Source: Planctomycetales bacterium 10988 (GTDB lineage Bacteria > Planctomycetota > Planctomycetia > Pirellulales > Pb10988). From it: 64,000 bases of DNA. Below, one piece after another: positions 1-64,000 of this stretch (its first letter is position 1; each line of letters starts with the position of its first letter). The stretch covers positions 1,302,001 to 1,366,000 of the forward strand of contig CP043547.1 in the NCBI GenBank assembly GCA_009664345.1, given 5' to 3'. The translations under genes were made by a program, and so were the position numbers. The notes under the pieces are model-generated. The model did not search any database and was not told where the DNA came from. It saw only the letters and a program-made list of their open reading frames with translations.

Positions 1-686
1 AAAGTCTTTAGATAATGATTAACATCCCAGAAAAGCTTCCAAATTTTACTGAAATCATGACAAACATGGCCATGTTCTCTGGCGAAGTGCTGGACAACAA
101 CTTCGTCAATATTCAGCCCCGCAATTTTAACTCTTGTATAGAGTTCGGGATTCGCCATATTTAATCGATGACGAAATTCGGTTGCTTCAGCCACTTTTTG
201 ATCAAACATTCGAATCCCTACATTGAGATCGTGAACAGGAATGCTCAACCAAAATTTTCCTAGTGTATTGAAAACGCTTGATGAAAAAAGACGGAAAACA
301 GGGTCGTTCCGTTTCTTTCTCCATCCGAAAACTAAGTTCGCACCGGCTTGAAGCTTTTCAATAAAAAGTGGTAGGTCCGCCGCGGAAAACTGTCCATCAG
401 AATCCATAATCGCAATCCACTTGCCACGGCTTTCATTTAAGGCCGTTTGACAGGAACCAGAGTAGTAACGATTTTCATCATGCACAATCAATCGCACATT
501 GTCTCGTTGATCCACAATAGATTGAACGAGCTCAGCTGTTTTGTCACTAGAACAGTTATCGACAACGATTAACTCCCAACTGCGATTGATTTGTTCTAAA
601 TGTTGACAGCTTGTTTCAATAACATTGAGAATATTATCCTGCTCGTTGTATGCGGGAAGAACGAGCGATATTTCCGGCTGAGTCAT
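1..686 (-). CDS. Family 2 glycosyltransferase, 3'-truncated by window edge
   Basis: The frame opens with ATG at 686 and stays open to base 1, so about 228 residues are visible and the C-terminus is missing. The N-terminus has the GT-A nucleotide-sugar fold opening SLVLPAYNEQDN, then VVDNCSSDKT near residue 44 and the metal-binding IMDSDGQ near residue 95, as in DPM1/DpgD-like GT2 enzymes that extend lipid-linked or surface glycans at the inner membrane face. It overlaps the upstream flavoprotein gene by 53 bases, which suggests translational coupling in the polysaccharide operon. The acceptor and donor sugars cannot be told from this part. The family is certain; the exact role is open. Confidence 0.88.
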   Translation of the reverse strand, partial: MTQPEISLVLPAYNEQDNILNVIETSCQHLEQINRSWELIVVDNCSSDKTAELVQSIVDQRDNVRLIVHDENRYYSGSCQTALNESRGKWIAIMDSDGQFSAADLPLFIEKLQAGANLVFGWRKKRNDPVFRLFSSSVFNTLGKFWLSIPVHDLNVGIRMFDQKVAEATEFRHRLNMANPELYTRVKIAGLNIDEVVVQHFAREHGHVCHDFSKIWKLFWDVNHYLKT

Positions 687-1995
687 ATTTCTGCTCCGTG
701 ATTTTGTTAGCGGCTTCCTGCCCTTGATGAAAGGCTACATCTGACCAGATATAGTTCCATCGACCGTAAAGTCCCATTGTTATAATGTTAAATTGTTTCA
801 ACCATGCGGTGATTTCTGACACAGCCGTTGCGCGCTGGTGATCGGAGAGAATATACGCCCTTGGCACAAAAATATGATTGATAGATTGTATATCTTCTAT
901 AACACGAAAGTTTAACATCTTCGAAAGTTGTTGAACTGCGTGTTCAACCAATTCATCTATATTTAGATCCTCATCATCGCGACGAAAGATTTCAGCTTGT
1001 AAAGCGGTCTTACCCTCAGCAAGTGCAACTGGAGATAAATTAGATGGAACGGATACACGAGAAAATTCAACCTCTGGATCATAAATATAGAACCAGTGAT
1101 TATCAGTAAGCTTAGGTTGATTAATCACTAGATTGACACACAGCAACTTGGTGCAACGTAGCTTCTCGGCTGCCTGCTGAATGGTTGCCGGTGCGTCTTT
1201 GATAATACGAATTAATTGATTAAGCGGTATCGAAGAGGCTAGATGTTGATAGTGTTCTTTCTGACCATTTTCAAATTTAACCCACTGTTTTATAGGATCG
1301 ATTTCTACCGCTTTCATTTTGGTAGAAATGTCGAGCCCCTTATATAAGGACTCGAAGAATCCAAAGAAACCGCCTTGAGCTGGATACCGAAATGCTGCAA
1401 ACGCCGCTTGGCTTTCAGGCTGAGGTCCTAAAGAACCAGCAATAATTTTATGTAGTTGTGAAGGAAGAAGCCTCCCCCCTAACCAATCGATGGATAAGTC
1501 TTGCATTTCACAACGCCAATATTTTTTTGTATAAACTTTGTAGAATTTTTCTGTCAGAAAATCTCCATACTGGGCTATACACCACTCAAGATAATTCTCA
1601 GGCGTCTTTGGATTCGCAGCTTGTTCTAAATGGGCATCAATTAAATCTTGAAGGGCTGCTGTTTTTACTTCCAGCGGTTGTTCATGAAGATGGTTTTGTA
1701 CTGGATAGGTAAACCACTTACCTTGATAGTAATTCTGAACATGGCTCTTCGGAATTTCAACGACGTCTTTCGCCGATTTTTTTATCATTTCAACAAACGT
1801 TGGATTCTTTGAATGGCTAATATGTGCGCCTTGATCAAAGTAAACGCCGTCTTGCTGATGAGAATAGGCATGGCCCCCAAGATGACTTTGGGCTTCAAAG
1901 ATTTTCGCACCAGGGGCATTCAGCGCACAGCCGAGGCCGGATAGGCCCGCTCCGAGAATCACGAGGCCTTGCACAGTCTCACCTTCCTTGCCCAT
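634..1995 (-). CDS. FAD-dependent oxidoreductase / UDP-galactopyranose-mutase-like protein
   Basis: 453 residues. The dinucleotide-binding motif GAGLSGLG lies at residues 15-22 and is followed by the acidic IFEAQSHLGGHAYS stretch typical of FAD-binding protoporphyrinogen oxidase/amine oxidase folds. The segment WFTYPVQNHL near residue 95 resembles UDP-galactopyranose mutase, and the position inside a sugar-nucleotide operon fits a role in glycan precursor modification. Its start overlaps the end of the SDR gene upstream by 37 bases, and its end overlaps the glycosyltransferase gene. The substrate is inferred from context only; it could instead be a general NAD(P)-binding protein of the HemY-like group that often accompanies LPS genes. 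Confidence 0.8.
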   Translation of the reverse strand: MGKEGETVQGLVILGAGLSGLGCALNAPGAKIFEAQSHLGGHAYSHQQDGVYFDQGAHISHSKNPTFVEMIKKSAKDVVEIPKSHVQNYYQGKWFTYPVQNHLHEQPLEVKTAALQDLIDAHLEQAANPKTPENYLEWCIAQYGDFLTEKFYKVYTKKYWRCEMQDLSIDWLGGRLLPSQLHKIIAGSLGPQPESQAAFAAFRYPAQGGFFGFFESLYKGLDISTKMKAVEIDPIKQWVKFENGQKEHYQHLASSIPLNQLIRIIKDAPATIQQAAEKLRCTKLLCVNLVINQPKLTDNHWFYIYDPEVEFSRVSVPSNLSPVALAEGKTALQAEIFRRDDEDLNIDELVEHAVQQLSKMLNFRVIEDIQSINHIFVPRAYILSDHQRATAVSEITAWLKQFNIITMGLYGRWNYIWSDVAFHQGQEAANKITEQKYDSAGNIARSSRIQRAG

Positions 1996-2882
1996 TGAAG
2001 TGTTAAGTTGATTCCTTCCTCGAAATCAATCTTAGGTCGCCATTTTAATTCTTTTTTTGTTCTTCGAATGTCAGCATATTGCTCTACCGGTTCACCAGGA
2101 CGCCTTGGTATTGCGCCGTAGTTCCATTCGCTTCTGCAATGACCGAATAGATGAATCGTTTGTAAAATTTCACAAACCTCAATCGGACTTCCATTTCCTA
2201 ATTGATAGGATTTAAAACCTTGATGTGGAATAGAAATGACATTTGCTACCGCATCGATTAAATCATCTATATAGAGAAAATCACGTTGTTGTTTTCCATC
2301 TGTAAAATCTCCAGACTCATTATTTAAAGCCTTTTCAATTGCATAAGGAATCAACATATTTCCCTGTTGGCCGGGGCCATAAATGATAAATGGTCGAAGC
2401 CAGCTTGTTTTAATGTCTGACTTTTTTGCCCAAGATTTAACAAGATGGTAAGCGGTGCGTTTTCCCCAACCGTATGGTGAGAAATTTCCGTGGGGAACAG
2501 AGCGGTCCGAAAGTTTTCCCCCCGCTTCGGCATATTCTTCTGCCGATCCCAAGGCTATAACCTCGGACAATCCTTTCCCGGTCCAGTAGTCTAGCAAACC
2601 TGCTAGATGATGAACTTGAGCAGCGTTTGCTTGAAAAGATTTACGCTCGCCGGTACACCAAGCCAAATGAATTAAACGAAAAGGCTGATCAAAGAATCTC
2701 TTAGGAATTAAAGATTCAGGTTTACTAAGATCAACAAAATGACAGATCCCGTTTAATACTTGGAGACTTTTTTTATCTTTCGTTAAACGTGTTGTAGCCA
2801 AGTAAGGAAGGTGAAGTTGTTGCAGTCGTTCTACAAGCGCCTTTCCTACAAATCCCTGACTCCCAGTGATCACATTTAACAT
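1959..2882 (-). CDS. Extended SDR: NAD-dependent epimerase/dehydratase (nucleotide-sugar)
   Basis: 307 residues from ATG 2882; a GTG at 2894 in the same frame is an alternative start. The Rossmann motif TGSQGFVG sits at the N-terminus. The catalytic Tyr-Lys pair is YGWGK near residue 137, and GSAEE earlier in the chain supplies the Ser position. Extended SDRs of this type epimerise or reduce nucleotide-linked 4-keto sugars. It lies directly behind the CDP-glucose 4,6-dehydratase gene, so a likely substrate is CDP-4-dehydro-6-deoxyglucose, making it a 4-ketoreductase. That substrate is inference. The operon lacks the dehydrase (ddhC/rfbH) needed for 3,6-dideoxy sugars. Confidence 0.85.
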   Translation of the reverse strand: MLNVITGSQGFVGKALVERLQQLHLPYLATTRLTKDKKSLQVLNGICHFVDLSKPESLIPKRFFDQPFRLIHLAWCTGERKSFQANAAQVHHLAGLLDYWTGKGLSEVIALGSAEEYAEAGGKLSDRSVPHGNFSPYGWGKRTAYHLVKSWAKKSDIKTSWLRPFIIYGPGQQGNMLIPYAIEKALNNESGDFTDGKQQRDFLYIDDLIDAVANVISIPHQGFKSYQLGNGSPIEVCEILQTIHLFGHCRSEWNYGAIPRRPGEPVEQYADIRRTKKELKWRPKIDFEEGINLTLQWARKVRLCKAS

Positions 2883-2990
2883 AGAACTCTTCACAATGTT
2901 AGAAGAATGATAGATGTAAAATATCTAAGTAAATCATATCAGCTGTAAAGGAAAATAAACCTGGCTGATAAAGTATCTCTGTTAAGATAG

Positions 2991-4013
2991 TTAGGCGACT
3001 TTATTTAGTTTTGCCTGTCCATCGTTCGATTGAAGGAAGTTTTGATACCAAGCGATGGTCTCATTTAATGCTTCATCAAGCTCGTAGCTCGGCTTCCAAT
3101 CCAACATCGTCCTGGCTTTTTCAGCCGACAGATATTGATGTTTAATTTCGTGATTGGCTTCACCAAGGACAACCGGTTTAATCGAAGCATCCATGTGATT
3201 GGCAAGTTTGCTGACAATTTCTAAAACACTGAGCTGTAACTCGGTGGAGAAATTGAAGGCATGGCCACAAACTTCCGGTTTTTTATCCATGACTTCAGCC
3301 AAATGTAAATAAGCGGCGGCACCGTCTTTTACATAAAAATAATCGCGAATGTTTGTACCATCGGAGCGGATGATTGGGGCTTGCCCGCGAAGTACAGACC
3401 GAATCGTTCCAGGAATGATGCGATTCCAATTTAAATCACCACCACCGTAAAAATTTCCACAGCGTGTGACACAAACTGGTAGCTGATAAGTATTCGCATA
3501 GGTTAACGAAAGTAAATCTGTGCATGATTTACTAACATCATAAGGATGAAGTCCATGAAGAGGAGCATCTTCTGTATAGGGAAGCACCGGCTGATCGCCG
3601 TAAGCTTTATCCGAAGATGCAACGACAACTTGTGGATTATATCCACAACGGCGAGCTGCCTCGAGCAAACACCATGTACCTTTGATATTAGCTTCAAAAG
3701 TACTGAGTGGCGAGCGATTGGCAATCCCTACTATGGTTTGAGCAGCAAGATGAAGCACCGTTTGAACTTCATATTCCGCCATACTTCGTTCAAGCAAGGC
3801 ATAGTCGTTGATTTCACCGCGGACGACATCAATTTTATCAATGAGTCCTGAACGTTGAAGCTCGGAACCTGCAACTTGATCACGAATTAAACCAACAACA
3901 TGTGCCCCTTTTTCAAGGAGAGCACGAACAGTCCAACTGCCTACCAGACCAGTGCAACCGGTAATAAACACTCTTCGATCTTGCCAGAATTCGCTCATGC
4001 TCTTCGCTTCCAT
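2991..4013 (-). CDS. rfbG: CDP-glucose 4,6-dehydratase
   Basis: 340 residues. It converts CDP-D-glucose to CDP-4-dehydro-6-deoxy-D-glucose with bound NAD. The Rossmann motif is TGCTGLVG near residue 19, the catalytic YDVSK lies near residue 157, and the stretch [12 protein letters not shown] and the length match RfbG/DdhB. It is downstream of the cytidylyltransferase gene, which makes its substrate, with 73 bases between them. The start could be 4013 or the internal ATG at 3998 (MSEFW). The pairing of the two genes makes the assignment secure. Confidence 0.93.
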
Positions 4014-4032
4014 CCATGCCTAGTTATTATAA

Positions 4033-4056
4033 AACTTAACAAAAAACTGTTAAGTT
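4033..4056 (-). promoter_or_regulatory. Hairpin between rfbF and rfbG
   Basis: AACTTAAC and GTTAAGTT form an 8-bp perfect stem with an 8-base loop that is T-rich on the minus strand, in the 73-base gap between the two genes. TTTTA follows on the minus strand, so it could act as a weak terminator or attenuator that lowers rfbG expression relative to rfbF. This is seen by eye only. Confidence 0.4.
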
Positions 4057-4086
4057 ATAGGTTTTAATATTCTAATTATTTGTAAG

Positions 4087-4893
4087 CTAACCCGCCAAAC
4101 GGAGGCGATTAGGTTGATCCCAGGTTTTCCAAGGTGCGTTTCCTTGATCCCAAAGATCATTCACAAATTTATAATCACGAGCATTATCAACAGGTTGCCA
4201 GAACCCGTTGTGTTCATAGGCCATCAATTCCCCTTGATTGGCCAGACTTGTCAATGGGCCGGATTCAAGGGTGATGGTGGGATCGTCTTGCAAATGGGAG
4301 AAGAACGATCGATTGAAAACAAAGAAACCCCCGTTGATACTTCCACTTGAAATTTGTGGTTTTTCAACAAAGTTATTCACTTGATGATTGTCGATTACCA
4401 TTTCCCCAAAACGTCCTGGAGGGCGAACGGCTGTGACTGTTGCTGTTTTATTATGCGAGCGGTGGAAATTTAACAATTGTGTAATGTCAACATTTCCAAT
4501 CCCGTCCCCATAGGTAACAAACAATTCCTTCCCTGTGACATATTTTTCAATGGCTCGGATGCGATAGGCAGTCATTGATTCTTCACCGGTATCCGCGAGG
4601 GTGACTTCCCAATTTTCATCAGCATTGAAGTTATGAAAGGTGGTCGCTTCCGGCGATGCCAAGTTTACTGTTAGGTCACAATTCGCCATATAATAATCAG
4701 CGAAGTAACGTTTAATGACCCAACCTTTATAACCTAAGCAGAGAATGAACTTTTTAAATCCGTGTTGCGCGAATCCTTTCATGATATGCCACAAGATGGG
4801 TTTTCCACCAATAGGGACCATGGGCTTGGGAATGTCCGTGGCAACATCCCGCATTCGAGTTCCTTTACCGCCGCACAAGATGGCAACTTCCAT
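4087..4893 (-). CDS. rfbF: Glucose-1-phosphate cytidylyltransferase
   Basis: 268 residues. It makes CDP-glucose from CTP and glucose-1-phosphate, the first committed step of CDP-sugar synthesis. The nucleotidyltransferase signature LCGGKGTRM is at residues 7-15, followed by KPMVPIGGKPILWHIM; YGDGIGNVD near residue 134 carries the catalytic Asp. Length and motifs match RfbF/DdhA. Of three in-frame start candidates (4899, 4893 and none nearer), 4893 is chosen because AGAAAGAGG lies 6-7 bases upstream. It is the first gene of the minus-strand operon. Confidence 0.94.
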   Translation of the reverse strand: MEVAILCGGKGTRMRDVATDIPKPMVPIGGKPILWHIMKGFAQHGFKKFILCLGYKGWVIKRYFADYYMANCDLTVNLASPEATTFHNFNADENWEVTLADTGEESMTAYRIRAIEKYVTGKELFVTYGDGIGNVDITQLLNFHRSHNKTATVTAVRPPGRFGEMVIDNHQVNNFVEKPQISSGSINGGFFVFNRSFFSHLQDDPTITLESGPLTSLANQGELMAYEHNGFWQPVDNARDYKFVNDLWDQGNAPWKTWDQPNRLRLAG

Positions 4894-5427
4894 GACCATC
4901 CTCTTTCTGAGAGAAGTGATAGTAAGAAGGTGATTGTTAAGTGGTCGTTATGAAATCAAGGTATTGCACTTTGAAAGGTGAACCAAGAGTCTGACAGTCC
5001 TTGTCATTCTCTACTACCGACCGTTGTTCACTGTAAATGTGTTATGATTTGGGTCTGATTCGTCTTACTGTTTTATTCTACGAAGTTTCAACTCTTCGTT
5101 TGTCTTGCCCTGGATTTTTCCCCGATCTATTTCATTCATGGGAAGAATCGTAAATCCCTAAGTAAAATGCGGCAAGGTTGATTTTGTAATTTTTATCCAT
5201 CTCTTAACCCTGATATTGCCTAAGATGGGAAGGATAAAAAAGACAGGAGTTTTAGATGTTTTGTAAATTCGATGAATGACTTGGTTGATTCATGAGAAGT
5301 GCATCTAAAAGCGTTTTTGTCAGGAATATTTCATGATTCTTGAGAGACATGTCAGCTAATCGCTATTATTGATAAAATCGTTATCAATTAAAACCTGTCT
5401 GCACCATCGAAAATAAACGGCGTCTAC
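4894..5427. other. Intergenic region upstream of the CDP-sugar operon
   Basis: No coding sequence is visible. The AT-rich spacer must hold the minus-strand promoter of the sugar operon, but no convincing -35/-10 pair for it was found. An 8-bp dyad (listed separately) lies at its right end, before the tRNA promoter. Confidence 0.5.
5368..5388. promoter_or_regulatory. Dyad ATTGATAA-N5-TTATCAAT
   Basis: Perfect 8-bp inverted repeat around AATCG, 40 bases upstream of the tRNA-Lys promoter. It has the form of a dimeric repressor operator. No regulator is assigned. Confidence 0.35.
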
Positions 5428-5457
5428 TTGACAAAAAAAGACAATTTCTGCTAAATT
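5428..5457 (+). promoter_or_regulatory. Sigma70-type promoter of tRNA-Lys
   Basis: TTGACA at 5428-5433 and TAAATT at 5452-5457 with an 18-base spacer. The mature tRNA begins 10 bases after the -10 box, which is usual for tRNA genes. Confidence 0.75.
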
Positions 5458-5467
5458 TTTTCTTTCT

Positions 5468-5542
5468 GCCCCTGTAGCTCAGTCCGGTTAGAGCAGCTGA
5501 CTCTTAATCAGCGGGTCCAAGGTTCGAATCCTTGCGGGGGCA
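5468..5542 (+). tRNA. tRNA-Lys (anticodon CTT)
   Basis: 75 bases. The acceptor stem GCCCCTG pairs with CGGGGGC (one T-G pair) and A is the discriminator base. D-arm GCTC...GAGC. Anticodon stem GCTGA/TCAGC with loop CTCTTAA gives CTT, reading AAG (Lys). The T-arm holds GGTTCGAATCC. The 3' CCA is not encoded. The gene is the probable attachment target of the adjacent integrase, whose opposite-strand frame runs through the 3' part of this tRNA. Confidence 0.95.
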
Positions 5543-6915
5543 CTTTCGCACTTCTTCGCATTGTCTGGCACTTTATCGCCTAAAGCACCACTCTTATTCG
5601 ACCTAGATGATCGAGTTTTTCTGCTGCGGGTTCTTTCTTTCTCGCTTCCCTTCGCACTGGATTGACTGGAATCGTGTTCCGTTTGCTGTCGTTTTTGCTG
5701 TGGGTCGGTAGAGTTCGAACTCAGCGTTGGAGCGGTTCCACCTAAAAATTCGTTCATTTTTTGGATGGCATCGGCTTCCTGACCTGGGAATAAATGGCCA
5801 TAAGTATCAATTGTCAGAGTGATCGTACAATGCCTCATCACTTTTTGGATAACATTAATCGGAATTCCTGCCTTTGCTAACCAAGCTCCGCAGGTGTGTC
5901 GCAAAGAATGGAAATCGAGACGTCTGCCCTGAGAATTGGTCTCAGCCAGAAAGTCCTCTAATTCTCTTTCTCTGAGTTCCTCTTCTTTAATTCCATTTTC
6001 TGATAACCACCTCGATCGAGCCGCCTTAATATCATCCCTAAGCATCCGTGCGACGTTGGATTCATGAGGCATCTGAAAAACGGGGTCTCTGGCTGACAAC
6101 TCTGCCAGAAAATTCTTCAGTTGTTCCGCTAGAGAACTTTCGATATATTGCTTTGCGTCTTTCTTATTCTTTGTTGATTCCGCCCGACAAAAGATATAGT
6201 GATCGAAGTTCTCAGTGATTAGATCGGCCTTCCTTAAACTACGTAACTCGTTGGAACGAAGGCCGGTTTGAATGGCTGTATGATAAAGTAGGCATCTCTC
6301 GAAGCCTTCCATTCCGTATCGAATCGGCTCATTCTCCGTCACAGAGAGTAAAATTTTCCACTCATCAGGCAGTAAGATTCTTCTTTCATACCTGCGATCT
6401 GTTTTAGGATTAGGCTTACGGACAGAGGCAAGCGGATCACGATCCAGCTTCTGATTCTCAACTAACCATCTCGTAAAAGATTTGATCGCAGTCAGATGAG
6501 CTTGTCTTGTTCTGGTTGCAAGTCCTTCTTTACTAAGATTGTCTGAATATTGGTTAACAATATCTGCTGAGATCTCTGCAACCTTGTGAATACCAGCAAA
6601 CTCGGAAATCTGAAGAATCGCTCTGATTGTGCTTCGAATATGCTTTTTAGTTCGGTTTTCTGCTCGTAGCTTGCTTTCGAAATTTGCTAGATGAGTTCTG
6701 ATACTAAGACCAGCCTCTTGCCTCATTGAAGTGATTTTTGGATCTAACAACCCTACTTTCATTAGAGCGTCCTCAGTCTCCAGCTTTTTTGCAATTCTCT
6801 CAGCGGCTGCTTTGTCGGTGGTTCTACTGCTTCTCGTTTGCCTCCTTCCTTGGAAATCAGTCCATTCAATTAGCCAAGAACCTTTTCCGCCTCGTTTAAA
6901 AACACTTGCCATCAT
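5488..6915 (-). CDS. int: Tyrosine recombinase / phage-type integrase
   Basis: 475 residues. ATG 6915 is preceded by AGGAG. An N-terminal arm-binding/SAM-like region spans about residues 70-160, and the catalytic domain about 190-400. Catalytic residues seen are Arg in TGLRSNEL, the HSLRHT box, His in MRHCTITL and the nucleophile in DTYGHLF. The family integrates elements into tRNA genes. After the catalytic domain comes a Ser/Lys/Arg-rich linker and a tail, SAPARIRTLDPLIKSQLL, that is the antisense reading of the tRNA-Lys 3' half; the stop codon lies in the tRNA D-loop. The attachment site is therefore inside the coding sequence and excision would change the C-terminus. All catalytic residues are present, so it may be active. 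Confidence 0.93.
   Translation of the reverse strand: MMASVFKRGGKGSWLIEWTDFQGRRQTRSSRTTDKAAAERIAKKLETEDALMKVGLLDPKITSMRQEAGLSIRTHLANFESKLRAENRTKKHIRSTIRAILQISEFAGIHKVAEISADIVNQYSDNLSKEGLATRTRQAHLTAIKSFTRWLVENQKLDRDPLASVRKPNPKTDRRYERRILLPDEWKILLSVTENEPIRYGMEGFERCLLYHTAIQTGLRSNELRSLRKADLITENFDHYIFCRAESTKNKKDAKQYIESSLAEQLKNFLAELSARDPVFQMPHESNVARMLRDDIKAARSRWLSENGIKEEELRERELEDFLAETNSQGRRLDFHSLRHTCGAWLAKAGIPINVIQKVMRHCTITLTIDTYGHLFPGQEADAIQKMNEFLGGTAPTLSSNSTDPQQKRQQTEHDSSQSSAKGSEKERTRSRKTRSSRSNKSGALGDKVPDNAKKCESAPARIRTLDPLIKSQLL
5491..5542. other. Probable attachment core (attL) in tRNA-Lys 3' half
   Basis: The integrase gene abuts and overlaps the 3' half of the tRNA gene, the classic attB position for tyrosine recombinases. 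The other end should carry a direct repeat of this stretch. I did not find one down to 10.5 kb, so the core length and the far end are unknown. Confidence 0.45.
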
Positions 6916-7001
6916 TTATACTCCTAAAAACTGTTTAAAAAATATCCTCCCCAGCTCATTGGGAGTCAGGGGAGGGCCACTTTGTTAGAAACCCAAATCA
7001 G

Positions 7002-7193
7002 CTACTCTTTTAGATCCTCAACCCATTCAATAATCGCTGATTTTGAATACCGGACGCTTTTACCTATGCGAACACAGGGCAATTCCTTCTTGTTGGTAAG
7101 TTCCCAGATTTTCCTTTCGCTTATCGAAAGCATCTCAGAAACCTCGGTAATGGTGAGGAGAAGTACGTTGTTACTTTCTGAACTCTTCATCAT
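7002..7193 (-). CDS. AlpA/excisionase-type helix-turn-helix protein
   Basis: 63 residues preceded by AAAGGA. The sequence LTITEVSEMLSISERKIWEL is a helix-turn-helix of the HTH_17/MerR-like excisionase group, followed by the wing LPCVRIGKSVRYSKSAI. Such small proteins direct excision or control integrase transcription. It lies 86 bases upstream of the integrase and on the same strand, as xis-int pairs often do. Whether it is a true excisionase or a regulator is inferred from its position. Confidence 0.85.
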   Translation of the reverse strand: MMKSSESNNVLLLTITEVSEMLSISERKIWELTNKKELPCVRIGKSVRYSKSAIIEWVEDLKE

Positions 7194-7278
7194 ATATCTA
7201 TCCTTTGAAGAAAGACGACTTACTGGAAAACGAAATAAACAACTCGTAGTTTTCTCAACAAACTTACAAGATCCGCTC

Positions 7279-7821
7279 TTACTTTGACAAAAACTCTTTT
7301 ATGAAATCTCCTATCATGAGTTGGAATGCTCGTCCATTTCTACTGTTCATAAACACTGAAGACGAAAATAATGCTTGGGCAATTCTCTCTTCGAGATGTG
7401 CCATTTGAGTGCTTTTGTAGGTGAGGTTGTGGCAGTGACGACAACCAAAATAGTTTTCCCGTGGTGGAAGATAAAGTTTGCTAACACGTCTCTGGCAAGG
7501 GATTCCTTCATCGACAAAAGGACAACAAAACCACCAACGCTTTCCGCCGAAATGTGGATGCGTTTGCACTAAATTTAAAGGGCAAGTAATGGATCCAATT
7601 TTGGAGGATCGGTACGAAAGAACGATCGTCGGAGAGTTATTCGACAGAAATATCTCGTAGCTTATTGAGGCGGAAACCTCATAGTCCCTTTTCCATTTGA
7701 TAGTCCCCGAGCCAGTTTTACTCAGATTCTCTTTAAACATCTGTACTGACAAAGTACACGATTCTTCCACACAGGTCTTTCGACTCCTCCTTTCCCAATC
7801 GCCACTTCCTTTACCACCCAT
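7279..7821 (-). CDS. Zinc-ribbon-like protein of a mobile-element-associated family
   Basis: 180 residues; start supported by GGAAG seven bases upstream of ATG 7821. It opens with MGGKGSG and has FGGKRWWFCCP, a CQRRV element and CRHCHNLTYKS, so two CxxC-like pairs could bind zinc. The pattern recalls a family of hypothetical proteins of about 170-200 residues common on integrative elements of planctomycetes and proteobacteria; this rests on memory of the family, not on a search. The function is unknown. It is upstream of xis-int in the same direction and probably part of the same island. Confidence 0.7.
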   Translation of the reverse strand: MGGKGSGDWERRSRKTCVEESCTLSVQMFKENLSKTGSGTIKWKRDYEVSASISYEIFLSNNSPTIVLSYRSSKIGSITCPLNLVQTHPHFGGKRWWFCCPFVDEGIPCQRRVSKLYLPPRENYFGCRHCHNLTYKSTQMAHLEERIAQALFSSSVFMNSRNGRAFQLMIGDFIKEFLSK

Positions 7822-7951
7822 GACTTCGCTTCCAATGTTTCTATAGAATAAGGTCGCAAGCTGATGCTAGAAATTTCTCCTTCTCGCACTTCCATCTTTT
7901 CTGTCCTAAATTGCCAGTCAAGTCTTCAACTCGATGGAAGACGAGCACGGG

Positions 7952-7971
7952 TAATACTGCGAATAGTATTA
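7952..7971. repeat. Palindrome TAATACT-N6-AGTATTA at the IS insertion point
   Basis: Perfect 7-bp inverted repeat around GCGAAT. Its last two bases (TA) are the left copy of the IS target duplication, so the element inserted at the edge of this palindrome. Confidence 0.6.
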
Positions 7972-7989
7972 GGCTCTGTCTGAAAAGGT
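7972..7989. repeat. Left terminal inverted repeat of the IS
   Basis: GGCTCTGTCTGAAAAGGT, matching the right end with one mismatch. Confidence 0.9.
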
Positions 7990-8055
7990 ACTTGCATCTC
8001 TGTTCGCACTTTTGCAGACTGGAAGAAACTCGTTTCTTTCGCCAGGGAGGTCCTC

Positions 8056-8894
8056 ATGCCACGCCATCAACTGACCGACGATCAGTGGGAATGTATCCAC
8101 GATCTGTTCCCCCAACCCCAACGGACCGGGCGGCCGCCGAAGAATCGACGCCAGGTGATCAACGCCATTTTGTGGGTCTTGCGGACCGGGTCTCCTTGGC
8201 GAGACCTCCCCGCGGAGTACGGCCCGTGGCAGACGATTTATCACCGCTTCAATGCCTGGAATGCCGACGGGACGCTCGACCAGATTCTTGATCGGTTGCG
8301 AGCGGCCTACCTCGATACCGGGGCGATCGAGGGCGAACTGTGGTGCATCGACGGGACCTCCGTCCGAGCCCATCGCTGTGCGGCAGGCGGCGGCAAAAAA
8401 GCGACCCGCACGAGCCAAGCGACCACGCCTTAGGCCGTTCTCGCGGAGGTTTTTCCACGAAAATCCACCTCCTGTGCGACGGGCAGGGACATCCGCTGGC
8501 CTTCCATCTCACTGCCGGACAAGCCCATGAGAGCACCGCGCTGGAGCCGTTGCTCGAACGTGCCGAGGAGGAGTTGATCGACTCGTGCGGCCAACCGCTG
8601 GCCTGGCCGATGCGGCTAGCGGGCGATAAAGCCTACCGAGCAGATTGGATCGACGAGCTCCTGGAGTCGCTGGAAATCACTCCGGTAATCCCCTCCAAGT
8701 CGAGCGAACGAAACCGGCGAGCGGCCGAGTTCGATCAAGACCAATACCGCCGCCGCAACCTCATCGAGCGCGTCATCGGCTGGCTGAAAGAATGCCGCCG
8801 CGTCTTCGCACGCTTCGAGAAAACCGCCCTTAACTATGCCGGCATGCTCAAACTGGCGATCATTCAACGCTACTTGAAATTAATCATCGCCTAA
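8056..8894 (+). CDS. IS5/IS427-type DDE transposase, two frames joined by a -1 shift
   Basis: ORF A (8056-8433) starts at ATG after AGGGAGG and has the DUF4096-like N-terminus LTDDQWECIHDLFP and the first catalytic Asp in CIDGTSVRAH. ORF B (open from 8340 to the stop at 8894) carries LGRSRGGFSTKIH, the second Asp in LAGDKAYRAD and the Glu in NLIERVIGWLKE. The two join at a run of six A followed by G (8395-8401): reading GGC-AAA-AAA and then slipping back one base gives GGGKKSDPHEP, the usual family sequence. A -1 programmed or transcriptional slip is known in this IS group; a one-base deletion is the alternative. Confidence 0.9.
8395..8401 (+). promoter_or_regulatory. Putative slip site (A6G) of the transposase
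   Basis: AAAAAAG at the point where frame A must pass to frame B (-1). The zero frame reads AAA AAA GCG, so it is not a perfect X-XXY-YYZ heptamer; transcriptional slippage adding one A would also restore the frame. Confidence 0.6.
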
Positions 8895-8911
8895 CCTTTT
8901 CAGACAAAGCC
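8894..8911. repeat. Right terminal inverted repeat of the IS
   Basis: ACCTTTTCAGACAAAGCC, the inverted copy of the left end. Confidence 0.9.
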
Positions 8912-8913
8912 TA

Positions 8914-9266
8914 GGTCGGTTAATTCAATGTCTGACCGCAAGAAACCTTATCAAACGTACCTTGGGGGATCGATTTCACGTCTTGTTCGTTACGTCCATG
9001 AAAACTTGAAGATTCTCTCGCGTTGACGGTTGAAAAAACATCTTTAAAACTGCTGGAAGACTCTTCGCGCCTTACAACGGAATGCTTATAGGCTTCATCT
9101 ATCTAGATATCAAAACTCACCTTGATTTCGCTAAATCGAACCAGAAATTGCGTCAGGTAAGGTGATGGGGTTGGCTTAGTCTTTCGGGGGAAGAGTTCAC
9201 ACCTTTAAAATTTATCACTTCTTCACCAAATCAAAGTCAATCTCGTCTCGTCCATCGGATGACCAT
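8914..9266. other. Intergenic region between the IS and the sigma-like remnant
   Basis: About 350 bases with no open frame, RNA gene or clear promoter that I can support. It ends at the leader hairpins described next. Confidence 0.5.
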
Positions 9267-9267
9267 G

Positions 9268-9314
9268 GGCGGTTGTGTTTTTTCACAGCCGCCTTCGTGG
9301 CGGCCTTTTTCTTT
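9268..9314 (+). promoter_or_regulatory. Two mutually exclusive hairpins (attenuator-like leader)
   Basis: Hairpin 1: GGCGGTTGTG (9268-9277) pairs with CACAGCCGCC (9284-9293) around a T6 loop. Hairpin 2: GCCGCC (9288-9293) pairs with GGCGGC (9299-9304) around TTCGT and is followed by CTTTTTCTTT, making an intrinsic terminator. The segment 9288-9293 is used by both, so forming hairpin 1 would prevent the terminator. The ribosome site GGAGG (9315-9319) and ATG 9326 follow at once. This is the layout of a terminator/antiterminator switch. Confidence 0.6.
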
Positions 9315-9325
9315 GGAGGTTCGCC

Positions 9326-9463
9326 ATGAGCACCTTACTTTGCGAGACAAAATCTTCTGACGTAAATCATCAAGTTAAATCCGTTGATTGGCAGAATGTT
9401 TTCCTGACGATGCTGCCCAAAATCGAGAACCATGCCAGGATCGCCTTCAGACACCTATGGTAA
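9326..9463 (+). pseudogene. N-terminal fragment of a sigma-factor-like protein
   Basis: 45 residues after a good ribosome site (GGAGG, six bases). The end, TMLPKIENHARIAFRHLW, resembles the start of a family of about 200-residue sigma-like proteins found next to mobile DNA in planctomycetes, in which the sequence continues after FRHL with an acidic helix (family recalled from memory). Here it stops after FRHLW because group II intron sequence begins at the junction near 9457. The rest of the gene is missing from the window. Confidence 0.6.
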
Positions 9464-10378
9464 TAGGCGTGGTCAAGAATGCGTTGGAACCCAAATGTGA
9501 AGCCCGCTTTGAAATGTCCAGTTACGGTTATCGGCCTGGACAGGGGGCAGGATGCCATCGCCCGAGCCTACCAGCTTGCCCAAGGAAGCACTTTCCGCAA
9601 GTGGGCACTACGAGACTTCCGAGGACACCCCTCAGGGCGGAGTGATTTCACCTTTGTTGGCCAACATCGCCGTTCGCGGCATGGAGCAAGCTCTGGGGGT
9701 CGCTTACGGCTTCAAGGGACACTTGTTGAAAGCTCGCTCGCCGGCATGGGTGCGATACGCAGATGACTTTGTTCTGTTCTGTCACTCGCAAGAAGAGGCT
9801 CGAACAAGCTTGAGTCGAATCTCGCAGTGGCCGACCAGACGCAATCTCCATCTCGCGCCGGAGAAAACCCATCTGGTTCCTCTCCGGGAAGGCTTTGACT
9901 TTCTGAGGTTTACCGTGAGTCGCTACCAAGTCCCCACCAGCCGCCGAGGCTGGAAACGGCAAATCCAACCCAGCCGAGACTCTCTGAAACGGATTGGGGA
10001 TCGGCTGAGAACCATCTGGAGCGGTCTCAGGCCGCACCGACCGTGGCTCTGGCTGCCGCCCTGAAACCAGTGATCCGTGGTTGGGCGAATTCCTTCCACA
10101 CCCAGGGTTCCAGCAAAGCTTTTGCCAAGCTGGAAAAGTGGATGGACGACCGGGAAATGCGGTACGCCAAACGGCGTCGCCGGGCAAAACCCGCTTCTGA
10201 CTGGTTGAGAAGGATTGGGGAATTCCGGTTCCAGGTCGTCGAGACCGCTGGGTGTTCGGGGAGAAGTCCAGCGTCACCACCGACAACACCAAACGGAAGG
10301 TGACGATGACACCCCGGAAACCCTGGAACGGGGGTCATCTGTACTGCCAGCAGTTTCATCTGAGCTCAGGTGAGTCCT
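9454..10378 (+). pseudogene. Degraded group II intron reverse transcriptase/maturase
   Basis: Recognisable pieces lie in changing frames: NALEPKCEARFE and SYGYRPGQ (about 9480-9545), DAIARAYQLAQ, then TPQGGVISPLLANIA and YADDFVLFC (about 9620-9785), LAPEKTHLVPL and GFDFLRF, then in another frame KPVIRGWANSF, LEKWMDDREMRYAKRR and finally RWVFGEKSS. These follow the order of RT motifs 3-7 and the maturase X domain. At least three frameshifts occur, and the segment with the first catalytic Asp before TPQGG is deleted. The 5' part of the RT is missing too. The encoded protein cannot be functional. Confidence 0.88.
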
Positions 10379-10416
10379 GAGGAAACGCTCTGAAAGTGGT
10401 CGTTCGTGATCTGCTT

Positions 10417-10450
10417 GAGCCGTGTACGGTGAATGTCGCACGCACGGCTC
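10417..10450 (+). ncRNA. Group II intron domain V
   Basis: 34 bases. GAGCCGTG pairs perfectly with CACGGCTC, and the inner part has the TGAA-type loop of catalytic domain V. It follows the RT remnant as expected for an intron 3' end. No clear domain VI follows; the stop codon of the minus-strand giant gene begins 16 bases downstream. Confidence 0.82.
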
Positions 10451-10465
10451 TACTCGGCGACAATT

Positions 10466-13400
10466 TTACCCAACCCCCAACCCACTAAAGAGCTTGTCGA
10501 TTTCTTCGGCGGATTGATAGAATTCATCGGCATCGTCTTGCCAAGACTTTTTCTTCGCCAAGTTATCGAGTGTGATGTCTTCGGGGGTTTTAGGGTTCGA
10601 AGTAATGACCAGACTGGTGAAAGGTGCGGAGGCTGGAGCGGGGTCTTCGATCGGAATGTAGATGATGCCACCGGCGAGGAAAAGACCATCGATATTGGTT
10701 GGAGAACCAGAGAAGAAGTTGGAGAGGTCCTCAAGATCAACGCCACTGAAAGCTCGGGTGTGGGGGCCACCGGAGGAGCCGGGAACCGTGATAATGTCCG
10801 CGAAGCCGTCTTGGTTGAGGTCAGCACTTCCGACGCGAACGCCGCCTACAAAGTTGGGATGATAGGCGTAAAAGTTTTGGAGCGTTGAACCATCGGCGGA
10901 GCTAAAGGCTTGCACATGCGGGCCACCTCCGGCACCGGGGGAAGTGATGATGTCGTCGAAGCCATCACCATTCACATCGCCGGAAGCGACGTAAAGCCCG
11001 GTTAAAACATTCGGAGCGTAAGCGTAAAAGTTTGTTACCGGACCAGGCATTTGCTCGCCGGTCATGCCGTTGATCACGCGGACGTGTGGGCCTCCACCAG
11101 GACCAGGAGTCGTGATGATTTCAGCGAAGCCATCGCCGTTAATATCTCCCGTGGCAATACGAACGCCAACGGTGACATTGGGTGCATAAGCATAAAACTC
11201 GGTAATCACGTCACCAGTCAGTCCGTTGTAGACTTTTAAATGCGGACCTCCCCCAGCATCGGGAGCGGTAATAATATCGTCGAATCCGTCGCCATTCACA
11301 TCGCCCGCCGCCACGAAAACACCCGTTGTCACATTCGGAGCATAAGCATAAAAGTTATTGAGACCGCCCGTGTTTAGCTGACCGGTCCGGCTATCGAAGA
11401 CTTGCACATGTGGGCCACCGCCCGGTCCCGCAGCCGTGATGATATCGAGAATTCCATCACCGTTGACATCGCCGGTCGCGACGCGAACTCCGCCGGTGAA
11501 GCTTTCTCCATAAGGCATAAAACTCAATATTTCATTGCCGGAAGTGTCAAACACTCGTACCGTCGCGGGGCTTCCGGCATCGGTTCCGGTGACAATTAAC
11601 GGCGTTTCATCAACGGCGTTATAGAGAATGGTCGCTGAATCGCTGACATTTTCATTGCCCGCTTCATCCTCCGCGACGGCATCGGCGACGCTCACCGTCA
11701 CTACGCCATCTTCCTTGGCCGGCACCACTTCCAGTGTAAAAATATTACCATCAACGGGCGTAAACGTTCCTGCTATTCCTCCCGTTACAACAATGTCGCC
11801 GACTTTAAAGCCGAACACTTCTTCAGAAGATTCAAAGGTGAAAAGAATCGGGCTGACTACCGTCTGCCCACCATCCGGCGAGATCGTCAAGCTCGGAGCG
11901 GTGCCGTCGTAAGTGATTATTGAAGTATTCTCTACATTTCCATTGCCGACGGTGTCAGTAGCACCATTTGCCAATACCGTAACGACAACATCACCATCGG
12001 CCAACGCAGTGATTTCGAGAGTGTAAGTATTGCCATCAACTGCTGTAAAGCTTCCCTTCGTGCCATTGATGACTTGAATATCATCAATCGTAAAATCTGA
12101 CACTTCTTCAGAAAAATCAATAGTAAAAATGGTCATCGCTACGTTTGTCAGATTTTCATCTGGAGTGATAACAACCGTCGGGGAAATACTGTCATAAACA
12201 ACGGTAGCGCTATCACCAACAAGCAAATTCCCAGCGGCATCTTCGGCCGCCTCATCGGCCACACTAACGGTGAGTTCACCATCTGAGTTTGGAGTCACTT
12301 CAATGGTATAAGTATTCCCATCGATCATGGTGAAGCTACTTCCCATCCCGCCGGTGATTACAATGTCTGATTCAATAAACCCAATGATGTTTTCAGAAAA
12401 TTCAAAGATAAAAAGGATCGGGCTGGTGTTTGTCAAAAATGGGTCTGGTGTAAGTGATAGAGTAGGTGGTGAAATATCATAAGTAATCGTAGAGGAAGAA
12501 GATTCATTGCCATTCATAAAAGGGTCATGAGAAACATTGGAATCTACTATTATTTGAATGTTCCCTTCACCGTTAGCTTGAACATCAAGTGCGTAGGTAT
12601 TGTCATCAAGAACGGTGAAGTTGCTACCTATTCCATTAAAGATTTGTATGTCGGATTCCTCGAACCCAATTACCCTTTCTGAAAAGTCAAAGCTAAATGT
12701 GACTAATTGCACATTCGTATTTGTTTGATTGGGAGAAATGTTTAGTCTAGGTGAAACTTCATCTTCTATTACCCACAATTCCATGCCGCTTATTTGGTCG
12801 TTTGCTCTAAAAAAAAGCTTTCCATTCACGTTTGTTAGATTTTCAGGAAAAGAACTAAAAATGTCGGGGTTTAGATCCACTACTAATTCAGTACCGGCAT
12901 AAGTACCATCACTAACCCACAATTCTGAACCCAAATCTGTACGCGCATCAAAATAAAGTAGTCCATTGACGTTTGTTAAACCGTTAGGACTGGAATTATT
13001 CTCTCCTATATCGATATCTTTTACTAATTGTGTTCCATTACTTGTGCCGTCGCTTTTCCACAATTCTATATCTGACGAACGATTTCTTGCTCGAAAGAAT
13101 ACAGAGCCATTGAATTCGGTTAATTCCGTAGGATTTGAACCTGCTGTACCAGGAAAAATATCACTAACGAGTACCGTACCTTTGCTAGTTCCATCGGTCA
13201 TCCAGATCTCAGAACCAGCGAATGTATCATTTGCCTGAAAAAAGAGAGTCTCGTTGATCAAGATAAATTCACTCGGAGAGGAGGTGCCACTGCCGATCCG
13301 TATATCTTTCAATAATTGTGTGCCTTCACCGGTACCATCGCTTGTCCAGATTTCCTCGCCGTGAACTCCGTCGTTCGCAAGGAAGAGAAATGTTCCATTC

Positions 13401-15646
13401 ATATTGAAAAAAAGATGAGGGTCTGAACTAACCTCTCCTATATTAATATCTCTAACAAGTCGAGTGCCTTCACTTGTCCCATCAGTCATCCATAGTTCAT
13501 AACCAGTCGAACCGACATGTGCTGAAAAATATAATGTTCCATTAATGGACTTCAATTCACTTGGATTCGAACCTGCCTCTCCCAGATTGATGTCTTTTAT
13601 TAAAATTGTCCCTTCGCTTGATCCGTCACTTCTCCAGAGCTCTCTTCCTGAGGTTCCGTCGTCGGCGACAAAAAACAATGTATTGTTAAAGTCGTATAAT
13701 TCAGTTGGTAATGAAGATTCCGTTCCAGGAACTAGATCTGAAACAAGTTTTGTGCCTTCGCTTGTCCCATCAGTCATCCATAGCTCTGCCCCAGTGATTT
13801 CGTTAATAGCCCTAAAGAATAAAGTATTATTCACCACTGTTAGATAACGGGGATAGGAATTCAAATCTCCGGTTCTGATGTCTTTGACAAGCTTTGTTCC
13901 AGAGACCGTCCCGTCGGTCATCCAAAGCTCTACACCAGTTCCGGCTTCTCGACCGCTAAAAAATAGAGTGTTGTTGAAGTTGTGGTAGGTATGGGGATGG
14001 CGGAATTCACCGGGATTCACCTGTGCGACGAACTGGGTACCTGCTGTGGTCCCATCACTCGACCATAGCCCTCGACTATACCCATTTGATGCGAAAAAGA
14101 TTAGGTTGTCGTTAAAGCCTTGAAACCAAGGCTGTTTCCAGTAATCAAGTCTGAATTCATCAGGAACTGAACCCATAGTTTCAGGCCGAACATCCTTTAC
14201 GAGAATTGTTCCTTCGAGAGTTCCATCGCTCCGCCAAATCTCAGTGCCGCTTGAACCGTCATTCGCAGTAAAGAAGAGTGTGCCATTCAAATTTACCAGC
14301 ATTTCAGGTAAAGAAGTCGTTGGCCCAGGAAAGAGATCTTTTACAAGTTGAGAACCTGCGCTGGATCCGGTATTCATCCAAAGCTCGTAGCCTCTACTTC
14401 CATCGTTTGCAACAAAGAAGAGTGAGCCATTTACATTTGTCAAATACCTCACGCCGGTCTTATAAGAATGATGACCGGGTACCCCTGGTACGATATCATC
14501 TACCCGCTTGGTTCCGTTACTGGTGCCATCGCTCATCCATAAATCATAGCCGGATTGGTCCTCAAAAGCTCTAAAATAAAGCGTTCCGTTCACATTAGTA
14601 AGGTGAGTCTGAGCGGTTCCCTCATTTCCTTCCCGAATCTCCTTGACAATATGGGTTCCCGAGCTGGTGCTGTCGCTGCGCCAAAGCTCTCTTCCACTAA
14701 TCTCGGTAACCGCGCTAAAAAATAAAGTACCATTGATATTGGTAAGGTATGCTGGAGACTCTGGAGCTACTTCATTAATATCTTTGACAGCTAGAGTACC
14801 TTCCGAGGTGCCATCACTCATCCAGAGCGTTGGGCCGAAGTTCTCGGCATAAGCGGCAAAATAGATAGTGCCGTTAACGTTGGTTATCTCTTCAGGCCCT
14901 TTCGTTGGAAGCCCACCTGGTACAAGAGCTTTTAAGAGATATGTGCCTTGACTAGTTCCATCACTTCGCCAGATCTCCTTGCCATTTAGGTCATCATCTG
15001 CACTAAAATAGAGAATACCATCGATGTTGGCAAAATTTTGTAAAGAGGGTGAGTCAGAGCCAGGCAGGATATCTCTTACTACAAATGTCCCCTCACTTGT
15101 TCCATCAGACCTCCACAGTTCCGAGCCATAAGACTGATGATAAGCCCTAAAAAACAAGGTTCCATTGACATTAATTAAGTTGTCAGGTAGGTAAACTGAG
15201 GATTCATCGTAAAGGTCCTTGACAAGTCTGGTGCCCTCGCAGGTACCATCGCTCACCCAAAGGTCCTTTTCGCTTCCTAGGCTATTCGCGCTAAAAAATA
15301 CTTTCCCATTCACCTCCGTAAGAAAACGCGGCTCTGATCCCCTCGCACCTCTATAAATATTCTTTACGATTTGGGTACCTTCAATGGTTCCATCACTCTT
15401 CCACAATTCTTGCCCTGTAGCAGGATCGCTATTCGCACTAAAAAATAATGTGCCGTTCACATCTGTTAGATATTTGGGGTTGGAAGATATACCTACCTGA
15501 TTAATATCAATCAAAAAAGGTTCCGCGGCCGAGAGAAGATGGCGATCTTCGAGGGTTTCAAGCTGAAGTGCGGTTTCTTTTTGTTGGCGGAGGCGGGTGC
15601 GATGGTGGCGTTCGGAATGCTGGGAGAAAGGTTTGAACCAGGTCAT
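10466..15646 (-). CDS. Giant secreted repeat protein (LEPR-XLL, ELWxSDGT, Ig-like, FG-GAP)
   Basis: 1726 residues in four parts. (1) A basic N-terminus ending LETLEDRHLLSA, residues 29-40, is the LEPR-XLL-type export/anchor motif of planctomycete surface proteins. (2) Residues about 45-965 hold 18 complete ELWxSDGTxxGT units of about 50 residues and a partial nineteenth, likely beta-propeller blades. (3) Residues about 965-1335 hold four Ig-like units with FSE and DI motifs (Big_12-like). (4) Residues about 1350-1670 hold five to six FG-GAP/VCBS units with DVNGDGF calcium loops and GGGPH motifs. The likely role is cell-surface adhesion or envelope structure. The stop codon lies 16 bases from the group II intron remnant; the acidic C-terminus still looks natural. 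Confidence 0.93.
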   Translation of the reverse strand: MTWFKPFSQHSERHHRTRLRQQKETALQLETLEDRHLLSAAEPFLIDINQVGISSNPKYLTDVNGTLFFSANSDPATGQELWKSDGTIEGTQIVKNIYRGARGSEPRFLTEVNGKVFFSANSLGSEKDLWVSDGTCEGTRLVKDLYDESSVYLPDNLINVNGTLFFRAYHQSYGSELWRSDGTSEGTFVVRDILPGSDSPSLQNFANIDGILYFSADDDLNGKEIWRSDGTSQGTYLLKALVPGGLPTKGPEEITNVNGTIYFAAYAENFGPTLWMSDGTSEGTLAVKDINEVAPESPAYLTNINGTLFFSAVTEISGRELWRSDSTSSGTHIVKEIREGNEGTAQTHLTNVNGTLYFRAFEDQSGYDLWMSDGTSNGTKRVDDIVPGVPGHHSYKTGVRYLTNVNGSLFFVANDGSRGYELWMNTGSSAGSQLVKDLFPGPTTSLPEMLVNLNGTLFFTANDGSSGTEIWRSDGTLEGTILVKDVRPETMGSVPDEFRLDYWKQPWFQGFNDNLIFFASNGYSRGLWSSDGTTAGTQFVAQVNPGEFRHPHTYHNFNNTLFFSGREAGTGVELWMTDGTVSGTKLVKDIRTGDLNSYPRYLTVVNNTLFFRAINEITGAELWMTDGTSEGTKLVSDLVPGTESSLPTELYDFNNTLFFVADDGTSGRELWRSDGSSEGTILIKDINLGEAGSNPSELKSINGTLYFSAHVGSTGYELWMTDGTSEGTRLVRDINIGEVSSDPHLFFNMNGTFLFLANDGVHGEEIWTSDGTGEGTQLLKDIRIGSGTSSPSEFILINETLFFQANDTFAGSEIWMTDGTSKGTVLVSDIFPGTAGSNPTELTEFNGSVFFRARNRSSDIELWKSDGTSNGTQLVKDIDIGENNSSPNGLTNVNGLLYFDARTDLGSELWVSDGTYAGTELVVDLNPDIFSSFPENLTNVNGKLFFRANDQISGMELWVIEDEVSPRLNISPNQTNTNVQLVTFSFDFSERVIGFEESDIQIFNGIGSNFTVLDDNTYALDVQANGEGNIQIIVDSNVSHDPFMNGNESSSSTITYDISPPTLSLTPDPFLTNTSPILFIFEFSENIIGFIESDIVITGGMGSSFTMIDGNTYTIEVTPNSDGELTVSVADEAAEDAAGNLLVGDSATVVYDSISPTVVITPDENLTNVAMTIFTIDFSEEVSDFTIDDIQVINGTKGSFTAVDGNTYTLEITALADGDVVVTVLANGATDTVGNGNVENTSIITYDGTAPSLTISPDGGQTVVSPILFTFESSEEVFGFKVGDIVVTGGIAGTFTPVDGNIFTLEVVPAKEDGVVTVSVADAVAEDEAGNENVSDSATILYNAVDETPLIVTGTDAGSPATVRVFDTSGNEILSFMPYGESFTGGVRVATGDVNGDGILDIITAAGPGGGPHVQVFDSRTGQLNTGGLNNFYAYAPNVTTGVFVAAGDVNGDGFDDIITAPDAGGGPHLKVYNGLTGDVITEFYAYAPNVTVGVRIATGDINGDGFAEIITTPGPGGGPHVRVINGMTGEQMPGPVTNFYAYAPNVLTGLYVASGDVNGDGFDDIITSPGAGGGPHVQAFSSADGSTLQNFYAYHPNFVGGVRVGSADLNQDGFADIITVPGSSGGPHTRAFSGVDLEDLSNFFSGSPTNIDGLFLAGGIIYIPIEDPAPASAPFTSLVITSNPKTPEDITLDNLAKKKSWQDDADEFYQSAEEIDKLFSGLGVG
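10650..11600 (-). repeat. Five to six FG-GAP/VCBS repeats
   Basis: Units of about 62 residues with GDVNGDGFDDIIT and GAGGGPH. The DxNxDG loops are calcium-binding in integrin-type propellers. Confidence 0.88.
11640..12756 (-). repeat. Four Ig-like (Big_12-type) repeats
   Basis: Units of about 93 residues, each with a Pro-rich start (such as PTVVITPD), an FSE motif, a DI-V-NG motif, a DGNTY motif and a TYD end. Confidence 0.8.
12757..15520 (-). repeat. Array of 18-19 ELWxSDGT repeats (about 150 bp each)
   Basis: Tandem coding repeats with cores such as ELWRSDGTSEGT and a following NGTLFF strand. Units have diverged (DLW, EIW, SDST, MNTGS), so this is an old array. Unit 8 (LWMNTGSSAGS) is the most deviant complete copy. 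Confidence 0.9.
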
Positions 15647-16164
15647 GAATGGGATCTACCTTGGGAAAAGATCGGGAGGCTTTAATAGCAATTTAATTCG
15701 TGTATGATATCTGTTTCAACAAGGCAGGTAAACGGCAAATGCCAACTTCTCCTAAAAACCACAAGATGTTTTAAGAGGTTAAATCCGAGGGATTCCTTCT
15801 TTACTGAGGGGTGGGAATGAGGCTTGAGTTGTTAAGACTTAAGGAAGCAACAGGGACCACGTGAGGAGACTAAAAAGGAGGTAATAGTCGTAATTTATTC
15901 TGAAGACCGACTCTTGTAGAAAATACAATTAAATCTGAATGCCAATGCATGATTAGACAGGCTGGCATCAAGTGCTCAATTGAGAGAAATTCAGGCTTGT
16001 CAGTTGAGTAGACCTTATCTATCAAAAGCTGATATGTCGGGAAGTATCCAGCATGGAAAATGGGGCCTCAATCGTGCCATCATAGAGCACAACACATGCC
16101 CTATGGGTGCCCTAGCTTGCCCTATGGAGGAGCGACTTAAGTCTAACTTCTTCCTTGCTTTTAT
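15647..16164. other. Intergenic region upstream of the giant gene
   Basis: No credible coding sequence. A 67-codon frame at 15980-16183 lacks a ribosome site and recognisable features. The region should hold the promoter of the giant gene on the minus strand, not located with confidence. Confidence 0.45.
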
Positions 16165-16173
16165 TGATATAAT
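16165..16173 (+). promoter_or_regulatory. Extended -10 promoter TGATATAAT
   Basis: A perfect TGn-TATAAT element with no good -35. Expected start is about 16180. No gene begins between here and the terminator at 16241. Confidence 0.5.
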
Positions 16174-16179
16174 GTTGTC

Positions 16180-16281
16180 TTGAAGTGACTTTCGGAAAGG
16201 TATTTTTTAGTCGTCCATCCTAACGAAGACTACCACTTATAGGGCTTGGTTGGTTCATTCCGATCAAGCCCTGTTCTTTTT
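16180..16281 (+). ncRNA. Candidate small RNA, about 100 nt
   Basis: Bounded by the extended -10 element and an intrinsic terminator. It contains an upstream hairpin (TAGTC pairing with GACTA, about 16208-16232) and no open frame. The plus strand has no other gene upstream that would need this terminator. It is a prediction from signals only. Confidence 0.4.
16241..16281 (+). terminator. Intrinsic terminator
   Basis: AGGGCTTG (16241-16248) pairs with CAAGCCCT (16265-16272), followed by GTTCTTTTT. Confidence 0.75.
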
Positions 16282-16404
16282 GAGGGTTCCTCAGCTTCTA
16301 TCTACTCTTTATCAAAGCCCCTCTCGTATAGGGAAAAAGGTGGCTAGCGGTGGTCGATGAGCCGGTCATTCCCTAGAACTGGTTGAATACTTTTCTAAGA
16401 AGCT

Positions 16405-16435
16405 TTGACAAAACTGACTTCAAAGTGCCTTAAAT
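16405..16435 (+). promoter_or_regulatory. Possible promoter of the histidine kinase gene
   Basis: TTGACA at 16405-16410 and TTAAAT at 16430-16435 with a 19-base spacer, slightly long; CTTAAA would give 18. Confidence 0.4.
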
Positions 16436-16522
16436 GCAAGGTTTTTTGCCCTGAATCGGGAGGAGGTTTTGTCCAAGCCATGCAGAGACATTGACTATTT
16501 GTGGAACAGAGGAATGGACGGC

Positions 16523-17722
16523 ATGTCAAACGAGGGGAAAAAAACTTCAGCAAACATCGATCCGTGGTTTTCAGCCTTGACGGAGTTGACCAATGTCGGT
16601 GTCTTGATGTTAGACTCCGATGGAGAGATCCAATTTGTCAGCGGATTCGCTCGAAAAATTCTACAATGTTCAGAAGAGAATACTCTCGATGAATGTATTT
16701 CCCCGATTCGAGATGCGATTGTAACGCTGCTCAACAGAATCGATACCCAGTGTGGCGGGAAGGCCTCGAATTGTGACTCAGAGGATTCAAGCAAGGACAA
16801 TTCGGACGAAGAACATAAAGACTCCGAGCAGAATTGTGAGGCTTGCGAAGAAGAGCACGAAACCCCAGACGCTCCCGAGGAATTGTCTATTGATACCCAC
16901 TTCGAAATGGAAGATGGGTTCCATGATGTCCGGGTTCAGGTGCAACCGATCGATGTAGAAAGCTGTAGCGGAAACATGATCCTCGTCCATGATCTTAGGG
17001 CGGAGCGACTGATGGAGCGAGATTTTCGCTTCTCTGCCCGATTTCGCAACTTGATCCGTCTTTACCAATCGATGGCACATGATCTTCGGAGTCCGATCGC
17101 CTCGATTCTTATTTATTGTCAGTTGCTACAAGATCAGATCGATCGTGGACAGAACCTCCCTAAAGAGGTTGTTCAAACGGAGCGTGAATATCTGGAAGTG
17201 ATCCAAGATGGGGCAAGAACCCTTGACCGCTCACTTGTGTTGCTATTGGAAGAACTAGTAGATTTTGATGCGGATCGGGCAGAAATCTTTGATTTACGCG
17301 ACTTGGTGGAATCTATACAACGCCTCAGTTCTCCGCAAGCGAAACGCCAACATATCTCCATGACTTCGCGGTTGCCGGGTGACCCCGTTCAAGTCCGCGG
17401 TTCCAAAACGAGGGTGAAACTCGCCATTTTAAACTTGGTCAACAACGCTTTGGAAGCAATGCCCAAAGGAGGCCATATCGAAATTGAACTCGATTCCAAT
17501 GAAACCACTGCAATCATCCGTATTTCAGATACCGGCGTCGGCATCCCTGAAGTTCTTAAAGATCAAATCTTTGAAAGATACTTCACCACAAAAACCACCG
17601 GAACCGGGATTGGGCTGCATGTTACCTTGGATACGATTCAGGAGTTGGGCGGTTCACTCAGTTTTGTAAGTGAAGAAGACGTAGGGACAACCTTTGAAGT
17701 CAAAATTCCGGTGGTTTCTTGA
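16523..17722 (+). CDS. PAS-type sensor histidine kinase, soluble
   Basis: 399 residues from ATG 16523, which has AGAGGA nine bases upstream; the frame is open back to a TTG at 16469. A PAS-like start (TNVGVLMLDSDGEIQFVSG) is interrupted by an acidic, Cys-containing stretch (about residues 75-115 from 16523), then continues to VQVQPIDVE. The HisKA His is in SMAHDLRSPIASI. The HATPase domain has N-box NLVNNALEAM, G1 DTGVG, F-box FERYFTTK and G2 GTGIGLH. No transmembrane segment is seen, so it should sense a cytoplasmic signal. No response regulator is adjacent. Confidence 0.92.
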   Translation: MSNEGKKTSANIDPWFSALTELTNVGVLMLDSDGEIQFVSGFARKILQCSEENTLDECISPIRDAIVTLLNRIDTQCGGKASNCDSEDSSKDNSDEEHKDSEQNCEACEEEHETPDAPEELSIDTHFEMEDGFHDVRVQVQPIDVESCSGNMILVHDLRAERLMERDFRFSARFRNLIRLYQSMAHDLRSPIASILIYCQLLQDQIDRGQNLPKEVVQTEREYLEVIQDGARTLDRSLVLLLEELVDFDADRAEIFDLRDLVESIQRLSSPQAKRQHISMTSRLPGDPVQVRGSKTRVKLAILNLVNNALEAMPKGGHIEIELDSNETTAIIRISDTGVGIPEVLKDQIFERYFTTKTTGTGIGLHVTLDTIQELGGSLSFVSEEDVGTTFEVKIPVVS

Positions 17723-17893
17723 ACCTGATCGTATTGCACAGAACTTCCCGGATCGCGATTGCCCTTGATCCGCACGGCGAAACCTGCCATTCTAGGCCAC
17801 CTCATTTCAAATATGTCTATTGATCAACATCCTTTCTTTGATCAGACCGCGCAAGAACCATGTTTTCGGCTCTTGTGGAAACTCAGGTGTGTC

Positions 17894-18499
17894 ATGCAGT
17901 TTCGGGCTTCACAATCTGTTCGCTCCTTCAAATTGATGTTGATCGGGATGATCTTGCTCATTCAAGGTTGTACCCCCTTTCAACGTCAAGAAGCGAATGC
18001 TGTATGGCCCAATCCGGTTCAAATCCCACAAATCAATCCCGACATTCTTTGGGAACAATTAGTTGATGTCGTCAGTGATGACTTTCGGATCGAGCGGGAA
18101 GAGCGAATCCGTTGCATAGGCGATATTTATACGGAAGGCTACTTGGAAACCGCTCCTGAAATCGGGGCGACGGTCCTTGAACCTTGGGATCAGGACTCGG
18201 CTTCCGGACTGGAACGCGTCGAAGCAACCTTGCAAACGATTCGACGAAGAATCCTGGTCCGCGTAGTCCCCGTCAGCGGTGGGTATACGCTGGAAGTTAC
18301 GGCACTGAAAGAACTTGAGGATTTACAGAACCCCGTTTATCGCTCTTCGGGACAAGCGATCTTTCGCAACGATGCCCCGCGTGGTTCGGTCGAACCGGTC
18401 CTTGAAAACGCCAGGACAATAGGATGGATTCCTAAAGGCCGCGATGTCGCTTTGGAACAACAAATCCTACGGCGTTTGATGAATCGGTTACGAATCTAG
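17894..18499 (+). CDS. Conserved lipoprotein of unknown function
   Basis: 201 residues from ATG 17894; an upstream in-frame ATG at 17759 would add 45 residues that do not look like a signal peptide. The start MQFRASQSVRSFKLMLIGMI is a signal sequence ending in the lipobox LIQGC. The mature part begins with WPNPVQIPQINPDILWEQLVDVV and is predicted to mix strands and helices (RILVRVVPVSGGYTLEVTALKEL). I do not recognise a named domain. It converges with clpC. Confidence 0.75.
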   Translation: MQFRASQSVRSFKLMLIGMILLIQGCTPFQRQEANAVWPNPVQIPQINPDILWEQLVDVVSDDFRIEREERIRCIGDIYTEGYLETAPEIGATVLEPWDQDSASGLERVEATLQTIRRRILVRVVPVSGGYTLEVTALKELEDLQNPVYRSSGQAIFRNDAPRGSVEPVLENARTIGWIPKGRDVALEQQILRRLMNRLRI

Positions 18500-18525
18500 G
18501 ATTTTGGATAAAAAGTGGAAAAGAA

Positions 18526-18560
18526 AAAGCCAAGCAAAACACAATGTTCTGCTTGGCTTT
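18526..18560. terminator. Bidirectional terminator between lipoprotein gene and clpC
   Basis: AAAGCCAAGCA (18526-18536) pairs with TGCTTGGCTTT (18550-18560), 11 bp around a 13-base loop; A-rich on the left and T-rich on the right, so it can work on both strands. Confidence 0.85.
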
Positions 18561-18584
18561 CTGTATTAAAGAAGTCCAAAAAGT

Positions 18585-21134
18585 TTAGCTATCCGAGACT
18601 TCGCCATCTCCACTTTCGGAAGTCGCTCCGGCAAGGGCTTCATCGTCGGAAGATTCACTCTTCGAACTATCGAAGTTGAGCTGCTTCTCGTCGCCGACCT
18701 CTTTGACTTTGACGAGGATCGTGTCCTTCCCTTCGAACTCGCCTTTGAGGAGTTCCTCGGAAAGTGGGTCTTCGACATAGTTTTCGATCGCTCGGCGAAG
18801 CGGTCGGGCACCGAAATCGGTATCCGTTCCCTTTTCGATGAGGAACTGTTTGGCTTCGTCGGTCAGTTCGAGGACCAAGCCACGTTCGTTCAAGCGTTCA
18901 CGAACTTTGGAGAGTTCAATATCGACGATCATCTTGAGGTCTTTGACTTCCAAGTGTCGGAAGACGATCAAGTCATCCAAACGGTTTAAGAACTCAGGGC
19001 GGAAGACCTTTTCAATCCTCTGCATCACACGTTCTTTCATATTGCCGTAGGTGGCATCATCTTCTTCTGCCCGGAACCCGAAGACCGACTCATTCTTGAT
19101 CGCCTCCGCACCAGCATTGGTGGTCATGATCAGAATGACGTTGCGGAAATCGACTTGGCGGCCGAAGCTATCCGTCAGGCGGCCTTCTTCCATTACTTGC
19201 AAGAGCATGTTGAAGACATCGCCGTGGGCCTTTTCAATTTCGTCGAGCAAGACAACCGCGTAAGGACGGCGGCGAATCTTTTCGGTCAGCTGACCACCTT
19301 CTTCATATCCGACATAGCCAGGAGGGGCACCAATCAGGCGACTGACGTTGTGCTTCTCCATATATTCGCTCATGTCGATCTGAATCAAGGCGTCTTCGTC
19401 TCCGAACATAAATTCGGCTAACGCCTTGGCCAGCAAGGTTTTACCAACCCCCGTCGGACCAGCGAAGATAAACGAACCCATCGGACGTTTGGGGTCTTTC
19501 AATCCACTACGGCTACGACGGACGGCTTTCGAAATTGCCTTGATCGCTTCATCTTGGCTGACGACTTTGCGATGAAGTTCTTCCTCCATCTCCATAAGTC
19601 GCTTGGTGTCTTCAGTGGAAAGACGCGTGAGCGGAATCCCGGTCATCTTGGAAACCACTTCAGCGATGATCTCTTCATCAACGACGCCATCGGTCTCTTT
19701 GGCCTTTTCTTTCCACTGCTTATGAAGCTCTTGCTTGCGATTTTTCAGCTTGTCCGCTTTATCTCGCAAGGAAGCCGCTTTCTCAAAATCTTGATTAGCG
19801 ACGGCTTCCTCTTTCTCCTTATTCAGACGTTCGACTTGTTCGTCGATGTCTTTGAGGTCCGGCGGTCGGGTCATCGCTTTGAGCCGGACGCGAGCACCCG
19901 ATTCATCAATGACATCAATCGCTTTATCCGGCAGACAACGGCCCGTAATGTAACGACTGGAAAGTTCCACCGCTTCTTCCAAGGCATCATCGGTGATGCG
20001 GACCCGGTGGTGAGCTTCATAGCGATCGCGTAATCCGCGGAGGATCTCCACGGCTTCGTTTTGCGAAGGCGGCTCGACCATCACTTCTTGGAAGCGGCGG
20101 GCGAGGGCATTGTCTTTTTCAATATATTTCCGATATTCATCCAGGGTGGTGGCCCCGATGCACTGAACTTCCCCACGCGAAAGAGCCGGTTTCAGGACAT
20201 TCGAAGCATCAATCGCCCCTTCGGCTCCACCGGCTCCAACCAGGGTGTGAAGTTCGTCGATGAAGAGAATCGTCGTTTTCGCCCGACGGACTTCGTTCAT
20301 GACCGCTTTGATTCGTTCTTCAAATTGACCGCGATACTTCGTCCCGGCCACCATCATGGCCAAATCAAGAACGACAATGCGACGATCGGTCAAAAGTTCC
20401 GGGACTTCGCCATCGACCACACGCTGGGCAAAGCCTTCGACAATGGCGGTTTTCCCGACGCCGGCTTCCCCGAGAAGGACCGGATTGTTTTTCGTGCGGC
20501 GGCTGAGAATCTGGGTGACGCGTTCGATTTCCTTTTCACGACCGATGACCGGATCGAGTTTCCCTTGGCGGGCAAGTTCCGTCAGGTCACGGCCAAAGCT
20601 GTCCAGGGCAGGGGTTTTCGACTTCCCACGCGATGGCGAACTGCTGGAAGAGGAAGAACCCGTCGATCCGCGTTCGCCGGTTTCGCTGGCTTCGAGGCCA
20701 TGACCGAGAAGATTGAGAACTTCTTCGCGAACTTCTTCGAGTTTAAGACCTAAATTGATCAAGACCTGAGCGGCAACGCCTTCTTGTTCTCGCAAGAGAC
20801 CCAAGAGAATATGCTCGGTCCCGACATAATTATGATTCAAATTGCGAGCTTCTTCGGTGGCGTATTCGAAGACTTTTTTCGCTCGGGGGGTTTGTGGAAG
20901 TTTTCCCATCGTGACCATATCCGGCCCGTGGGAGACAATCTTTTCCACTTCCATCCGGATTTTTCGCAGGTCGATGTCAAGATTTTTCAAGACATTGGCC
21001 GCGACACCACTTCCTTCTTTCACGAGTCCCAACAGGACGTGTTCTGTCCCGATGTACTCGTGATTAAATCGTTGGGCCTCCTGGTTGGCTAATTGCATGA
21101 CCTTCCTGGCCCGGTCCGTAAAACGTTCATACAT
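18585..21134 (-). CDS. clpC: ATP-dependent Clp protease ATPase subunit ClpC
   Basis: 849 residues. It unfolds substrates and feeds them to ClpP. Two Clp N-repeats (residues about 1-145) are followed by AAA+ domain 1 with Walker [10 protein letters not shown] and Walker B ILFIDELH, a UVR/coiled-coil insert ([15 protein letters not shown] near 425), and AAA+ domain 2 with Walker [11 protein letters not shown] and Walker [11 protein letters not shown]. The loop SVFGFR carries the xGF tripeptide for docking to ClpP. A Ser/Glu-rich acidic tail of about 40 residues ends the protein. Length is slightly above the usual 810-830 because of this tail and a Ser-rich linker after the N domain. It stands alone in the window, without mcsB or ctsR. 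Confidence 0.96.
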
Positions 21135-21946
21135 GATGCGCTACTCCGAAAATCGTAATCGCCCTTTTTCCGAAGATGTCGGGCATGGACTTCCTTTTCT
21201 ATTGCGTGAAAGAGAAGGTGAATAGGAACCGTCTCGTTTGATGTTCAATCCATTCTGCATAAGACCGAACAACCTTCTCTTTTCTCGATTTAGATCAGGT
21301 CCGTTTGTTTTACCTGGCGAACCGACTTCACCATTCCCAAGTTGGAACAGGTTCGCGGGCTTACTCCATCACTTGCAAGGGAAACTACGAAAGATAAGAC
21401 GGCTTGTGTTGAAATCTATGGATGCTACCACTCCCTGTCTCAAATCATACGTTGCAATCGCGGGAAAAGAAATTCCCCCTGGTCACCTCGTTGATCGATT
21501 CTTCATCCATTACACAAAAAAGAAACCAATGTGAGAGCCAAAACTACCACCTCTGTCGGATTTGCCTTACCAAAATAGGATCTCACGGAATTGAATAGGA
21601 CATCCTTCGAGTCTCTTCCGTCAGACACCTCGCCATTCTTTCTATTGTGGGAGTCCTGGGTACTCTGTCTAGAGCCATCTCAGGGAAAATACGGAGACTT
21701 CCACTTCTTTCAAAATTTACCAGAAATGATTGCCAACTTTTTGGCGGAATAGGGAACCTATTTTTAACGAAACTCTTGGCGAATCCAAGTTATGTGTAGA
21801 AAAGAGGAAAGCTGGTAACTCAAAATCGAGAGGTTTTCGCGGTTGAGACCAAGAGTCAGTAGTCAAAACCTTCAGACAAATGGAATCGCCTCAGAAAGGT
21901 GGCTCCCGAACTCCTTTGACTATAAACTCCAAAAAACACTCGACTT

Positions 21947-22055
21947 GATCCTTTTTAGATCCCAAACTAAACCAGAGTGAAAAATCGCTCCGGTCTCCCC
22001 TCAGGGAGAAGTGATTAGTGTTGATACGCGGTTACAAGTAAAAAGGATCGGAGCG
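21947..22055 (+). ncRNA. Candidate structured RNA with crossing (pseudoknot) helices
   Basis: Helix A: GATCCTTTTTA (21947-21957) with TAAAAAGGATC (22039-22049). Helix B: CGCTCCG (21986-21992) with CGGAGCG (22049-22055). Helix C: TCTCCC/GGGAGA with a CTCA loop (21994-22009). A and B cross in the order A-B-A'-B', so they form a pseudoknot or are alternatives. It lies about 330 bases upstream of the next gene. The RNA reading is a hypothesis; a DNA-level function is also possible. Confidence 0.35.
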
Positions 22056-22290
22056 GCCCAGGTTTCGCACAGAAATCCTTAGCAAAAAATTTTGATCTAG
22101 CCCTCGGTCGCATGACGCTGTATCTTGCCTGAATCCTTCAATCTATAGAAGTCAAACGATTTAGACGATTCGTGACCAGGAAAAAGACACGAAATAGTTT
22201 CTCCTTTTAATTAAATACGAAAACGTTTCTTTGCATAAAGAAGGTCCAACAAGCGAATGACGACATTTCCCGGAGCACTCTTGTGAAATA

Positions 22291-22314
22291 CTTCGCCTTG
22301 TACAGAAGGCGAGG
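22291..22314 (+). promoter_or_regulatory. Leader hairpin upstream of the DUF1598-like gene
   Basis: CTTCGCCTT pairs with AAGGCGAGG (one G-T) around GTACAG, 70 bases before the start codon. There is no T-run, so it is not a terminator. Confidence 0.4.
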
Positions 22315-22383
22315 AAGAAAGAGTCGGGAACACTTAAACACACACTTTATGGAGATGCCTTCTCAACTAGGGAGTAGAGGAAA

Positions 22384-23730
22384 ATGACGAAAGTTGTTTC
22401 ATTTGCACAGTCGATTGTGCTCGTTGCGGTTGTCTTGGGCCTGAGTTTTTCCTCAGTCGCCCAGGCAGGTTTCAGTCGTTCCAGCGCTGTCGGGGGAATT
22501 GAAATTGATCCCAATGGCGTTCTTTCCAATATGACCACGGCCGGCACTCAGAAACTAGCCGAACTTCGCCGCCAGGCCTTGGAACCGGTTCCCCAGGACT
22601 TGTCAGAATCGAGCGATTTCCGCAAGATTTCGCTTCGCCGCTTGATGAAGACCGTGGAAGAATCCGTCCGCAATGGTCGACCTCTTCCCGATGAAGTCCT
22701 CTACATGGCTGGCCTGCAACGTATTCAATATGTCTTCGTCTATCCCGAAGAGCAGGACATTATCATTGCCGGACCTGCAGAAGGTTGGACACTCAATCGC
22801 GAAGGCGTCGTCGTTGGCGAAACCACCGGACAGCCGGTTTTGCAGCTTGATGATTTCTTGCAAGCCTTGCGAATTGCCACTGAAGCTCCGCGTTCTTCGA
22901 TCACTTGCTCGATCGATCCGACGCAAGACGGCGTCGCCCGCTTGAATCAATTCGTGGCCCAACAAGGCGGACGCATTAACAATCTGTCCGCTCAACTCAA
23001 TGGCATCAAACAAGCCTTGGGTTCGCAGGTCATCACGCTGAAGAATGTCCCCGAGTCGAGCCGTATGGCCCGCATCTTGGTAGCCGCGGATTATCGGATG
23101 AAGCGAATCGCCATGGGCTTTGAACCTTCGCCCGTTCGCGGAATGAAAAGCTTTTTGGATATGTCCACCGGCACCAGTGCGAATATGTTCCCGCGTTGGT
23201 GGTTGGCCATGAACTCCGATCCTTTGTCGCGATCGGAAGCCGGCGATGCTTGGGAATTCAAAGGTTGCAGCGTCAAAGCCATGACCGAAGACACCTACTT
23301 CGCTGAAAACGGACAACGTCAATCGACAGGTCGGGTCAATCCCGCCGCCCAAACTTGGGCCGAAAGCATGACGAACAACTATGATGCCATGGCTCAAAAA
23401 ATGACCATCTTTGCGGAACTTCGCAACATCATGGACCTTACCGTGGTGGCCACCTTACTCGTCAAAGAACGAATGGCTCAAAAGGCCGGACTTGATATGG
23501 GAGCCTTCCTGGATGGTTCGATCAATTTGGCGGAATTCACCGCCCCGAAAACGATTCCGACCCAAGTTTCCTATGTCAAAAAACGTGGTCGCGTGATCAT
23601 CTCCGCCACGGGTGGGGTTGAAATCGGTGCCTGGGATGTCGCTTCGCAATATAATAAGAGCGACGACCTTGATCCCCTCCGCATGGAAGCCGAGCCGGAA
23701 GCCATGGTCTGGCAGTGGTGGTGGGACTAA
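22384..23730 (+). CDS. Secreted planctomycete protein, DUF1598-like
   Basis: 448 residues. Signal peptide IVLVAVVLGLSFSSVAQAG with cleavage after AQA. The mature part starts with SSAVGGIEIDPNGVLSN, then VFVYPEEQDIIIAGPAEGW and QPVLQLDDFLQALR, a pattern I associate with DUF1598 of Pirellula/Rhodopirellula; this is from memory. The conserved part covers most of the protein. The function is unknown; export to the periplasm or outside is likely. It is monocistronic, with a long upstream region and a strong terminator behind it. Confidence 0.75.
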   Translation: MTKVVSFAQSIVLVAVVLGLSFSSVAQAGFSRSSAVGGIEIDPNGVLSNMTTAGTQKLAELRRQALEPVPQDLSESSDFRKISLRRLMKTVEESVRNGRPLPDEVLYMAGLQRIQYVFVYPEEQDIIIAGPAEGWTLNREGVVVGETTGQPVLQLDDFLQALRIATEAPRSSITCSIDPTQDGVARLNQFVAQQGGRINNLSAQLNGIKQALGSQVITLKNVPESSRMARILVAADYRMKRIAMGFEPSPVRGMKSFLDMSTGTSANMFPRWWLAMNSDPLSRSEAGDAWEFKGCSVKAMTEDTYFAENGQRQSTGRVNPAAQTWAESMTNNYDAMAQKMTIFAELRNIMDLTVVATLLVKERMAQKAGLDMGAFLDGSINLAEFTAPKTIPTQVSYVKKRGRVIISATGGVEIGAWDVASQYNKSDDLDPLRMEAEPEAMVWQWWWD

Positions 23731-23772
23731 GCCCCACTATCGACTTAGCGAAAAATAAGTGCAATCCAAGAG

Positions 23773-23807
23773 CCTTCAGGGGGGATTTTCCCTCTGAAGG
23801 TTTTTTT
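23773..23807 (+). terminator. Intrinsic terminator after the DUF1598-like gene
   Basis: CCTTCAGGGGGGA pairs with TCCCTCTGAAGG around a short T-rich loop and is followed by TTTTTTT. Confidence 0.9.
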
Positions 23808-24402
23808 ATTTCTGTTAAAAAAGTCGGAATTTTTCCTCTAAATTCTCCAGGAAACCAAAAATTCGTCTTCCCATGTTTTTTAATTTCGACCATAATCCGG
23901 GTAAGTTGGAGAAATTAATAATTTCAACAAAATCGGAATAATAGGTAATTTTTTCCAGTTATATCGAACAAACACGATAGACAATTCGGAAAGAATAACG
24001 AAACTCTATTATCCTACGATGGATTGAAATTTCGCGGCCAAAAACAAGCTTTCTCAAGAGGATCTTCGAGAAAACTAATTTTGGCTTGTATTGACCAAAA
24101 TGCTCTAAGTTGCGGTAATAAATCAACTTGCAACAAAAAAATCGAGGTTGACTCGGTTTGGAAGCTGGCTATAATCGGTATCGATGGAAAACTTGGCAAA
24201 CTCGAAATCATAGCTCGTCTTTTCTTCAATTACTCCCATCTCACTTGATGGCAGCCCAGGCGAGTTCGAAATTGTCTTCCATCGGAAGCAGATTAAGCGC
24301 GACATGGAGAGTTAGGTGCTTTCGTGGTTCTTGCGGAGAGAGCCGTCGCGAAAGTCCCGCTTAAACTGGCTATGCCATCAATTGGAAGGGTGGTTCGCAA
24401 GC
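23808..24402. other. Intergenic region with a long leader of the HTH-receiver gene
   Basis: AT-rich to about 24140, where nothing coding is seen. From the promoter at 24148-24175 about 220 bases of untranslated leader run to the start codon at 24403. The leader has a CTTTCG...CGAAAG pairing near its 3' end. Confidence 0.45.
24148..24175 (+). promoter_or_regulatory. Sigma70-type promoter of the HTH-receiver gene
   Basis: TTGACT at 24148-24153 and TATAAT at 24170-24175 with a 16-base spacer. The expected start near 24182 leaves a leader of about 220 bases. Confidence 0.7.
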
Positions 24403-24984
24403 ATGAAAACAGTTTTTACCACGGGTGAAGCAGCGAAAATTTGCAAGGTTAGCCAGCAAACGATCATTCGCTGTTTTGACTCGGGCGTCCTCAAAGGTTT
24501 CCGCGTCCCGGGAAGTCGTTTCCGACGAATTCCCCGCGAACAGTTGGTTGCCTTCATGCGGGATAACAATATCCCCACCGATGCCCTGGAAAGTGGCAAA
24601 CGCAAAATCTTGGTCGTGGATGATGACCGGGATTTGGTTGAATTGATCACCGATGTCATTGATCGCGACGGACGTTTCGAAGTCCGCAGCGTCAACAACG
24701 GCTTCGATGCTGGTATGATGGTCAAAGAATACCGACCTGACCTGATTGTCTTGGATGTCATGCTTCCCGATATCAATGGGAAGGAAGTCTGCCAACGAGT
24801 CCGCAGCGATTCTTCGATGAGCGAAGTCAAAATCGTTTGCATCTCCGGCATGGTGGAAGAAGACAAAGTCCAAGAGCTGCGAAACGTCGGGGCCAACGAC
24901 TTCTTACACAAACCGTTCGAAGTCGAAACCTTGACCGAACGCATTTGTCAACATTTGGGATTGGCCGTTGTTAGCCCTGCTTAA
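24403..24984 (+). CDS. Response regulator with N-terminal excisionase-type HTH
   Basis: 193 residues from ATG 24403. Residues 1-55 are a MerR-like HTH_17 domain (FTTGEAAKICKVSQQTIIRC, then the wing VPGSRFRRIPREQL). Residues about 67-190 are a receiver domain with the acidic pair in VVDDDRD, the phospho-acceptor Asp in LIVLDVMLP, Ser in VCISGM and Lys in FLHKPFE. Order is unusual, since most regulators have the receiver first. The histidine kinase gene behind it, 133 bases away across a terminator, is the likely partner. The DNA target is unknown. Confidence 0.92.
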   Translation: MKTVFTTGEAAKICKVSQQTIIRCFDSGVLKGFRVPGSRFRRIPREQLVAFMRDNNIPTDALESGKRKILVVDDDRDLVELITDVIDRDGRFEVRSVNNGFDAGMMVKEYRPDLIVLDVMLPDINGKEVCQRVRSDSSMSEVKIVCISGMVEEDKVQELRNVGANDFLHKPFEVETLTERICQHLGLAVVSPA

Positions 24985-25020
24985 CTTCTTTGAAAGCCAA
25001 CCTTTACGATAAATCGTTAT

Positions 25021-25066
25021 CACCCGCCGAAGCTTGCCTTTTGCACTCGGCGGGTGTTTTCGTTTT
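25021..25066 (+). terminator. Intrinsic terminator between regulator and kinase genes
   Basis: CACCCGCCGA (25021-25030) pairs perfectly with TCGGCGGGTG (25047-25056), then TTTTCGTTTT. It limits read-through into the kinase gene and argues for the later kinase start at 25118. Confidence 0.88.
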
Positions 25067-25117
25067 CAGAGTGAGTCATCCCACTCACCACCCACCCATA
25101 GGAAGCGGGTTCGCCCC

Positions 25118-26737
25118 ATGCAACGGCTCCCCAGTCCTCACCCTGCCTGCGAAGTCCCTTTCTGGGTCATCTCCTCCCATTCCGCCACCGCCCTGACCGA
25201 AGCCCTCACGCTCCCTCAAGGACCAAAGTTCTTTTTTTATGATGTTCCCTTTCGAGGGCAAGCATTATTGGCAGAGGCCATTAATCGCGATCCTCTGCTT
25301 GCAATTTGGGGGCTTTTACTTTGTGAGAAGGTTAACCGTGGGGACGGGGATTGGTCTTATCAACTGGCTTCCAGCTTACTCGACAGATTTCTATTAGAAC
25401 AAATTGAGGAAGTACCTTTTGATGCAACGCATTCACTTACCTCTAGGAAGCAAACCGCGATTGCAAAATTGGCTGCAAAAGGAAGATTGATAGCTGATCA
25501 ATCGATCGCGTTAGCCAGACATCGACTTAATGAAGCGGACTTTCCCCCCGATCGTTACAACTTTCGATTCGAAGGATATATTCGGCTCCGAATCTATCGT
25601 CACCAATATCCCCTCTATCTAAAACTGTTGTCGACCAATCCAGAGCAGAGCGTCGAAAAGCTAAAAGTTGAATATAGTGAGGAACGCCATGTCGAGCTTG
25701 ATCAATCTCTGACTAAAGACTCGCAAAAGCTGATGTCCTATTTCAACTCAGAGAAGTTCTTTCAAATTATCAAAGAATCCATAGAGCATATCGAAACTCT
25801 CGTTGAGAACGAAGAGACCATCACTGCCGACTGGCTACCCGATCAAAAGCCCATCTCTGTAGAAAAACATCTGAAAGCCTACTCCTTGGAATGGCGATCT
25901 GAGTCCGAGCAAAATCCACTCATTTGGCCTCACCTCGCGAAGCTGCATGAAAGGAACCGACGGCTTGAGGATTTTTTCTTGTTCGAGAAAATGGAAGCAT
26001 TAGCAGAATTTGCGGCCGGGGCAGGGCACGAAATCAACAATCCCTTGGCAAATATCTCCGGCCGGGCACAACTACTTTTAAGGTCGGAAGCCGATCCAGA
26101 TCGAAAGAGAGACCTAGCGAATATCAACTGGCAAGCTCGTCGGGTGCAAGAGATGATCAGCGATTTGATGCTATTTGCCCGACCTCCGAAACCACGCCTA
26201 GAGGAACTTCGCTGGAAGGATTGGTTAGATACTGCCTTTCCACAACTTGCCAAGGAAATCTCGGGTGGTCAGATCGAGCTAATTTTAGAGAATCAGACCA
26301 AAAATTTACCCTTCCGCTTTGATTCGAGCCAGCTATTTCAAGTCATGCAGGCACTCATCCGTAACGCCTCCGAGGCGATTGATGCCTTGCCTGCAGAGGA
26401 AGGGGGAACCATTTATTTCTATAGCAAAGTGATCGAAACTGATCTCACAATGTGGGCAAATAGGCTGGGAGTTTTTATTGCCGACACCGGGATCGGTTGG
26501 AGTGAAGAAGCAAAGAAACACGCTTTCGATCCTTTCTACAGCGAACGGCAAGCAGGACGCGGACTAGGCTTTGGCCTCTCCAAATGCTGGCAAATTCTTC
26601 AACAGCACCAAAGTTCGATCAGGATTTTAGAGAAAGAAGAGTTTCCAGAGGAATTACCGGATCGATCTCGGTTTAGTAGTTGCATCGAGCTTCAACTATC
26701 CTTCTTCGCACGACCGGATTCTCGGAAAAACGATTAA
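25118..26737 (+). CDS. Sensor histidine kinase with HDOD-like N-terminal region
   Basis: 539 residues from ATG 25118, with AGGAAG upstream; a start at 25034 would lie inside a terminator. The N-terminal 250 residues (LLAEAINRDPLLAIWGLLL) look like a helical HDOD-type sensor, tentatively. The kinase core has the His in AGAGHEINNPLANI, N-box ALIRNASEAID, G1 DTGIG, F-box FDPFYS and G2 GRGLGFGLSK. No membrane segment is seen. It probably phosphorylates the HTH-receiver protein encoded just upstream. Confidence 0.88.
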   Translation: MQRLPSPHPACEVPFWVISSHSATALTEALTLPQGPKFFFYDVPFRGQALLAEAINRDPLLAIWGLLLCEKVNRGDGDWSYQLASSLLDRFLLEQIEEVPFDATHSLTSRKQTAIAKLAAKGRLIADQSIALARHRLNEADFPPDRYNFRFEGYIRLRIYRHQYPLYLKLLSTNPEQSVEKLKVEYSEERHVELDQSLTKDSQKLMSYFNSEKFFQIIKESIEHIETLVENEETITADWLPDQKPISVEKHLKAYSLEWRSESEQNPLIWPHLAKLHERNRRLEDFFLFEKMEALAEFAAGAGHEINNPLANISGRAQLLLRSEADPDRKRDLANINWQARRVQEMISDLMLFARPPKPRLEELRWKDWLDTAFPQLAKEISGGQIELILENQTKNLPFRFDSSQLFQVMQALIRNASEAIDALPAEEGGTIYFYSKVIETDLTMWANRLGVFIADTGIGWSEEAKKHAFDPFYSERQAGRGLGFGLSKCWQILQQHQSSIRILEKEEFPEELPDRSRFSSCIELQLSFFARPDSRKND

Positions 26738-26822
26738 TTCTTTCGTTTCATAAGTCGGAGGCTTCCTTTCTGGCTTGGCTTTTGTCAAGATCGAGATGTC
26801 CGAGCATTGTGAAAGGGATTCA

Positions 26823-28586
26823 ATGAAGCGAGCGACGGAAAATTCTCTCCAACCATTTTTTCATTTCGGTTTGGGAATGCTTCTTTGGGGGATTCTCTCC
26901 ACGCTCGGGCTTGCTCAAGAGACCACTTCTTCAGAAGTAAACTCAACCGAAACAACAGCTTATGGCTTTCTAAGTCTTCTTCCTCCGCTCATTGCCATTA
27001 CGCTGGCACTCTTCACACGGCGGATTTTAATCTCCTTGCTTATTGGCATTTTTGTAGGTAGCTGGCTTCTACTTGGGGACCTCAATCAAGGCGGACACCC
27101 CATTCAAGCGGTGATCGATACCTTCGAGGGACGCCTGTGGCCAACTTTGCTCGAAGAAACGAACCTCCGGGTGATCGCTTTTACCCTCTTTATGGGAGCC
27201 ATGGTCGGAGTGATTCACCGTTGCGGTGGAAATCAAGGTCTCGTCAACCTGGTTTCTCCCTTTGCCAATACTCGGCCTCGCGGGCAGGTGATGACCTGGC
27301 TGTTGGGGTTGGTCATCTTTTTCGATGATTATGCCAACACCGTTCTGTTGGGACATACCCTCCGCCCGATTACCGATCGTCTTAAAATTTCCCGAGAAAA
27401 ACTCGCCTTTCTGGTTGATTCGACCTCAGCCCCAGTGGCAGGTCTTGCCATTATTTCAACTTGGATCGCTGGTGAAGTAAGCTATCTAGAAAAGGGGTTT
27501 GAGCAAGTCGGAATGGAAGCGAATGCTTACGAAATTTTCATCGCGACGATTCCGTATCGCTTCTATGTTCTCTATTGTCTGCTTTTTGTAGGAATCATCG
27601 CAATCTCAGGTCGAGACTTCGGGGCGATGCTCCGTGCTGAAAAGGATGCACAAAATCAAGATAATCCCAGCACGAACAAGATTAACAAAGATAAAACGCA
27701 AACCAATCACCCGCCTCCTCGTGCAAGAAATTCCCTCATTCCTGTTCTGACAGTCATTTGTGTAACGGGGATACTTCTCTGGATCACTGGAAAAAATGCC
27801 ATTGCCGAACTCCCTCAGACTGAGCAAACCTTCTGGCAGTTGATCGGGGCCAGCGACGCCTATCTTGCTCTGTTCTATGGCTCGCTTGCCGGGATGGCGG
27901 TTGCCGTGCTCCTTGTCATTTGGCAAAAGCTATTGCCCTTAAACGATTTAGGAGATACCCTTTGGGAGGGGGCAGGCTTGATGGTGCCGAGTATCGCCAT
28001 TTTGATACTAGCCTGGGCACTCTCGGACCTGACGGGTGAAGATGCCCTCGGAACAGGGCCTTATGCCGCTTCTTTGCTCAGCGGTTGGATGCCGATTGCC
28101 GGATTACCATCCCTGTTCTTTTTGCTATCTGCTGCTGTATCTTTTGCCACAGGAACGAGTTGGGGAACCATGGCTCTTTTGATTCCCCAAGCCGTGGCTC
28201 TCAGCATCTCCTTGCTTCAAGCGGATGGGGAAACGATTTCCTTGGCCAATCCTATTCTGTTGGCTACTCTCGGGAGCGTGCTGGCCGGGGCGATTTTTGG
28301 AGATCATTGTTCGCCGATTTCTGACACGACTGTCCTTTCTTCGCAGTCGAGTGGTTGCGATCATCTTCGACACGTCACGACGCAACTTCCCTATGCGATC
28401 ACCGTTGGACTCACCGCCTTGGTGCTGGGGACCATTCCAGCGGGTTTTGCCATCTCCCCCTATTTGATTTTACCTCTGGGAATTTTTTTCTTAGGTTTCA
28501 TCGTATATAAATTGGGTAGAGTACCTACTCCCAGCGACGAGAAGAACTCCGAAACTTTAAGAGGAAGCACCGATCCTTCCACCTAA
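26823..28586 (+). CDS. nhaC: NhaC-type Na+/H+ antiporter
   Basis: 587 residues from ATG 26823, which follows AAAGGG; the frame is open from 26775. After an N-terminal hydrophobic segment ending GLAQE (possible signal), about 11-12 membrane segments follow, beginning LLPPLIAITLALF. Motifs of the NhaC group are IVIFFDDYANTVLLG (near residue 170), VDSTSAPVAGLA and GDHCSPISDTTVLSS near the C-terminus. It exchanges Na+ for H+ at the inner membrane. A hydrophilic loop with Lys/Asn (DNPSTNKINKDK) splits the two halves. Confidence 0.88.
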   Translation: MKRATENSLQPFFHFGLGMLLWGILSTLGLAQETTSSEVNSTETTAYGFLSLLPPLIAITLALFTRRILISLLIGIFVGSWLLLGDLNQGGHPIQAVIDTFEGRLWPTLLEETNLRVIAFTLFMGAMVGVIHRCGGNQGLVNLVSPFANTRPRGQVMTWLLGLVIFFDDYANTVLLGHTLRPITDRLKISREKLAFLVDSTSAPVAGLAIISTWIAGEVSYLEKGFEQVGMEANAYEIFIATIPYRFYVLYCLLFVGIIAISGRDFGAMLRAEKDAQNQDNPSTNKINKDKTQTNHPPPRARNSLIPVLTVICVTGILLWITGKNAIAELPQTEQTFWQLIGASDAYLALFYGSLAGMAVAVLLVIWQKLLPLNDLGDTLWEGAGLMVPSIAILILAWALSDLTGEDALGTGPYAASLLSGWMPIAGLPSLFFLLSAAVSFATGTSWGTMALLIPQAVALSISLLQADGETISLANPILLATLGSVLAGAIFGDHCSPISDTTVLSSQSSGCDHLRHVTTQLPYAITVGLTALVLGTIPAGFAISPYLILPLGIFFLGFIVYKLGRVPTPSDEKNSETLRGSTDPST

Positions 28587-28647
28587 GATTAGAGTCATCA
28601 TTACATCGATCGCGTTGAAGTTTTTAACCTTCATCAAAGGCCCAGCT

Positions 28648-31197
28648 ATGTCCGTTCCCACCAAGCGATCCAAGGTCCGTACTCTAGGTTCGACCTGTCT
28701 GCTTGGACTTTTGTTGCTCATTGGGTGCAATGGATGCGAGCAAGAGGAACCGGAGGGAAAGGTCCCGCCGCTTCCCCCTTTTGAACTCCGCGAAACAAAC
28801 TCTATTCCCGCTCATAATGAACGAGCGATTTTTTATAAACCGGGTCATTGGCAAAAAACGGCCTCCTCACTTCGAGCAAACGAGGAAGATTTTCGAGGGG
28901 AAGCCGAATGGCAACCACCCAAAGATCGCGATCGAGCCTATTCCCTGACAATCAAAGGTTCCGCAATTCTTCCAAAAGGTCAAACAAAGCAAATTTCACT
29001 TCCTTTTTTTACACAAACTTCCGGCAGACGTTCTATACAAAATGGAATTCCAAAAAGTGGTGGTTTTCTACTTCCTTTAGAATTTGATTTAACCTATTCC
29101 GGCAGTGAAAGGGCCGTGCTCTCACAAATGGTCTCCTTTCGACAATTGTTAAATCATCAATCCGTTTTTGTCGTGTTAAGTGAAGACTCCTCCTATTATC
29201 AATACTTTGAATCCTTACCGGCTTTTTATAGTTTCTTTGATTATTTAGGGAAGGAACATCCGAGTATTTATCAATCGTATTTTCTCTCCTCACCTTTGTT
29301 AAATCAAAATGTTGATCTGCCGGATCATCTTCAATACTGGACAACAATTTCACATGTTCTGTGGGATGGCGTTCCTCAAGATGCTTTGTCATCTGCACAA
29401 GAAACGGCGTTGTTAGATTGGATTCATCAAGGAGGCCGTTTGATAATAAGTGGGCCGGAATCACTATCCAATTTACACGTCAGCTTTTTAGCGGAATATT
29501 TACCAGGGAAACGAGAAGGAAACGATGAACTGACACTTGAAGAATTACGGAACCTTTCTCAACCATGGACCACCTCGCTGTCTAATAATGTTTTTTCTGC
29601 CGATAGCGAACTTACTTGGCCGATTGAATTGATTGCTTCCCATCCTGCTTCTTCAATACAAATAAAACGTCCGAGTCAGGGTCCAACAGAATCAAACACT
29701 CCACTCGTTCTTGAAAGAAAACTTGGTCAGGGTAGTATTCTATTGACCGCCTTTTCTTTAAAAGAAACTTCCTTCCGAAGTTGGATCGAGCAAGACGATC
29801 GTTTTTTCAATCAGGTGCTGTTAGGAAATCCTCCCCGGGAATTCAATCATTTAATCGGAACGGGCGATGTGAAAGTTGCCTGGCATCCCCGAGAGTTTTC
29901 GCTGCCGGAAGACCAATCAATCGGCAATGTTTTAAGTTATCCACAACTAGGAAACCGGGTTTCGTTTTTCACACGTGACGCGATCTCGACTTCAAAACAG
30001 AGCCCTCGTTCTTTCTTCGATGAAATGAACTATTCAGGGCAAGATTATCTGTCAGAAAACGAAACACTTCTGTCAGAAGCAGCGGAAGACGCTTATGTCT
30101 ATTCAGAAAACAATGCCAATTGGAATGATCGTTCTGAAGTCAGCCAGATCGCAGAAAAGACTTTAATCAATGCGGCAGGAATTAAAGTCCCTAGCCGCAC
30201 TTTTTTATTAGTCACGATCCTTTCTTATCTCTTTTGTTTGGCACCTATCAATTACATTTTATTTCGCCTCTTACAAAGAGTGGAATGGGCCTGGATCGCC
30301 GTGCCTGTCATCACGTTAATTGCTACAGCGGTAATTATCTATTCTACACAAGTCAACATTGGGTTTTCTCAAGCGAGTACCAAACTAACCATCATTGAAG
30401 GCTATGGAGATTACCCTCGCGTCCACAGCACTTCGTACGTTGCTGTTTATACTTCGTTGAGCGATCAATTTAACTTTCAGTTTCAGAAGGAGCGAGGTTT
30501 TATCCTGCCGATGGAAGCCAGCTCGCTAGAAAACGCCCGCTGGAATAGCGCTAAACAAGTAACGTTTCAAGAATCGAATAACAGTGCTCTATTGACAGGT
30601 TTTCACGTTGATTCCAATTCGATTGGACTTCTCCATGCAGAAGAAATGTTAACACTCTCGGGTTCGATCATGCTAAAGAAACCTAACCGCTCCTCGTCAG
30701 ATAATGAATGGGAATTGATCAATCAGACTTCGCTAAGTTTCCGAAACGTCGTGTTGAGAAAAAATGCAAAGTGGTATTATACAAAAGAATTAAAACCACA
30801 AGAAACTCTTACCATCGATTGGATCGATGATTCCGAACAATCCTTGTCAGATCAGATCGATTCGATCCAATGGGAAGTGGCTTCTACAGCAGCTGAGGAT
30901 TCTGAAATTGGGGAGAAAGCGCTTCGTGAAGGGATTGAATCACTCTATCATTTCAGCGAGCAATGCAAGTCAAATAGTGAAGTTCAAATGATGGCTTGGT
31001 CCGAAAAATCCTTGGGAAGTTTAACCATGGAACCTGAACCCGGGTATCAACGCGGAGCAAACTTCTTTTACTTTCATTTACTCCCTAAAGCTTCCTATGT
31101 TCCTTCACCGTATGAAGAAAATTTAGCAGACGTACGAGAAGCGATTCAAGAGGCTTTAAGCTTACGAAATATTCAACAAACCGAGGGAACTCCCTAG
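28648..31197 (+). CDS. GldG-like membrane-anchored lipoprotein linked to an ABC transporter
   Basis: 849 residues from ATG 28648, with AAAGG upstream. The signal ends in lipobox LLLIGC. The segment LLDWIHQGGRLIISGPESL near residue 260 resembles the glutamine-amidotransferase-like/DUF4350 fold of auxiliary proteins in gliding-type ABC systems. A hydrophobic stretch near residues 515-580 (FLLVTILSYLFCLAPINYIL and the following helix) gives two membrane passes, after which an outer domain continues. It precedes the ABC ATPase by 81 bases and the permease follows, so the three should form one complex. The substrate is unknown; the Gld comparison is inference. Confidence 0.72.
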   Translation: MSVPTKRSKVRTLGSTCLLGLLLLIGCNGCEQEEPEGKVPPLPPFELRETNSIPAHNERAIFYKPGHWQKTASSLRANEEDFRGEAEWQPPKDRDRAYSLTIKGSAILPKGQTKQISLPFFTQTSGRRSIQNGIPKSGGFLLPLEFDLTYSGSERAVLSQMVSFRQLLNHQSVFVVLSEDSSYYQYFESLPAFYSFFDYLGKEHPSIYQSYFLSSPLLNQNVDLPDHLQYWTTISHVLWDGVPQDALSSAQETALLDWIHQGGRLIISGPESLSNLHVSFLAEYLPGKREGNDELTLEELRNLSQPWTTSLSNNVFSADSELTWPIELIASHPASSIQIKRPSQGPTESNTPLVLERKLGQGSILLTAFSLKETSFRSWIEQDDRFFNQVLLGNPPREFNHLIGTGDVKVAWHPREFSLPEDQSIGNVLSYPQLGNRVSFFTRDAISTSKQSPRSFFDEMNYSGQDYLSENETLLSEAAEDAYVYSENNANWNDRSEVSQIAEKTLINAAGIKVPSRTFLLVTILSYLFCLAPINYILFRLLQRVEWAWIAVPVITLIATAVIIYSTQVNIGFSQASTKLTIIEGYGDYPRVHSTSYVAVYTSLSDQFNFQFQKERGFILPMEASSLENARWNSAKQVTFQESNNSALLTGFHVDSNSIGLLHAEEMLTLSGSIMLKKPNRSSSDNEWELINQTSLSFRNVVLRKNAKWYYTKELKPQETLTIDWIDDSEQSLSDQIDSIQWEVASTAAEDSEIGEKALREGIESLYHFSEQCKSNSEVQMMAWSEKSLGSLTMEPEPGYQRGANFFYFHLLPKASYVPSPYEENLADVREAIQEALSLRNIQQTEGTP

Positions 31198-31278
31198 TTC
31201 TTCGTTCGTCGTTTAATTCTTAACACCTTGTACAATCGCTTTGTCAGATAGTTTCGTTAACAAAGGTCTCTGTAGCAC

Positions 31279-32199
31279 ATGATTGAAATCAATAACTTTT
31301 CTAAACGCTACGGAAAATTTACCGCGGTAGAAGACCTTTCTCTCAAGATCGAGGAAGGGGAGGTATTCGGCTTTATCGGTCCCAATGGGGCAGGCAAAAG
31401 TACCACCATTCGTTTTCTCGCTACGCTTCTGAAAGCGACTTCCGGCGATGGAATGGTCAATGGTTATAGTGTCAGTAAACAACCGATGGATGTTCGGCGA
31501 TCGATTGGGTATATGCCTGACAGTTTCGGTGTGTACGATGGGATGAAAGTTTGGGAATTTTTGGATTTTTTCGCTGTTGCCTATCAAATTCCCAAAAGCC
31601 AACGACGTAAAATTATTGCCGATGTCTTGGACCTTTTAAATTTAAATGAAAAGAACAATGAGTTTGTAAATAGTCTTTCCCGAGGGATGAAGCAACGACT
31701 TTGTTTAGCAAAGACTTTAGTTCATAATCCGCCGGTGTTGATTTTGGATGAACCCGCGAGTGGACTTGACCCGCGTGCCCGGCTTGAAGTCAAAGCGTTA
31801 TTAAAAGAGTTAAGACAAATGGGGAAAACGATTCTTATCTCTAGCCATATCTTAGCGGAGTTGGCGGATTGTTGTACTTCAATTGGTATTTTAGAACGTG
31901 GCCAAATCCTGATGCAGGGACCAATTGACGAAGTTTACCGCAAGATTCGTCGTCATCGCACGCTACGAATTCATGTTCAAGAAATGCTTGATCAAACTTT
32001 GCGAATTGTCAGAAGTGATCCCCATACCGAATCGGTTGAAGTTCAAGGAAATTTTATTTTTCTTGAGTTTCAAGGTAATGAGACAGAACAACGAGTTTTA
32101 TTAAATAAAATTGTGCAAGCTGAAATTCCTTTACTTTCCTTTTCAGAAAAAGAGCCAACTTTGGAGGACGTCTTCATGTTGGTTACCAATCAACAATAA
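31279..32199 (+). CDS. ABC transporter ATP-binding protein (ABC-2 type, CcmA/GldA-like)
   Basis: 306 residues. Walker A GPNGAGKST near residue 36, Q-loop region YMPDSFGVY, signature LSRGMKQRL, Walker B VLILDEPASGLDPRA and switch His in ISSHILAE. The C-terminal 85 residues are the accessory domain seen in drug/polymer exporters of this type. It powers the permease encoded 65 bases downstream. Confidence 0.94.
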   Translation: MIEINNFSKRYGKFTAVEDLSLKIEEGEVFGFIGPNGAGKSTTIRFLATLLKATSGDGMVNGYSVSKQPMDVRRSIGYMPDSFGVYDGMKVWEFLDFFAVAYQIPKSQRRKIIADVLDLLNLNEKNNEFVNSLSRGMKQRLCLAKTLVHNPPVLILDEPASGLDPRARLEVKALLKELRQMGKTILISSHILAELADCCTSIGILERGQILMQGPIDEVYRKIRRHRTLRIHVQEMLDQTLRIVRSDPHTESVEVQGNFIFLEFQGNETEQRVLLNKIVQAEIPLLSFSEKEPTLEDVFMLVTNQQ

Positions 32200-32264
32200 A
32201 TATTGACAACTTGGCTTGGTCCAGAGTGATACAGTTTTTCAACTTCTGTCGGATAGGATAACGA

Positions 32265-33890
32265 ATGGCGTTTTGGGAGAATCCCGTACTTCAACGTGAG
32301 CTGCTATCCAATCTTCGTGAGAGTAAGGCTTTTATTCTGCTCTTTCTCTATGTAGGCATTGCCGCGACGATCCTGTTCTTTGCTTGGCCTAATACGTTGA
32401 CAGTAAACTTGGTCGAAACCCAACCCTCTCGGCGATTGTTCGATCTTTATGTGGTCGGACAGTTTATTTTGATTTCTTTAATTACCCCGGTTTCCACCGC
32501 TGGCTCGATCACAGGTGAAAAAGAAAGAAAAACTTATGAGATGTTGCTCGCCAGTCCGCTGACTCCCTCTTCCATTGTAGCTGGGAAACTTTTAAGCAGT
32601 CTTTGTTTTCTTGGCTTGTTGATTTTTGCGACCTTTCCACTTGTCATGCTTTGTTTACCTTTAGGCGGGGTAAACTTTTTTGAAGCCTTGGCCGCTTATG
32701 TCAACTTTATTTGTGCCGCGGCTAGTTTTGGAATGATCTCGCTAGGTTGTAGTACTTACTTTCGCCGGACGGCCGCTTCCTTGGTCGTCTCCTATATGTG
32801 TATTTTACCGATCGCTTTGGCGGGGATGATGCTTTGGCTCACGATGGGACAGCGGGAAGCTTTAAGTCGTTTAGTTCTCTCTTTTACCTTTGTGCCGTTG
32901 TTTGCAACTTTTTTAAGTTTGGCACTCTTTGGTTTCATTACCCATCGACTTCTTTATCCGCCGGATTTGGGTAGTGAAGCAAGAGAGATTCTTGATGAAG
33001 AAGAGGAACAACGCGAAGCTGTCGGGATGGTGATTCATCGAAATCAATTTCCCGATTATTTATTTGTTCCTAGCCATCGAAAGACACTGCTAGAAGATGG
33101 TGTCAATCCGGTTTATGACAAAGAGTTAAGAAGTGAAATCTTTAGTTCCGGGACATTGATGCTGCGGTTGGTCATTCAGGTGGGAGTTTTCTTGGCACTT
33201 CCCGTGATGGCTTTTACACTGTTTATTTGGCCGCAATATGCCGCTTGGTATGCAGGCTATGTTTTACTTTTTAATTTATTGATCGGCCCGGTATTTTCCG
33301 CGGATGCGGTTGCCAGTGAACGAGAGCGGCAAACGTTTGACTTATTGTTAACGACCACTTTGACTCCACAATCGATTGTCTGGCCAAAGCTTTTTGTTCG
33401 TTTAAGAATCGCCCTGGCTTTGACAATGATTCCACTCTTGCCACTGCCGGTAGCCGCAGCCTTTGTGCTGGACTTCTGGGGTTGGAATTGGTTGACACTC
33501 TTGGGCTATTTGGCCGTCGTTATGATGGCTTGTTTAACGACGTGTACGACTGCACTTTTTTGTTCTTGTTTGTTTCGTAAAACTTCAACAAGTTTGGTAA
33601 CAAGCTATACAATCTTGTTGATTTTATTTTTAGTTCCGCTGGCGTTTCAATTTTTTGTGTCCACTTTTCTTTATGAACAACCGGAACTTGTGCAGTTGAG
33701 CTACTGGCTTGATGTGTTAAGTCCTTTTCGGGTTGTGAACACGTTGCCCTTGTTTATTGAAGAAGAACTTTATGGCGTGAACTGGTTCCCTTTTGTTTAC
33801 TACTTAGGTTTTTATAGCGTTTGGAACTTCGCCATGATTGTCCTGATGTTATGGACGTTCCAAAGACGATGGAGAATCGCTCAAACCTAG
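32265..33890 (+). CDS. ABC-2 type permease, two-module
   Basis: 541 residues with about 12 membrane segments in two similar halves: each has a loop GEKERKTYEMLLASPLTP (near 87) or SERERQTFDLLLTTTLTP (near 350), the coupling-helix motif of ABC-2 permeases, followed by a helix pair. A charged cytoplasmic region (EILDEEEEQREAVG) joins the halves. Fusion of two permease modules explains why only one permease gene is needed with the ATPase upstream. The transported substrate is unknown. Confidence 0.9.
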   Translation: MAFWENPVLQRELLSNLRESKAFILLFLYVGIAATILFFAWPNTLTVNLVETQPSRRLFDLYVVGQFILISLITPVSTAGSITGEKERKTYEMLLASPLTPSSIVAGKLLSSLCFLGLLIFATFPLVMLCLPLGGVNFFEALAAYVNFICAAASFGMISLGCSTYFRRTAASLVVSYMCILPIALAGMMLWLTMGQREALSRLVLSFTFVPLFATFLSLALFGFITHRLLYPPDLGSEAREILDEEEEQREAVGMVIHRNQFPDYLFVPSHRKTLLEDGVNPVYDKELRSEIFSSGTLMLRLVIQVGVFLALPVMAFTLFIWPQYAAWYAGYVLLFNLLIGPVFSADAVASERERQTFDLLLTTTLTPQSIVWPKLFVRLRIALALTMIPLLPLPVAAAFVLDFWGWNWLTLLGYLAVVMMACLTTCTTALFCSCLFRKTSTSLVTSYTILLILFLVPLAFQFFVSTFLYEQPELVQLSYWLDVLSPFRVVNTLPLFIEEELYGVNWFPFVYYLGFYSVWNFAMIVLMLWTFQRRWRIAQT

Positions 33891-33918
33891 CTGTGCGATG
33901 AGTGGTTACACTTCACCC

Positions 33919-34545
33919 TTAACGAATGTGAAAATGAAACCCAGCGCGGCGAGGGGGGTGGCAATAGTGATGTCGAGGGGGTCCCCAATATTCATGGACT
34001 ACCACCGGGGCCGGTTGATGAACGACAACCGGACGCTCTTCGACAATCACAGGTTGCCGCGGTGGAGCAGGGGGCGGTTCTTGCATGACCGCGATGACAT
34101 TCGGGCTAACTCCGGCATTATTGAGATAGACCAAATCATTCGTCGTCAGCGGGGCTACCATCCCATTTCCACGGATATGATTGATAATTAACTCATCCGC
34201 GATACGAGAATTCGAAAGGCTGACGACATCTTGAACGGTTACGCGTCCGACAGGGATTTGTTGACCGAGTTGGGCTTCGATGGCGGCTCGGTTGCGGGCT
34301 TCCATTTCATCCATCGAGGAACCGACGGCATTTCCGACGACCGCCCCTGCCACGGTTCCGATGGCGGCACCTGCTAAGGGATTATTGCTGGCGGCTTCCC
34401 CAACGATGGCTCCTAGAACCGCACCGGTTCCGGCACCGAAGGCAGTCCCACGATCCGCATGATACGGGGAACGGCATCCTGTACCCAAAAGACAAACTCC
34501 GGCACAAGAAAACGTCATGAGCCAAGGGAGATACTGTTTTACCAT
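33919..34545 (-). CDS. Glycine-zipper lipoprotein with His/Pro-rich tail
   Basis: 208 residues. Signal peptide with lipobox LLGTGC at about residues 19-24. Residues 33-75 are a glycine zipper (AFGAGTGAVLGAIVGEAA...GAAIGTVAGAVVG) as in outer-membrane 17-kDa-like and YMGG proteins. Residues 100-150 (VQDVVSLSNSRIADELIINHIR) form a conserved helical region known from planctomycete lipoproteins. The tail is Pro/Val-rich and ends in a His cluster (HHYCHPPRRAGFHFH) that could bind metal. It converges with the permease gene, 28 bases between stops. Confidence 0.8.
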   Translation of the reverse strand: MVKQYLPWLMTFSCAGVCLLGTGCRSPYHADRGTAFGAGTGAVLGAIVGEAASNNPLAGAAIGTVAGAVVGNAVGSSMDEMEARNRAAIEAQLGQQIPVGRVTVQDVVSLSNSRIADELIINHIRGNGMVAPLTTNDLVYLNNAGVSPNVIAVMQEPPPAPPRQPVIVEERPVVVHQPAPVVVHEYWGPPRHHYCHPPRRAGFHFHIR

Positions 34546-35042
34546 TGCATTCTCCCAAAAGACTTGAGGGAGGTAGAAAAGGGGGATTTTAGAGCGTTTT
34601 ACTGTTTACGTCAGTTGTTAACTCAACACATCTGTGCAGAAGTCAGGTCCAAGACAGCGAATAGAAACAGCTCTAGAACGGATAAACGATCCCCATTTGA
34701 AATGAAGCCAGATTATTCTCTGAAAGCCATTCCTACGTCAAGATCAATCTCGCCGACAAATCTTGATTGCTCACCGATTGACCTTTTTTGAATGCCAAAA
34801 GATTTTAGAGTGTGTGGCCAAAAGTTAATTTAGAGCCAACTTTATTAGGTGTTAACCAGCCGTTGAGAACTTTTGACCACTGACTTTTACTATTTTATCG
34901 ACATTCCTTCGAATGGGGTTTAATTGAATTTCCCCAACGGCTCTGGGGAGAGGACTCACCCGGTTTTCAATCGAAGCTGCTTGTGAGCAAGTCAGACAGT
35001 GATTACACTATTGGTTATTGATACTCGGTCTCAATTATTTAT
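34546..35042. other. Intergenic region upstream of the Feo operon
   Basis: About 500 bases, no coding sequence. No convincing Fur or DtxR box was found by eye, and no clear -35/-10 pair. Confidence 0.45.
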
Positions 35043-35294
35043 TTGAAGTTGAAGGAATTAGGATTGCTTCTCCCTTTGCATAGTTTACGTCGAGGCGAAA
35101 TTGGCTCGGTCGGACAAGTCGTCGGTAAGCCCGAGGAGATTTGCCGATTGGCCGAACTCGGCGTGCAGGTAGGCCGACCGATCGAAATGATTCACCCCGG
35201 TTCTCCTTGTATTGTTCGATTGGGAGATTCTAAGGTTTGCTTTCGAGACGGCGATTCCCTCAAGATTTTGGTAGTTCAGGAGCCTGTTCATTGA
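35043..35294 (+). CDS. feoA: FeoA domain protein (first copy)
   Basis: 83 residues from TTG 35043; a second TTG at 35064, after GGAATTAGGA, fits the FeoA domain start better and would give 76. SH3-like FeoA fold: LRRGEIGSVGQVVG, RLAELGVQVGRPIEMI and a final KILVV strand. FeoA binds FeoB in the cytoplasm and helps ferrous iron uptake. Its stop (TGA) overlaps the TTG start of the second feoA. Confidence 0.85.
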   Translation: MKLKELGLLLPLHSLRRGEIGSVGQVVGKPEEICRLAELGVQVGRPIEMIHPGSPCIVRLGDSKVCFRDGDSLKILVVQEPVH

Positions 35295-35515
35295 AAACCT
35301 TAGCCGATTGTAAAGTAGGCACCGAAGGAGTCGTTTCGCAGATTTCAGGCAGCGACGAAATCTCCATCCGGCTGTTGGAAATGGGTTTAACTCCTCAGAC
35401 CAAGCTGAAACTCTTGGGGAAAGCCCCTTTGGGAGACCCGCTGGAGATCGAAGTGCGAGGCTACCGGCTGAGTCTGCGAAAATCAGAAGCCACCCGAGTT
35501 CAGCTTGTTTCGTAA
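35291..35515 (+). CDS. feoA: FeoA domain protein (second copy)
   Basis: 74 residues from TTG 35291, with AGGAG eight bases upstream; its start codon overlaps the stop of the first copy (TTGA), so translation is coupled. SH3-like motifs: KVGTEGVVSQI, RLLEMGLTPQTKLKLL and the typical GDPLEIEVRGYRLSLRKSEA. The two copies are distinct in sequence. Two FeoA proteins ahead of FeoB occur in many bacteria. Confidence 0.88.
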   Translation: MKTLADCKVGTEGVVSQISGSDEISIRLLEMGLTPQTKLKLLGKAPLGDPLEIEVRGYRLSLRKSEATRVQLVS

Positions 35516-35570
35516 CCCTTGATTACGATTACCCTTCTCCTTGCTCCACTCTTCCTTGACGATTGCCCCT

Positions 35571-37811
35571 ATGACTTCCTTGGCGGATACCAAAGTGAAA
35601 ACGATTGCCTTGATCGGCAACCCCAACACGGGGAAATCCACCCTTTTCAGTGCTCTTTCAGGAATCCGGCAACGGGTTGGAAACTATCCTGGAGTAACGG
35701 TTGAAAAGAAAGTCGGCAAGTTACACCTCAAAGATCAATCGGTTGAATTGATCGACCTGCCGGGGACTTATAGTCTGGCACCGCGTTCCCCGGATGAGAT
35801 GATTGCTGTCGATGTTCTCTTGGGCCGTCAAAGTAAAACGAATCGACCCGATGCGGTCCTTTGCATTTTGGATGCCAGCAACTTAGAACGAAATCTCTAT
35901 TTACTAAGCCAAATTCTTGAACTGGAACTTCCCACAATCGTCACATTGAATATGACGGATGTCGCTCAGGAACGCGGCATTGAAATTCAAATCGAAACGC
36001 TTTCCGAGCGGCTGGGAGTTCCCGTTATTCCGTTGCAAGCCAATCGCGGCCGGGGTCTTGCTGAGCTAAAAGAGGCGATTTCGCAAATTCCTTCGCAACC
36101 GAAACGAGAGCAACATTCTCCGTTTCCCGAGGAATTTCAGCAGGCCGTTGGAGAACTCAAGACTTTTATTGAAGAGCAGGAAGGGGAGCCACTGCCGCGG
36201 TTTTTATGCGAACGGCTTTTGCTTGATACGAGTGGCTATTTAAAAGAGGCGGCTTTGACCAAAGTGACCGCCGAGACAGAGACAAAGCTTGCCAATCTTC
36301 GCACGAAATTGAGCGAGCAAGGTCATCCGGTTCCAGGTGTTGAGGCCGTTTCTCGATATACTTGGATCAATACAATTCTGGATGGGCTTGTCACTCGGCA
36401 AGAACGGACCAAGAAAAATTGGAGCGAACGGCTCGATAGTTTCCTCACGCATCGGGTCTTTGGAACGCTGTTCTTTGTCCTGGTGATGATGCTGATCTTT
36501 CAAGCGGTCTTCTCTTGGGCGGGGCCGTTGATGGATTTGATCGATGGCGGCATCGGTGGCCTCGGCGAATATCTTGCGGCGAATATGGAGGATTCCGCCC
36601 TTAAATCGCTCTTCGTGAATGGCATCATCGGCGGGGTCGGCGGCGTGCTTGTCTTTTTGCCACAAATTTTCATTCTTTTCCTCTTCATCGCCATTCTGGA
36701 AGACTGTGGTTATATGGCCCGGGCGGCCTATTTAATGGACCGGCTGATGTTTCGCTTGGGATTGAGTGGAAAATCGTTCATTCCGCTGCTGTCTTCGTTT
36801 GCTTGTGCGATCCCCGGAGTGATGGCGACCCGAGTCATTGAAAATCGCCGTGATCGTTTGGTTACGATTTTGATTGCTCCTTTGATGAGTTGTAGTGCTC
36901 GGCTTCCCGTCTATACGCTGTTAATTGCGGCCTTTATTCCGTCTTATACTTTTCTCGGTGGTTGGCTGGGTTTGCAAGGGATCACGATGTTTGCGATGTA
37001 CCTCGTGGGGGTCGTCGTGGCGGTTCTGGTTGCGGTGATCTTAAAGAAAACCATTTTGCCGGGGGAAACTCCTCCGTTTGTGATGGAATTGCCCAGCTAT
37101 AAATTTCCCTCGTTGAAGATCGTTTTCTATCGGATGTTTGAACGCGGCTGGGCCTTCATTCAACGGGCGGGCACGCTGATCTTTGCGGTCACGATTTTAA
37201 TTTGGGCAGCGGCCTACTTTCCGCAACAGACTGGCGACATTCCCACCGAGTACGAACCCCGCTATATCGCAATTGAAGATAAACAAAAAGAGTTGGCCAA
37301 CGTAGATCTAACCAGTGAAGAAGGGAAAGCGAAACAGAAATCCCTGGAAGAGATGCAGGAAACGTTAGACCTGGACCTGGCCGCTTATCAACTGGAACAA
37401 AGCTATCTGGGCCAGGTCGGCAAGTGGATCGAGCCGGTTGTTGTCCCACTCGGTTGGGATTGGCGGATCGGCTGTGCGGTGATTGCGTCTTTCCCGGCTC
37501 GTGAAGTGGTGGTGGGAACCTTAGGGGTCATCTATCACTTGGGTGATGAACAGGACGAAGAATCTCCTTCCCTGAGAAATACCCTACGTGCGGCAACCTG
37601 GGAAGGGACAGATCAAAAGGTCTTCAACGTTCCGGTGGCCCTATCAATTATGGTCTTCTTTGCCCTTTGTGCTCAATGTGCAGCAACCCTGGCCATTATC
37701 AAACGCGAGACCAATAGCTGGGGATGGCCACTCTTTACCTTTGTTTATATGACCGGGGCCGCGTATGTTGCCGCCTTTTTCACCTATCAAATTGGGATGC
37801 TCTTCGTTTAG
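35571..37811 (+). CDS. feoB: Ferrous iron transporter FeoB
   Basis: 746 residues from ATG 35571; a TTG 30 bases upstream is possible. The N-terminal G domain has G1 GNPNTGKST, G2 VGNYPGVTVEKK, G3 DLPGTYSL and G4 NMTD. A helical region (to about 270) leads to the membrane part with about 8-10 helices, including the Cys-containing SFACAIPGVMATR and SCSARLPVYTLL (gate motifs). A long loop with LTSEEGKAKQKS (about 590-620) lies between the last helices. It imports Fe2+ across the inner membrane. Confidence 0.95.
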   Translation: MTSLADTKVKTIALIGNPNTGKSTLFSALSGIRQRVGNYPGVTVEKKVGKLHLKDQSVELIDLPGTYSLAPRSPDEMIAVDVLLGRQSKTNRPDAVLCILDASNLERNLYLLSQILELELPTIVTLNMTDVAQERGIEIQIETLSERLGVPVIPLQANRGRGLAELKEAISQIPSQPKREQHSPFPEEFQQAVGELKTFIEEQEGEPLPRFLCERLLLDTSGYLKEAALTKVTAETETKLANLRTKLSEQGHPVPGVEAVSRYTWINTILDGLVTRQERTKKNWSERLDSFLTHRVFGTLFFVLVMMLIFQAVFSWAGPLMDLIDGGIGGLGEYLAANMEDSALKSLFVNGIIGGVGGVLVFLPQIFILFLFIAILEDCGYMARAAYLMDRLMFRLGLSGKSFIPLLSSFACAIPGVMATRVIENRRDRLVTILIAPLMSCSARLPVYTLLIAAFIPSYTFLGGWLGLQGITMFAMYLVGVVVAVLVAVILKKTILPGETPPFVMELPSYKFPSLKIVFYRMFERGWAFIQRAGTLIFAVTILIWAAAYFPQQTGDIPTEYEPRYIAIEDKQKELANVDLTSEEGKAKQKSLEEMQETLDLDLAAYQLEQSYLGQVGKWIEPVVVPLGWDWRIGCAVIASFPAREVVVGTLGVIYHLGDEQDEESPSLRNTLRAATWEGTDQKVFNVPVALSIMVFFALCAQCAATLAIIKRETNSWGWPLFTFVYMTGAAYVAAFFTYQIGMLFV

Positions 37812-37856
37812 CAAATAATCCACTCAACGGGGTGAAGGAAAGAGGGAGGAAGAGAA

Positions 37857-38075
37857 ATGATCTGGCAAGAATTCGTCGTATGGAGTCTCATCCTCTGGGC
37901 AACAGGTTATGTCCTCTGGCGGTTGTACCAATCTCTCTTCACTCCCACCAAGGCAGGTTGTGGAAGTTGTGCCAAATGCCCCAGCTCGGAAACTCCAACG
38001 AGCCCACCCAAACAAATGGTGACCTTGGAATCGTTAAAACTTCCTGCCAAGAAGCAAACCTCTATCACGAAATAG
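37857..38075 (+). CDS. FeoB-associated Cys-rich membrane protein
   Basis: 72 residues. One membrane helix (VVWSLILWATGYVLWRLYQ) and then AGCGSCAKCPSS, the CGxCxxC motif of FeoB-associated small proteins that may handle iron or redox. It follows feoB by 45 bases, with AGAGGGAGGAAGAG as ribosome site, and ends 11 bases from the convergent fhcA stop. Confidence 0.85.
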   Translation: MIWQEFVVWSLILWATGYVLWRLYQSLFTPTKAGCGSCAKCPSSETPTSPPKQMVTLESLKLPAKKQTSITK

Positions 38076-38086
38076 GAAATCGATCT

Positions 38087-39742
38087 TTAAGTGGTAGCGA
38101 GATCGACTTCCTTAAGATTGGCACGTTCACGCTTCTGTAAGGGATAATTCTCGAAGGAAACCGTATAGTTTTCCGCCCACCAAGGTGCGAGCCGCTTCTC
38201 GATCCCCGGATCATACGTCGGCCGCACGGAGCGGACCCCTGGATCGCGAGGGATACGAAGATCGTAGTTTTCCACTAAAAAATTGCCACCTTGGATCACA
38301 TATCGAGGAACGGCGAACATCTCTTCCGGATTCTGACTAGGCGAATAGATCGTGATATCCGCATCGGCCCCCTCTCCAAGATGCCCTTTCTGATGCAATC
38401 CAAGCATCTTCGCCGGAGCAGCCCTGGTGACGATGCAGATTTCTTCCAAGCTATACTCGCGTTTCAAATCCTTCAGTTGGCATCGCTTTTGAACACGCTT
38501 GGGAATCCGATCGAAGAACTCCTCGCGGAAGGCGGAATCCATCAGCAGCCGAATCAAGCGAGGATAAGTCAGAAAACTCCCGCCATTGGGGTGATCCGTA
38601 CTCATTGCGACTTGCCAGGGATTTTCAATCAGCAGATACCATTCAAGGCCAATCGCCCATTGCAAAGCATGGATGAAATTTCGGTCTTTATATTCCAAAG
38701 GAATGATGCCGCAACCACATTCCTGTTCGGTGTCGTGACTGATCCAAGGACCGCCATAAACCTGACTGAGGAAATGTCCGAGCGGCCCGTCCCCGGTCAT
38801 GCTGGTCGTTGGGCCAAACATGACTTGTCCGACATCCACCGTGATCTCTGGGTGCTGATTGACATACTCAACCAAGGGAGCGACTTCGGAACGGAGGCTC
38901 GTCTCTTTGTCTGGCTCCCCACCATAGCTGTGAAATTGGATATGGGCGAAATGCCCACGATGGCCTTCGAGGGTCTTCATGGAATCCAGCGTCGTCGACC
39001 AATTCCCGGCAACGCCAAGTTGATTGCAATGAATATGCACGGGATGCGGCAAGTTTAGCTGATTTCCAAAGCGGGCGACTTCTCGCAAAATGGTGCGTGG
39101 GGTAATGTCATAGCCGGAAACCTGCTCATCCAAACCGGACAGATTCCCTCTCCGGCACTGCTTCCAAACCTCGACTCCACCGGGATTAACCACTTTCGGG
39201 GCATAGGCACCTGTCGCATGTAAGAGCCAACCGAGAAACGCTTGGGCGACCTGGTATTCCTTTTTCTTGAGACATTCCAAGAGGAAACGGTGATTGCCAA
39301 CCAGGGTGAAGAAGCCTTTTTCAATCCCTGGGATTTGTGAAAATTCCTGATGCACCTGCCGGGCAGCGAGTGGAGGAACCGCCGCATCGAAGGCACAAGT
39401 ATAGCCCAACGCCGCATAGTGGTAGCCGGTCGTCCAGGAACTTGGCACGCTGCCGAGCGTTCCACTTCCCCAATCTCCCCGCCGGGGCTGAGGCTCGGCC
39501 AGCCGCTTTTCTTCGACCGTTAACTTCCGGGCCTCGGTGACTTTGGGGCCAGCAATATGACAATGCATATCCACCCCACCGGGCATCACCACCAAGCCGC
39601 GGGCGTCGATCTCTCGATCAGGTTGCCTATTTTTCGGGGGAGAAACGATTTTTCCCGATTCAATCCAAAGATTTCGTTCTTCCCCACGAATACTATGGAG
39701 GGGGTCGTAAACGGTTCCCCCGGTGATTTTCAATAATGTCAT
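38087..39742 (-). CDS. fhcA: Formylmethanofuran dehydrogenase subunit A / FhcA-type
   Basis: 551 residues from ATG 39742 (a TTG 21 bases earlier is possible). It belongs to the amidohydrolase family and in bacteria is part of the formyltransferase/hydrolase complex of the H4MPT C1 pathway, converting formyl-H4MPT to formate. Binuclear metal ligands seen are MHCHIAG (two His), the Lys in APKVVNPGG, His in HIHCNQLG and HFAHIQFHS, and Asp in STDHPNGG. Length matches FhcA/FwdA. The partner genes fhcB, C and D are not in the window. Planctomycetes are known to carry this pathway, so the call supports the host assignment. Confidence 0.9.
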   Translation of the reverse strand: MTLLKITGGTVYDPLHSIRGEERNLWIESGKIVSPPKNRQPDREIDARGLVVMPGGVDMHCHIAGPKVTEARKLTVEEKRLAEPQPRRGDWGSGTLGSVPSSWTTGYHYAALGYTCAFDAAVPPLAARQVHQEFSQIPGIEKGFFTLVGNHRFLLECLKKKEYQVAQAFLGWLLHATGAYAPKVVNPGGVEVWKQCRRGNLSGLDEQVSGYDITPRTILREVARFGNQLNLPHPVHIHCNQLGVAGNWSTTLDSMKTLEGHRGHFAHIQFHSYGGEPDKETSLRSEVAPLVEYVNQHPEITVDVGQVMFGPTTSMTGDGPLGHFLSQVYGGPWISHDTEQECGCGIIPLEYKDRNFIHALQWAIGLEWYLLIENPWQVAMSTDHPNGGSFLTYPRLIRLLMDSAFREEFFDRIPKRVQKRCQLKDLKREYSLEEICIVTRAAPAKMLGLHQKGHLGEGADADITIYSPSQNPEEMFAVPRYVIQGGNFLVENYDLRIPRDPGVRSVRPTYDPGIEKRLAPWWAENYTVSFENYPLQKRERANLKEVDLATT

Positions 39743-40100
39743 GTAATTCTTGTTGGTCAGCAAATAGAGGTTGATCTCTGAGCGTTTCTGATCGCATCGA
39801 AGATTGTTTGAGTATAGTGGGTGAATGACCGAAGAGGTATGGTAGTAAGAGAAACAAAGTTTCCGAATGCGACCGGAAGTTGGAGAGTTCAGCGAAGTTG
39901 GTTAAACTGCTCTTCAATTTCGGCTTCCTGCCTGTTAACGGTGGTTGATCACCACTGATCCTTAGTAAAATGTAAAAGTTATTGAATTTTGGTAAGCTTT
40001 TTGCAGTATTTTTACAGCAAAACCAAGTACAATAACTTCGACGAATCTGCTTTACAGATGGATTGCCTGCCAGAGCGTCTCAACTCCTCGACAAAGGGGA
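39743..40100. other. Intergenic region between divergent fhcA and a membrane protein gene
   Basis: About 360 bases. TTTTGC and GCAAAA (about 40003-40026) form a 6-bp inverted repeat; otherwise nothing. Promoters for both directions must be here but none is clear. Confidence 0.4.
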
Positions 40101-40520
40101 ATGATGATGGATTTTGTGATAGCCTTTATTTTGGGATTTATTGTCAGTTATTTAGTTCGTGAACGAACGGAATGGCTCTTTGGATATATCGGTAGACATT
40201 ATCCTGAGAAAGTCCCCTTTGTGATTTATGGCTTGGTCTTAGTCATCATCAGTTACTATGGGCAAGTTTTGGGGTTTTTGGCAGGAATTTGCCCACCGCT
40301 GATGTATTTGCTCTATCGATTCTATGCCGATTGGCGACACTTTCGCCAACGCGAAGTCGATCATACCACCGGACAGTCGGGGGAATTGCTAACCTCCAGT
40401 CGCCGCCCCTCCTTGGAACACGATCCGGGAATTCGTTCGGTTTCTTCCAACAGCACTTCCGAAAAAATCAATCATTCCGAGGAAGTCGAAGCAGAACCCG
40501 TCTCCACGGAGAAGAATTAA
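40101..40520 (+). CDS. Small membrane protein of unknown function
   Basis: 139 residues. Three consecutive ATG codons (MMMDF) follow AAAGGGG, and the third (40107) has the best spacing. Two or three membrane helices: FVIAFILGFIVSYLV and VPFVIYGLVLVIISYYGQVLGFLAGI, then a charged cytoplasmic tail of 60 residues rich in Ser and Glu. I do not recognise a family. Confidence 0.65.
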   Translation: MMMDFVIAFILGFIVSYLVRERTEWLFGYIGRHYPEKVPFVIYGLVLVIISYYGQVLGFLAGICPPLMYLLYRFYADWRHFRQREVDHTTGQSGELLTSSRRPSLEHDPGIRSVSSNSTSEKINHSEEVEAEPVSTEKN

Positions 40521-40735
40521 GACCCATCTTATCCACTTTTCCTTTCTCCCCGCCGACCGAGTCAGAAGAATAGATACAATCGAAATATTTTTACTCTCTG
40601 TCTCAATCCTCAGCATTTCTCGACCGATACTAAAATAGCTTCATTGCGGTTTTCTGTATTTGTTCACAGGAAACATTCTGCAACGGAAAATGGTTCGGTT
40701 GCCTTATTGGTCCACGCTATCCAGGACCCACCTCT

Positions 40736-43129
40736 ATGATCTTATCTCATGCGACTCGTACTCGTATCCTATTTGCTGCTCTAGGTTTAAGCAGCATGAT
40801 AGGAATTGGAACGGTTTGGGCTCAGCAGATCGAGGCTGAATCAAAATCTAAGGAAGTCGCTTCTCGGAAGGTAGAAGAGAAACGGACGAAATCTCCTTCA
40901 CCATTCCGGCAGGTGGCTCATCCGCATCCTTCAAGAGTAGGGCGTTCCATCGCTGATGGGGCACAGATTCCACGAATGGCAGACTCTCGAAGTCGGAATT
41001 TTCCTACGCGCTCTACCAATCCATTCGAAATGCCTGAGCTGCAAGCTCCCATTTCTGCTGGCGATCCCTGGCAGAAATCCGCGGCGGATCTCTTTGGTCC
41101 CAAGCTGAAGAAGGCGGGAGAACCCAGCTCTCGTGAATCCGAAATCGTCGAAAAGGACGAACGTTCCGAAGGACCGCAGTCGGAGCCAAAAACTCCGGAG
41201 ATGTTGACGGAACCAGAAGAAGAGAAGCCTATCGAGACGGAAACGCCTCAGCCTTTGGCAGAAAAAACAGAGACAGCATCCCCTGAATCCAAAGAACAGG
41301 AAAAAGGACCGGAAGCAGACGACGCACAGCCTCTGGTGGAAATGAAACCAGAGGGAAAAACTCCATCAGAGAGTGAAGAGCCGTCCATTCTCGAACCGGA
41401 TGAAAACGAAGAGATGGTGGTTCAGGACGAACCGATCCCAGCAATCGATCCTTCGCAAATGCCGAATTCCTCTCGACGGGCAGGCCCTCGCGGCTCGATG
41501 GTCGATGCTCAGCCAGGGGAAGAGACGCTCCCGGAATTATTGATTCCCGAGGAGAACTTGATTGTGACCCCGGCACCTTCGGCCAACACGCCTGAAGTAG
41601 AAGGTCAGGACACTCCCACGACGGAGATTAAAGAACCTGCTCGCTCGATGGCGGAAGCGGAAGAATCGGATGTCCCCGGCCTTTTGCCAGCTCCGGAATT
41701 TGAAAGTATTCCAGAAGCGGAAAAGATGGAACAGCCTGAACCGAACGTGGCAAAGAGCAAAGAGGAAACTTCGCCGCCGATCTTGGGTGATGTGAATGCC
41801 GAACCGCTTCAAGTCGAAGGCGAGGGGAAAGCTCACGTCGAATCCGAACCCAAGCAGAACATGATCGAGGAATTTCCCATCGAAGAAATGCCGATTGAGG
41901 AGATGCCCGTCGAAGAGCTACCTATTGAGGAAATGCCGATTGAGCAACTTCCCATCGAAGAAATGCCGCTGGAAGAATACCATCCGGAGCCGGAGGAACA
42001 TTCTCCTCATGTTCAACCGCTGGACTTGCCGCCGTATGTCGTGGATTTACAAGGTCGTATCGACCAGACCATCCACCACTACGCCGCCAACTGGGAGTTA
42101 AATTCCCGCGATCATTCCTATTGGGATATTATGCACCATATCGTCTTCGCTGGTGTGGATTCCAATATTCGCAGAAGTCATGCCCGCGGCCGTCCGGTAA
42201 ATTCGATCGGTTGGCTCTGTTGGAATGGACGTTGCAAAGGGCCTCCGAAGTTTATCTCCCGCGATCGTTATGGTCTTCGGGTGCAAAAAGGCCCTTGGGT
42301 GCAAGGACACTATGGACAGTTTTTGGCAATGCTGGCTCAATCGGGAGTCTATCCCAGCTATGAAGTCCGCGTCGATGGGAACAAATACACCGTGGCAGAC
42401 ATCATCGATAGCGAGCAAAAGTTCTGTCGCCGAGGAATTGAACTGACTTTCATTCTGCTAAGTATGTCTTATTATCTGCCGGATACCGATCAGGTTTGGA
42501 AGAACTACCGTGGCGAAAATTGGAACATCGAGCGATTGATCAGCGAGGAAATCTCCTCCCCGATTCTGCGGGATGCCGCTTGCGGCGGAACGCACCGGTT
42601 GATGGGTTTGAGTTATGCGATTCGTGCCCGAGTTCGCGAAGGGAAACCGCTGACGGGTGAGTTCAAACGAGCAGATATTTATATCCGCGACTACCAGGAT
42701 TATACCTTAGCCTTGCAAAACACCGACGGTTCGTTCAGCACGGAATGGTTCCGTCGCAAGGAAGCCCGTCGCGATCTGGATCGCCGCTTGCAAACGACCG
42801 GTCATATTCTGGAATGGATGGCATTCTCTGTAGATCGCGACCGATTGCTTGATCCGCAAATGATCAAGGCCGCGGCTTACTTGAACAACCTCCTCTGGAC
42901 TCAACGTGATCGCGAATGGGAGATCGGCCCCTTGGGTCATGCTCTGAAAGCCTTGAAAATTTACAACGCTCGCCTCCGAACCGAGCTAATGCCACCAGGG
43001 ACGCCTTCGGTGGTTGAACCGGCGGAACAACCACGATCCCAGCCTAGCGGCCGTGTTGCTTCTCGTCCTCATCAACCCGCTCAACATGGCATCTGGAGTG
43101 TAAGTGATTGGCACCCAGTGACCGACTAG
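40736..43129 (+). CDS. Large secreted protein: acidic Pro/Glu-rich region and helical C-terminal domain
   Basis: 797 residues. Signal peptide at residues 1-29 (ends GTVWAQ). Residues 30-425 are a low-complexity Glu/Pro/Ser-rich stalk with a tandem array of IEEMP units (separate feature). Residues 435-760 are a globular helical domain with recurring QGHYGQFLAMLAQSG, LMGLSYAIRARV and TGHILEWMAFS, which recalls the alpha/alpha-barrel of terpene-cyclase or squalene-hopene-cyclase-like folds; the catalytic DxDD motif is not seen. Similar domains occur in planctomycete proteins of unknown function. Export to the envelope is likely. Confidence 0.7.
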   Translation: MILSHATRTRILFAALGLSSMIGIGTVWAQQIEAESKSKEVASRKVEEKRTKSPSPFRQVAHPHPSRVGRSIADGAQIPRMADSRSRNFPTRSTNPFEMPELQAPISAGDPWQKSAADLFGPKLKKAGEPSSRESEIVEKDERSEGPQSEPKTPEMLTEPEEEKPIETETPQPLAEKTETASPESKEQEKGPEADDAQPLVEMKPEGKTPSESEEPSILEPDENEEMVVQDEPIPAIDPSQMPNSSRRAGPRGSMVDAQPGEETLPELLIPEENLIVTPAPSANTPEVEGQDTPTTEIKEPARSMAEAEESDVPGLLPAPEFESIPEAEKMEQPEPNVAKSKEETSPPILGDVNAEPLQVEGEGKAHVESEPKQNMIEEFPIEEMPIEEMPVEELPIEEMPIEQLPIEEMPLEEYHPEPEEHSPHVQPLDLPPYVVDLQGRIDQTIHHYAANWELNSRDHSYWDIMHHIVFAGVDSNIRRSHARGRPVNSIGWLCWNGRCKGPPKFISRDRYGLRVQKGPWVQGHYGQFLAMLAQSGVYPSYEVRVDGNKYTVADIIDSEQKFCRRGIELTFILLSMSYYLPDTDQVWKNYRGENWNIERLISEEISSPILRDAACGGTHRLMGLSYAIRARVREGKPLTGEFKRADIYIRDYQDYTLALQNTDGSFSTEWFRRKEARRDLDRRLQTTGHILEWMAFSVDRDRLLDPQMIKAAAYLNNLLWTQRDREWEIGPLGHALKALKIYNARLRTELMPPGTPSVVEPAEQPRSQPSGRVASRPHQPAQHGIWSVSDWHPVTD
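41864..41983 (+). repeat. Tandem 15-bp repeat, eight IEEMP-like units
   Basis: Units encode IEEFP, IEEMP, IEEMP, VEELP, IEEMP, IEQLP, IEEMP and LEEYH. The bases differ by synonymous changes between units, so the array is not recent. Confidence 0.9.
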
Positions 43130-43149
43130 CACACTCAGACGAGTTTAAA

Positions 43150-43198
43150 AACAAACGTCCGCTGCTCTTCATCATTGATCGAGCAGCGGACGTTTGTT
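43150..43198. terminator. 18-bp perfect hairpin after the secreted protein gene
   Basis: AACAAACGTCCGCTGCTC pairs without a mismatch with GAGCAGCGGACGTTTGTT around a 13-base loop. No T-run follows beyond TTTGTT, so it may act as an mRNA 3' end stabiliser or a non-canonical terminator. Confidence 0.6.
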
Positions 43199-43431
43199 CA
43201 TATCTATCGCTTCTTGGCTTCGCTCGGTTTCGCAGGGAATCTCTCAGCCGAGTTCCCTCCTAAAAAATGAGTAAAAAGTGAAATTCTTCCCGATTCAAAA
43301 CAAGAGAACCGTTGCGTCTTTTTCCTAGTTTTTGTAAGATTACAACCACTAAGAAGCGCCCCGCACAACTCCTATTTTCGGCCAAAGATGTCCTTCCTCC
43401 GCGGTACGACATGCAAAGGTGATCGGTTGGC

Positions 43432-44385
43432 ATGAAGTACCAAAACACCACCGATAAATTTCAAACGATTCTTCAAAGTGCGGAACGGCTCGCCACGTCG
43501 GTCTCTGCGGATGCGATGATTGTGTTGGCTGAACGGCCCATCAATTGGGAACGCCTTGAAACCCAAGTCAGCGAACACCGCCTCATTGTTGGGGTCGAAT
43601 CCAAGGAAGAGTTTGCCAATGCCTCGGCGATGACCAACTCGGCCCCGGTCAAAATCGATGTCGTTCTGCTTAGCCTTCCCAACAAACCCGTCTTCGAACG
43701 GTTAACACAATTCCTCCTTGAATGCGTCGCCGAAGAAATTCTTCCCCCTGGCTCTCGGGTGATTGCCCTTTATAGCGGATTCGAAGCCGATACGATTGAT
43801 TCTTTCAGCATCATCAATCTTGGGGAACACCTCGAACGCCTCACCGCACGGGACCTCAAGAACCTCGAAACGAAGGTGCCACTTGAGTCGCTCAAGGTCG
43901 TGGTCGATCTGGCTACCGAAATCGGAAGCGAAGGTCGTGAAGGAAAGCCCGTCGGCACCCTGTTCGTCATCGGAGACCATCGCAAGGTTCTCCAACACAG
44001 TCGGCCCGCCGGATTTGATTGTGTCAAAGGTTACAATCGGAAAGAAAGAAATCTTTTCGATCGTCGGGTGCGGGAGCCAGTCAAAGAAATCGCTCAACTG
44101 GATGGGGCTTTTGTCGTTTCCGCGGCTGGCATTGTTGAAAGTTGTTGCCGTTACATCGATGCACCAACGACCGGAATTTCTTTAGCCAAGGGCCTGGGTT
44201 CACGCCACTGGGCGGCCGCTGCGATTAGCAAAGTAACCAAAGCGATTTCGGTCTCTGTGAGTGAAAGCAGTGGTTCGGTGCGAATCTTTCAAAATGGTGA
44301 GATGGTCCTTCGGATTGAACCTTTCCGCCGTCGCCCGATGAAATGGAAAGAGTTCGAGTACGAACCACCGGCAACTTCCGAATAG
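43432..44385 (+). CDS. DacZ-like diadenylate cyclase (DAC/DisA_N domain)
   Basis: 317 residues. It should join two ATP into c-di-AMP. The C-terminal DAC domain (about 190-300) has the catalytic LDGAFVVS and GLGSRHWAAAAIS motifs. The N-terminal 180 residues (AERLATSVSADAMIVLAE) recall the alpha/beta N-domain of archaeal DacZ rather than the helical DisA or membrane CdaA types. The end, SVRIFQNGEMVLRIEP, also matches DacZ style. In the usual RHR motif the last residue is Trp here. No membrane segment, so it is soluble. Family assignment is by motif; the DacZ comparison is from memory. Confidence 0.8.
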   Translation: MKYQNTTDKFQTILQSAERLATSVSADAMIVLAERPINWERLETQVSEHRLIVGVESKEEFANASAMTNSAPVKIDVVLLSLPNKPVFERLTQFLLECVAEEILPPGSRVIALYSGFEADTIDSFSIINLGEHLERLTARDLKNLETKVPLESLKVVVDLATEIGSEGREGKPVGTLFVIGDHRKVLQHSRPAGFDCVKGYNRKERNLFDRRVREPVKEIAQLDGAFVVSAAGIVESCCRYIDAPTTGISLAKGLGSRHWAAAAISKVTKAISVSVSESSGSVRIFQNGEMVLRIEPFRRRPMKWKEFEYEPPATSE

Positions 44386-44422
44386 CACTTTTTGCTTTCT
44401 GCTACGCTTTTTCAATGCATTT

Positions 44423-45100
44423 CTATTCCGGCAATCGTTGGATCACGAGATTCACGCGGAAGCGATCAAGCGAATGGGCTTGCTGCACAACCGAGGATGG
44501 CTCAATTTTAAGAAATCCCACCACCTGACGTTCATATTTCTGCTGATAAAGATAGGCGGAAGGATTCGGGTCCGGCGTCGGCTCAAAGCCAAAATACGTT
44601 TGAACATAATGAGCAAGCGGAGCGGCGTTCCCGGTGGTGCCTTGGAAAGTGATCCGTTGACAAACGTGTTCTTCATCAAAGTAATACGTCAAGGACCCGG
44701 CCAAGTCCTGCTCTTGCGTTCCAGTCAGAAGAGGGACACGATACCCTGCCCAACGCCAATTCCCCGCCGCAGTCGAGACGCGCGGCCAAGTTGCCATCAC
44801 CCAAGGTTTTGTCCGATCGAAACGAAGGAGCGTTTCAATGGATAGGTCTTGCTGGGGGCGGCTAAGTCCACTTTGAGACATCCCTTGCGGAGGATTGCTG
44901 AGTGGATTTTGGTTCGAAAAGGAACTCGCCGTACCAGGGGGTAAAGAAAAAGCGGGCTGGCCCGAGGAAGCGAATGAATCCTGACTTACCGCCGCTTCTG
45001 GCGAAGAGGTTGATTGCAAACTACTAAAGTCCATCTGGTGGGCGGCATAGGGAACCCCTACGGAGGCCAATAAGCCAACCACCGTCCAACTCGGTTTCAT
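44423..45100 (-). CDS. Conserved secreted hypothetical protein (DUF6690-like?)
   Basis: 225 residues. The N-terminus WTVVGLLASVGVPYAAHQ is a signal or anchor. A Ser/Pro/Gln-rich linker (about 25-85) leads to a compact domain with RFDRTKPWVMATWPRVSTA, GYRVPLLTGTQEQDLAGSL and QRITFQGTTG. It resembles a planctomycete-only family I recall as DUF6690; not verified. Function unknown. The gene stands alone on the minus strand, convergent with the cyclase gene (37 bases between stops). Confidence 0.65.
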   Translation of the reverse strand: MKPSWTVVGLLASVGVPYAAHQMDFSSLQSTSSPEAAVSQDSFASSGQPAFSLPPGTASSFSNQNPLSNPPQGMSQSGLSRPQQDLSIETLLRFDRTKPWVMATWPRVSTAAGNWRWAGYRVPLLTGTQEQDLAGSLTYYFDEEHVCQRITFQGTTGNAAPLAHYVQTYFGFEPTPDPNPSAYLYQQKYERQVVGFLKIEPSSVVQQAHSLDRFRVNLVIQRLPE

Positions 45101-45286
45101 GGTTTCCTCCTTGCTGCTGATTCAACGACGCGATGAAGTTATGTGGAAAAGGTCAAACGAAGGAATGACCTATCTTCATCATCGACTTGAATCCATCCGC
45201 AGCGCGGAGAATCAAAAGAGAAACCAATTAATGGAATCGTAAGAATTATAAGGCAGGAAAAAGGGAAGACCGTCGCTCAGGATGGC

Positions 45287-47164
45287 TTAAGCAAAAAGGA
45301 ACAGCAGGACCAACACTGCTAGGAAGAAGATCGCAGAGACCGTTCCAAAGACTGCGGCAAGCAACCAACTCGGCTTCTTCTGTTCGGGAGTGTCTTCCAA
45401 ATCGAGAGCCATGAGCAATGAAGAAGCCCGACTTGCCAAAGAACCCTGTTGAAGAGAAGATTCTCGTTTCAACATGGACAAAGCAAGATCGGCAAGGTTG
45501 CCTTCCGATGGATTGGCTTCTTGGGTATCCGGTTCACCAGCATCGCTTTTTGGGATAGCAAGTTCTGGCTCAGGGATATCGAACATTGCTTCCTTCGAAG
45601 CTGTCGGTAAAGTCTTGTCGTCGTCCGCTTCCTGCTTCGAGGGCGTTTCACCTTGCACGGTAGAGCCGATTGAGAGGATCGATTCGTGCAAGATTACCGA
45701 ACCTTGGTCCACAGTACTGATGGAACCAAAGAAATCGTCCGGGAAGTTCGTCGAAACGACCACCGAACTGGCATACTCTGGGGTATCCTGAGGCAGATCG
45801 TGTAAGGATTTGCCAGCCAATTTCTCGGCCAACGTCGGTTCACAAATCACTTGATCTTGATCGACGGCTGGGCTGGCAGGTTTTGGTTGAAGTGGTGTTT
45901 TCTTCTTCGCGGTTTGCTGACTCTTGGCCGGTTCTTTCGGAGCGACTTCCTGCTCTTCAATCGACGGTTTGGGAGTTACCACTTCATCAACGGGTTCAAC
46001 GGTAGGCCGAGGTGTGGGTTCGGAGGTGTCCTCGGCCATAGAAATCGAGATAGAACTAGGAGTGCGAATATCTTCTCCCAGGTCGATATTTTCATCAAGC
46101 TCATCAAACGGAGTCGAATGGTGCGTTTGACGATCAAAGCCATCAATATTCCATTCCGAATCACTCTCTTCATCCTGCTCCATCGAGGGCAATTCGTTCA
46201 AGATTCGATCCGTATCAAGTTTCTTTTCCCCGGAACCAGGGAGTTCGATATGACCTTTTTCTTGACGAGTACGGTCCCAGTAAGCTGGATCGGTCGGCAG
46301 GTGAGAGGTTGTTTCTTCCCCTCGCATATCTTGGATGGTTTCTTCTTCTGAAGAGGCGTTCTCCGCAAAAGCCCCTGGAGGGAGCATATCCGAACTCCAG
46401 GCTCGGTTTTTATCTCCAGAGATCAATTGATTGACAATGTCCATGACATCCTCGGAAGGATCACCTGGGTGTTCACGCAAGGTTTCTTCCAAGGTTTCAT
46501 CGAGAATCGCATCGAGTGTATCGCCGGAAGATGCCGTAAAAGGCAATCCCCCATCGATCGCTTCTTCATGGTAAGAAGGCAGTGGCGAAGAATGGGTGTC
46601 TCCAAAGATCGCACTTTCGCTGGCTTCACGTTCTTTTTCAACAGCCACGGAGACCGCGGAAGCCTGCCGATTGAGTTCCTCAGGAGTCACTTCCAACAAA
46701 GCAGCGGCATAGTCAAGATCACTGAAATAGCTGCGGCGTTCTTTCTGAGGATCAATCCCCAGGCAATCGAGCATATATTCCGCTTTTTCCAACGGATACA
46801 TTCTTAAAAGCTGATTGAGATAACTATCGAACCGCTCGGTCTGAATTGCTTCTTCGAAGGAAGAATAATACCGTAAAAGATGACCGGGATTATGATCGAG
46901 GATCTTTTGACGACAATGGTGAGCGACCTGCTCTAGTCCAATTTCAGACGCGCAGACACCAGCCAAGACAAGAAATTTGTCACGGACATACGAACGATTG
47001 CGGATATCGCTCGATCGTGCAAGATTTAAGTATAGCCCTAGCAGGTCTTTGGGCTCGGCCATGACATCAGTCACCAATTCAGGAGTGATGGAAGGAATGT
47101 CCAGAAAAAACCGGGGGGTAGAGTTCTCTGAGATTGTCGCATGCCGAGCGGGAAATTCATTCAA
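45287..47164 (-). CDS. Acidic tail-anchored protein of unknown function
   Basis: 625 residues. The N-terminal 140 residues are helical and look globular (DLLGLYLNLARSSDIRNRSYVRDK). The middle 450 residues are low-complexity, rich in Glu, Ser, Pro and Asp. One membrane helix at the very C-terminus (SWLLAAVFGTVSAIFFLAVL and following) would anchor it with the bulk in the cytoplasm. No signal peptide. I recognise no domain. A 10-bp inverted repeat lies in its leader. Confidence 0.65.
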   Translation of the reverse strand: MNEFPARHATISENSTPRFFLDIPSITPELVTDVMAEPKDLLGLYLNLARSSDIRNRSYVRDKFLVLAGVCASEIGLEQVAHHCRQKILDHNPGHLLRYYSSFEEAIQTERFDSYLNQLLRMYPLEKAEYMLDCLGIDPQKERRSYFSDLDYAAALLEVTPEELNRQASAVSVAVEKEREASESAIFGDTHSSPLPSYHEEAIDGGLPFTASSGDTLDAILDETLEETLREHPGDPSEDVMDIVNQLISGDKNRAWSSDMLPPGAFAENASSEEETIQDMRGEETTSHLPTDPAYWDRTRQEKGHIELPGSGEKKLDTDRILNELPSMEQDEESDSEWNIDGFDRQTHHSTPFDELDENIDLGEDIRTPSSISISMAEDTSEPTPRPTVEPVDEVVTPKPSIEEQEVAPKEPAKSQQTAKKKTPLQPKPASPAVDQDQVICEPTLAEKLAGKSLHDLPQDTPEYASSVVVSTNFPDDFFGSISTVDQGSVILHESILSIGSTVQGETPSKQEADDDKTLPTASKEAMFDIPEPELAIPKSDAGEPDTQEANPSEGNLADLALSMLKRESSLQQGSLASRASSLLMALDLEDTPEQKKPSWLLAAVFGTVSAIFFLAVLVLLFLFA

Positions 47165-47198
47165 AAACCCTGCAAGGCGGGTAAGTTGTCCCTGGAGT

Positions 47199-47238
47199 TA
47201 GAGTATGCTATCGTAACCATAACCGTCTCATACTCTAA
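47199..47238. promoter_or_regulatory. Inverted repeat TTAGAGTATG-N20-CATACTCTAA
   Basis: Perfect 10-bp arms 35-75 bases upstream of the tail-anchored protein start. It could be an operator or a leader hairpin; spacing of two helical turns between arms fits a protein dimer. Confidence 0.45.
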
Positions 47239-47348
47239 AAGCAAACAAACTTTGCCAAATTGTCAGACTTTTTCAAGAATATTCTTTCACGGGATTCGTG
47301 ATTAACAATGGCAATTGAGCATTCAATTTATAAGTGAATTCCTAATCT

Positions 47349-47378
47349 TTGTCAAGTTTTATTTTTCCTATCTATTAT
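47349..47378 (+). promoter_or_regulatory. Promoter of the methyltransferase gene
   Basis: TTGTCA (47349-47354) and TATTAT (47373-47378) with an 18-base spacer. The start near 47385 supports ATG 47419 as start codon. Confidence 0.55.
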
Positions 47379-47418
47379 CTTGTACCTTGTTTATCCCCTT
47401 GACGATCCTTTTCTCATC

Positions 47419-48648
47419 ATGACGAACCACACGGCAGACTCCTATTCTGAGGAAAATCTTACCTGGTTGGTAAGTGAAGTGGGGCAGGAATGGTTGGATC
47501 GAGTTCAGGACTTAAGGAAAGAGAACCCCGACATACTGGCATTGCTAGGCATTTTACGCAAGCAACTAGCTCCGGAGAAGGGGTCCTTACTCTTACATCA
47601 ACTTGAACTTAGGGAGCGAGCCAAAGGAAAATTCCCGTTCTCTGATTCAATGCTGTTCAGCCCAACGTTGTTTGAGCAATCCACCGACTTTTCACTCGCT
47701 TGTTATAAAGCAGTGCGATTTCGGCCTTATCAGCGGATCGCGGACCTTTGCTCAGGCTTGGGCGGAGACCTCCTTGGCCTAGCCGCAAGCCTCGCGGATC
47801 GGGAATTTTATGTCTACGATCGAAGTCCAATAGCGCTCGCTTTGACAAAAGCTAATATCGGGCTTCTTCCCGAAAATCGCCACCAATTTTCCTTTCACCA
47901 GCAAATCCTGGATAAAAACTTCCTTGACCTAAGTTCCTGTGATTGCTGGCATTTCGATCCTGACCGGCGTGCTCAGGGGCAGAGAACGACTCAATGGGAA
48001 GCGATGGAGCCAAGCCCTGAGTGTGGTCGGCTGTACTTGGAATTATGCGAAAATTCAGCCTGGAAACTTGCTCCGGCTACCGAGATGCCTCCGGATTGGG
48101 AATTGATCTGTGAGCGGGAATGGATCGGGCATCATCGTGAATGTAAACAGCAAGTGGCTTGGTTCGGCGGAATGACCGATTCGGCTGGCTTACGTCGAGC
48201 GACGGTAATCGATGGAGAAGGGAAACCCCTTGGTAGCTTTTTGGGAGACCCTGATCCCCCACTTCAGCTTGGTTCTTTAGCCGCTTATCTTTATGAACCA
48301 GATCCCACTTTGTTAGCTGCCGGGATTATCGGAGATTTTGCGGAAAAGCTGGAAGTTGCCGGGTTAATCCCCAGAGGAGGTTATCTCACCGGAGACCGTT
48401 TGCTTGATCATCCTATGCTACAAACATTTCGAATTCTAGAAATTTTACCCTATCAGGTAAAAAATTTGAGAAGACACCTTCGCCAACGCGACGTTGGCCA
48501 CTTAGAGATGAAATGTCGAGGAATCAAAGTGGATTTGGAAGGACTTCGAAAGCAATTGCGTTTAGAAGGCTCTTTGACACAAACGCTGATTCTTACTCGA
48601 TTTAGAGAACGTCGAGTTGCCATCTTGGCTGAGCGAATCGAAGCTTAG
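47419..48648 (+). CDS. Class I SAM methyltransferase with THUMP-like C-terminal domain
   Basis: 409 residues from ATG 47419; an earlier TTG at 47380 would fall at or before the promoter's start site. SAM motif I IADLCSGLGGDLLGLA and motif II VYDRSPIALALTKANIG lie near residues 110-145. HFDPDRRAQG marks the catalytic loop. The C-terminal third (GYLTGDRLLDHPMLQTFRIL and IKVDLEGLRKQL) fits the THUMP-like domain family seen in planctomycete and actinobacterial homologues. The substrate is unknown, RNA is likely. Confidence 0.8.
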   Translation: MTNHTADSYSEENLTWLVSEVGQEWLDRVQDLRKENPDILALLGILRKQLAPEKGSLLLHQLELRERAKGKFPFSDSMLFSPTLFEQSTDFSLACYKAVRFRPYQRIADLCSGLGGDLLGLAASLADREFYVYDRSPIALALTKANIGLLPENRHQFSFHQQILDKNFLDLSSCDCWHFDPDRRAQGQRTTQWEAMEPSPECGRLYLELCENSAWKLAPATEMPPDWELICEREWIGHHRECKQQVAWFGGMTDSAGLRRATVIDGEGKPLGSFLGDPDPPLQLGSLAAYLYEPDPTLLAAGIIGDFAEKLEVAGLIPRGGYLTGDRLLDHPMLQTFRILEILPYQVKNLRRHLRQRDVGHLEMKCRGIKVDLEGLRKQLRLEGSLTQTLILTRFRERRVAILAERIEA

Positions 48649-48669
48649 CGTTCAAGTCATTTAACCTCG

Positions 48670-49335
48670 TTAAGCATCGGGGAGCATCTCCGCGCCGTAA
48701 TCCGCTGGATCGAAGGCAGCGGGCCATTTTGTCGTTCGATCGAAGGTGGCACCAGTCAGGACGATTTCACCAAGATTCGCATCCGTGAAATCAGCCCCTT
48801 CCAAAGAACAATGGCTGAGATTCGCCTGTTGCAAATCGGTCTCTTTTAGGTTGGCGTGCTGCAAAACGGCCCGTTCAAGATTCACTCCGTAGAGCGAAGA
48901 CTCCCGTAAATCGGCAGAGTAGAGATTCGCTTGGGCGAGATTGGCCCCACGTAAATTGCTGGAAGTCATTCTCGCCAGGGCTAAATTGGCATTAAACAAC
49001 CAAGCGGAGTTGAGATTCGCAGACCCTAACCAAGCGCCTAAGAGCCGAGCCCCATTCAAATTCGCACCGGTGAGGTTGGCCTCAAAGAGATTGGTTTCTC
49101 TCAAGGTGCATTGATTGAGGTCTGCCTCTTTGAGATTGGCCTCAACTAAATGGGCATCATCGAGCAGAGCCGCGTGGAGATTCGCCTCTTGAAGGTTGGC
49201 TTTGTAGAGATTCACTCCGCTAAGCTGGGCGTAGGCAAGTTGCTCTCCGAAGAGGTTGGCTTTCTCCAAGGTCTTTCGTTGCAGAGTCAGCAGTGCGGTT
49301 CCGGTTTCTTTATGTAGAATGCGGATCAAATCCAC
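48670..49335 (-). CDS. Pentapeptide-repeat protein
   Basis: 221 residues. From about residue 30 to 205 it is made of A(N/D)Lxx units (ANLFGEQLAYAQLSG, ANLHAALLDDAHLVE, ANLYSADLRESSL) that stack into a right-handed quadrilateral beta-helix. Members can mimic DNA or serve as scaffolds, but the function of this one is unknown. No signal peptide; cytoplasmic. Tail-to-tail with the methyltransferase gene (21 bases between stops). Confidence 0.92.
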   Translation of the reverse strand: MDLIRILHKETGTALLTLQRKTLEKANLFGEQLAYAQLSGVNLYKANLQEANLHAALLDDAHLVEANLKEADLNQCTLRETNLFEANLTGANLNGARLLGAWLGSANLNSAWLFNANLALARMTSSNLRGANLAQANLYSADLRESSLYGVNLERAVLQHANLKETDLQQANLSHCSLEGADFTDANLGEIVLTGATFDRTTKWPAAFDPADYGAEMLPDA

Positions 49336-49431
49336 GACTCCCTCTGACAGAATGACCTAACGATCGCCTGACGAATGACTTGAGCCTCTAAGTCTCTCGT
49401 AAATCTCCGCTTATCGTAAACGATTGAATTC

Positions 49432-50394
49432 CTACTGTAAAGGTTCAACTTTCGGAGGTCGAGCTAAGTTGGCCGGAATAGCAGGTTTGGGGAGTTGTCG
49501 CGATTCAATCTTTCGAGCAACCTCCACTCGCTCGGTAACTAAGCGTTCTGTGAATCGGCTGGTATAGCGGAGTCGGCTGGTGGCTCCACGAAATCCAATG
49601 ACCGTTTCATCGACATCGATCTGTTGACGAATCACGACGCCTTTTTTGAGATCGAATTGAATTTCACCATCACCTAATCGCTGGATCAACTGCGAACGTA
49701 AGGCGGGATCACGGATTGGAGTCAGCACCTGGGTTTCGCGGCTGATGGTGGCGATCATTCCTTCCACTTTTTTCAAGCGGAAACTTTCTTGAGCCTTAAT
49801 CTTCTTGAATCCACCTTTTTCCAAAGGCAGAGTCAATTCATAGGGAACTCGCCACGATTCACCGATCGCGACAGGTTTTTCAGGCAACGGCACGACCATG
49901 TGGGCACCTTCTTCGGAATGGGCCACCGCCGGATTTTGCATCTCATCCTTTCGTTTGAGGACTTCTCCGGAAGAAGAAACCTCAACGACCGACAGCGGGC
50001 GTCCCAGAGTAGAAGCAATCTGTTCAAAGCCCGAAGGCGGATTGGCATCTTCTTCACTGTTATAGCGGACGCGTGCCCGACCGGAGACTTCACGCCACAT
50101 ATCGACATGATCCACCGAGTGGGCGAACTTGAAGGAACCGTCTTCGCCGCGATTGACGATGGTCCAACATTTGATCGATTTGCTCATCGTGCTGGCACGT
50201 TGCGTCGTATCGTTGACCGTGGTATCGAAATCAACACGATGCACGACTTCCCAACGGACTTTATCCCCTAACTCAAAGCGATATTCGAGTTTATACGTTT
50301 TTTTCTCGGCGGGTCTTTCTTGTGCAAAAAGGAGAGAGTTGCCCATCCAAGTGGTAAGCAGTAGCAAAGTCCAAAGAGTAGCGGGGCGATTCAT
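49432..50394 (-). CDS. Secreted protein, DUF6263-like
   Basis: 320 residues. Signal peptide LWTLLLLTTWMGNSLLFAQE. The mature part is beta-rich: YKLEYRFELGDKVRWEVVHRV, then GRPLSVVEVSSSGEVL and VALGESW-like text (PVAIGESWRVPYEL), as in planctomycete DUF6263 proteins (recalled, not searched). It lies 67 bases behind nadK on the same strand and could be the last gene of the isoprenoid operon. Function unknown. Confidence 0.7.
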   Translation of the reverse strand: MNRPATLWTLLLLTTWMGNSLLFAQERPAEKKTYKLEYRFELGDKVRWEVVHRVDFDTTVNDTTQRASTMSKSIKCWTIVNRGEDGSFKFAHSVDHVDMWREVSGRARVRYNSEEDANPPSGFEQIASTLGRPLSVVEVSSSGEVLKRKDEMQNPAVAHSEEGAHMVVPLPEKPVAIGESWRVPYELTLPLEKGGFKKIKAQESFRLKKVEGMIATISRETQVLTPIRDPALRSQLIQRLGDGEIQFDLKKGVVIRQQIDVDETVIGFRGATSRLRYTSRFTERLVTERVEVARKIESRQLPKPAIPANLARPPKVEPLQ

Positions 50395-50461
50395 CGGAAT
50401 CCTTTCCGAAAGAAGATCGAAATAAGAAGAACGCGACCCTGCTCAGAGGGTTTTGCACAAC

Positions 50462-51388
50462 TTACCGATAATTCGGCTGTCCACGCCACCCCAATTTGTC
50501 GCGCAAGGTGCGATAATACGTTTGCCCGCCGACTTCGATCATTTGAAAACAGGCCTTGGCTTGGGTGACCCGTACGCGATCTTCTGGCCCCAGCGGAATG
50601 ACAATCTGGCCATCGGCGACCAGGGCGGCCCCATTTTTGAGGCTGGGAACCATCAATTCATAGATGCGATCGGCTCGATCCACGACAGGGCGAACGGTGA
50701 GGGTATGCGGACTGATGGGAGAAATGACGACCGCATGAAGGTCTTGCCGAATGATTGGGCCACCTGCGGAAAGATTGTGGGCAGTGGAACCTACCGGAGT
50801 ACTAAGAAGGAGGCCATCGCAACTGTAAGTCGTGGCATGTTCTTCATCGACATAGAGTTCGATATCGAGAATCCCTTGCCCCAGACTCGATAAGAGGGCG
50901 ATTTCGTTGAGGGCAAGTTCCTGGGCAAAGAGTTTTCCTTTGCGATAGATCTGGCAATTGAGCATCAGGCAATCTTTGATGACATAATCGCCGTCGCGGA
51001 GGGTCTGCCAAGCATCCTCCACATTCTCCGGAGAAACATTAGCCAAAAAGCCGAGCTTCCCCAAATTGATTCCCAGAACGGGAACTTGTCGCGTACCCAT
51101 TTGGCGGGCTGCCCGGAGGATCGAGCCATCTCCCCCCAGAACAATGGCTAAATCGGCCTTGGTTTCGGAAAGCGATTGTTCAAAATTCAGATCGAAGGCA
51201 ACAATGTTTGTCTCATCGTGAATCAACCGTCGGACATGATCGGCTTCTTCGCGAACCGGTAGTTTATCGCCGGCTCCCAAAATCATCACCCGCCAAGCTT
51301 TATCCGTGGGCGGCAGCCTCCGTCCCGCAGGAGTTTCCCCGTCCGATAAACCCATCGAGTCAAACTCCTCTTGGTTGCCGTTTTGCAC
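50462..51388 (-). CDS. nadK: NAD kinase
   Basis: 308 residues. It phosphorylates NAD to NADP with ATP. The GGDGS motif is in IVLGGDGSILRAA near residue 82, the substrate site in LALNEIALL near 158, and TPVGSTAHNLSAGGPI near 195. An N-terminal extension of about 30 residues precedes the Rossmann-like start (WRVMILGAGDKL). It follows dxs with a 9-base gap. NADPH is needed by the isoprenoid pathway enzymes, which gives the linkage some sense. Confidence 0.94.
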   Translation of the reverse strand: MQNGNQEEFDSMGLSDGETPAGRRLPPTDKAWRVMILGAGDKLPVREEADHVRRLIHDETNIVAFDLNFEQSLSETKADLAIVLGGDGSILRAARQMGTRQVPVLGINLGKLGFLANVSPENVEDAWQTLRDGDYVIKDCLMLNCQIYRKGKLFAQELALNEIALLSSLGQGILDIELYVDEEHATTYSCDGLLLSTPVGSTAHNLSAGGPIIRQDLHAVVISPISPHTLTVRPVVDRADRIYELMVPSLKNGAALVADGQIVIPLGPEDRVRVTQAKACFQMIEVGGQTYYRTLRDKLGWRGQPNYR

Positions 51389-51397
51389 AGACGTTCG

Positions 51398-53320
51398 TTA
51401 CTCGCTGGCACCAGCATCTTCGTAAAGGGTCAAAGATTGGGCAAATTCCCGAGCACGCGAGGCAATTCCTTCGGCATCCAGGCCCAAATCATGCAACAGC
51501 TCCCCACGTTCACCATGTTCGACGAATTGATCCGGCAGTCCCATGCGGCAAATCGTACGCGTCGATTTTCCGGCGGCATTTGCCATTTCAAGAACGGCAC
51601 TCCCAAAGCCGGTCATCAAGGCAGCTTCTTCCACGGTCAGAACAAAGCCACATTCATCCAGTGCCCGCAAGAGGACCGTTTCATCCAACGGTTTGATGAA
51701 GCGAGCGTTGATCACTCCGACATCGAGGCCTTCTTCGCGAAGTAATTCGGCTGCTTTAAGACACTCATCAAGCAAGGTTCCGCAAGCCACGATCATGCCA
51801 TCGGTTCCCCATTCGAACACCTCCGCTTTGCCCAATTCAAGCGGACTAACCGAGCGGGAATGTTCGACGGCTTTCGCCTTAGGATAGCGAATGGAACAAG
51901 CGGTGTCATGCTGCAAAGAAAATTCAAGCATCTGCGAAAGATCGGCAGCATCCCCAGGGGCCATCACCACCATATTGGGGAACATTCGCATATAGCCGAC
52001 GTCGAAAACTCCATGATGCGTCGGGCCATCCGGTCCGGTCAGTCCCGCGCGATCGAGCATGAAGGTAACGGGGAGATTCTGCAAAGCCACCTCTTGAAAG
52101 ATTTGATCAAAGCTGCGTTGCAAGAAAGTACTGTAGATATCGACGATCGGGCGAATCCCCGCTTTGGCCATCCCGGCGGCAAAAGCAACCGTATGCGATT
52201 CACAAATCCCCGTGTCGAAGAAGCGTTCGGGGAAAGTATCTCGGATTTTCGAAAGATTATTCCCTTGGCACATCGCCGCGGTTAGCACTGTGACTTTGGG
52301 ATTGTTGCGCATTTGCTCCAAAATGGCGTCGCTGGCAATATGCGTATAGGCTTGGCTGGAACTTTTCTTGATGGAGACAACTTTATTATCGTCTTCCTTA
52401 CAACGTTCAAAGGGGGCCGGCGTATGGAAGAAGACCGGGTCTTCTTCGGCGGGCTGAAAACCGTGGCCTTTCTCAGTCACGATATGCAGCAAGACCGGCG
52501 TTTCCACTTCTTTAACCTTATCTAAATAGCTGCAAAGCGAACCGATGTCATGACCGTCGATCGGGCCGATGTAGCTAAATCCAAGTTCTTCAAAGAGCAT
52601 TCCGCCATGCAGGCCAGCCTTCACGGATTCTTTCACTTGGGAAAGAAACTTCTCGGTCGGTTGGCCGATGAATTGCGGCATTTGATGGAGGATCTTTTGA
52701 ACTTCCGACTTCAACCCATCATACCAAGGATTTAGTCGCAAGCGATCAAGGTATTGAGCCACGCCCCCAACCCGCGGACAGATCGACATTTTATTATCAT
52801 TCAAAATGACAATCAGGCGTTTGTTGAGTCCAGAGGCATTATTTAAGGCTTCATAAACAATGCCGGAAGGGAAAGCCCCATCGCCGATAACTGCGACGGC
52901 ATGACGATCGGATTCTCCCAAGAGATCATCGCCCGCTCGCAAACCGAGAGTCGCGGAAACACTACAACCAGCATGCCCCGTGACAAAGAGGTCGTAAATG
53001 CTTTCTTTCGGATTGGGATAGCCCATCAATCCGCCTTTGGTGCGGATCGTGTGGAATTGATCGCGGCGGCCGGTGATGAGTTTGTGCGGATAGATCTGAT
53101 GGCCGGTATCCCAGATCAATCGATCGCGGCGAAAGTCAAAGACCTTATGCAGGGCAATGCAAAGCTCGACGACTCCGAGATTGGAAGCAAAGTGCGCCGG
53201 TCGTTCTTGCACAACCTGGCAAAGTGCCTCGCGTACCTCAGCCGCAAGTTGATTCAATTGATCCAGCGAAAGACCTTGCAAATCAGCCGGAGAATCAACG
53301 CGTGCGAGCAATCCTTCCAT
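51398..53320 (-). CDS. dxs: 1-deoxy-D-xylulose-5-phosphate synthase
   Basis: 640 residues. It condenses pyruvate and glyceraldehyde-3-phosphate, the first step of the MEP isoprenoid pathway, using thiamine diphosphate. Seen are the TPP/Mg motif GDGAFPSGIVYEALNNA, NDNKMSICPRVGG, the transketolase-type DRAGLTGPDGPTHHG and the C-terminal MTGFGSAVLE. Length is normal. Its ATG overlaps the ispA stop by one base (TGATG), so translation is coupled. Confidence 0.96.
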   Translation of the reverse strand: MEGLLARVDSPADLQGLSLDQLNQLAAEVREALCQVVQERPAHFASNLGVVELCIALHKVFDFRRDRLIWDTGHQIYPHKLITGRRDQFHTIRTKGGLMGYPNPKESIYDLFVTGHAGCSVSATLGLRAGDDLLGESDRHAVAVIGDGAFPSGIVYEALNNASGLNKRLIVILNDNKMSICPRVGGVAQYLDRLRLNPWYDGLKSEVQKILHQMPQFIGQPTEKFLSQVKESVKAGLHGGMLFEELGFSYIGPIDGHDIGSLCSYLDKVKEVETPVLLHIVTEKGHGFQPAEEDPVFFHTPAPFERCKEDDNKVVSIKKSSSQAYTHIASDAILEQMRNNPKVTVLTAAMCQGNNLSKIRDTFPERFFDTGICESHTVAFAAGMAKAGIRPIVDIYSTFLQRSFDQIFQEVALQNLPVTFMLDRAGLTGPDGPTHHGVFDVGYMRMFPNMVVMAPGDAADLSQMLEFSLQHDTACSIRYPKAKAVEHSRSVSPLELGKAEVFEWGTDGMIVACGTLLDECLKAAELLREEGLDVGVINARFIKPLDETVLLRALDECGFVLTVEEAALMTGFGSAVLEMANAAGKSTRTICRMGLPDQFVEHGERGELLHDLGLDAEGIASRAREFAQSLTLYEDAGASE

Positions 53321-54210
53321 CAGCGATCCCTTTCGAGTACATAGTGAGCTAGCGCTTCCAATCGGCTGGCCCTAGATTCAAAGATTGCCAAAGCCGCGAG
53401 GGCCTGTTCGATGAGGTCCTTCGCTCGGCGTTGACTTTCAGCTATTCCCAATAAACCGGGAAAGGTCAACTTTCCCATTTCGCTATCTTTATTGACTCGC
53501 TTGCCAAGAGCGGCTTGCTCTCCTTGAACGTCCAGCAAATCGTCTTGAATCTGAAAAGCGAGTCCTAAATGTTTTCCATACGTTTCTAAAGCAGCGTGTT
53601 GTTTGGCCGTTGCACCGGCTCGAATTGCCCCGAGTTGCAAGGCCGCCAAGATCATCGCCCCGGTCTTCTTTTCGTGAATGGATTCTAACATTTCCAGCGT
53701 TCCTGGACGACCCTCCTGGGAGAGATCTTTCATCTGACCGCCAACCATGCCGACTGGTCCTGCGGCTTTTGCCAGACACGCCACGCAGGCAGCCGCTACC
53801 TCTGCAGAGGCGGAATCTGTTGCTAAAATCTCAAAAGCATACGTTAAGAGCCCATCTCCGGCGAGGATTGCGGTCGCTTCTCCGAAGACTTTGTGGTTGG
53901 TCGGTTTCCCTCTGCGTAATTCATCATCATCCATCGCGGGCAGGTCGTCATGAATGAGCGAATACGTATGGATCATCTCAATCGCACAGGCCGCCGGCAT
54001 TGCTGCGGAAATCTCCCCGCCACAAGCCTCGGCAGCCAGAAGCACCAGGATCGCACGAAGGCGTTTTCCGCCGGCCAACAAACTATATTCCATCGCTTCC
54101 TGAAGTGGCTGCGGAGTCGTTTCCAAGTCTCGACGAACATATTGGAGCAGGGCCGCTTCTACGGATTCGCGGAGCGGTGCAACCCTTTGGGGGAATGTGT
54201 TCGTCATCAA
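53320..54210 (-). CDS. ispA: Polyprenyl (farnesyl/geranylgeranyl) diphosphate synthase
   Basis: 296 residues. The first Asp-rich motif is DDLPAMDDDELRRG near residue 92 and the second is FQIQDDLLD near 228; GGKRLRAILVLLA precedes the first. The DDxxMDDD spacing is the bacterial type I FPP synthase form. It elongates IPP/DMAPP to short-chain prenyl diphosphates. It is placed between xseB and dxs as in many bacteria. Confidence 0.95.
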   Translation of the reverse strand: MMTNTFPQRVAPLRESVEAALLQYVRRDLETTPQPLQEAMEYSLLAGGKRLRAILVLLAAEACGGEISAAMPAACAIEMIHTYSLIHDDLPAMDDDELRRGKPTNHKVFGEATAILAGDGLLTYAFEILATDSASAEVAAACVACLAKAAGPVGMVGGQMKDLSQEGRPGTLEMLESIHEKKTGAMILAALQLGAIRAGATAKQHAALETYGKHLGLAFQIQDDLLDVQGEQAALGKRVNKDSEMGKLTFPGLLGIAESQRRAKDLIEQALAALAIFESRASRLEALAHYVLERDR

Positions 54211-54334
54211 AGCCCTCGAAATACCCTCTAACTATTCTTCCGGTCCACTCTATTTTAGTCACTTAGCAGGAGTTTTCACGCATTTATTTAACTGCAAGGT
54301 TCAAGCAAACTAAACCTTTGAATCGAAGGTTCTT

Positions 54335-54736
54335 TCAAAATAATTGGTGATCGTCGCTCGATTCTCGTTTGTGTTCTTTCGAATTTGATGATTTTGATCG
54401 CGGAGTTTTCGATCTCGCAGAAGAGGAGGACTTTCGAGAAGACACTTCCGTTTTCTCACTTTTCTCGGAAGATACCTCGAAATCTTCGACAATCGGCTGA
54501 CCTTGAGCATCGAACCCGGTGAGGATTTCGATCTTGCGTTGAGCCTCTTCCAGAAAAGTTTGGCATTCCGCCAACAATCGACATCCTTCTTCAAAGGCAC
54601 TCATCGAATCCGATACACTCAATTCTCCCTGCTCGAGGGCCTCGGCGATCTCCTCCAATCGTTCGACGGCTGTTTCATAAGTCCAGTCCTCTTGGGGGTT
54701 TTCGGGGGCAATCGATGCGTCGCGATCCGATTCCAT
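54335..54736 (-). CDS. xseB: Exodeoxyribonuclease VII small subunit
   Basis: 133 residues. The family core is residues 18-80 (TYETAVERLEEIAEALEQGE, then LSVSDSMSAFEEG and CRLLAECQTFLEEAQRKI). A Ser/Lys-rich tail of about 45 residues follows and is longer than usual. It forms the nuclease with XseA. 170 bases separate it from the xseA stop; 124 bases lie before ispA. Confidence 0.92.
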   Translation of the reverse strand: MESDRDASIAPENPQEDWTYETAVERLEEIAEALEQGELSVSDSMSAFEEGCRLLAECQTFLEEAQRKIEILTGFDAQGQPIVEDFEVSSEKSEKTEVSSRKSSSSARSKTPRSKSSNSKEHKRESSDDHQLF

Positions 54737-54905
54737 GAAGTGCCTCAGACCGAATCCTATCGGCCAGGAAGGGAAGAAAGGAGGGTGAATAATCGTGATT
54801 GAAGATCAGCGAATGCGAGCCTAGCCACTCAAATCGAAGAAATTACGAGCTAAGAGAAGTTAAGATGAATTCATTCTATCAGTCCAAAATAGCCCTACAA
54901 GCCCA

Positions 54906-56138
54906 TCATCGGTCTGGAATTCCGTCTGTGGATTCGATCGATTCAATGCGGCTGATGACCTGACCATTCGCGAGTTGCGTACGCAAAAGCTCGCCCGGTT
55001 TCAGGTGTTCTGTGGAAGTGAGCGGCCGCTGTTCATCCTTTTTCCAAGTGAGACTATAACCACGGGCGAGGACCGCGAGAGGGCTGAGCGAATCGAGTTG
55101 ATCGGCAAGGTGGGCTTGCTCTCGTTCGGCTTGCCGGAGTTTCTGACGAATACTTAACAGCATCCTTTGAGAAGCTTCATCCAATCGCCGAGTTTCATCA
55201 TGAATTCGGGAATAAGGACGCCGAAAAGCAGGTCGCTGCTGTAGATTTTCCACCCGAGATTGGGCCATTTTCAGGCGTTGCAAGAGCCCTGCACGAAGCC
55301 GTTTCTTCCCCATTTGGCAATCGGATAGGAGCGTTTCTCGATCAGGAAGCAACCTTTCCCCCGCATCGGTCGGCGTCAGCGCCCTTAAATCCGCGGCTAG
55401 ATCGGCAAGGGTGATATCGATTTCATGCCCAACGGCCGAAATGACAGGAAGTTTCGAAGCGGCGATCGCTCGCACCACGGGCTCTTCATTAAAGGCCCAC
55501 AAGTCCTCCAGCGACCCACCTCCACGAGTCAGGACGATTGTATCAAGTCCCCACTCCTGCCGATGCTGATTGGCCAATTCGAGGGCTTGGGCAATTTCAC
55601 CGCCAGCCTCTTCGCCTTGAACCCGAACCGGAAGAATCAGAAAGTCGGTGCCTGGATAACGTCGTTCGGCAATCTTCAAAAAGTCCCGAATCGCCGCCCC
55701 GGAAGGGCTTGTAATAAGGGCTGCCTTCTTGGGAAATCGCGGTAGTCTTCGTCTTCGAGATGGATCGAAAAGCCCTTCGCGATCGAGCTTCTCTTTGAGT
55801 TTTCGCAAGGCCCGTTCGAGAGCCCCGACACCTTGGGGAATGACTTCGCGAATGACAATCTGATAGGTTCCCCGTGGGGCATAAACTTCGAGTGAGCCTT
55901 TGGCGATGATTTCCAGCCCATCTTCAATATCAAAAGGAATTCGGCTGGCCGTCGAACGCCAAATCACCCCCCGAAGCGAGGCAAAGGAATCTTTCAAGGT
56001 TAGATAGAGGTGACCGGAAGAAGGTCGGGAAAGGTTCGAAATTTCCCCTGCGACGAGAACTTCATAGAACCCTTCCTCGATTTGCTGTTTGAGCAACAAG
56101 GTAAGTTCGTGTACGGATAAAAGAGGTAGTTCACTCAA
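54906..56138 (-). CDS. xseA: Exodeoxyribonuclease VII large subunit
   Basis: 410 residues. N-terminal OB fold (LSVHELTLLLKQQIEEGF, VAGEISNLSRPSSGHLYLTL), catalytic core with AALITSPSGAAIRDFL, TRGGGSLEDLWAFNEE and SAVGHEIDITLADLAADLRA, then a coiled-coil region and the typical end PLAVLARGYSLTW. It degrades single-stranded DNA with XseB. It opens the set that runs on to nadK. Confidence 0.95.
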   Translation of the reverse strand: MSELPLLSVHELTLLLKQQIEEGFYEVLVAGEISNLSRPSSGHLYLTLKDSFASLRGVIWRSTASRIPFDIEDGLEIIAKGSLEVYAPRGTYQIVIREVIPQGVGALERALRKLKEKLDREGLFDPSRRRRLPRFPKKAALITSPSGAAIRDFLKIAERRYPGTDFLILPVRVQGEEAGGEIAQALELANQHRQEWGLDTIVLTRGGGSLEDLWAFNEEPVVRAIAASKLPVISAVGHEIDITLADLAADLRALTPTDAGERLLPDRETLLSDCQMGKKRLRAGLLQRLKMAQSRVENLQQRPAFRRPYSRIHDETRRLDEASQRMLLSIRQKLRQAEREQAHLADQLDSLSPLAVLARGYSLTWKKDEQRPLTSTEHLKPGELLRTQLANGQVISRIESIESTDGIPDR

Positions 56139-56167
56139 ATCGACATCCTAAAACCATGATGTGAAGA

Positions 56168-57118
56168 CTATTTCAACAGTTCATTCAATCGAACGGAAGA
56201 ATCGCTTTTCATGGGTTTATGATGACTGTGCTCTTTCTTGGGTGCAACCGGGCGAAGTGTTTCGCTTCTCCAATCGTTGGCCCTGGTCGCTTGAACGACT
56301 TGCTCGCGATGTCGGCGGGAAACGAACCACAAAAACCTTTGCCACATCGACCCTAACATCCGTGGGTTGGCAAGGTCGGTTCTCTCGGAAGAGCCTCGAA
56401 AGATTTGACGCAATGTCATCAAGGCAAACGTTTCGATGAGTTGTTGCTCATCCGATTGACTGGAATTTTGCAAATCGGTCGGTACGAGCGCTTCCTCAAA
56501 TCCTAAACGAGATTGGTAGGTGGTTAATTCCGCTGCGGTGGGACAGCAAGCGGCACAACTCACATTGGAGTCCATCAGCTCTAAATTCAAGGCAAAACTA
56601 AATTCTTGCAAGAACTTTTGAAATCCATGAAAGAGCGCGTTTTCCTGAAAGTCCAAACCATCCAATGGAGGAATCGCAATTTGAAGAATAGACCCAAACC
56701 CTTGTTGTCTCATCTTTTTCGCAAAGACATAGGCGATATGAGCGGCGTGCTTGAATTGCCCTTTGAAAAACTGATTCTGAATTTCCCAAGGCAAATCAAT
56801 AAAGTGTGTGGATAAAGCAACCACCGTTTGATTGATCAACACGACCACGTCTTGATTGAGATTTTGAGTATGTTGAAAGAGCAAATCCACAAAATCGGGA
56901 CGATTCGGAGGACATTCAAAAATGTCGATCAAAACCTCATACCGGCCTCGGAGATAGGTTGCAAGTTTGCGCAATTGATCTCGATCCGCGGCGACCAAGA
57001 TTAAATTTGCTCCGGAAGCCGCTAATTGCTCAGCACAGGTTTTTCCAAACGGAGTCGGGGCTTCGGTGATCACCGCCCAATTCCCGATCAGTGGCAGTCC
57101 GCTTCGTAATAATTCCAT
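56168..57118 (-). CDS. SDR-fold protein with degenerate active site
   Basis: 316 residues. Overall SDR order is clear (NWAVITEAPTPFGKTCAEQLA, ANLILVAADRDQLRKLA, VVVLINQTV, helix with FHGFQKFLQEFSFALNLEL, then VSCAACCPTAAEL). The cofactor loop TGxxxGIG has become TEAPTPFG and the catalytic YxxxK has become HGFQK, so the Tyr is replaced by His. A basic C-terminus of about 60 residues is added. It lies 29 bases upstream of xseA on the same strand. Either a changed enzyme or a non-catalytic NAD(P)-binding protein. Confidence 0.78.
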   Translation of the reverse strand: MELLRSGLPLIGNWAVITEAPTPFGKTCAEQLAASGANLILVAADRDQLRKLATYLRGRYEVLIDIFECPPNRPDFVDLLFQHTQNLNQDVVVLINQTVVALSTHFIDLPWEIQNQFFKGQFKHAAHIAYVFAKKMRQQGFGSILQIAIPPLDGLDFQENALFHGFQKFLQEFSFALNLELMDSNVSCAACCPTAAELTTYQSRLGFEEALVPTDLQNSSQSDEQQLIETFALMTLRQIFRGSSERTDLANPRMLGSMWQRFLWFVSRRHREQVVQATRANDWRSETLRPVAPKKEHSHHKPMKSDSSVRLNELLK

Positions 57119-57537
57119 CCTAGAGGACCTGTAGGTGAGGAGGTAGCACGCTATCCAAACGAAGAAGACTGCTGTTCAAAAGCAGAATTGCTTCAATCGG
57201 ATAATGTGGAGAAAGCGCAAGGCTTCCTAGGCTTATCGGAGGTCCCACCGGATAAGCAACGAATACGTTCAAGCAGCTTCCTTCCTGCTTGACAACACTT
57301 CACGAACGAGAAATCTGTTTCTCATGATGAAGTGGAGAATTTGGAAAAAACACATCCCGGTCCAACCAAATCTCGTCATCTCACTATAGCCAATTTCGAA
57401 GTGGCGTCAAAATCAAAACGGACAAATTTGGCCAAATAATCTCAAAAACACAAAATTATCTTAAAGTATTATCATACAACAAGATACAAAACTTGTTTTT
57501 GCAAGAAACACCCTAACTTTTCCTCTTTTCCTGCAAG
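57119..57537. other. Intergenic leader upstream of the degenerate SDR gene
   Basis: About 420 bases with no open frame. It holds a promoter-like pair at 57455-57482 (minus strand), leaving a leader of about 330 bases before the SDR start. Confidence 0.45.
57455..57482 (-). promoter_or_regulatory. Possible promoter for the SDR-xseA operon
   Basis: On the minus strand TTGTTG (57482-57477) and GATAAT (57460-57455) with a 16-base spacer. Confidence 0.4.
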
Positions 57538-57732
57538 TCATTTAGGGTGTTTCCACCAGATCGCTCCAGGTGAAAAACCAGGAATTCTTTCAGCTAAAAA
57601 CGGAGGTAAATTTAAACCAATTTCTGGGAGATGAACCTGGCTGAACCAGGAGATGCGTTCACCTTGATCGCTTGGAACAACATCAAAACGATCATCTTTC
57701 AACCAAGTACTGATATTACGTGAGCAAAACAC
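57538..57732 (-). CDS. Possible small protein
   Basis: 64 residues from GTG 57732; an in-frame stop lies 15 bases upstream. The composition looks like real protein (SWFSQVHLPEIGLNLPPFLAE, rich in Pro, Phe and Trp), yet no ribosome site is evident and I know no family. It has no signal peptide or membrane helix. Confidence 0.35.
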   Translation of the reverse strand: MFCSRNISTWLKDDRFDVVPSDQGERISWFSQVHLPEIGLNLPPFLAERIPGFSPGAIWWKHPK

Positions 57733-57988
57733 CGAGACCGGTAGGGGTTAAACACCACATGTTTCTTCTGGTGCTAGCCTTTTTCCCCCAAGGTAGAAAA
57801 ACCTTTTGAAAAGGCATGACATCTGCTCTACCCCTGATTATCTATTTCAAGCGACGTCGTAAGTGATTCCAAAAACAGCTTTTGAGCGGTTTCCAGCAAT
57901 TTTATGGAATCCATCTAAAACGAAATGCAACTGATGTTCAAGATCGGCAGGAAACCGAAAATAAAGATAAGGTGAAGGTTCTCAGGTC
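57733..57988. other. Intergenic region before the MscS gene
   Basis: About 255 bases, no RNA gene or clear promoter seen; AAGATAAGGTGAAGG just upstream of ATG 57989 gives a weak ribosome site. Confidence 0.4.
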
Positions 57989-58972
57989 ATGCAAGCCTCG
58001 AATGATGCAACAAAGAATGGACAACCAATGGAAGCGAATTCGGGGTCGGGAGAGCCATCTGCCGGCGATATCGACTTGTTTAGTGGAGGATCAGGTTCGA
58101 TCGATATCATCTGGAATACCTTGACAGACACATGGGCCACCTTTTTGACCTATCTTCCCAATATGGTCGCGGCGTTGGCAGTCCTACTCGTAACGTGGGG
58201 TTTGTCGAACCTGGGAGATTATCTTCTTCGCCGATATCTTGTCAAAATCCGCATCCGCAGCAGCCTCAACCAACTCTTTCGCCAATTGATTTACACTGCA
58301 ATCTGGCTTACTGGAATTATTGTGGCGGCGATTGTCCTTTTCCCTGGCATGACCGTGGGGAAGATCATCACGGTTCTTGGGTTAAGTTCCGTCGCAATTG
58401 GTTTTGCCTTCAAGGATATTTTTGAGAACTTCTTTGCGGGAATCTTGATCTTGTGGCGATTTCCCTTTGATCCAGGCAATTACATTGAATGTGAGGATAT
58501 CCTTGGCAAGGTAGAAGAGATCACGATTCGTATGACCAAGATTCGCAAAGTCGATGGGGAACTTGTCGTCGTTCCGAATTCTTTGCTCTTTAAAAATCCT
58601 GTTTATGTGCTAGATAGCTGGGATACCCGACGCACAACGGTTATTTGTGGAATTGCCTATGGTGAAGATGTTGACGAGGGAAGAGAGGTCATTCACAAAG
58701 CCGTCGAGGCATGTGCAACGGTGAATAAAGAGAAAGATGTAGAGATCTTTGCCCAGGAGTTCGCCAGTTCCAGTATCAATTATGAAGTTACATGGTGGAC
58801 GAAACCGACCCCGTTGGAAGTACGGAAGTCCAAAGATGAGGTCGTAGCCGCAGTAAAACGTGCGCTCGACAATGCAGGAATCGAAATTCCCTTCCCCTAT
58901 CGCACTCTCACGTTCAAGGAACCGCTTCAAACCGCGATGCTAGAGCAAGGCTCTGGTGAGGAGAATTCTTAA
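57989..58972 (+). CDS. mscS: Small-conductance mechanosensitive channel (MscS family)
   Basis: 327 residues. A hydrophilic N-terminus of about 40 residues is followed by three membrane helices (MVAALAVLLVTWGL, AIWLTGIIVAAIVLF, and the pore helix GLSSVAIGFAFKDIFENFFAGILIL), then the beta domain (VPNSLLFKNPV) and the alpha/beta C-terminal domain. It releases solutes on hypo-osmotic shock. The pore helix has Gly/Ala packing and the conserved FKDIFEN turn. Standard length for the short MscS type. Confidence 0.94.
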   Translation: MQASNDATKNGQPMEANSGSGEPSAGDIDLFSGGSGSIDIIWNTLTDTWATFLTYLPNMVAALAVLLVTWGLSNLGDYLLRRYLVKIRIRSSLNQLFRQLIYTAIWLTGIIVAAIVLFPGMTVGKIITVLGLSSVAIGFAFKDIFENFFAGILILWRFPFDPGNYIECEDILGKVEEITIRMTKIRKVDGELVVVPNSLLFKNPVYVLDSWDTRRTTVICGIAYGEDVDEGREVIHKAVEACATVNKEKDVEIFAQEFASSSINYEVTWWTKPTPLEVRKSKDEVVAAVKRALDNAGIEIPFPYRTLTFKEPLQTAMLEQGSGEENS

Positions 58973-59119
58973 ATTTGGCTGTGAGGATTAGGAAAAGAAC
59001 TTCTTGGCTGGACGCATATTATCATTCAAGAAGTCTCGGAGAGATGAGACTTCTTGAGATAATCGTGATTGGCCAAAAATGGCGGGGAGATATCTCGAAT
59101 CAACACGAACGGCAAAGAA

Positions 59120-59821
59120 TCAAACTTCGTGTTGCAAGGACCATTCAACCGCCCGTCTAGCAAGTTCGGCCCCATTACGGACAAAGAGCTTGGACTTCAA
59201 CTTCTCGCGATAAGTCGCGACGGTTTTAATACTTAAGTGCATCTGCTTGGAAATCTCTCTGGTAGTTTTTCCTTCCCCAATTCCCTGAAAGACTTCAAGT
59301 TCACGGTCCGACAAAGAGCGGATCGGATCAGGTTCCGATTGATAAGGACTTCCAGCGGCACGCTTGAGAACACGCTCAGTCATGGCTGGGCTGAGGTAAA
59401 TGTGACCATCCATCACTTTTCGTAGTGCATGAAGAACTTCCTTCGCTGCGTTGCATTTGCAGAGATAACCCATTCCGCCAGCAGCGATGACTCGCTCGGC
59501 ATAGATGGATTCATCATGCATCGAAGAAACCAACACGGCGGTCGTGGCACTGCGTGAGCGGATTTTCTTGATCAACTCCAGGCCGTTGCCGTTCGCCAGA
59601 GTGATGTCTACAAGCATGATGTCTGGATTTAAGGTATCCAGGAGACGAAGTGCTTCTGGGCTTCCCTCTGCTTCTCCAACGAGTTCAAAATCTGGAGCGG
59701 AAGCGAGTAAAGCGGCTAATCCTTTCCGGATCAGCTCATGATCATCCACGATCACCACGGTAGCGCACTTATTGCCTACGGCGACTTGATCTGGTGATTC
59801 TAAGGTGACTGTATCAGTCAT
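59120..59821 (-). CDS. NarL/FixJ-family response regulator
   Basis: 233 residues. Receiver domain 20-140: VVIVDDHELIRKG, phospho-acceptor Asp in IMLVDITLANGNG, Ser in LVSSMHDE and Lys in YLCKCN. C-terminal LuxR-type HTH 165-230: LSDRELEVFQGIGEGKTTRE, ISKQMHLSIKTVATYREKLK. It binds DNA as a phosphorylated dimer. No partner kinase is next to it. A long non-coding region lies upstream. Confidence 0.93.
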   Translation of the reverse strand: MTDTVTLESPDQVAVGNKCATVVIVDDHELIRKGLAALLASAPDFELVGEAEGSPEALRLLDTLNPDIMLVDITLANGNGLELIKKIRSRSATTAVLVSSMHDESIYAERVIAAGGMGYLCKCNAAKEVLHALRKVMDGHIYLSPAMTERVLKRAAGSPYQSEPDPIRSLSDRELEVFQGIGEGKTTREISKQMHLSIKTVATYREKLKSKLFVRNGAELARRAVEWSLQHEV

Positions 59822-60398
59822 ATATATCTCCCCCGATGTATCAAACTAATGAGGAACTTGAGTTAACTATTGGTGGAGAATGTCTAGACTTTAGTAATGT
59901 ATTCCTTGAGCAAGATCACCCAAGGCTAGTTCTTACTTTCACCCTATTTCCTAATATCTTCTGGGGTTAGGAACAGGATGAAACAAACGAGTTCTTCGCG
60001 GAAGAATCTCAAACAGAAACACAGTCAGAAATCTGGGGACTTCCAATAATAATTACTTTAAGTTTAGACATGCTCATCAGCTTTGTCAAAAATATCGAGC
60101 CTGAAAGAGGAATTTTCATTCCAACTTTTTACGCTGGAAAAACCTAGATCGGTGCCTATCCTTTTCTAAGGATGAAGAGTTATTCGGCAAGAGGTTGTAA
60201 ATGTAAGGTTTCTCAGCGTTTATCGTGAGGTCCTGAACATACTCAATGCCGAAACTGCTCATCTCGCAATCGTCTTTCCACTAACTAAATCAGCTAAGAA
60301 CGAAGTTCGAAAGCGAGGACACTCTGGATCGATCACGAGTGGTTCGCGTATCGCTTCTACTTAGGAAACCGCCTTTAGATATATAAAGAGACAACAAC
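59822..60398. other. 577-base intergenic region between divergent genes
   Basis: No coding sequence. Two inverted repeats are visible: TTCCTAA/TTAGGAA (59948-59973) and TTCTTC-GCG-GAAGAA (59992-60006). Either may be a regulator site for the two flanking genes. Confidence 0.4.
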
Positions 60399-61313
60399 AT
60401 GGAATACAATAAATCCAAACATCCCTCACGAAAGTATACGATTCGACACCTCACGAAGTATGATTATGCCGGTGAGGTCCAAAAAAGCAGTAATCTCATT
60501 CGTTTGCGTCCCGTCGACGATACGCGTCAACAGGTGCATTCCTATTCCATTTCCATCGATCCCGAAGTGGATATCTTGGAGTTTGAGGATGTCTTTGGGA
60601 ATCGCGTCTCGCGAGTGAGTTTAGAGGAACCGCATCAATCTCTGTCGATTTTGACAGAATCCAGTGTCGAGGTTTTGGATAGTGATCCCTTTGATTTCAG
60701 CAAACATGGCTATCAAATGGACCTACCTATCACGTGGCTCCCTTGGCAAAAGGAAATGCTCGAACCTTATTTAAAGGCCGCAGAGCTCCCTGAAGCCCAT
60801 CTAAGGGAATTAGAGGAATACGCACGTTCTTTCGCTAGTGATCAAAACAACGATCTCATGGAAACCTTGTTTGCTTTGAATCTGACGATTTTCCGAGAGT
60901 ACGATTATGTCCCTGGCAGCACGACCATCGATACCACCGTTTACGAGGTTTTCCAGCAGAAAAAAGGGGTCTGCCAAGACTTCACCCATCTCTTCCTTTG
61001 TTTGGCTCGTTTGTTGAATATCCCGGCTCGTTATTGTTGTGGGTACATTTTTACTGGGCAAACCTCGGAAGCTCGCGCAACTTCAGATGCCACCCATGCG
61101 TGGGTTCAGGTTTATTTACCTGAGTTAGGCTGGAAGGATTTTGACCCCACCAACGGGATTCTTCCGCGAGGCGAACACATGCGGGTTGCACATGGTCGCT
61201 GGGCAAAAGATGCCACTCCGCTCGTGGGAACCGTGGAGCCGGCAGTTGCTCAAAACCTGACCGTCGATGTTCAGGTGATCGAGCAACCTTCCGCAAATCC
61301 TGTAACGTCCTAA
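60399..61313 (+). CDS. Transglutaminase-like protease/peptidase family protein
   Basis: 304 residues. An N-terminal beta domain (YTIRHLTKYDYAGEVQKSSN) of the bacterial transglutaminase-like type precedes the core with Cys in GVCQDFTHLFLCLAR, His in ATHAWVQVYLPELGW and Asp in DFDPTNG, the Cys-His-Asp triad. Such proteins cleave or cross-link peptides in the cytoplasm. It has no signal peptide. ATG 60399 follows AAAGAG. Alone on the plus strand. Confidence 0.92.
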   Translation: MEYNKSKHPSRKYTIRHLTKYDYAGEVQKSSNLIRLRPVDDTRQQVHSYSISIDPEVDILEFEDVFGNRVSRVSLEEPHQSLSILTESSVEVLDSDPFDFSKHGYQMDLPITWLPWQKEMLEPYLKAAELPEAHLRELEEYARSFASDQNNDLMETLFALNLTIFREYDYVPGSTTIDTTVYEVFQQKKGVCQDFTHLFLCLARLLNIPARYCCGYIFTGQTSEARATSDATHAWVQVYLPELGWKDFDPTNGILPRGEHMRVAHGRWAKDATPLVGTVEPAVAQNLTVDVQVIEQPSANPVTS

Positions 61314-61523
61314 ATTACGGAGCTTTCCTAATAGGAGTTCGTCGATTCTTCCAATAAATTTTCAAATTGCGGAAAAACATTGGACAATTAACGAAAGACT
61401 CCTTGAAGAACCGGGTTGCAGTTTCTATACTCGTTCTTTTGCAAAATTTATGTTCGCTCTGTGGTTGCAAGGACTGCTATCATAGCTCCCTGCTAGCCTT
61501 GTTAATAATATCAGGTTTGTGAG

Positions 61524-61970
61524 ATGAATAAGACAAAGAGTTATATGGCAAAAGAGGGGAGTTTGCCGCAAAAGTGGTGGCTCGTGGATGCCGAAAGTAA
61601 AGTCGTCGGTCGATTGGCTTCGGATATCGCGATGATTTTGATGGGCAAACACCGTCCCACTTACACTCCTCACACGTTGACCGGGGATTTTGTCGTTGTC
61701 GTCAATGCGGACAAAGTGGTTTTCACTGGCGATAAATGGGACAAAAAGTACTACACTTGGTACACCGGTTACCGAGGACAACGTGCCATCAGTGCGCGAG
61801 AACGATTGGAACTGCAACCCGAATTAATTCTTCAGGAAGCCGTGCGTCGGATGCTTCCGAAAAATAAACTTGCCAGCCGCATGCTGAAACAGTTAAAAAT
61901 TTATGCAGGGCCAACTCATCCCCATCAGGCTCAACAACCTGAGCCGAAAGAATTGGCCGTCAAGAAATAG
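61524..61970 (+). CDS. rplM: 50S ribosomal protein L13
   Basis: 148 residues. It has [50 protein letters not shown] and [17 protein letters not shown], all typical of bacterial L13. It precedes rpsI, the usual order. Confidence 0.97.
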
Positions 61971-62090
61971 TTGCTACAGAGTCGTCTCGATCCCTTCCTA
62001 GGAAATTTTCCATAATACGAAGATCGAGACGTCTCTAGCTGACCCCAACCACCCATTGTTACAGCGTTCTTTTTGAGGAAATCTCCTGGA

Positions 62091-62501
62091 ATGTCCAAGG
62101 CACAAGACCCCATCACCCTCGAATATCTCGGCACCGGACGTCGTAAAAGCTCGGTTGCCCGAGTTCGGCTCAAAGCCGGTAGTGGCAAAATCACCGTCAA
62201 CAAGCGAGAATTGACCGAATATTTCCCAATTCTCACGCACCAAGCCGAAGCGACCTCGCCCTTGAAATCGACCGATACTTTGCAAAAGGTTGACATTCGC
62301 GTCACGGTCTGCGGTGGCGGTCCAACCGGACAAGCTGGTGCATTACGCCTCGGAATTGCTCGGGCGCTCAAGAACTTCGAAGAAGAATACGAACCAGCAT
62401 TGCGAGAAGGCGGCCATCTCACTCGGGATGCCCGTGAAGTCGAACGTAAGAAATACGGTCGACGCGGTGCCCGTCGTAGCTTCCAGTTCTCCAAACGTTA
62501 A
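62091..62501 (+). CDS. rpsI: 30S ribosomal protein S9
   Basis: 136 residues from ATG 62091 (a TTG at 62073 would add six). Typical YLGTGRRKSSVARVRL near the start, VDIRVTVCGGGPTGQAGALRLGI in the middle and the conserved end KYGRRGARRSFQFSKR. The gap to rplM is 120 bases; a strong terminator follows. Confidence 0.97.
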   Translation: MSKAQDPITLEYLGTGRRKSSVARVRLKAGSGKITVNKRELTEYFPILTHQAEATSPLKSTDTLQKVDIRVTVCGGGPTGQAGALRLGIARALKNFEEEYEPALREGGHLTRDAREVERKKYGRRGARRSFQFSKR

Positions 62502-62532
62502 TCACAGCGTTTCAGAACAACAACGATCCATC

Positions 62533-62571
62533 AAACGACCTGGCAGACTTTTTTCTGCCAGGTCGTTTTTT
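62533..62571 (+). terminator. Intrinsic terminator after rpsI
   Basis: AAACGACCTGGCAGA (62533-62547) pairs with TCTGCCAGGTCGTTT (62554-62568), 15 bp, followed by more T. Confidence 0.95.
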
Positions 62572-62745
62572 ATGGTACTGGCAATAGACTATTTTAAACG
62601 CTCTAACCGCTTTTGATCCAACAACTTGCTCTCTACGTATACTATAAAGTAGAAGGTAAGGGTGATTTAGATCATCTCCTCTTGGCTGCACCTGATATCC
62701 CGTTCTCAAGAAATACAGCAAATCCAAAGGATAAAGGATGCCCCG

Positions 62746-63579
62746 ATGTTTTCATTTTCTAGACAGACATTCGCCTTGCTCGCCATCTTGGCAGGAAGTC
62801 CTTGGCTAGTTCCCGAACATGCCAGCGCCGTAGAGCGACAGTTCTATACCGAAGTCGTGGATGGCCCCGTTGTAGGGTTTCAATATCAAATCTATTATTA
62901 TTTGCCCAAAGCCAGTGACTTGTTGAGTGATGCTCAGCCGGAACATCATTATCTCATTCAAGCTGAGCAATACCCCGATTACGCATTTTTCTACGATCCA
63001 GAAGCCAAGCTCTATTGGGCAAGGACCAATGCTACAGAGGGTGCCATTCCGCAAATGTCCGTCTTACCAGAATCGGAACGTCGCGCGACCCTGGCAGCGA
63101 TTGACTTCTCGAAGTTTCCACCTTTTAGTCCACCTACCTATATCCCAGACTCAACGGATGGGAAGCAAATGCAACTTCCATCCCAGGCAAAGGTTGTTTC
63201 CTTTGAGGAAGAAACTCAAAATCCAGAGGACCTCCCGGCGGATGTCCTAGGGGAAACCGTGGCCGAAGAGGACTCTGAGGAAGCTAAAGAAGAAGAGGAA
63301 GAATACGACTTTCCCAAGATCGAAATCATTAAACGAAAACCTTCATCGACTGGTCCTCGGGTTGTGCGGCGTCCGACAAGTTCACGCTTTAACGAACCTG
63401 AGTTCCGCTATGAAACGCGTTACCATATTCGTTATGTGCCGCGAGTTCGGTATATCGCTTCTTATGCCACGGAAAACGGCCGACCTATTTATGTTCCTCG
63501 TGTTTATTACGAGAAAGAAAAGGTGCCGTATCAAGTCAAAGTGCGGATCGACCCACGTACAAAACGCCGCACGAATTAA
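62746..63579 (+). CDS. Secreted hypothetical protein with acidic linker and Arg/Tyr-rich end
   Basis: 277 residues. Signal peptide ALLAILAGSPWLVPEHASA. The mature part has a small beta domain (YTEVVDGPVVGFQYQIYYYL, YAFFYDPEAKLYWAR), an acidic linker (EEDSEEAKEEEEEYDF near 180) and a basic Arg/Tyr-rich tail (YHIRYVPRVRYIAS). Charge clusters of opposite sign are next to each other. Family and function are unknown to me. Confidence 0.65.
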   Translation: MFSFSRQTFALLAILAGSPWLVPEHASAVERQFYTEVVDGPVVGFQYQIYYYLPKASDLLSDAQPEHHYLIQAEQYPDYAFFYDPEAKLYWARTNATEGAIPQMSVLPESERRATLAAIDFSKFPPFSPPTYIPDSTDGKQMQLPSQAKVVSFEEETQNPEDLPADVLGETVAEEDSEEAKEEEEEYDFPKIEIIKRKPSSTGPRVVRRPTSSRFNEPEFRYETRYHIRYVPRVRYIASYATENGRPIYVPRVYYEKEKVPYQVKVRIDPRTKRRTN

Positions 63580-63611
63580 GGTTTAGAATTAAAAGGCTTA
63601 AAAATAAATAA

Positions 63612-63644
63612 AGAGATCGGAAGCCGCATCGGTTCCCGATCTCT
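63612..63644. terminator. Bidirectional terminator before glnA
   Basis: AGAGATCGG (63612-63620) pairs with CCGATCTCT (63636-63644), between convergent genes, with A-rich left and T-poor right flank. Confidence 0.7.
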
Positions 63645-63674
63645 ATTGCTTTGATCAAGCTCGAAAGTCACATT

Positions 63675-64000
63675 CTAAATATCGTAGTACATACAGAATT
63701 CATAGGGATGGGGACGAAGCTTCAATTGATTGACCTCGTTCTCCATCTTGTAAGAAATCCAGGTGTCGATGACATCCTTGGTGAAGACATCTCCTTTTAA
63801 TAGAAATTCGTGATCCTCCTGGAGTGCCATGAGTGACTCTTCCAAGGTCCCCGGAGTTTTGGGAATTTGAGCGAGTTCTTCCGGCGGAAGATCGTAAATA
63901 TCCTTATCGAGCGAATCACCGGGATCGATTTTATTTTGGATTCCATCCACCGCAGCCATCATCAACGCAGTAAAAGCCAAATAAGGATTGCAACTGGGGT
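63675..64000 (-). CDS. glnA: Glutamine synthetase type I, C-terminal part (5'-truncated by edge)
   Basis: About 108 residues visible; the frame is open through base 64000, so the N-terminal part is beyond the window. [23 protein letters not shown] is the characteristic GlnA C-terminal region, and the end has [20 protein letters not shown] and LRPHPYEF. It ligates ammonia to glutamate. The visible part reads like a normal GSI-beta type; adenylylation site not visible. Confidence 0.93.

Follow-up and report, generated by a model that had tools for sequence, protein, structure and literature searches.

Planctomycetales bacterium 10988 carries a gene whose product, judging from its sequence, is very probably an enzyme that makes cyclic di-AMP (c-di-AMP) and is of a type known best from archaea. 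The gene lies in a 64,000-nucleotide stretch of DNA (the window, meaning the whole stretch that was analyzed), and the explanation that accounts best for the data, in which we place high confidence, is that it encodes a soluble diadenylate cyclase of the DacZ/CdaZ class.

The gene, its product and the predicted fold

The open reading frame is real and conserved and no chance ORF, because both of its Pfam domains score above their cut-offs (27.4 bits for DacZ_P and 27 bits for DAC, PF02457) and its relatives share 46 to 64% identity in 70 aligned loci of the 80 that we named. These dacZ loci rank highest among at least 536, and the alignment of 71 rows consists of the window protein and the 70 just mentioned. 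The closest named relatives belong to Pirellulaceae, Thermoguttaceae and Lacipirellula and point to Pirellulales as the probable order, and the nearest rows in the trees are planctomycetes. No Pfam domain besides DacZ_P and DAC was found in the protein up to an E value of 10, and 27 residues remain C-terminal of the DAC domain. Searches of viral contigs with the protein and with the alignment, and of phage records with the protein, returned no relative.

Table 1. Positions of the dacZ gene, its parts, its neighbors and the second DacZ-like gene (window coordinates unless another contig is given).
Feature	Position	Strand	Evidence or description
dacZ-type diadenylate cyclase gene	43432..44385	+	ATG 43432, TAG 44385; 317 aa
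DacZ_P domain, N-terminal, residues 10-138	43459..43845	+	Pfam PF21755, 135 bits; pyruvate-kinase-C-like alpha/beta fold
DAC catalytic domain, residues 165-290	43924..44301	+	Pfam PF02457, 71 bits
DGA motif, residues 224-226	44101..44109	+	Alignment of 71 rows
RHW (RHR motif position), residues 258-260	44203..44211	+	Alignment of 71 rows
Upstream gene, without Pfam family	40736..43129	+	Neighbors dacZ also in relatives
Strong hairpin, perfect 18-bp stem, between the upstream gene and dacZ	43150..43198	+	RNA fold
DUF6690 gene, convergent, downstream	44423..45100	-	PF20397, 161.5 bits
Second DacZ-like DAC (L002:1372-1998), 208 aa	Own genome, C1:1174526-1175149		Without N-domain; DGG, RHM

An earlier note, made from the DNA letters alone, had pointed to the motifs LDGAF and GLGSRHWAAA, to an alpha/beta N-terminal domain and to the absence of a membrane helix. 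All of these observations were borne out. The two motifs occupy residues 223 to 227 and 254 to 263, the N-terminal part matches DacZ_P and is globular alpha/beta in the model, and the highest hydropathy mean over 19 residues is 1.32, versus 2.66 in a planctomycete CdaA.

The AlphaFold2 model computed from the 71 rows has a mean pLDDT of 85.8 and a pTM of 0.61, and residues 300 to 311 form its only run of three or more residues with a pLDDT below 50. The 50 best PDB rows obtained with Foldseek are DAC proteins (CdaA, DisA, CdaM and relatives; best E value, 4e-7). Foldseek's own top 1000 were re-examined with VIA-align; among the 50 rows shown, model residues from about 145 to 298 superimpose on DAC domains with Z scores of 13.3 to 15.7, including 2fb5 (15.7, with an alignment that spans residues 89 to 297), DisA 9y9y (15.6) and CdaA 8c4n (15.0). 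Residues 6 to 136 superimpose on the pyruvate kinase C-terminal domain 5wrp_A (Z, 13.9; rmsd, 2.5; 123 residues; 11% identity). By sequence, the match of the family profile to pyruvate kinase C-termini is weak (best E value, 0.028), and a fused relative matched Pfam PK_C with 4.9e-5, which lies under that family's cut-off. The available text of PMC6741144 describes the N-domain of DacZ/CdaZ as having the same pyruvate-kinase-C type of fold and suggests that it is regulatory. The DacZ_P model matched none of the 14 control genomes, archaeal ones included; hence, the tie to the archaeal N-domain is one of fold and not of sequence. The N-domain of the window protein is probably a ligand-sensing domain.

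Active-site residues and the second DacZ-like protein

Asp224, Gly225, Arg258, His259 and Gly281 are invariant in all 71 aligned rows, and the neighboring positions are nearly so, with Ala at position 226 in 68 rows and Trp at position 260 in 67. As the earlier note had remarked, the second Arg of the RHR motif is replaced by Trp (Trp260), so that the full triplet is not present in the window protein; the third position varies in the DacZ class. Of the 80 named relatives, 76 have Trp after RH, and the rest have Y, F, A or C. Both haloarchaeal DacZ proteins have His there; in 11 DacZ proteins from other classes of planctomycetes the position holds Q (4), K (2), A (2), Y, N or L, and in six DacZ proteins with an N-terminal extension it holds R (5) or A (1). 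From these alignments we read Trp260 as a trait of the lineage and not as the sign of a dead enzyme.

A DAC fold in which catalysis is lost or changed, owing to RHW, and which now serves as a receptor for c-di-AMP or another nucleotide would be in keeping with the loss of activity of a DisA-type enzyme upon replacement of RHR by AAA, given in the available text of PMC3328451, since the third residue here is Trp; the maker of c-di-AMP could then be the second DacZ-like protein in the genome. We consider this improbable, although it fares best among the alternatives, given that Arg258 and His259 are invariant, that DGA is kept, that Trp is the rule in close relatives, that the third residue is variable in DacZ proteins from other classes of planctomycetes and is His in the two haloarchaeal ones, and that 83 of the 92 DAC-bearing genomes sampled from the order have only one DAC match. 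The same text describes the Gly of DGA as nonessential in a DisA-type enzyme, and the available parts of the literature searched yielded no test of the second Arg of RHR as a single residue.

The second DacZ-like protein has DacZ as its best NCBIfam model (136 bits) and joins the DacZ proteins of the class from outside in the trees (support, 92/79 with 48 rows and 78/70 with 46 rows). A search of 30 genomes, its own included, gave some match in 28, the best being DacZ-type genes, and among the listed matches outside its own genome none exceeded 54% identity. In G217, the one genome with two matches, an in-frame TAG interrupts the weaker of them (41%). We rejected the rule that DGG denotes a dead enzyme, because relatives of the main enzyme carry DGG (L090), DGC (L076) or DGM (L082). 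The second gene could share or alter the role of the main enzyme.

Class assignment and occurrence in planctomycetes

The NCBIfam models for the five DAC classes gave 139 bits for DacZ, 31 for CdaA, 27 for CdaM, 22.5 for DisA and 21 for CdaS, none of which reaches its curated cut-off on the window protein. For the DacZ equivalog NF041371 the cut-off is 430 bits, which a DacZ from Haladaptatus passes with 442; DacZ of Haladaptatus halobius and the window protein share 38% identity over 152 positions. On these scores, the window protein is a member of the DacZ class and not the haloarchaeal equivalog itself.

In a tree of 46 DAC domains, 36 DacZ-type rows split from 10 rows of CdaA, CdaS and CdaM with a support of 100/100. 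The DacZ-type rows comprise the window protein, proteins of its order and class and of other planctomycete classes, EIIA-type fusions, the second copy of the same genome and two Haladaptatus proteins, which are the only archaeal rows; their genes are annotated dacZ, are both plasmid-borne and lack an adjoining mscS. One row labeled CdaM by us (L202) is annotated as a DisA nucleotide-binding domain protein, and L205, in which the motifs were not found, was left out of the tree, as was L203. Adding DisA and one Pontibacillus row (48 rows in all) gave 97/94 for the same split; DisA is represented there by a single row with a branch length of 4.12.

The earlier note had placed the protein closer to DacZ than to CdaA or DisA, and profile scores, domain build and tree all support this. 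It had also proposed a phylogeny, and a placement within DisA was not seen; the tree by itself does not exclude a grouping with DisA, as the AU test did not reject a group made up of DisA and 17 DacZ-type rows from the class to which the window belongs (P = 0.144). This value is what a divergent DisA or CdaA in place of DacZ could appeal to, and we regard such an identity as very unlikely in view of the DisA and CdaA scores, the pyruvate-kinase-C-like N-domain and the separate position of CdaA, CdaS and CdaM. Features of the two classes are missing as well: there is neither the linker nor the HhH DNA-binding domain that follows DAC in DisA (Pfam, up to an E value of 10), nor the transmembrane N-domain of CdaA, and the genome has no CdaA_N match. 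DisA is excluded by the profile scores and the domain build more than by the tree. CdaA, which occurs in Bacillus and others and in planctomycetes outside this class, shares the DAC catalytic domain with the window protein; it differs in its membrane N-domain and in the RHR of the rows read outside this order.

The characterized counterparts are archaeal. DacZ of haloarchaea (Haloferax volcanii HVO_1660; NF041371) likewise has a C-terminal DAC domain, preceded by a soluble N-domain that is predicted to take the pyruvate-kinase-C fold, and DGA and RH motifs. It is about 270 aa long, whereas the window protein has 317, its N-domain is recognizable in the window protein by fold and not by sequence, and it has RHH (read in the two Haladaptatus proteins) instead of RHW. 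According to the available text of Braun et al. (2019, PMC6741144), H. volcanii DacZ forms c-di-AMP with manganese only, and DAC activity has been reported in another host for CdaZ/DacY of Methanocaldococcus jannaschii, which resembles the window protein, by description, in joining a PK_C-type N-domain to DAC. The same text assigns several proteins from bacteria to the DacZ/CdaZ branch, and the legend to its figure gives rows of Planctomycetales, Myxococcales and Gemmatimonadales that come from other main branches of a tree of H. volcanii DacZ relatives. Three Planctomycetales rows are named (Planctomicrobium piriforme, Isosphaera pallida and Rhodopirellula islandica); they share the phylum with the window and were drawn from the relatives of H. 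volcanii DacZ, and we infer that they sit in the DacZ/CdaZ branch. As far as this text goes, the window gene adds to a known kind of which bacterial members had already been reported.

Within the order, DacZ is the prevailing type. Among 97 sampled genomes, the window's included, DacZ_P is present in 93, DAC in 92, and 7TM-HD (PgpH-type) in 95; CdaA_N is present in 3, the same three that have high-scoring DACs. Across the phylum (199 sampled genomes) a DAC domain was found in 188 and DacZ_P in 36, of which 35 score over the cut-off. In this sample DacZ_P is present in each of the 12 genomes that belong to the window's class, its own included, compared with 24 of the 187 elsewhere, and the 30 top-scoring DAC loci of the phylum sample (L117 to L146) all lie outside the class and carry GTRHR. 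From the pattern of DacZ_P, CdaA_N and 7TM-HD across these genomes, it appears that DacZ took, and now fills, the place of the membrane-bound CdaA in this order, rather than the reverse. In this order, c-di-AMP is probably synthesized by a soluble enzyme of the DacZ type and degraded by an ordinary bacterial one.

Three CdaA-type DACs of the order (L147:1144-2619, L148:757-2208 and L149:1066-2577) are 484 to 504 aa long, have RHS or RHA and come from three genomes of one family in which DacZ is also present; the one in L147 shows CdaA_N and DAC plus a YbbR-like match in Pfam.

Other planctomycete classes contain DacZ-type cyclases of 471 to 520 aa with an N-terminal extension (L016, L027, L028, L029, L031 and L032), five of the six with the full RHR. 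In the three examined (L016, L028 and L032) the extension is a PTS_EIIA_2 domain, a fusion that suggests a coupling of c-di-AMP synthesis to the phosphotransfer state.

Genomic context and a possible pathway

The hairpin upstream of dacZ was spotted by eye and then folded (-35.5 kcal/mol; z, -9.3; none of 200 shuffles as stable). It probably serves to end transcription of the upstream gene, so that dacZ is probably transcribed alone; a scan for promoters and terminators gave nothing above shuffles. Relatives of the upstream gene were found in 26 of the 80 dacZ loci, mostly as the next gene upstream, and relatives of the DUF6690 gene in 12 (tblastn, 1e-5); these counts are lower bounds, as many loci are truncated and only 54 of the 80 extend beyond 2 kb to either side of dacZ. 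When neighbors were clustered for 65 of the 80 loci and the window, leaving out 15 in which our ORF rule missed the gene, no c-di-AMP, potassium or MscS gene was recognized from the protein starts in clusters present in four or more loci. The window holds a gene for an MscS-type mechanosensitive channel (57989-58972), 13.6 kb downstream of dacZ. Haloarchaeal dacZ shares an operon with mscS2 in the available text of PMC6741144, whereas the MscS of the window matched none of the 80 dacZ loci (tblastn, 1e-5).

Farther upstream in the window, a 1,726-aa predicted protein (10466-15646) has, by eye, many ELWxSDGTxxGT repeats and C-terminal FG-GAP-like repeats. A tyrosine integrase (5488-6915), an IS5-like transposase fragment (8340-8894) and a reverse-transcriptase/maturase fragment (9552-10064), all read by eye, are possible remnants of mobile elements.

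The description of the gene in the earlier note as of archaeal type in a bacterium stands as to type; it is no stray gene, given the frequency of DacZ_P in the order. With that frequency, an upstream neighbor common to 26 of 80 loci and planctomycetes as the nearest rows (the 80 top-ranking loci among at least 536), a recent transfer from archaea into this bacterium, for which the archaeal nature of the nearest characterized class might speak, is already contradicted as a recent event and is scarcely credible. Placing haloarchaeal DacZ outside the bacterial DacZ group was not rejected in the AU test with the two archaeal rows (P = 0.332), and the tree shows no direction for any older transfer.

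The genome encodes one PgpH-like protein with 7TMR-HDED, 7TM and HD parts, and the 7TM-HD model matches 4 of the 14 control genomes, all of them bacteria. There are three DHHA1 matches, and the one examined is a DHH-DHHA1 protein that is closest to NrnA, under the cut-off of that model. TrkA_C domains are common c-di-AMP receptors. Nine TrkA_C matches lie in six ORFs of the genome, including two TrkA_N plus TrkA_C channels and one full-length TrkA; as TrkA_C also occurs in general potassium proteins and in 13 of the 14 control genomes, its presence is compatible with c-di-AMP signaling and says no more.

By analogy with the DACs that have been studied, a pair of DAC domains would face each other, with one ATP bound in each through RH(W) and contacted by the Asp of DGA from the partner domain, and two ATP would be converted to c-di-AMP with a divalent metal. 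A small cytoplasmic ligand bound by the pyruvate-kinase-C-like N-domain may set the activity. DacZ would probably be the main source of c-di-AMP in the cell, with the PgpH-like membrane phosphodiesterase as its partner, and the TrkA_C (RCK) potassium proteins are possible targets.

We tentatively put forward a wider reading, which taken as a whole is possible but on balance doubtful: a soluble cyclase of archaeal type, whose pyruvate-kinase-C-like domain binds a metabolite, would have displaced CdaA while the bacterial PgpH stayed, c-di-AMP would report a cytoplasmic metabolite and not a signal from the envelope, and in this genome the copy with DGG and without the N-domain would act as partner or brake to the main enzyme. 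The earlier note called c-di-AMP little studied in planctomycetes, and this seems so, as no dedicated paper was found by title or start of abstract in a search that left most subscription papers outside. Titles, abstract starts and the available part of PMC6741144 contained no report that CdaA is absent throughout the order where DacZ and PgpH are present, and none of EIIA-DacZ fusions.

In summary, the order offers bacterial hosts for a class of enzymes that is known chiefly from archaea. With CdaA apparently swapped for DacZ and PgpH kept, it provides a comparative system for what the sensing domain of a cyclase reads. If the hybrid pathway is true, the relatives fused to PTS-EIIA perhaps report the phosphotransfer state via c-di-AMP.
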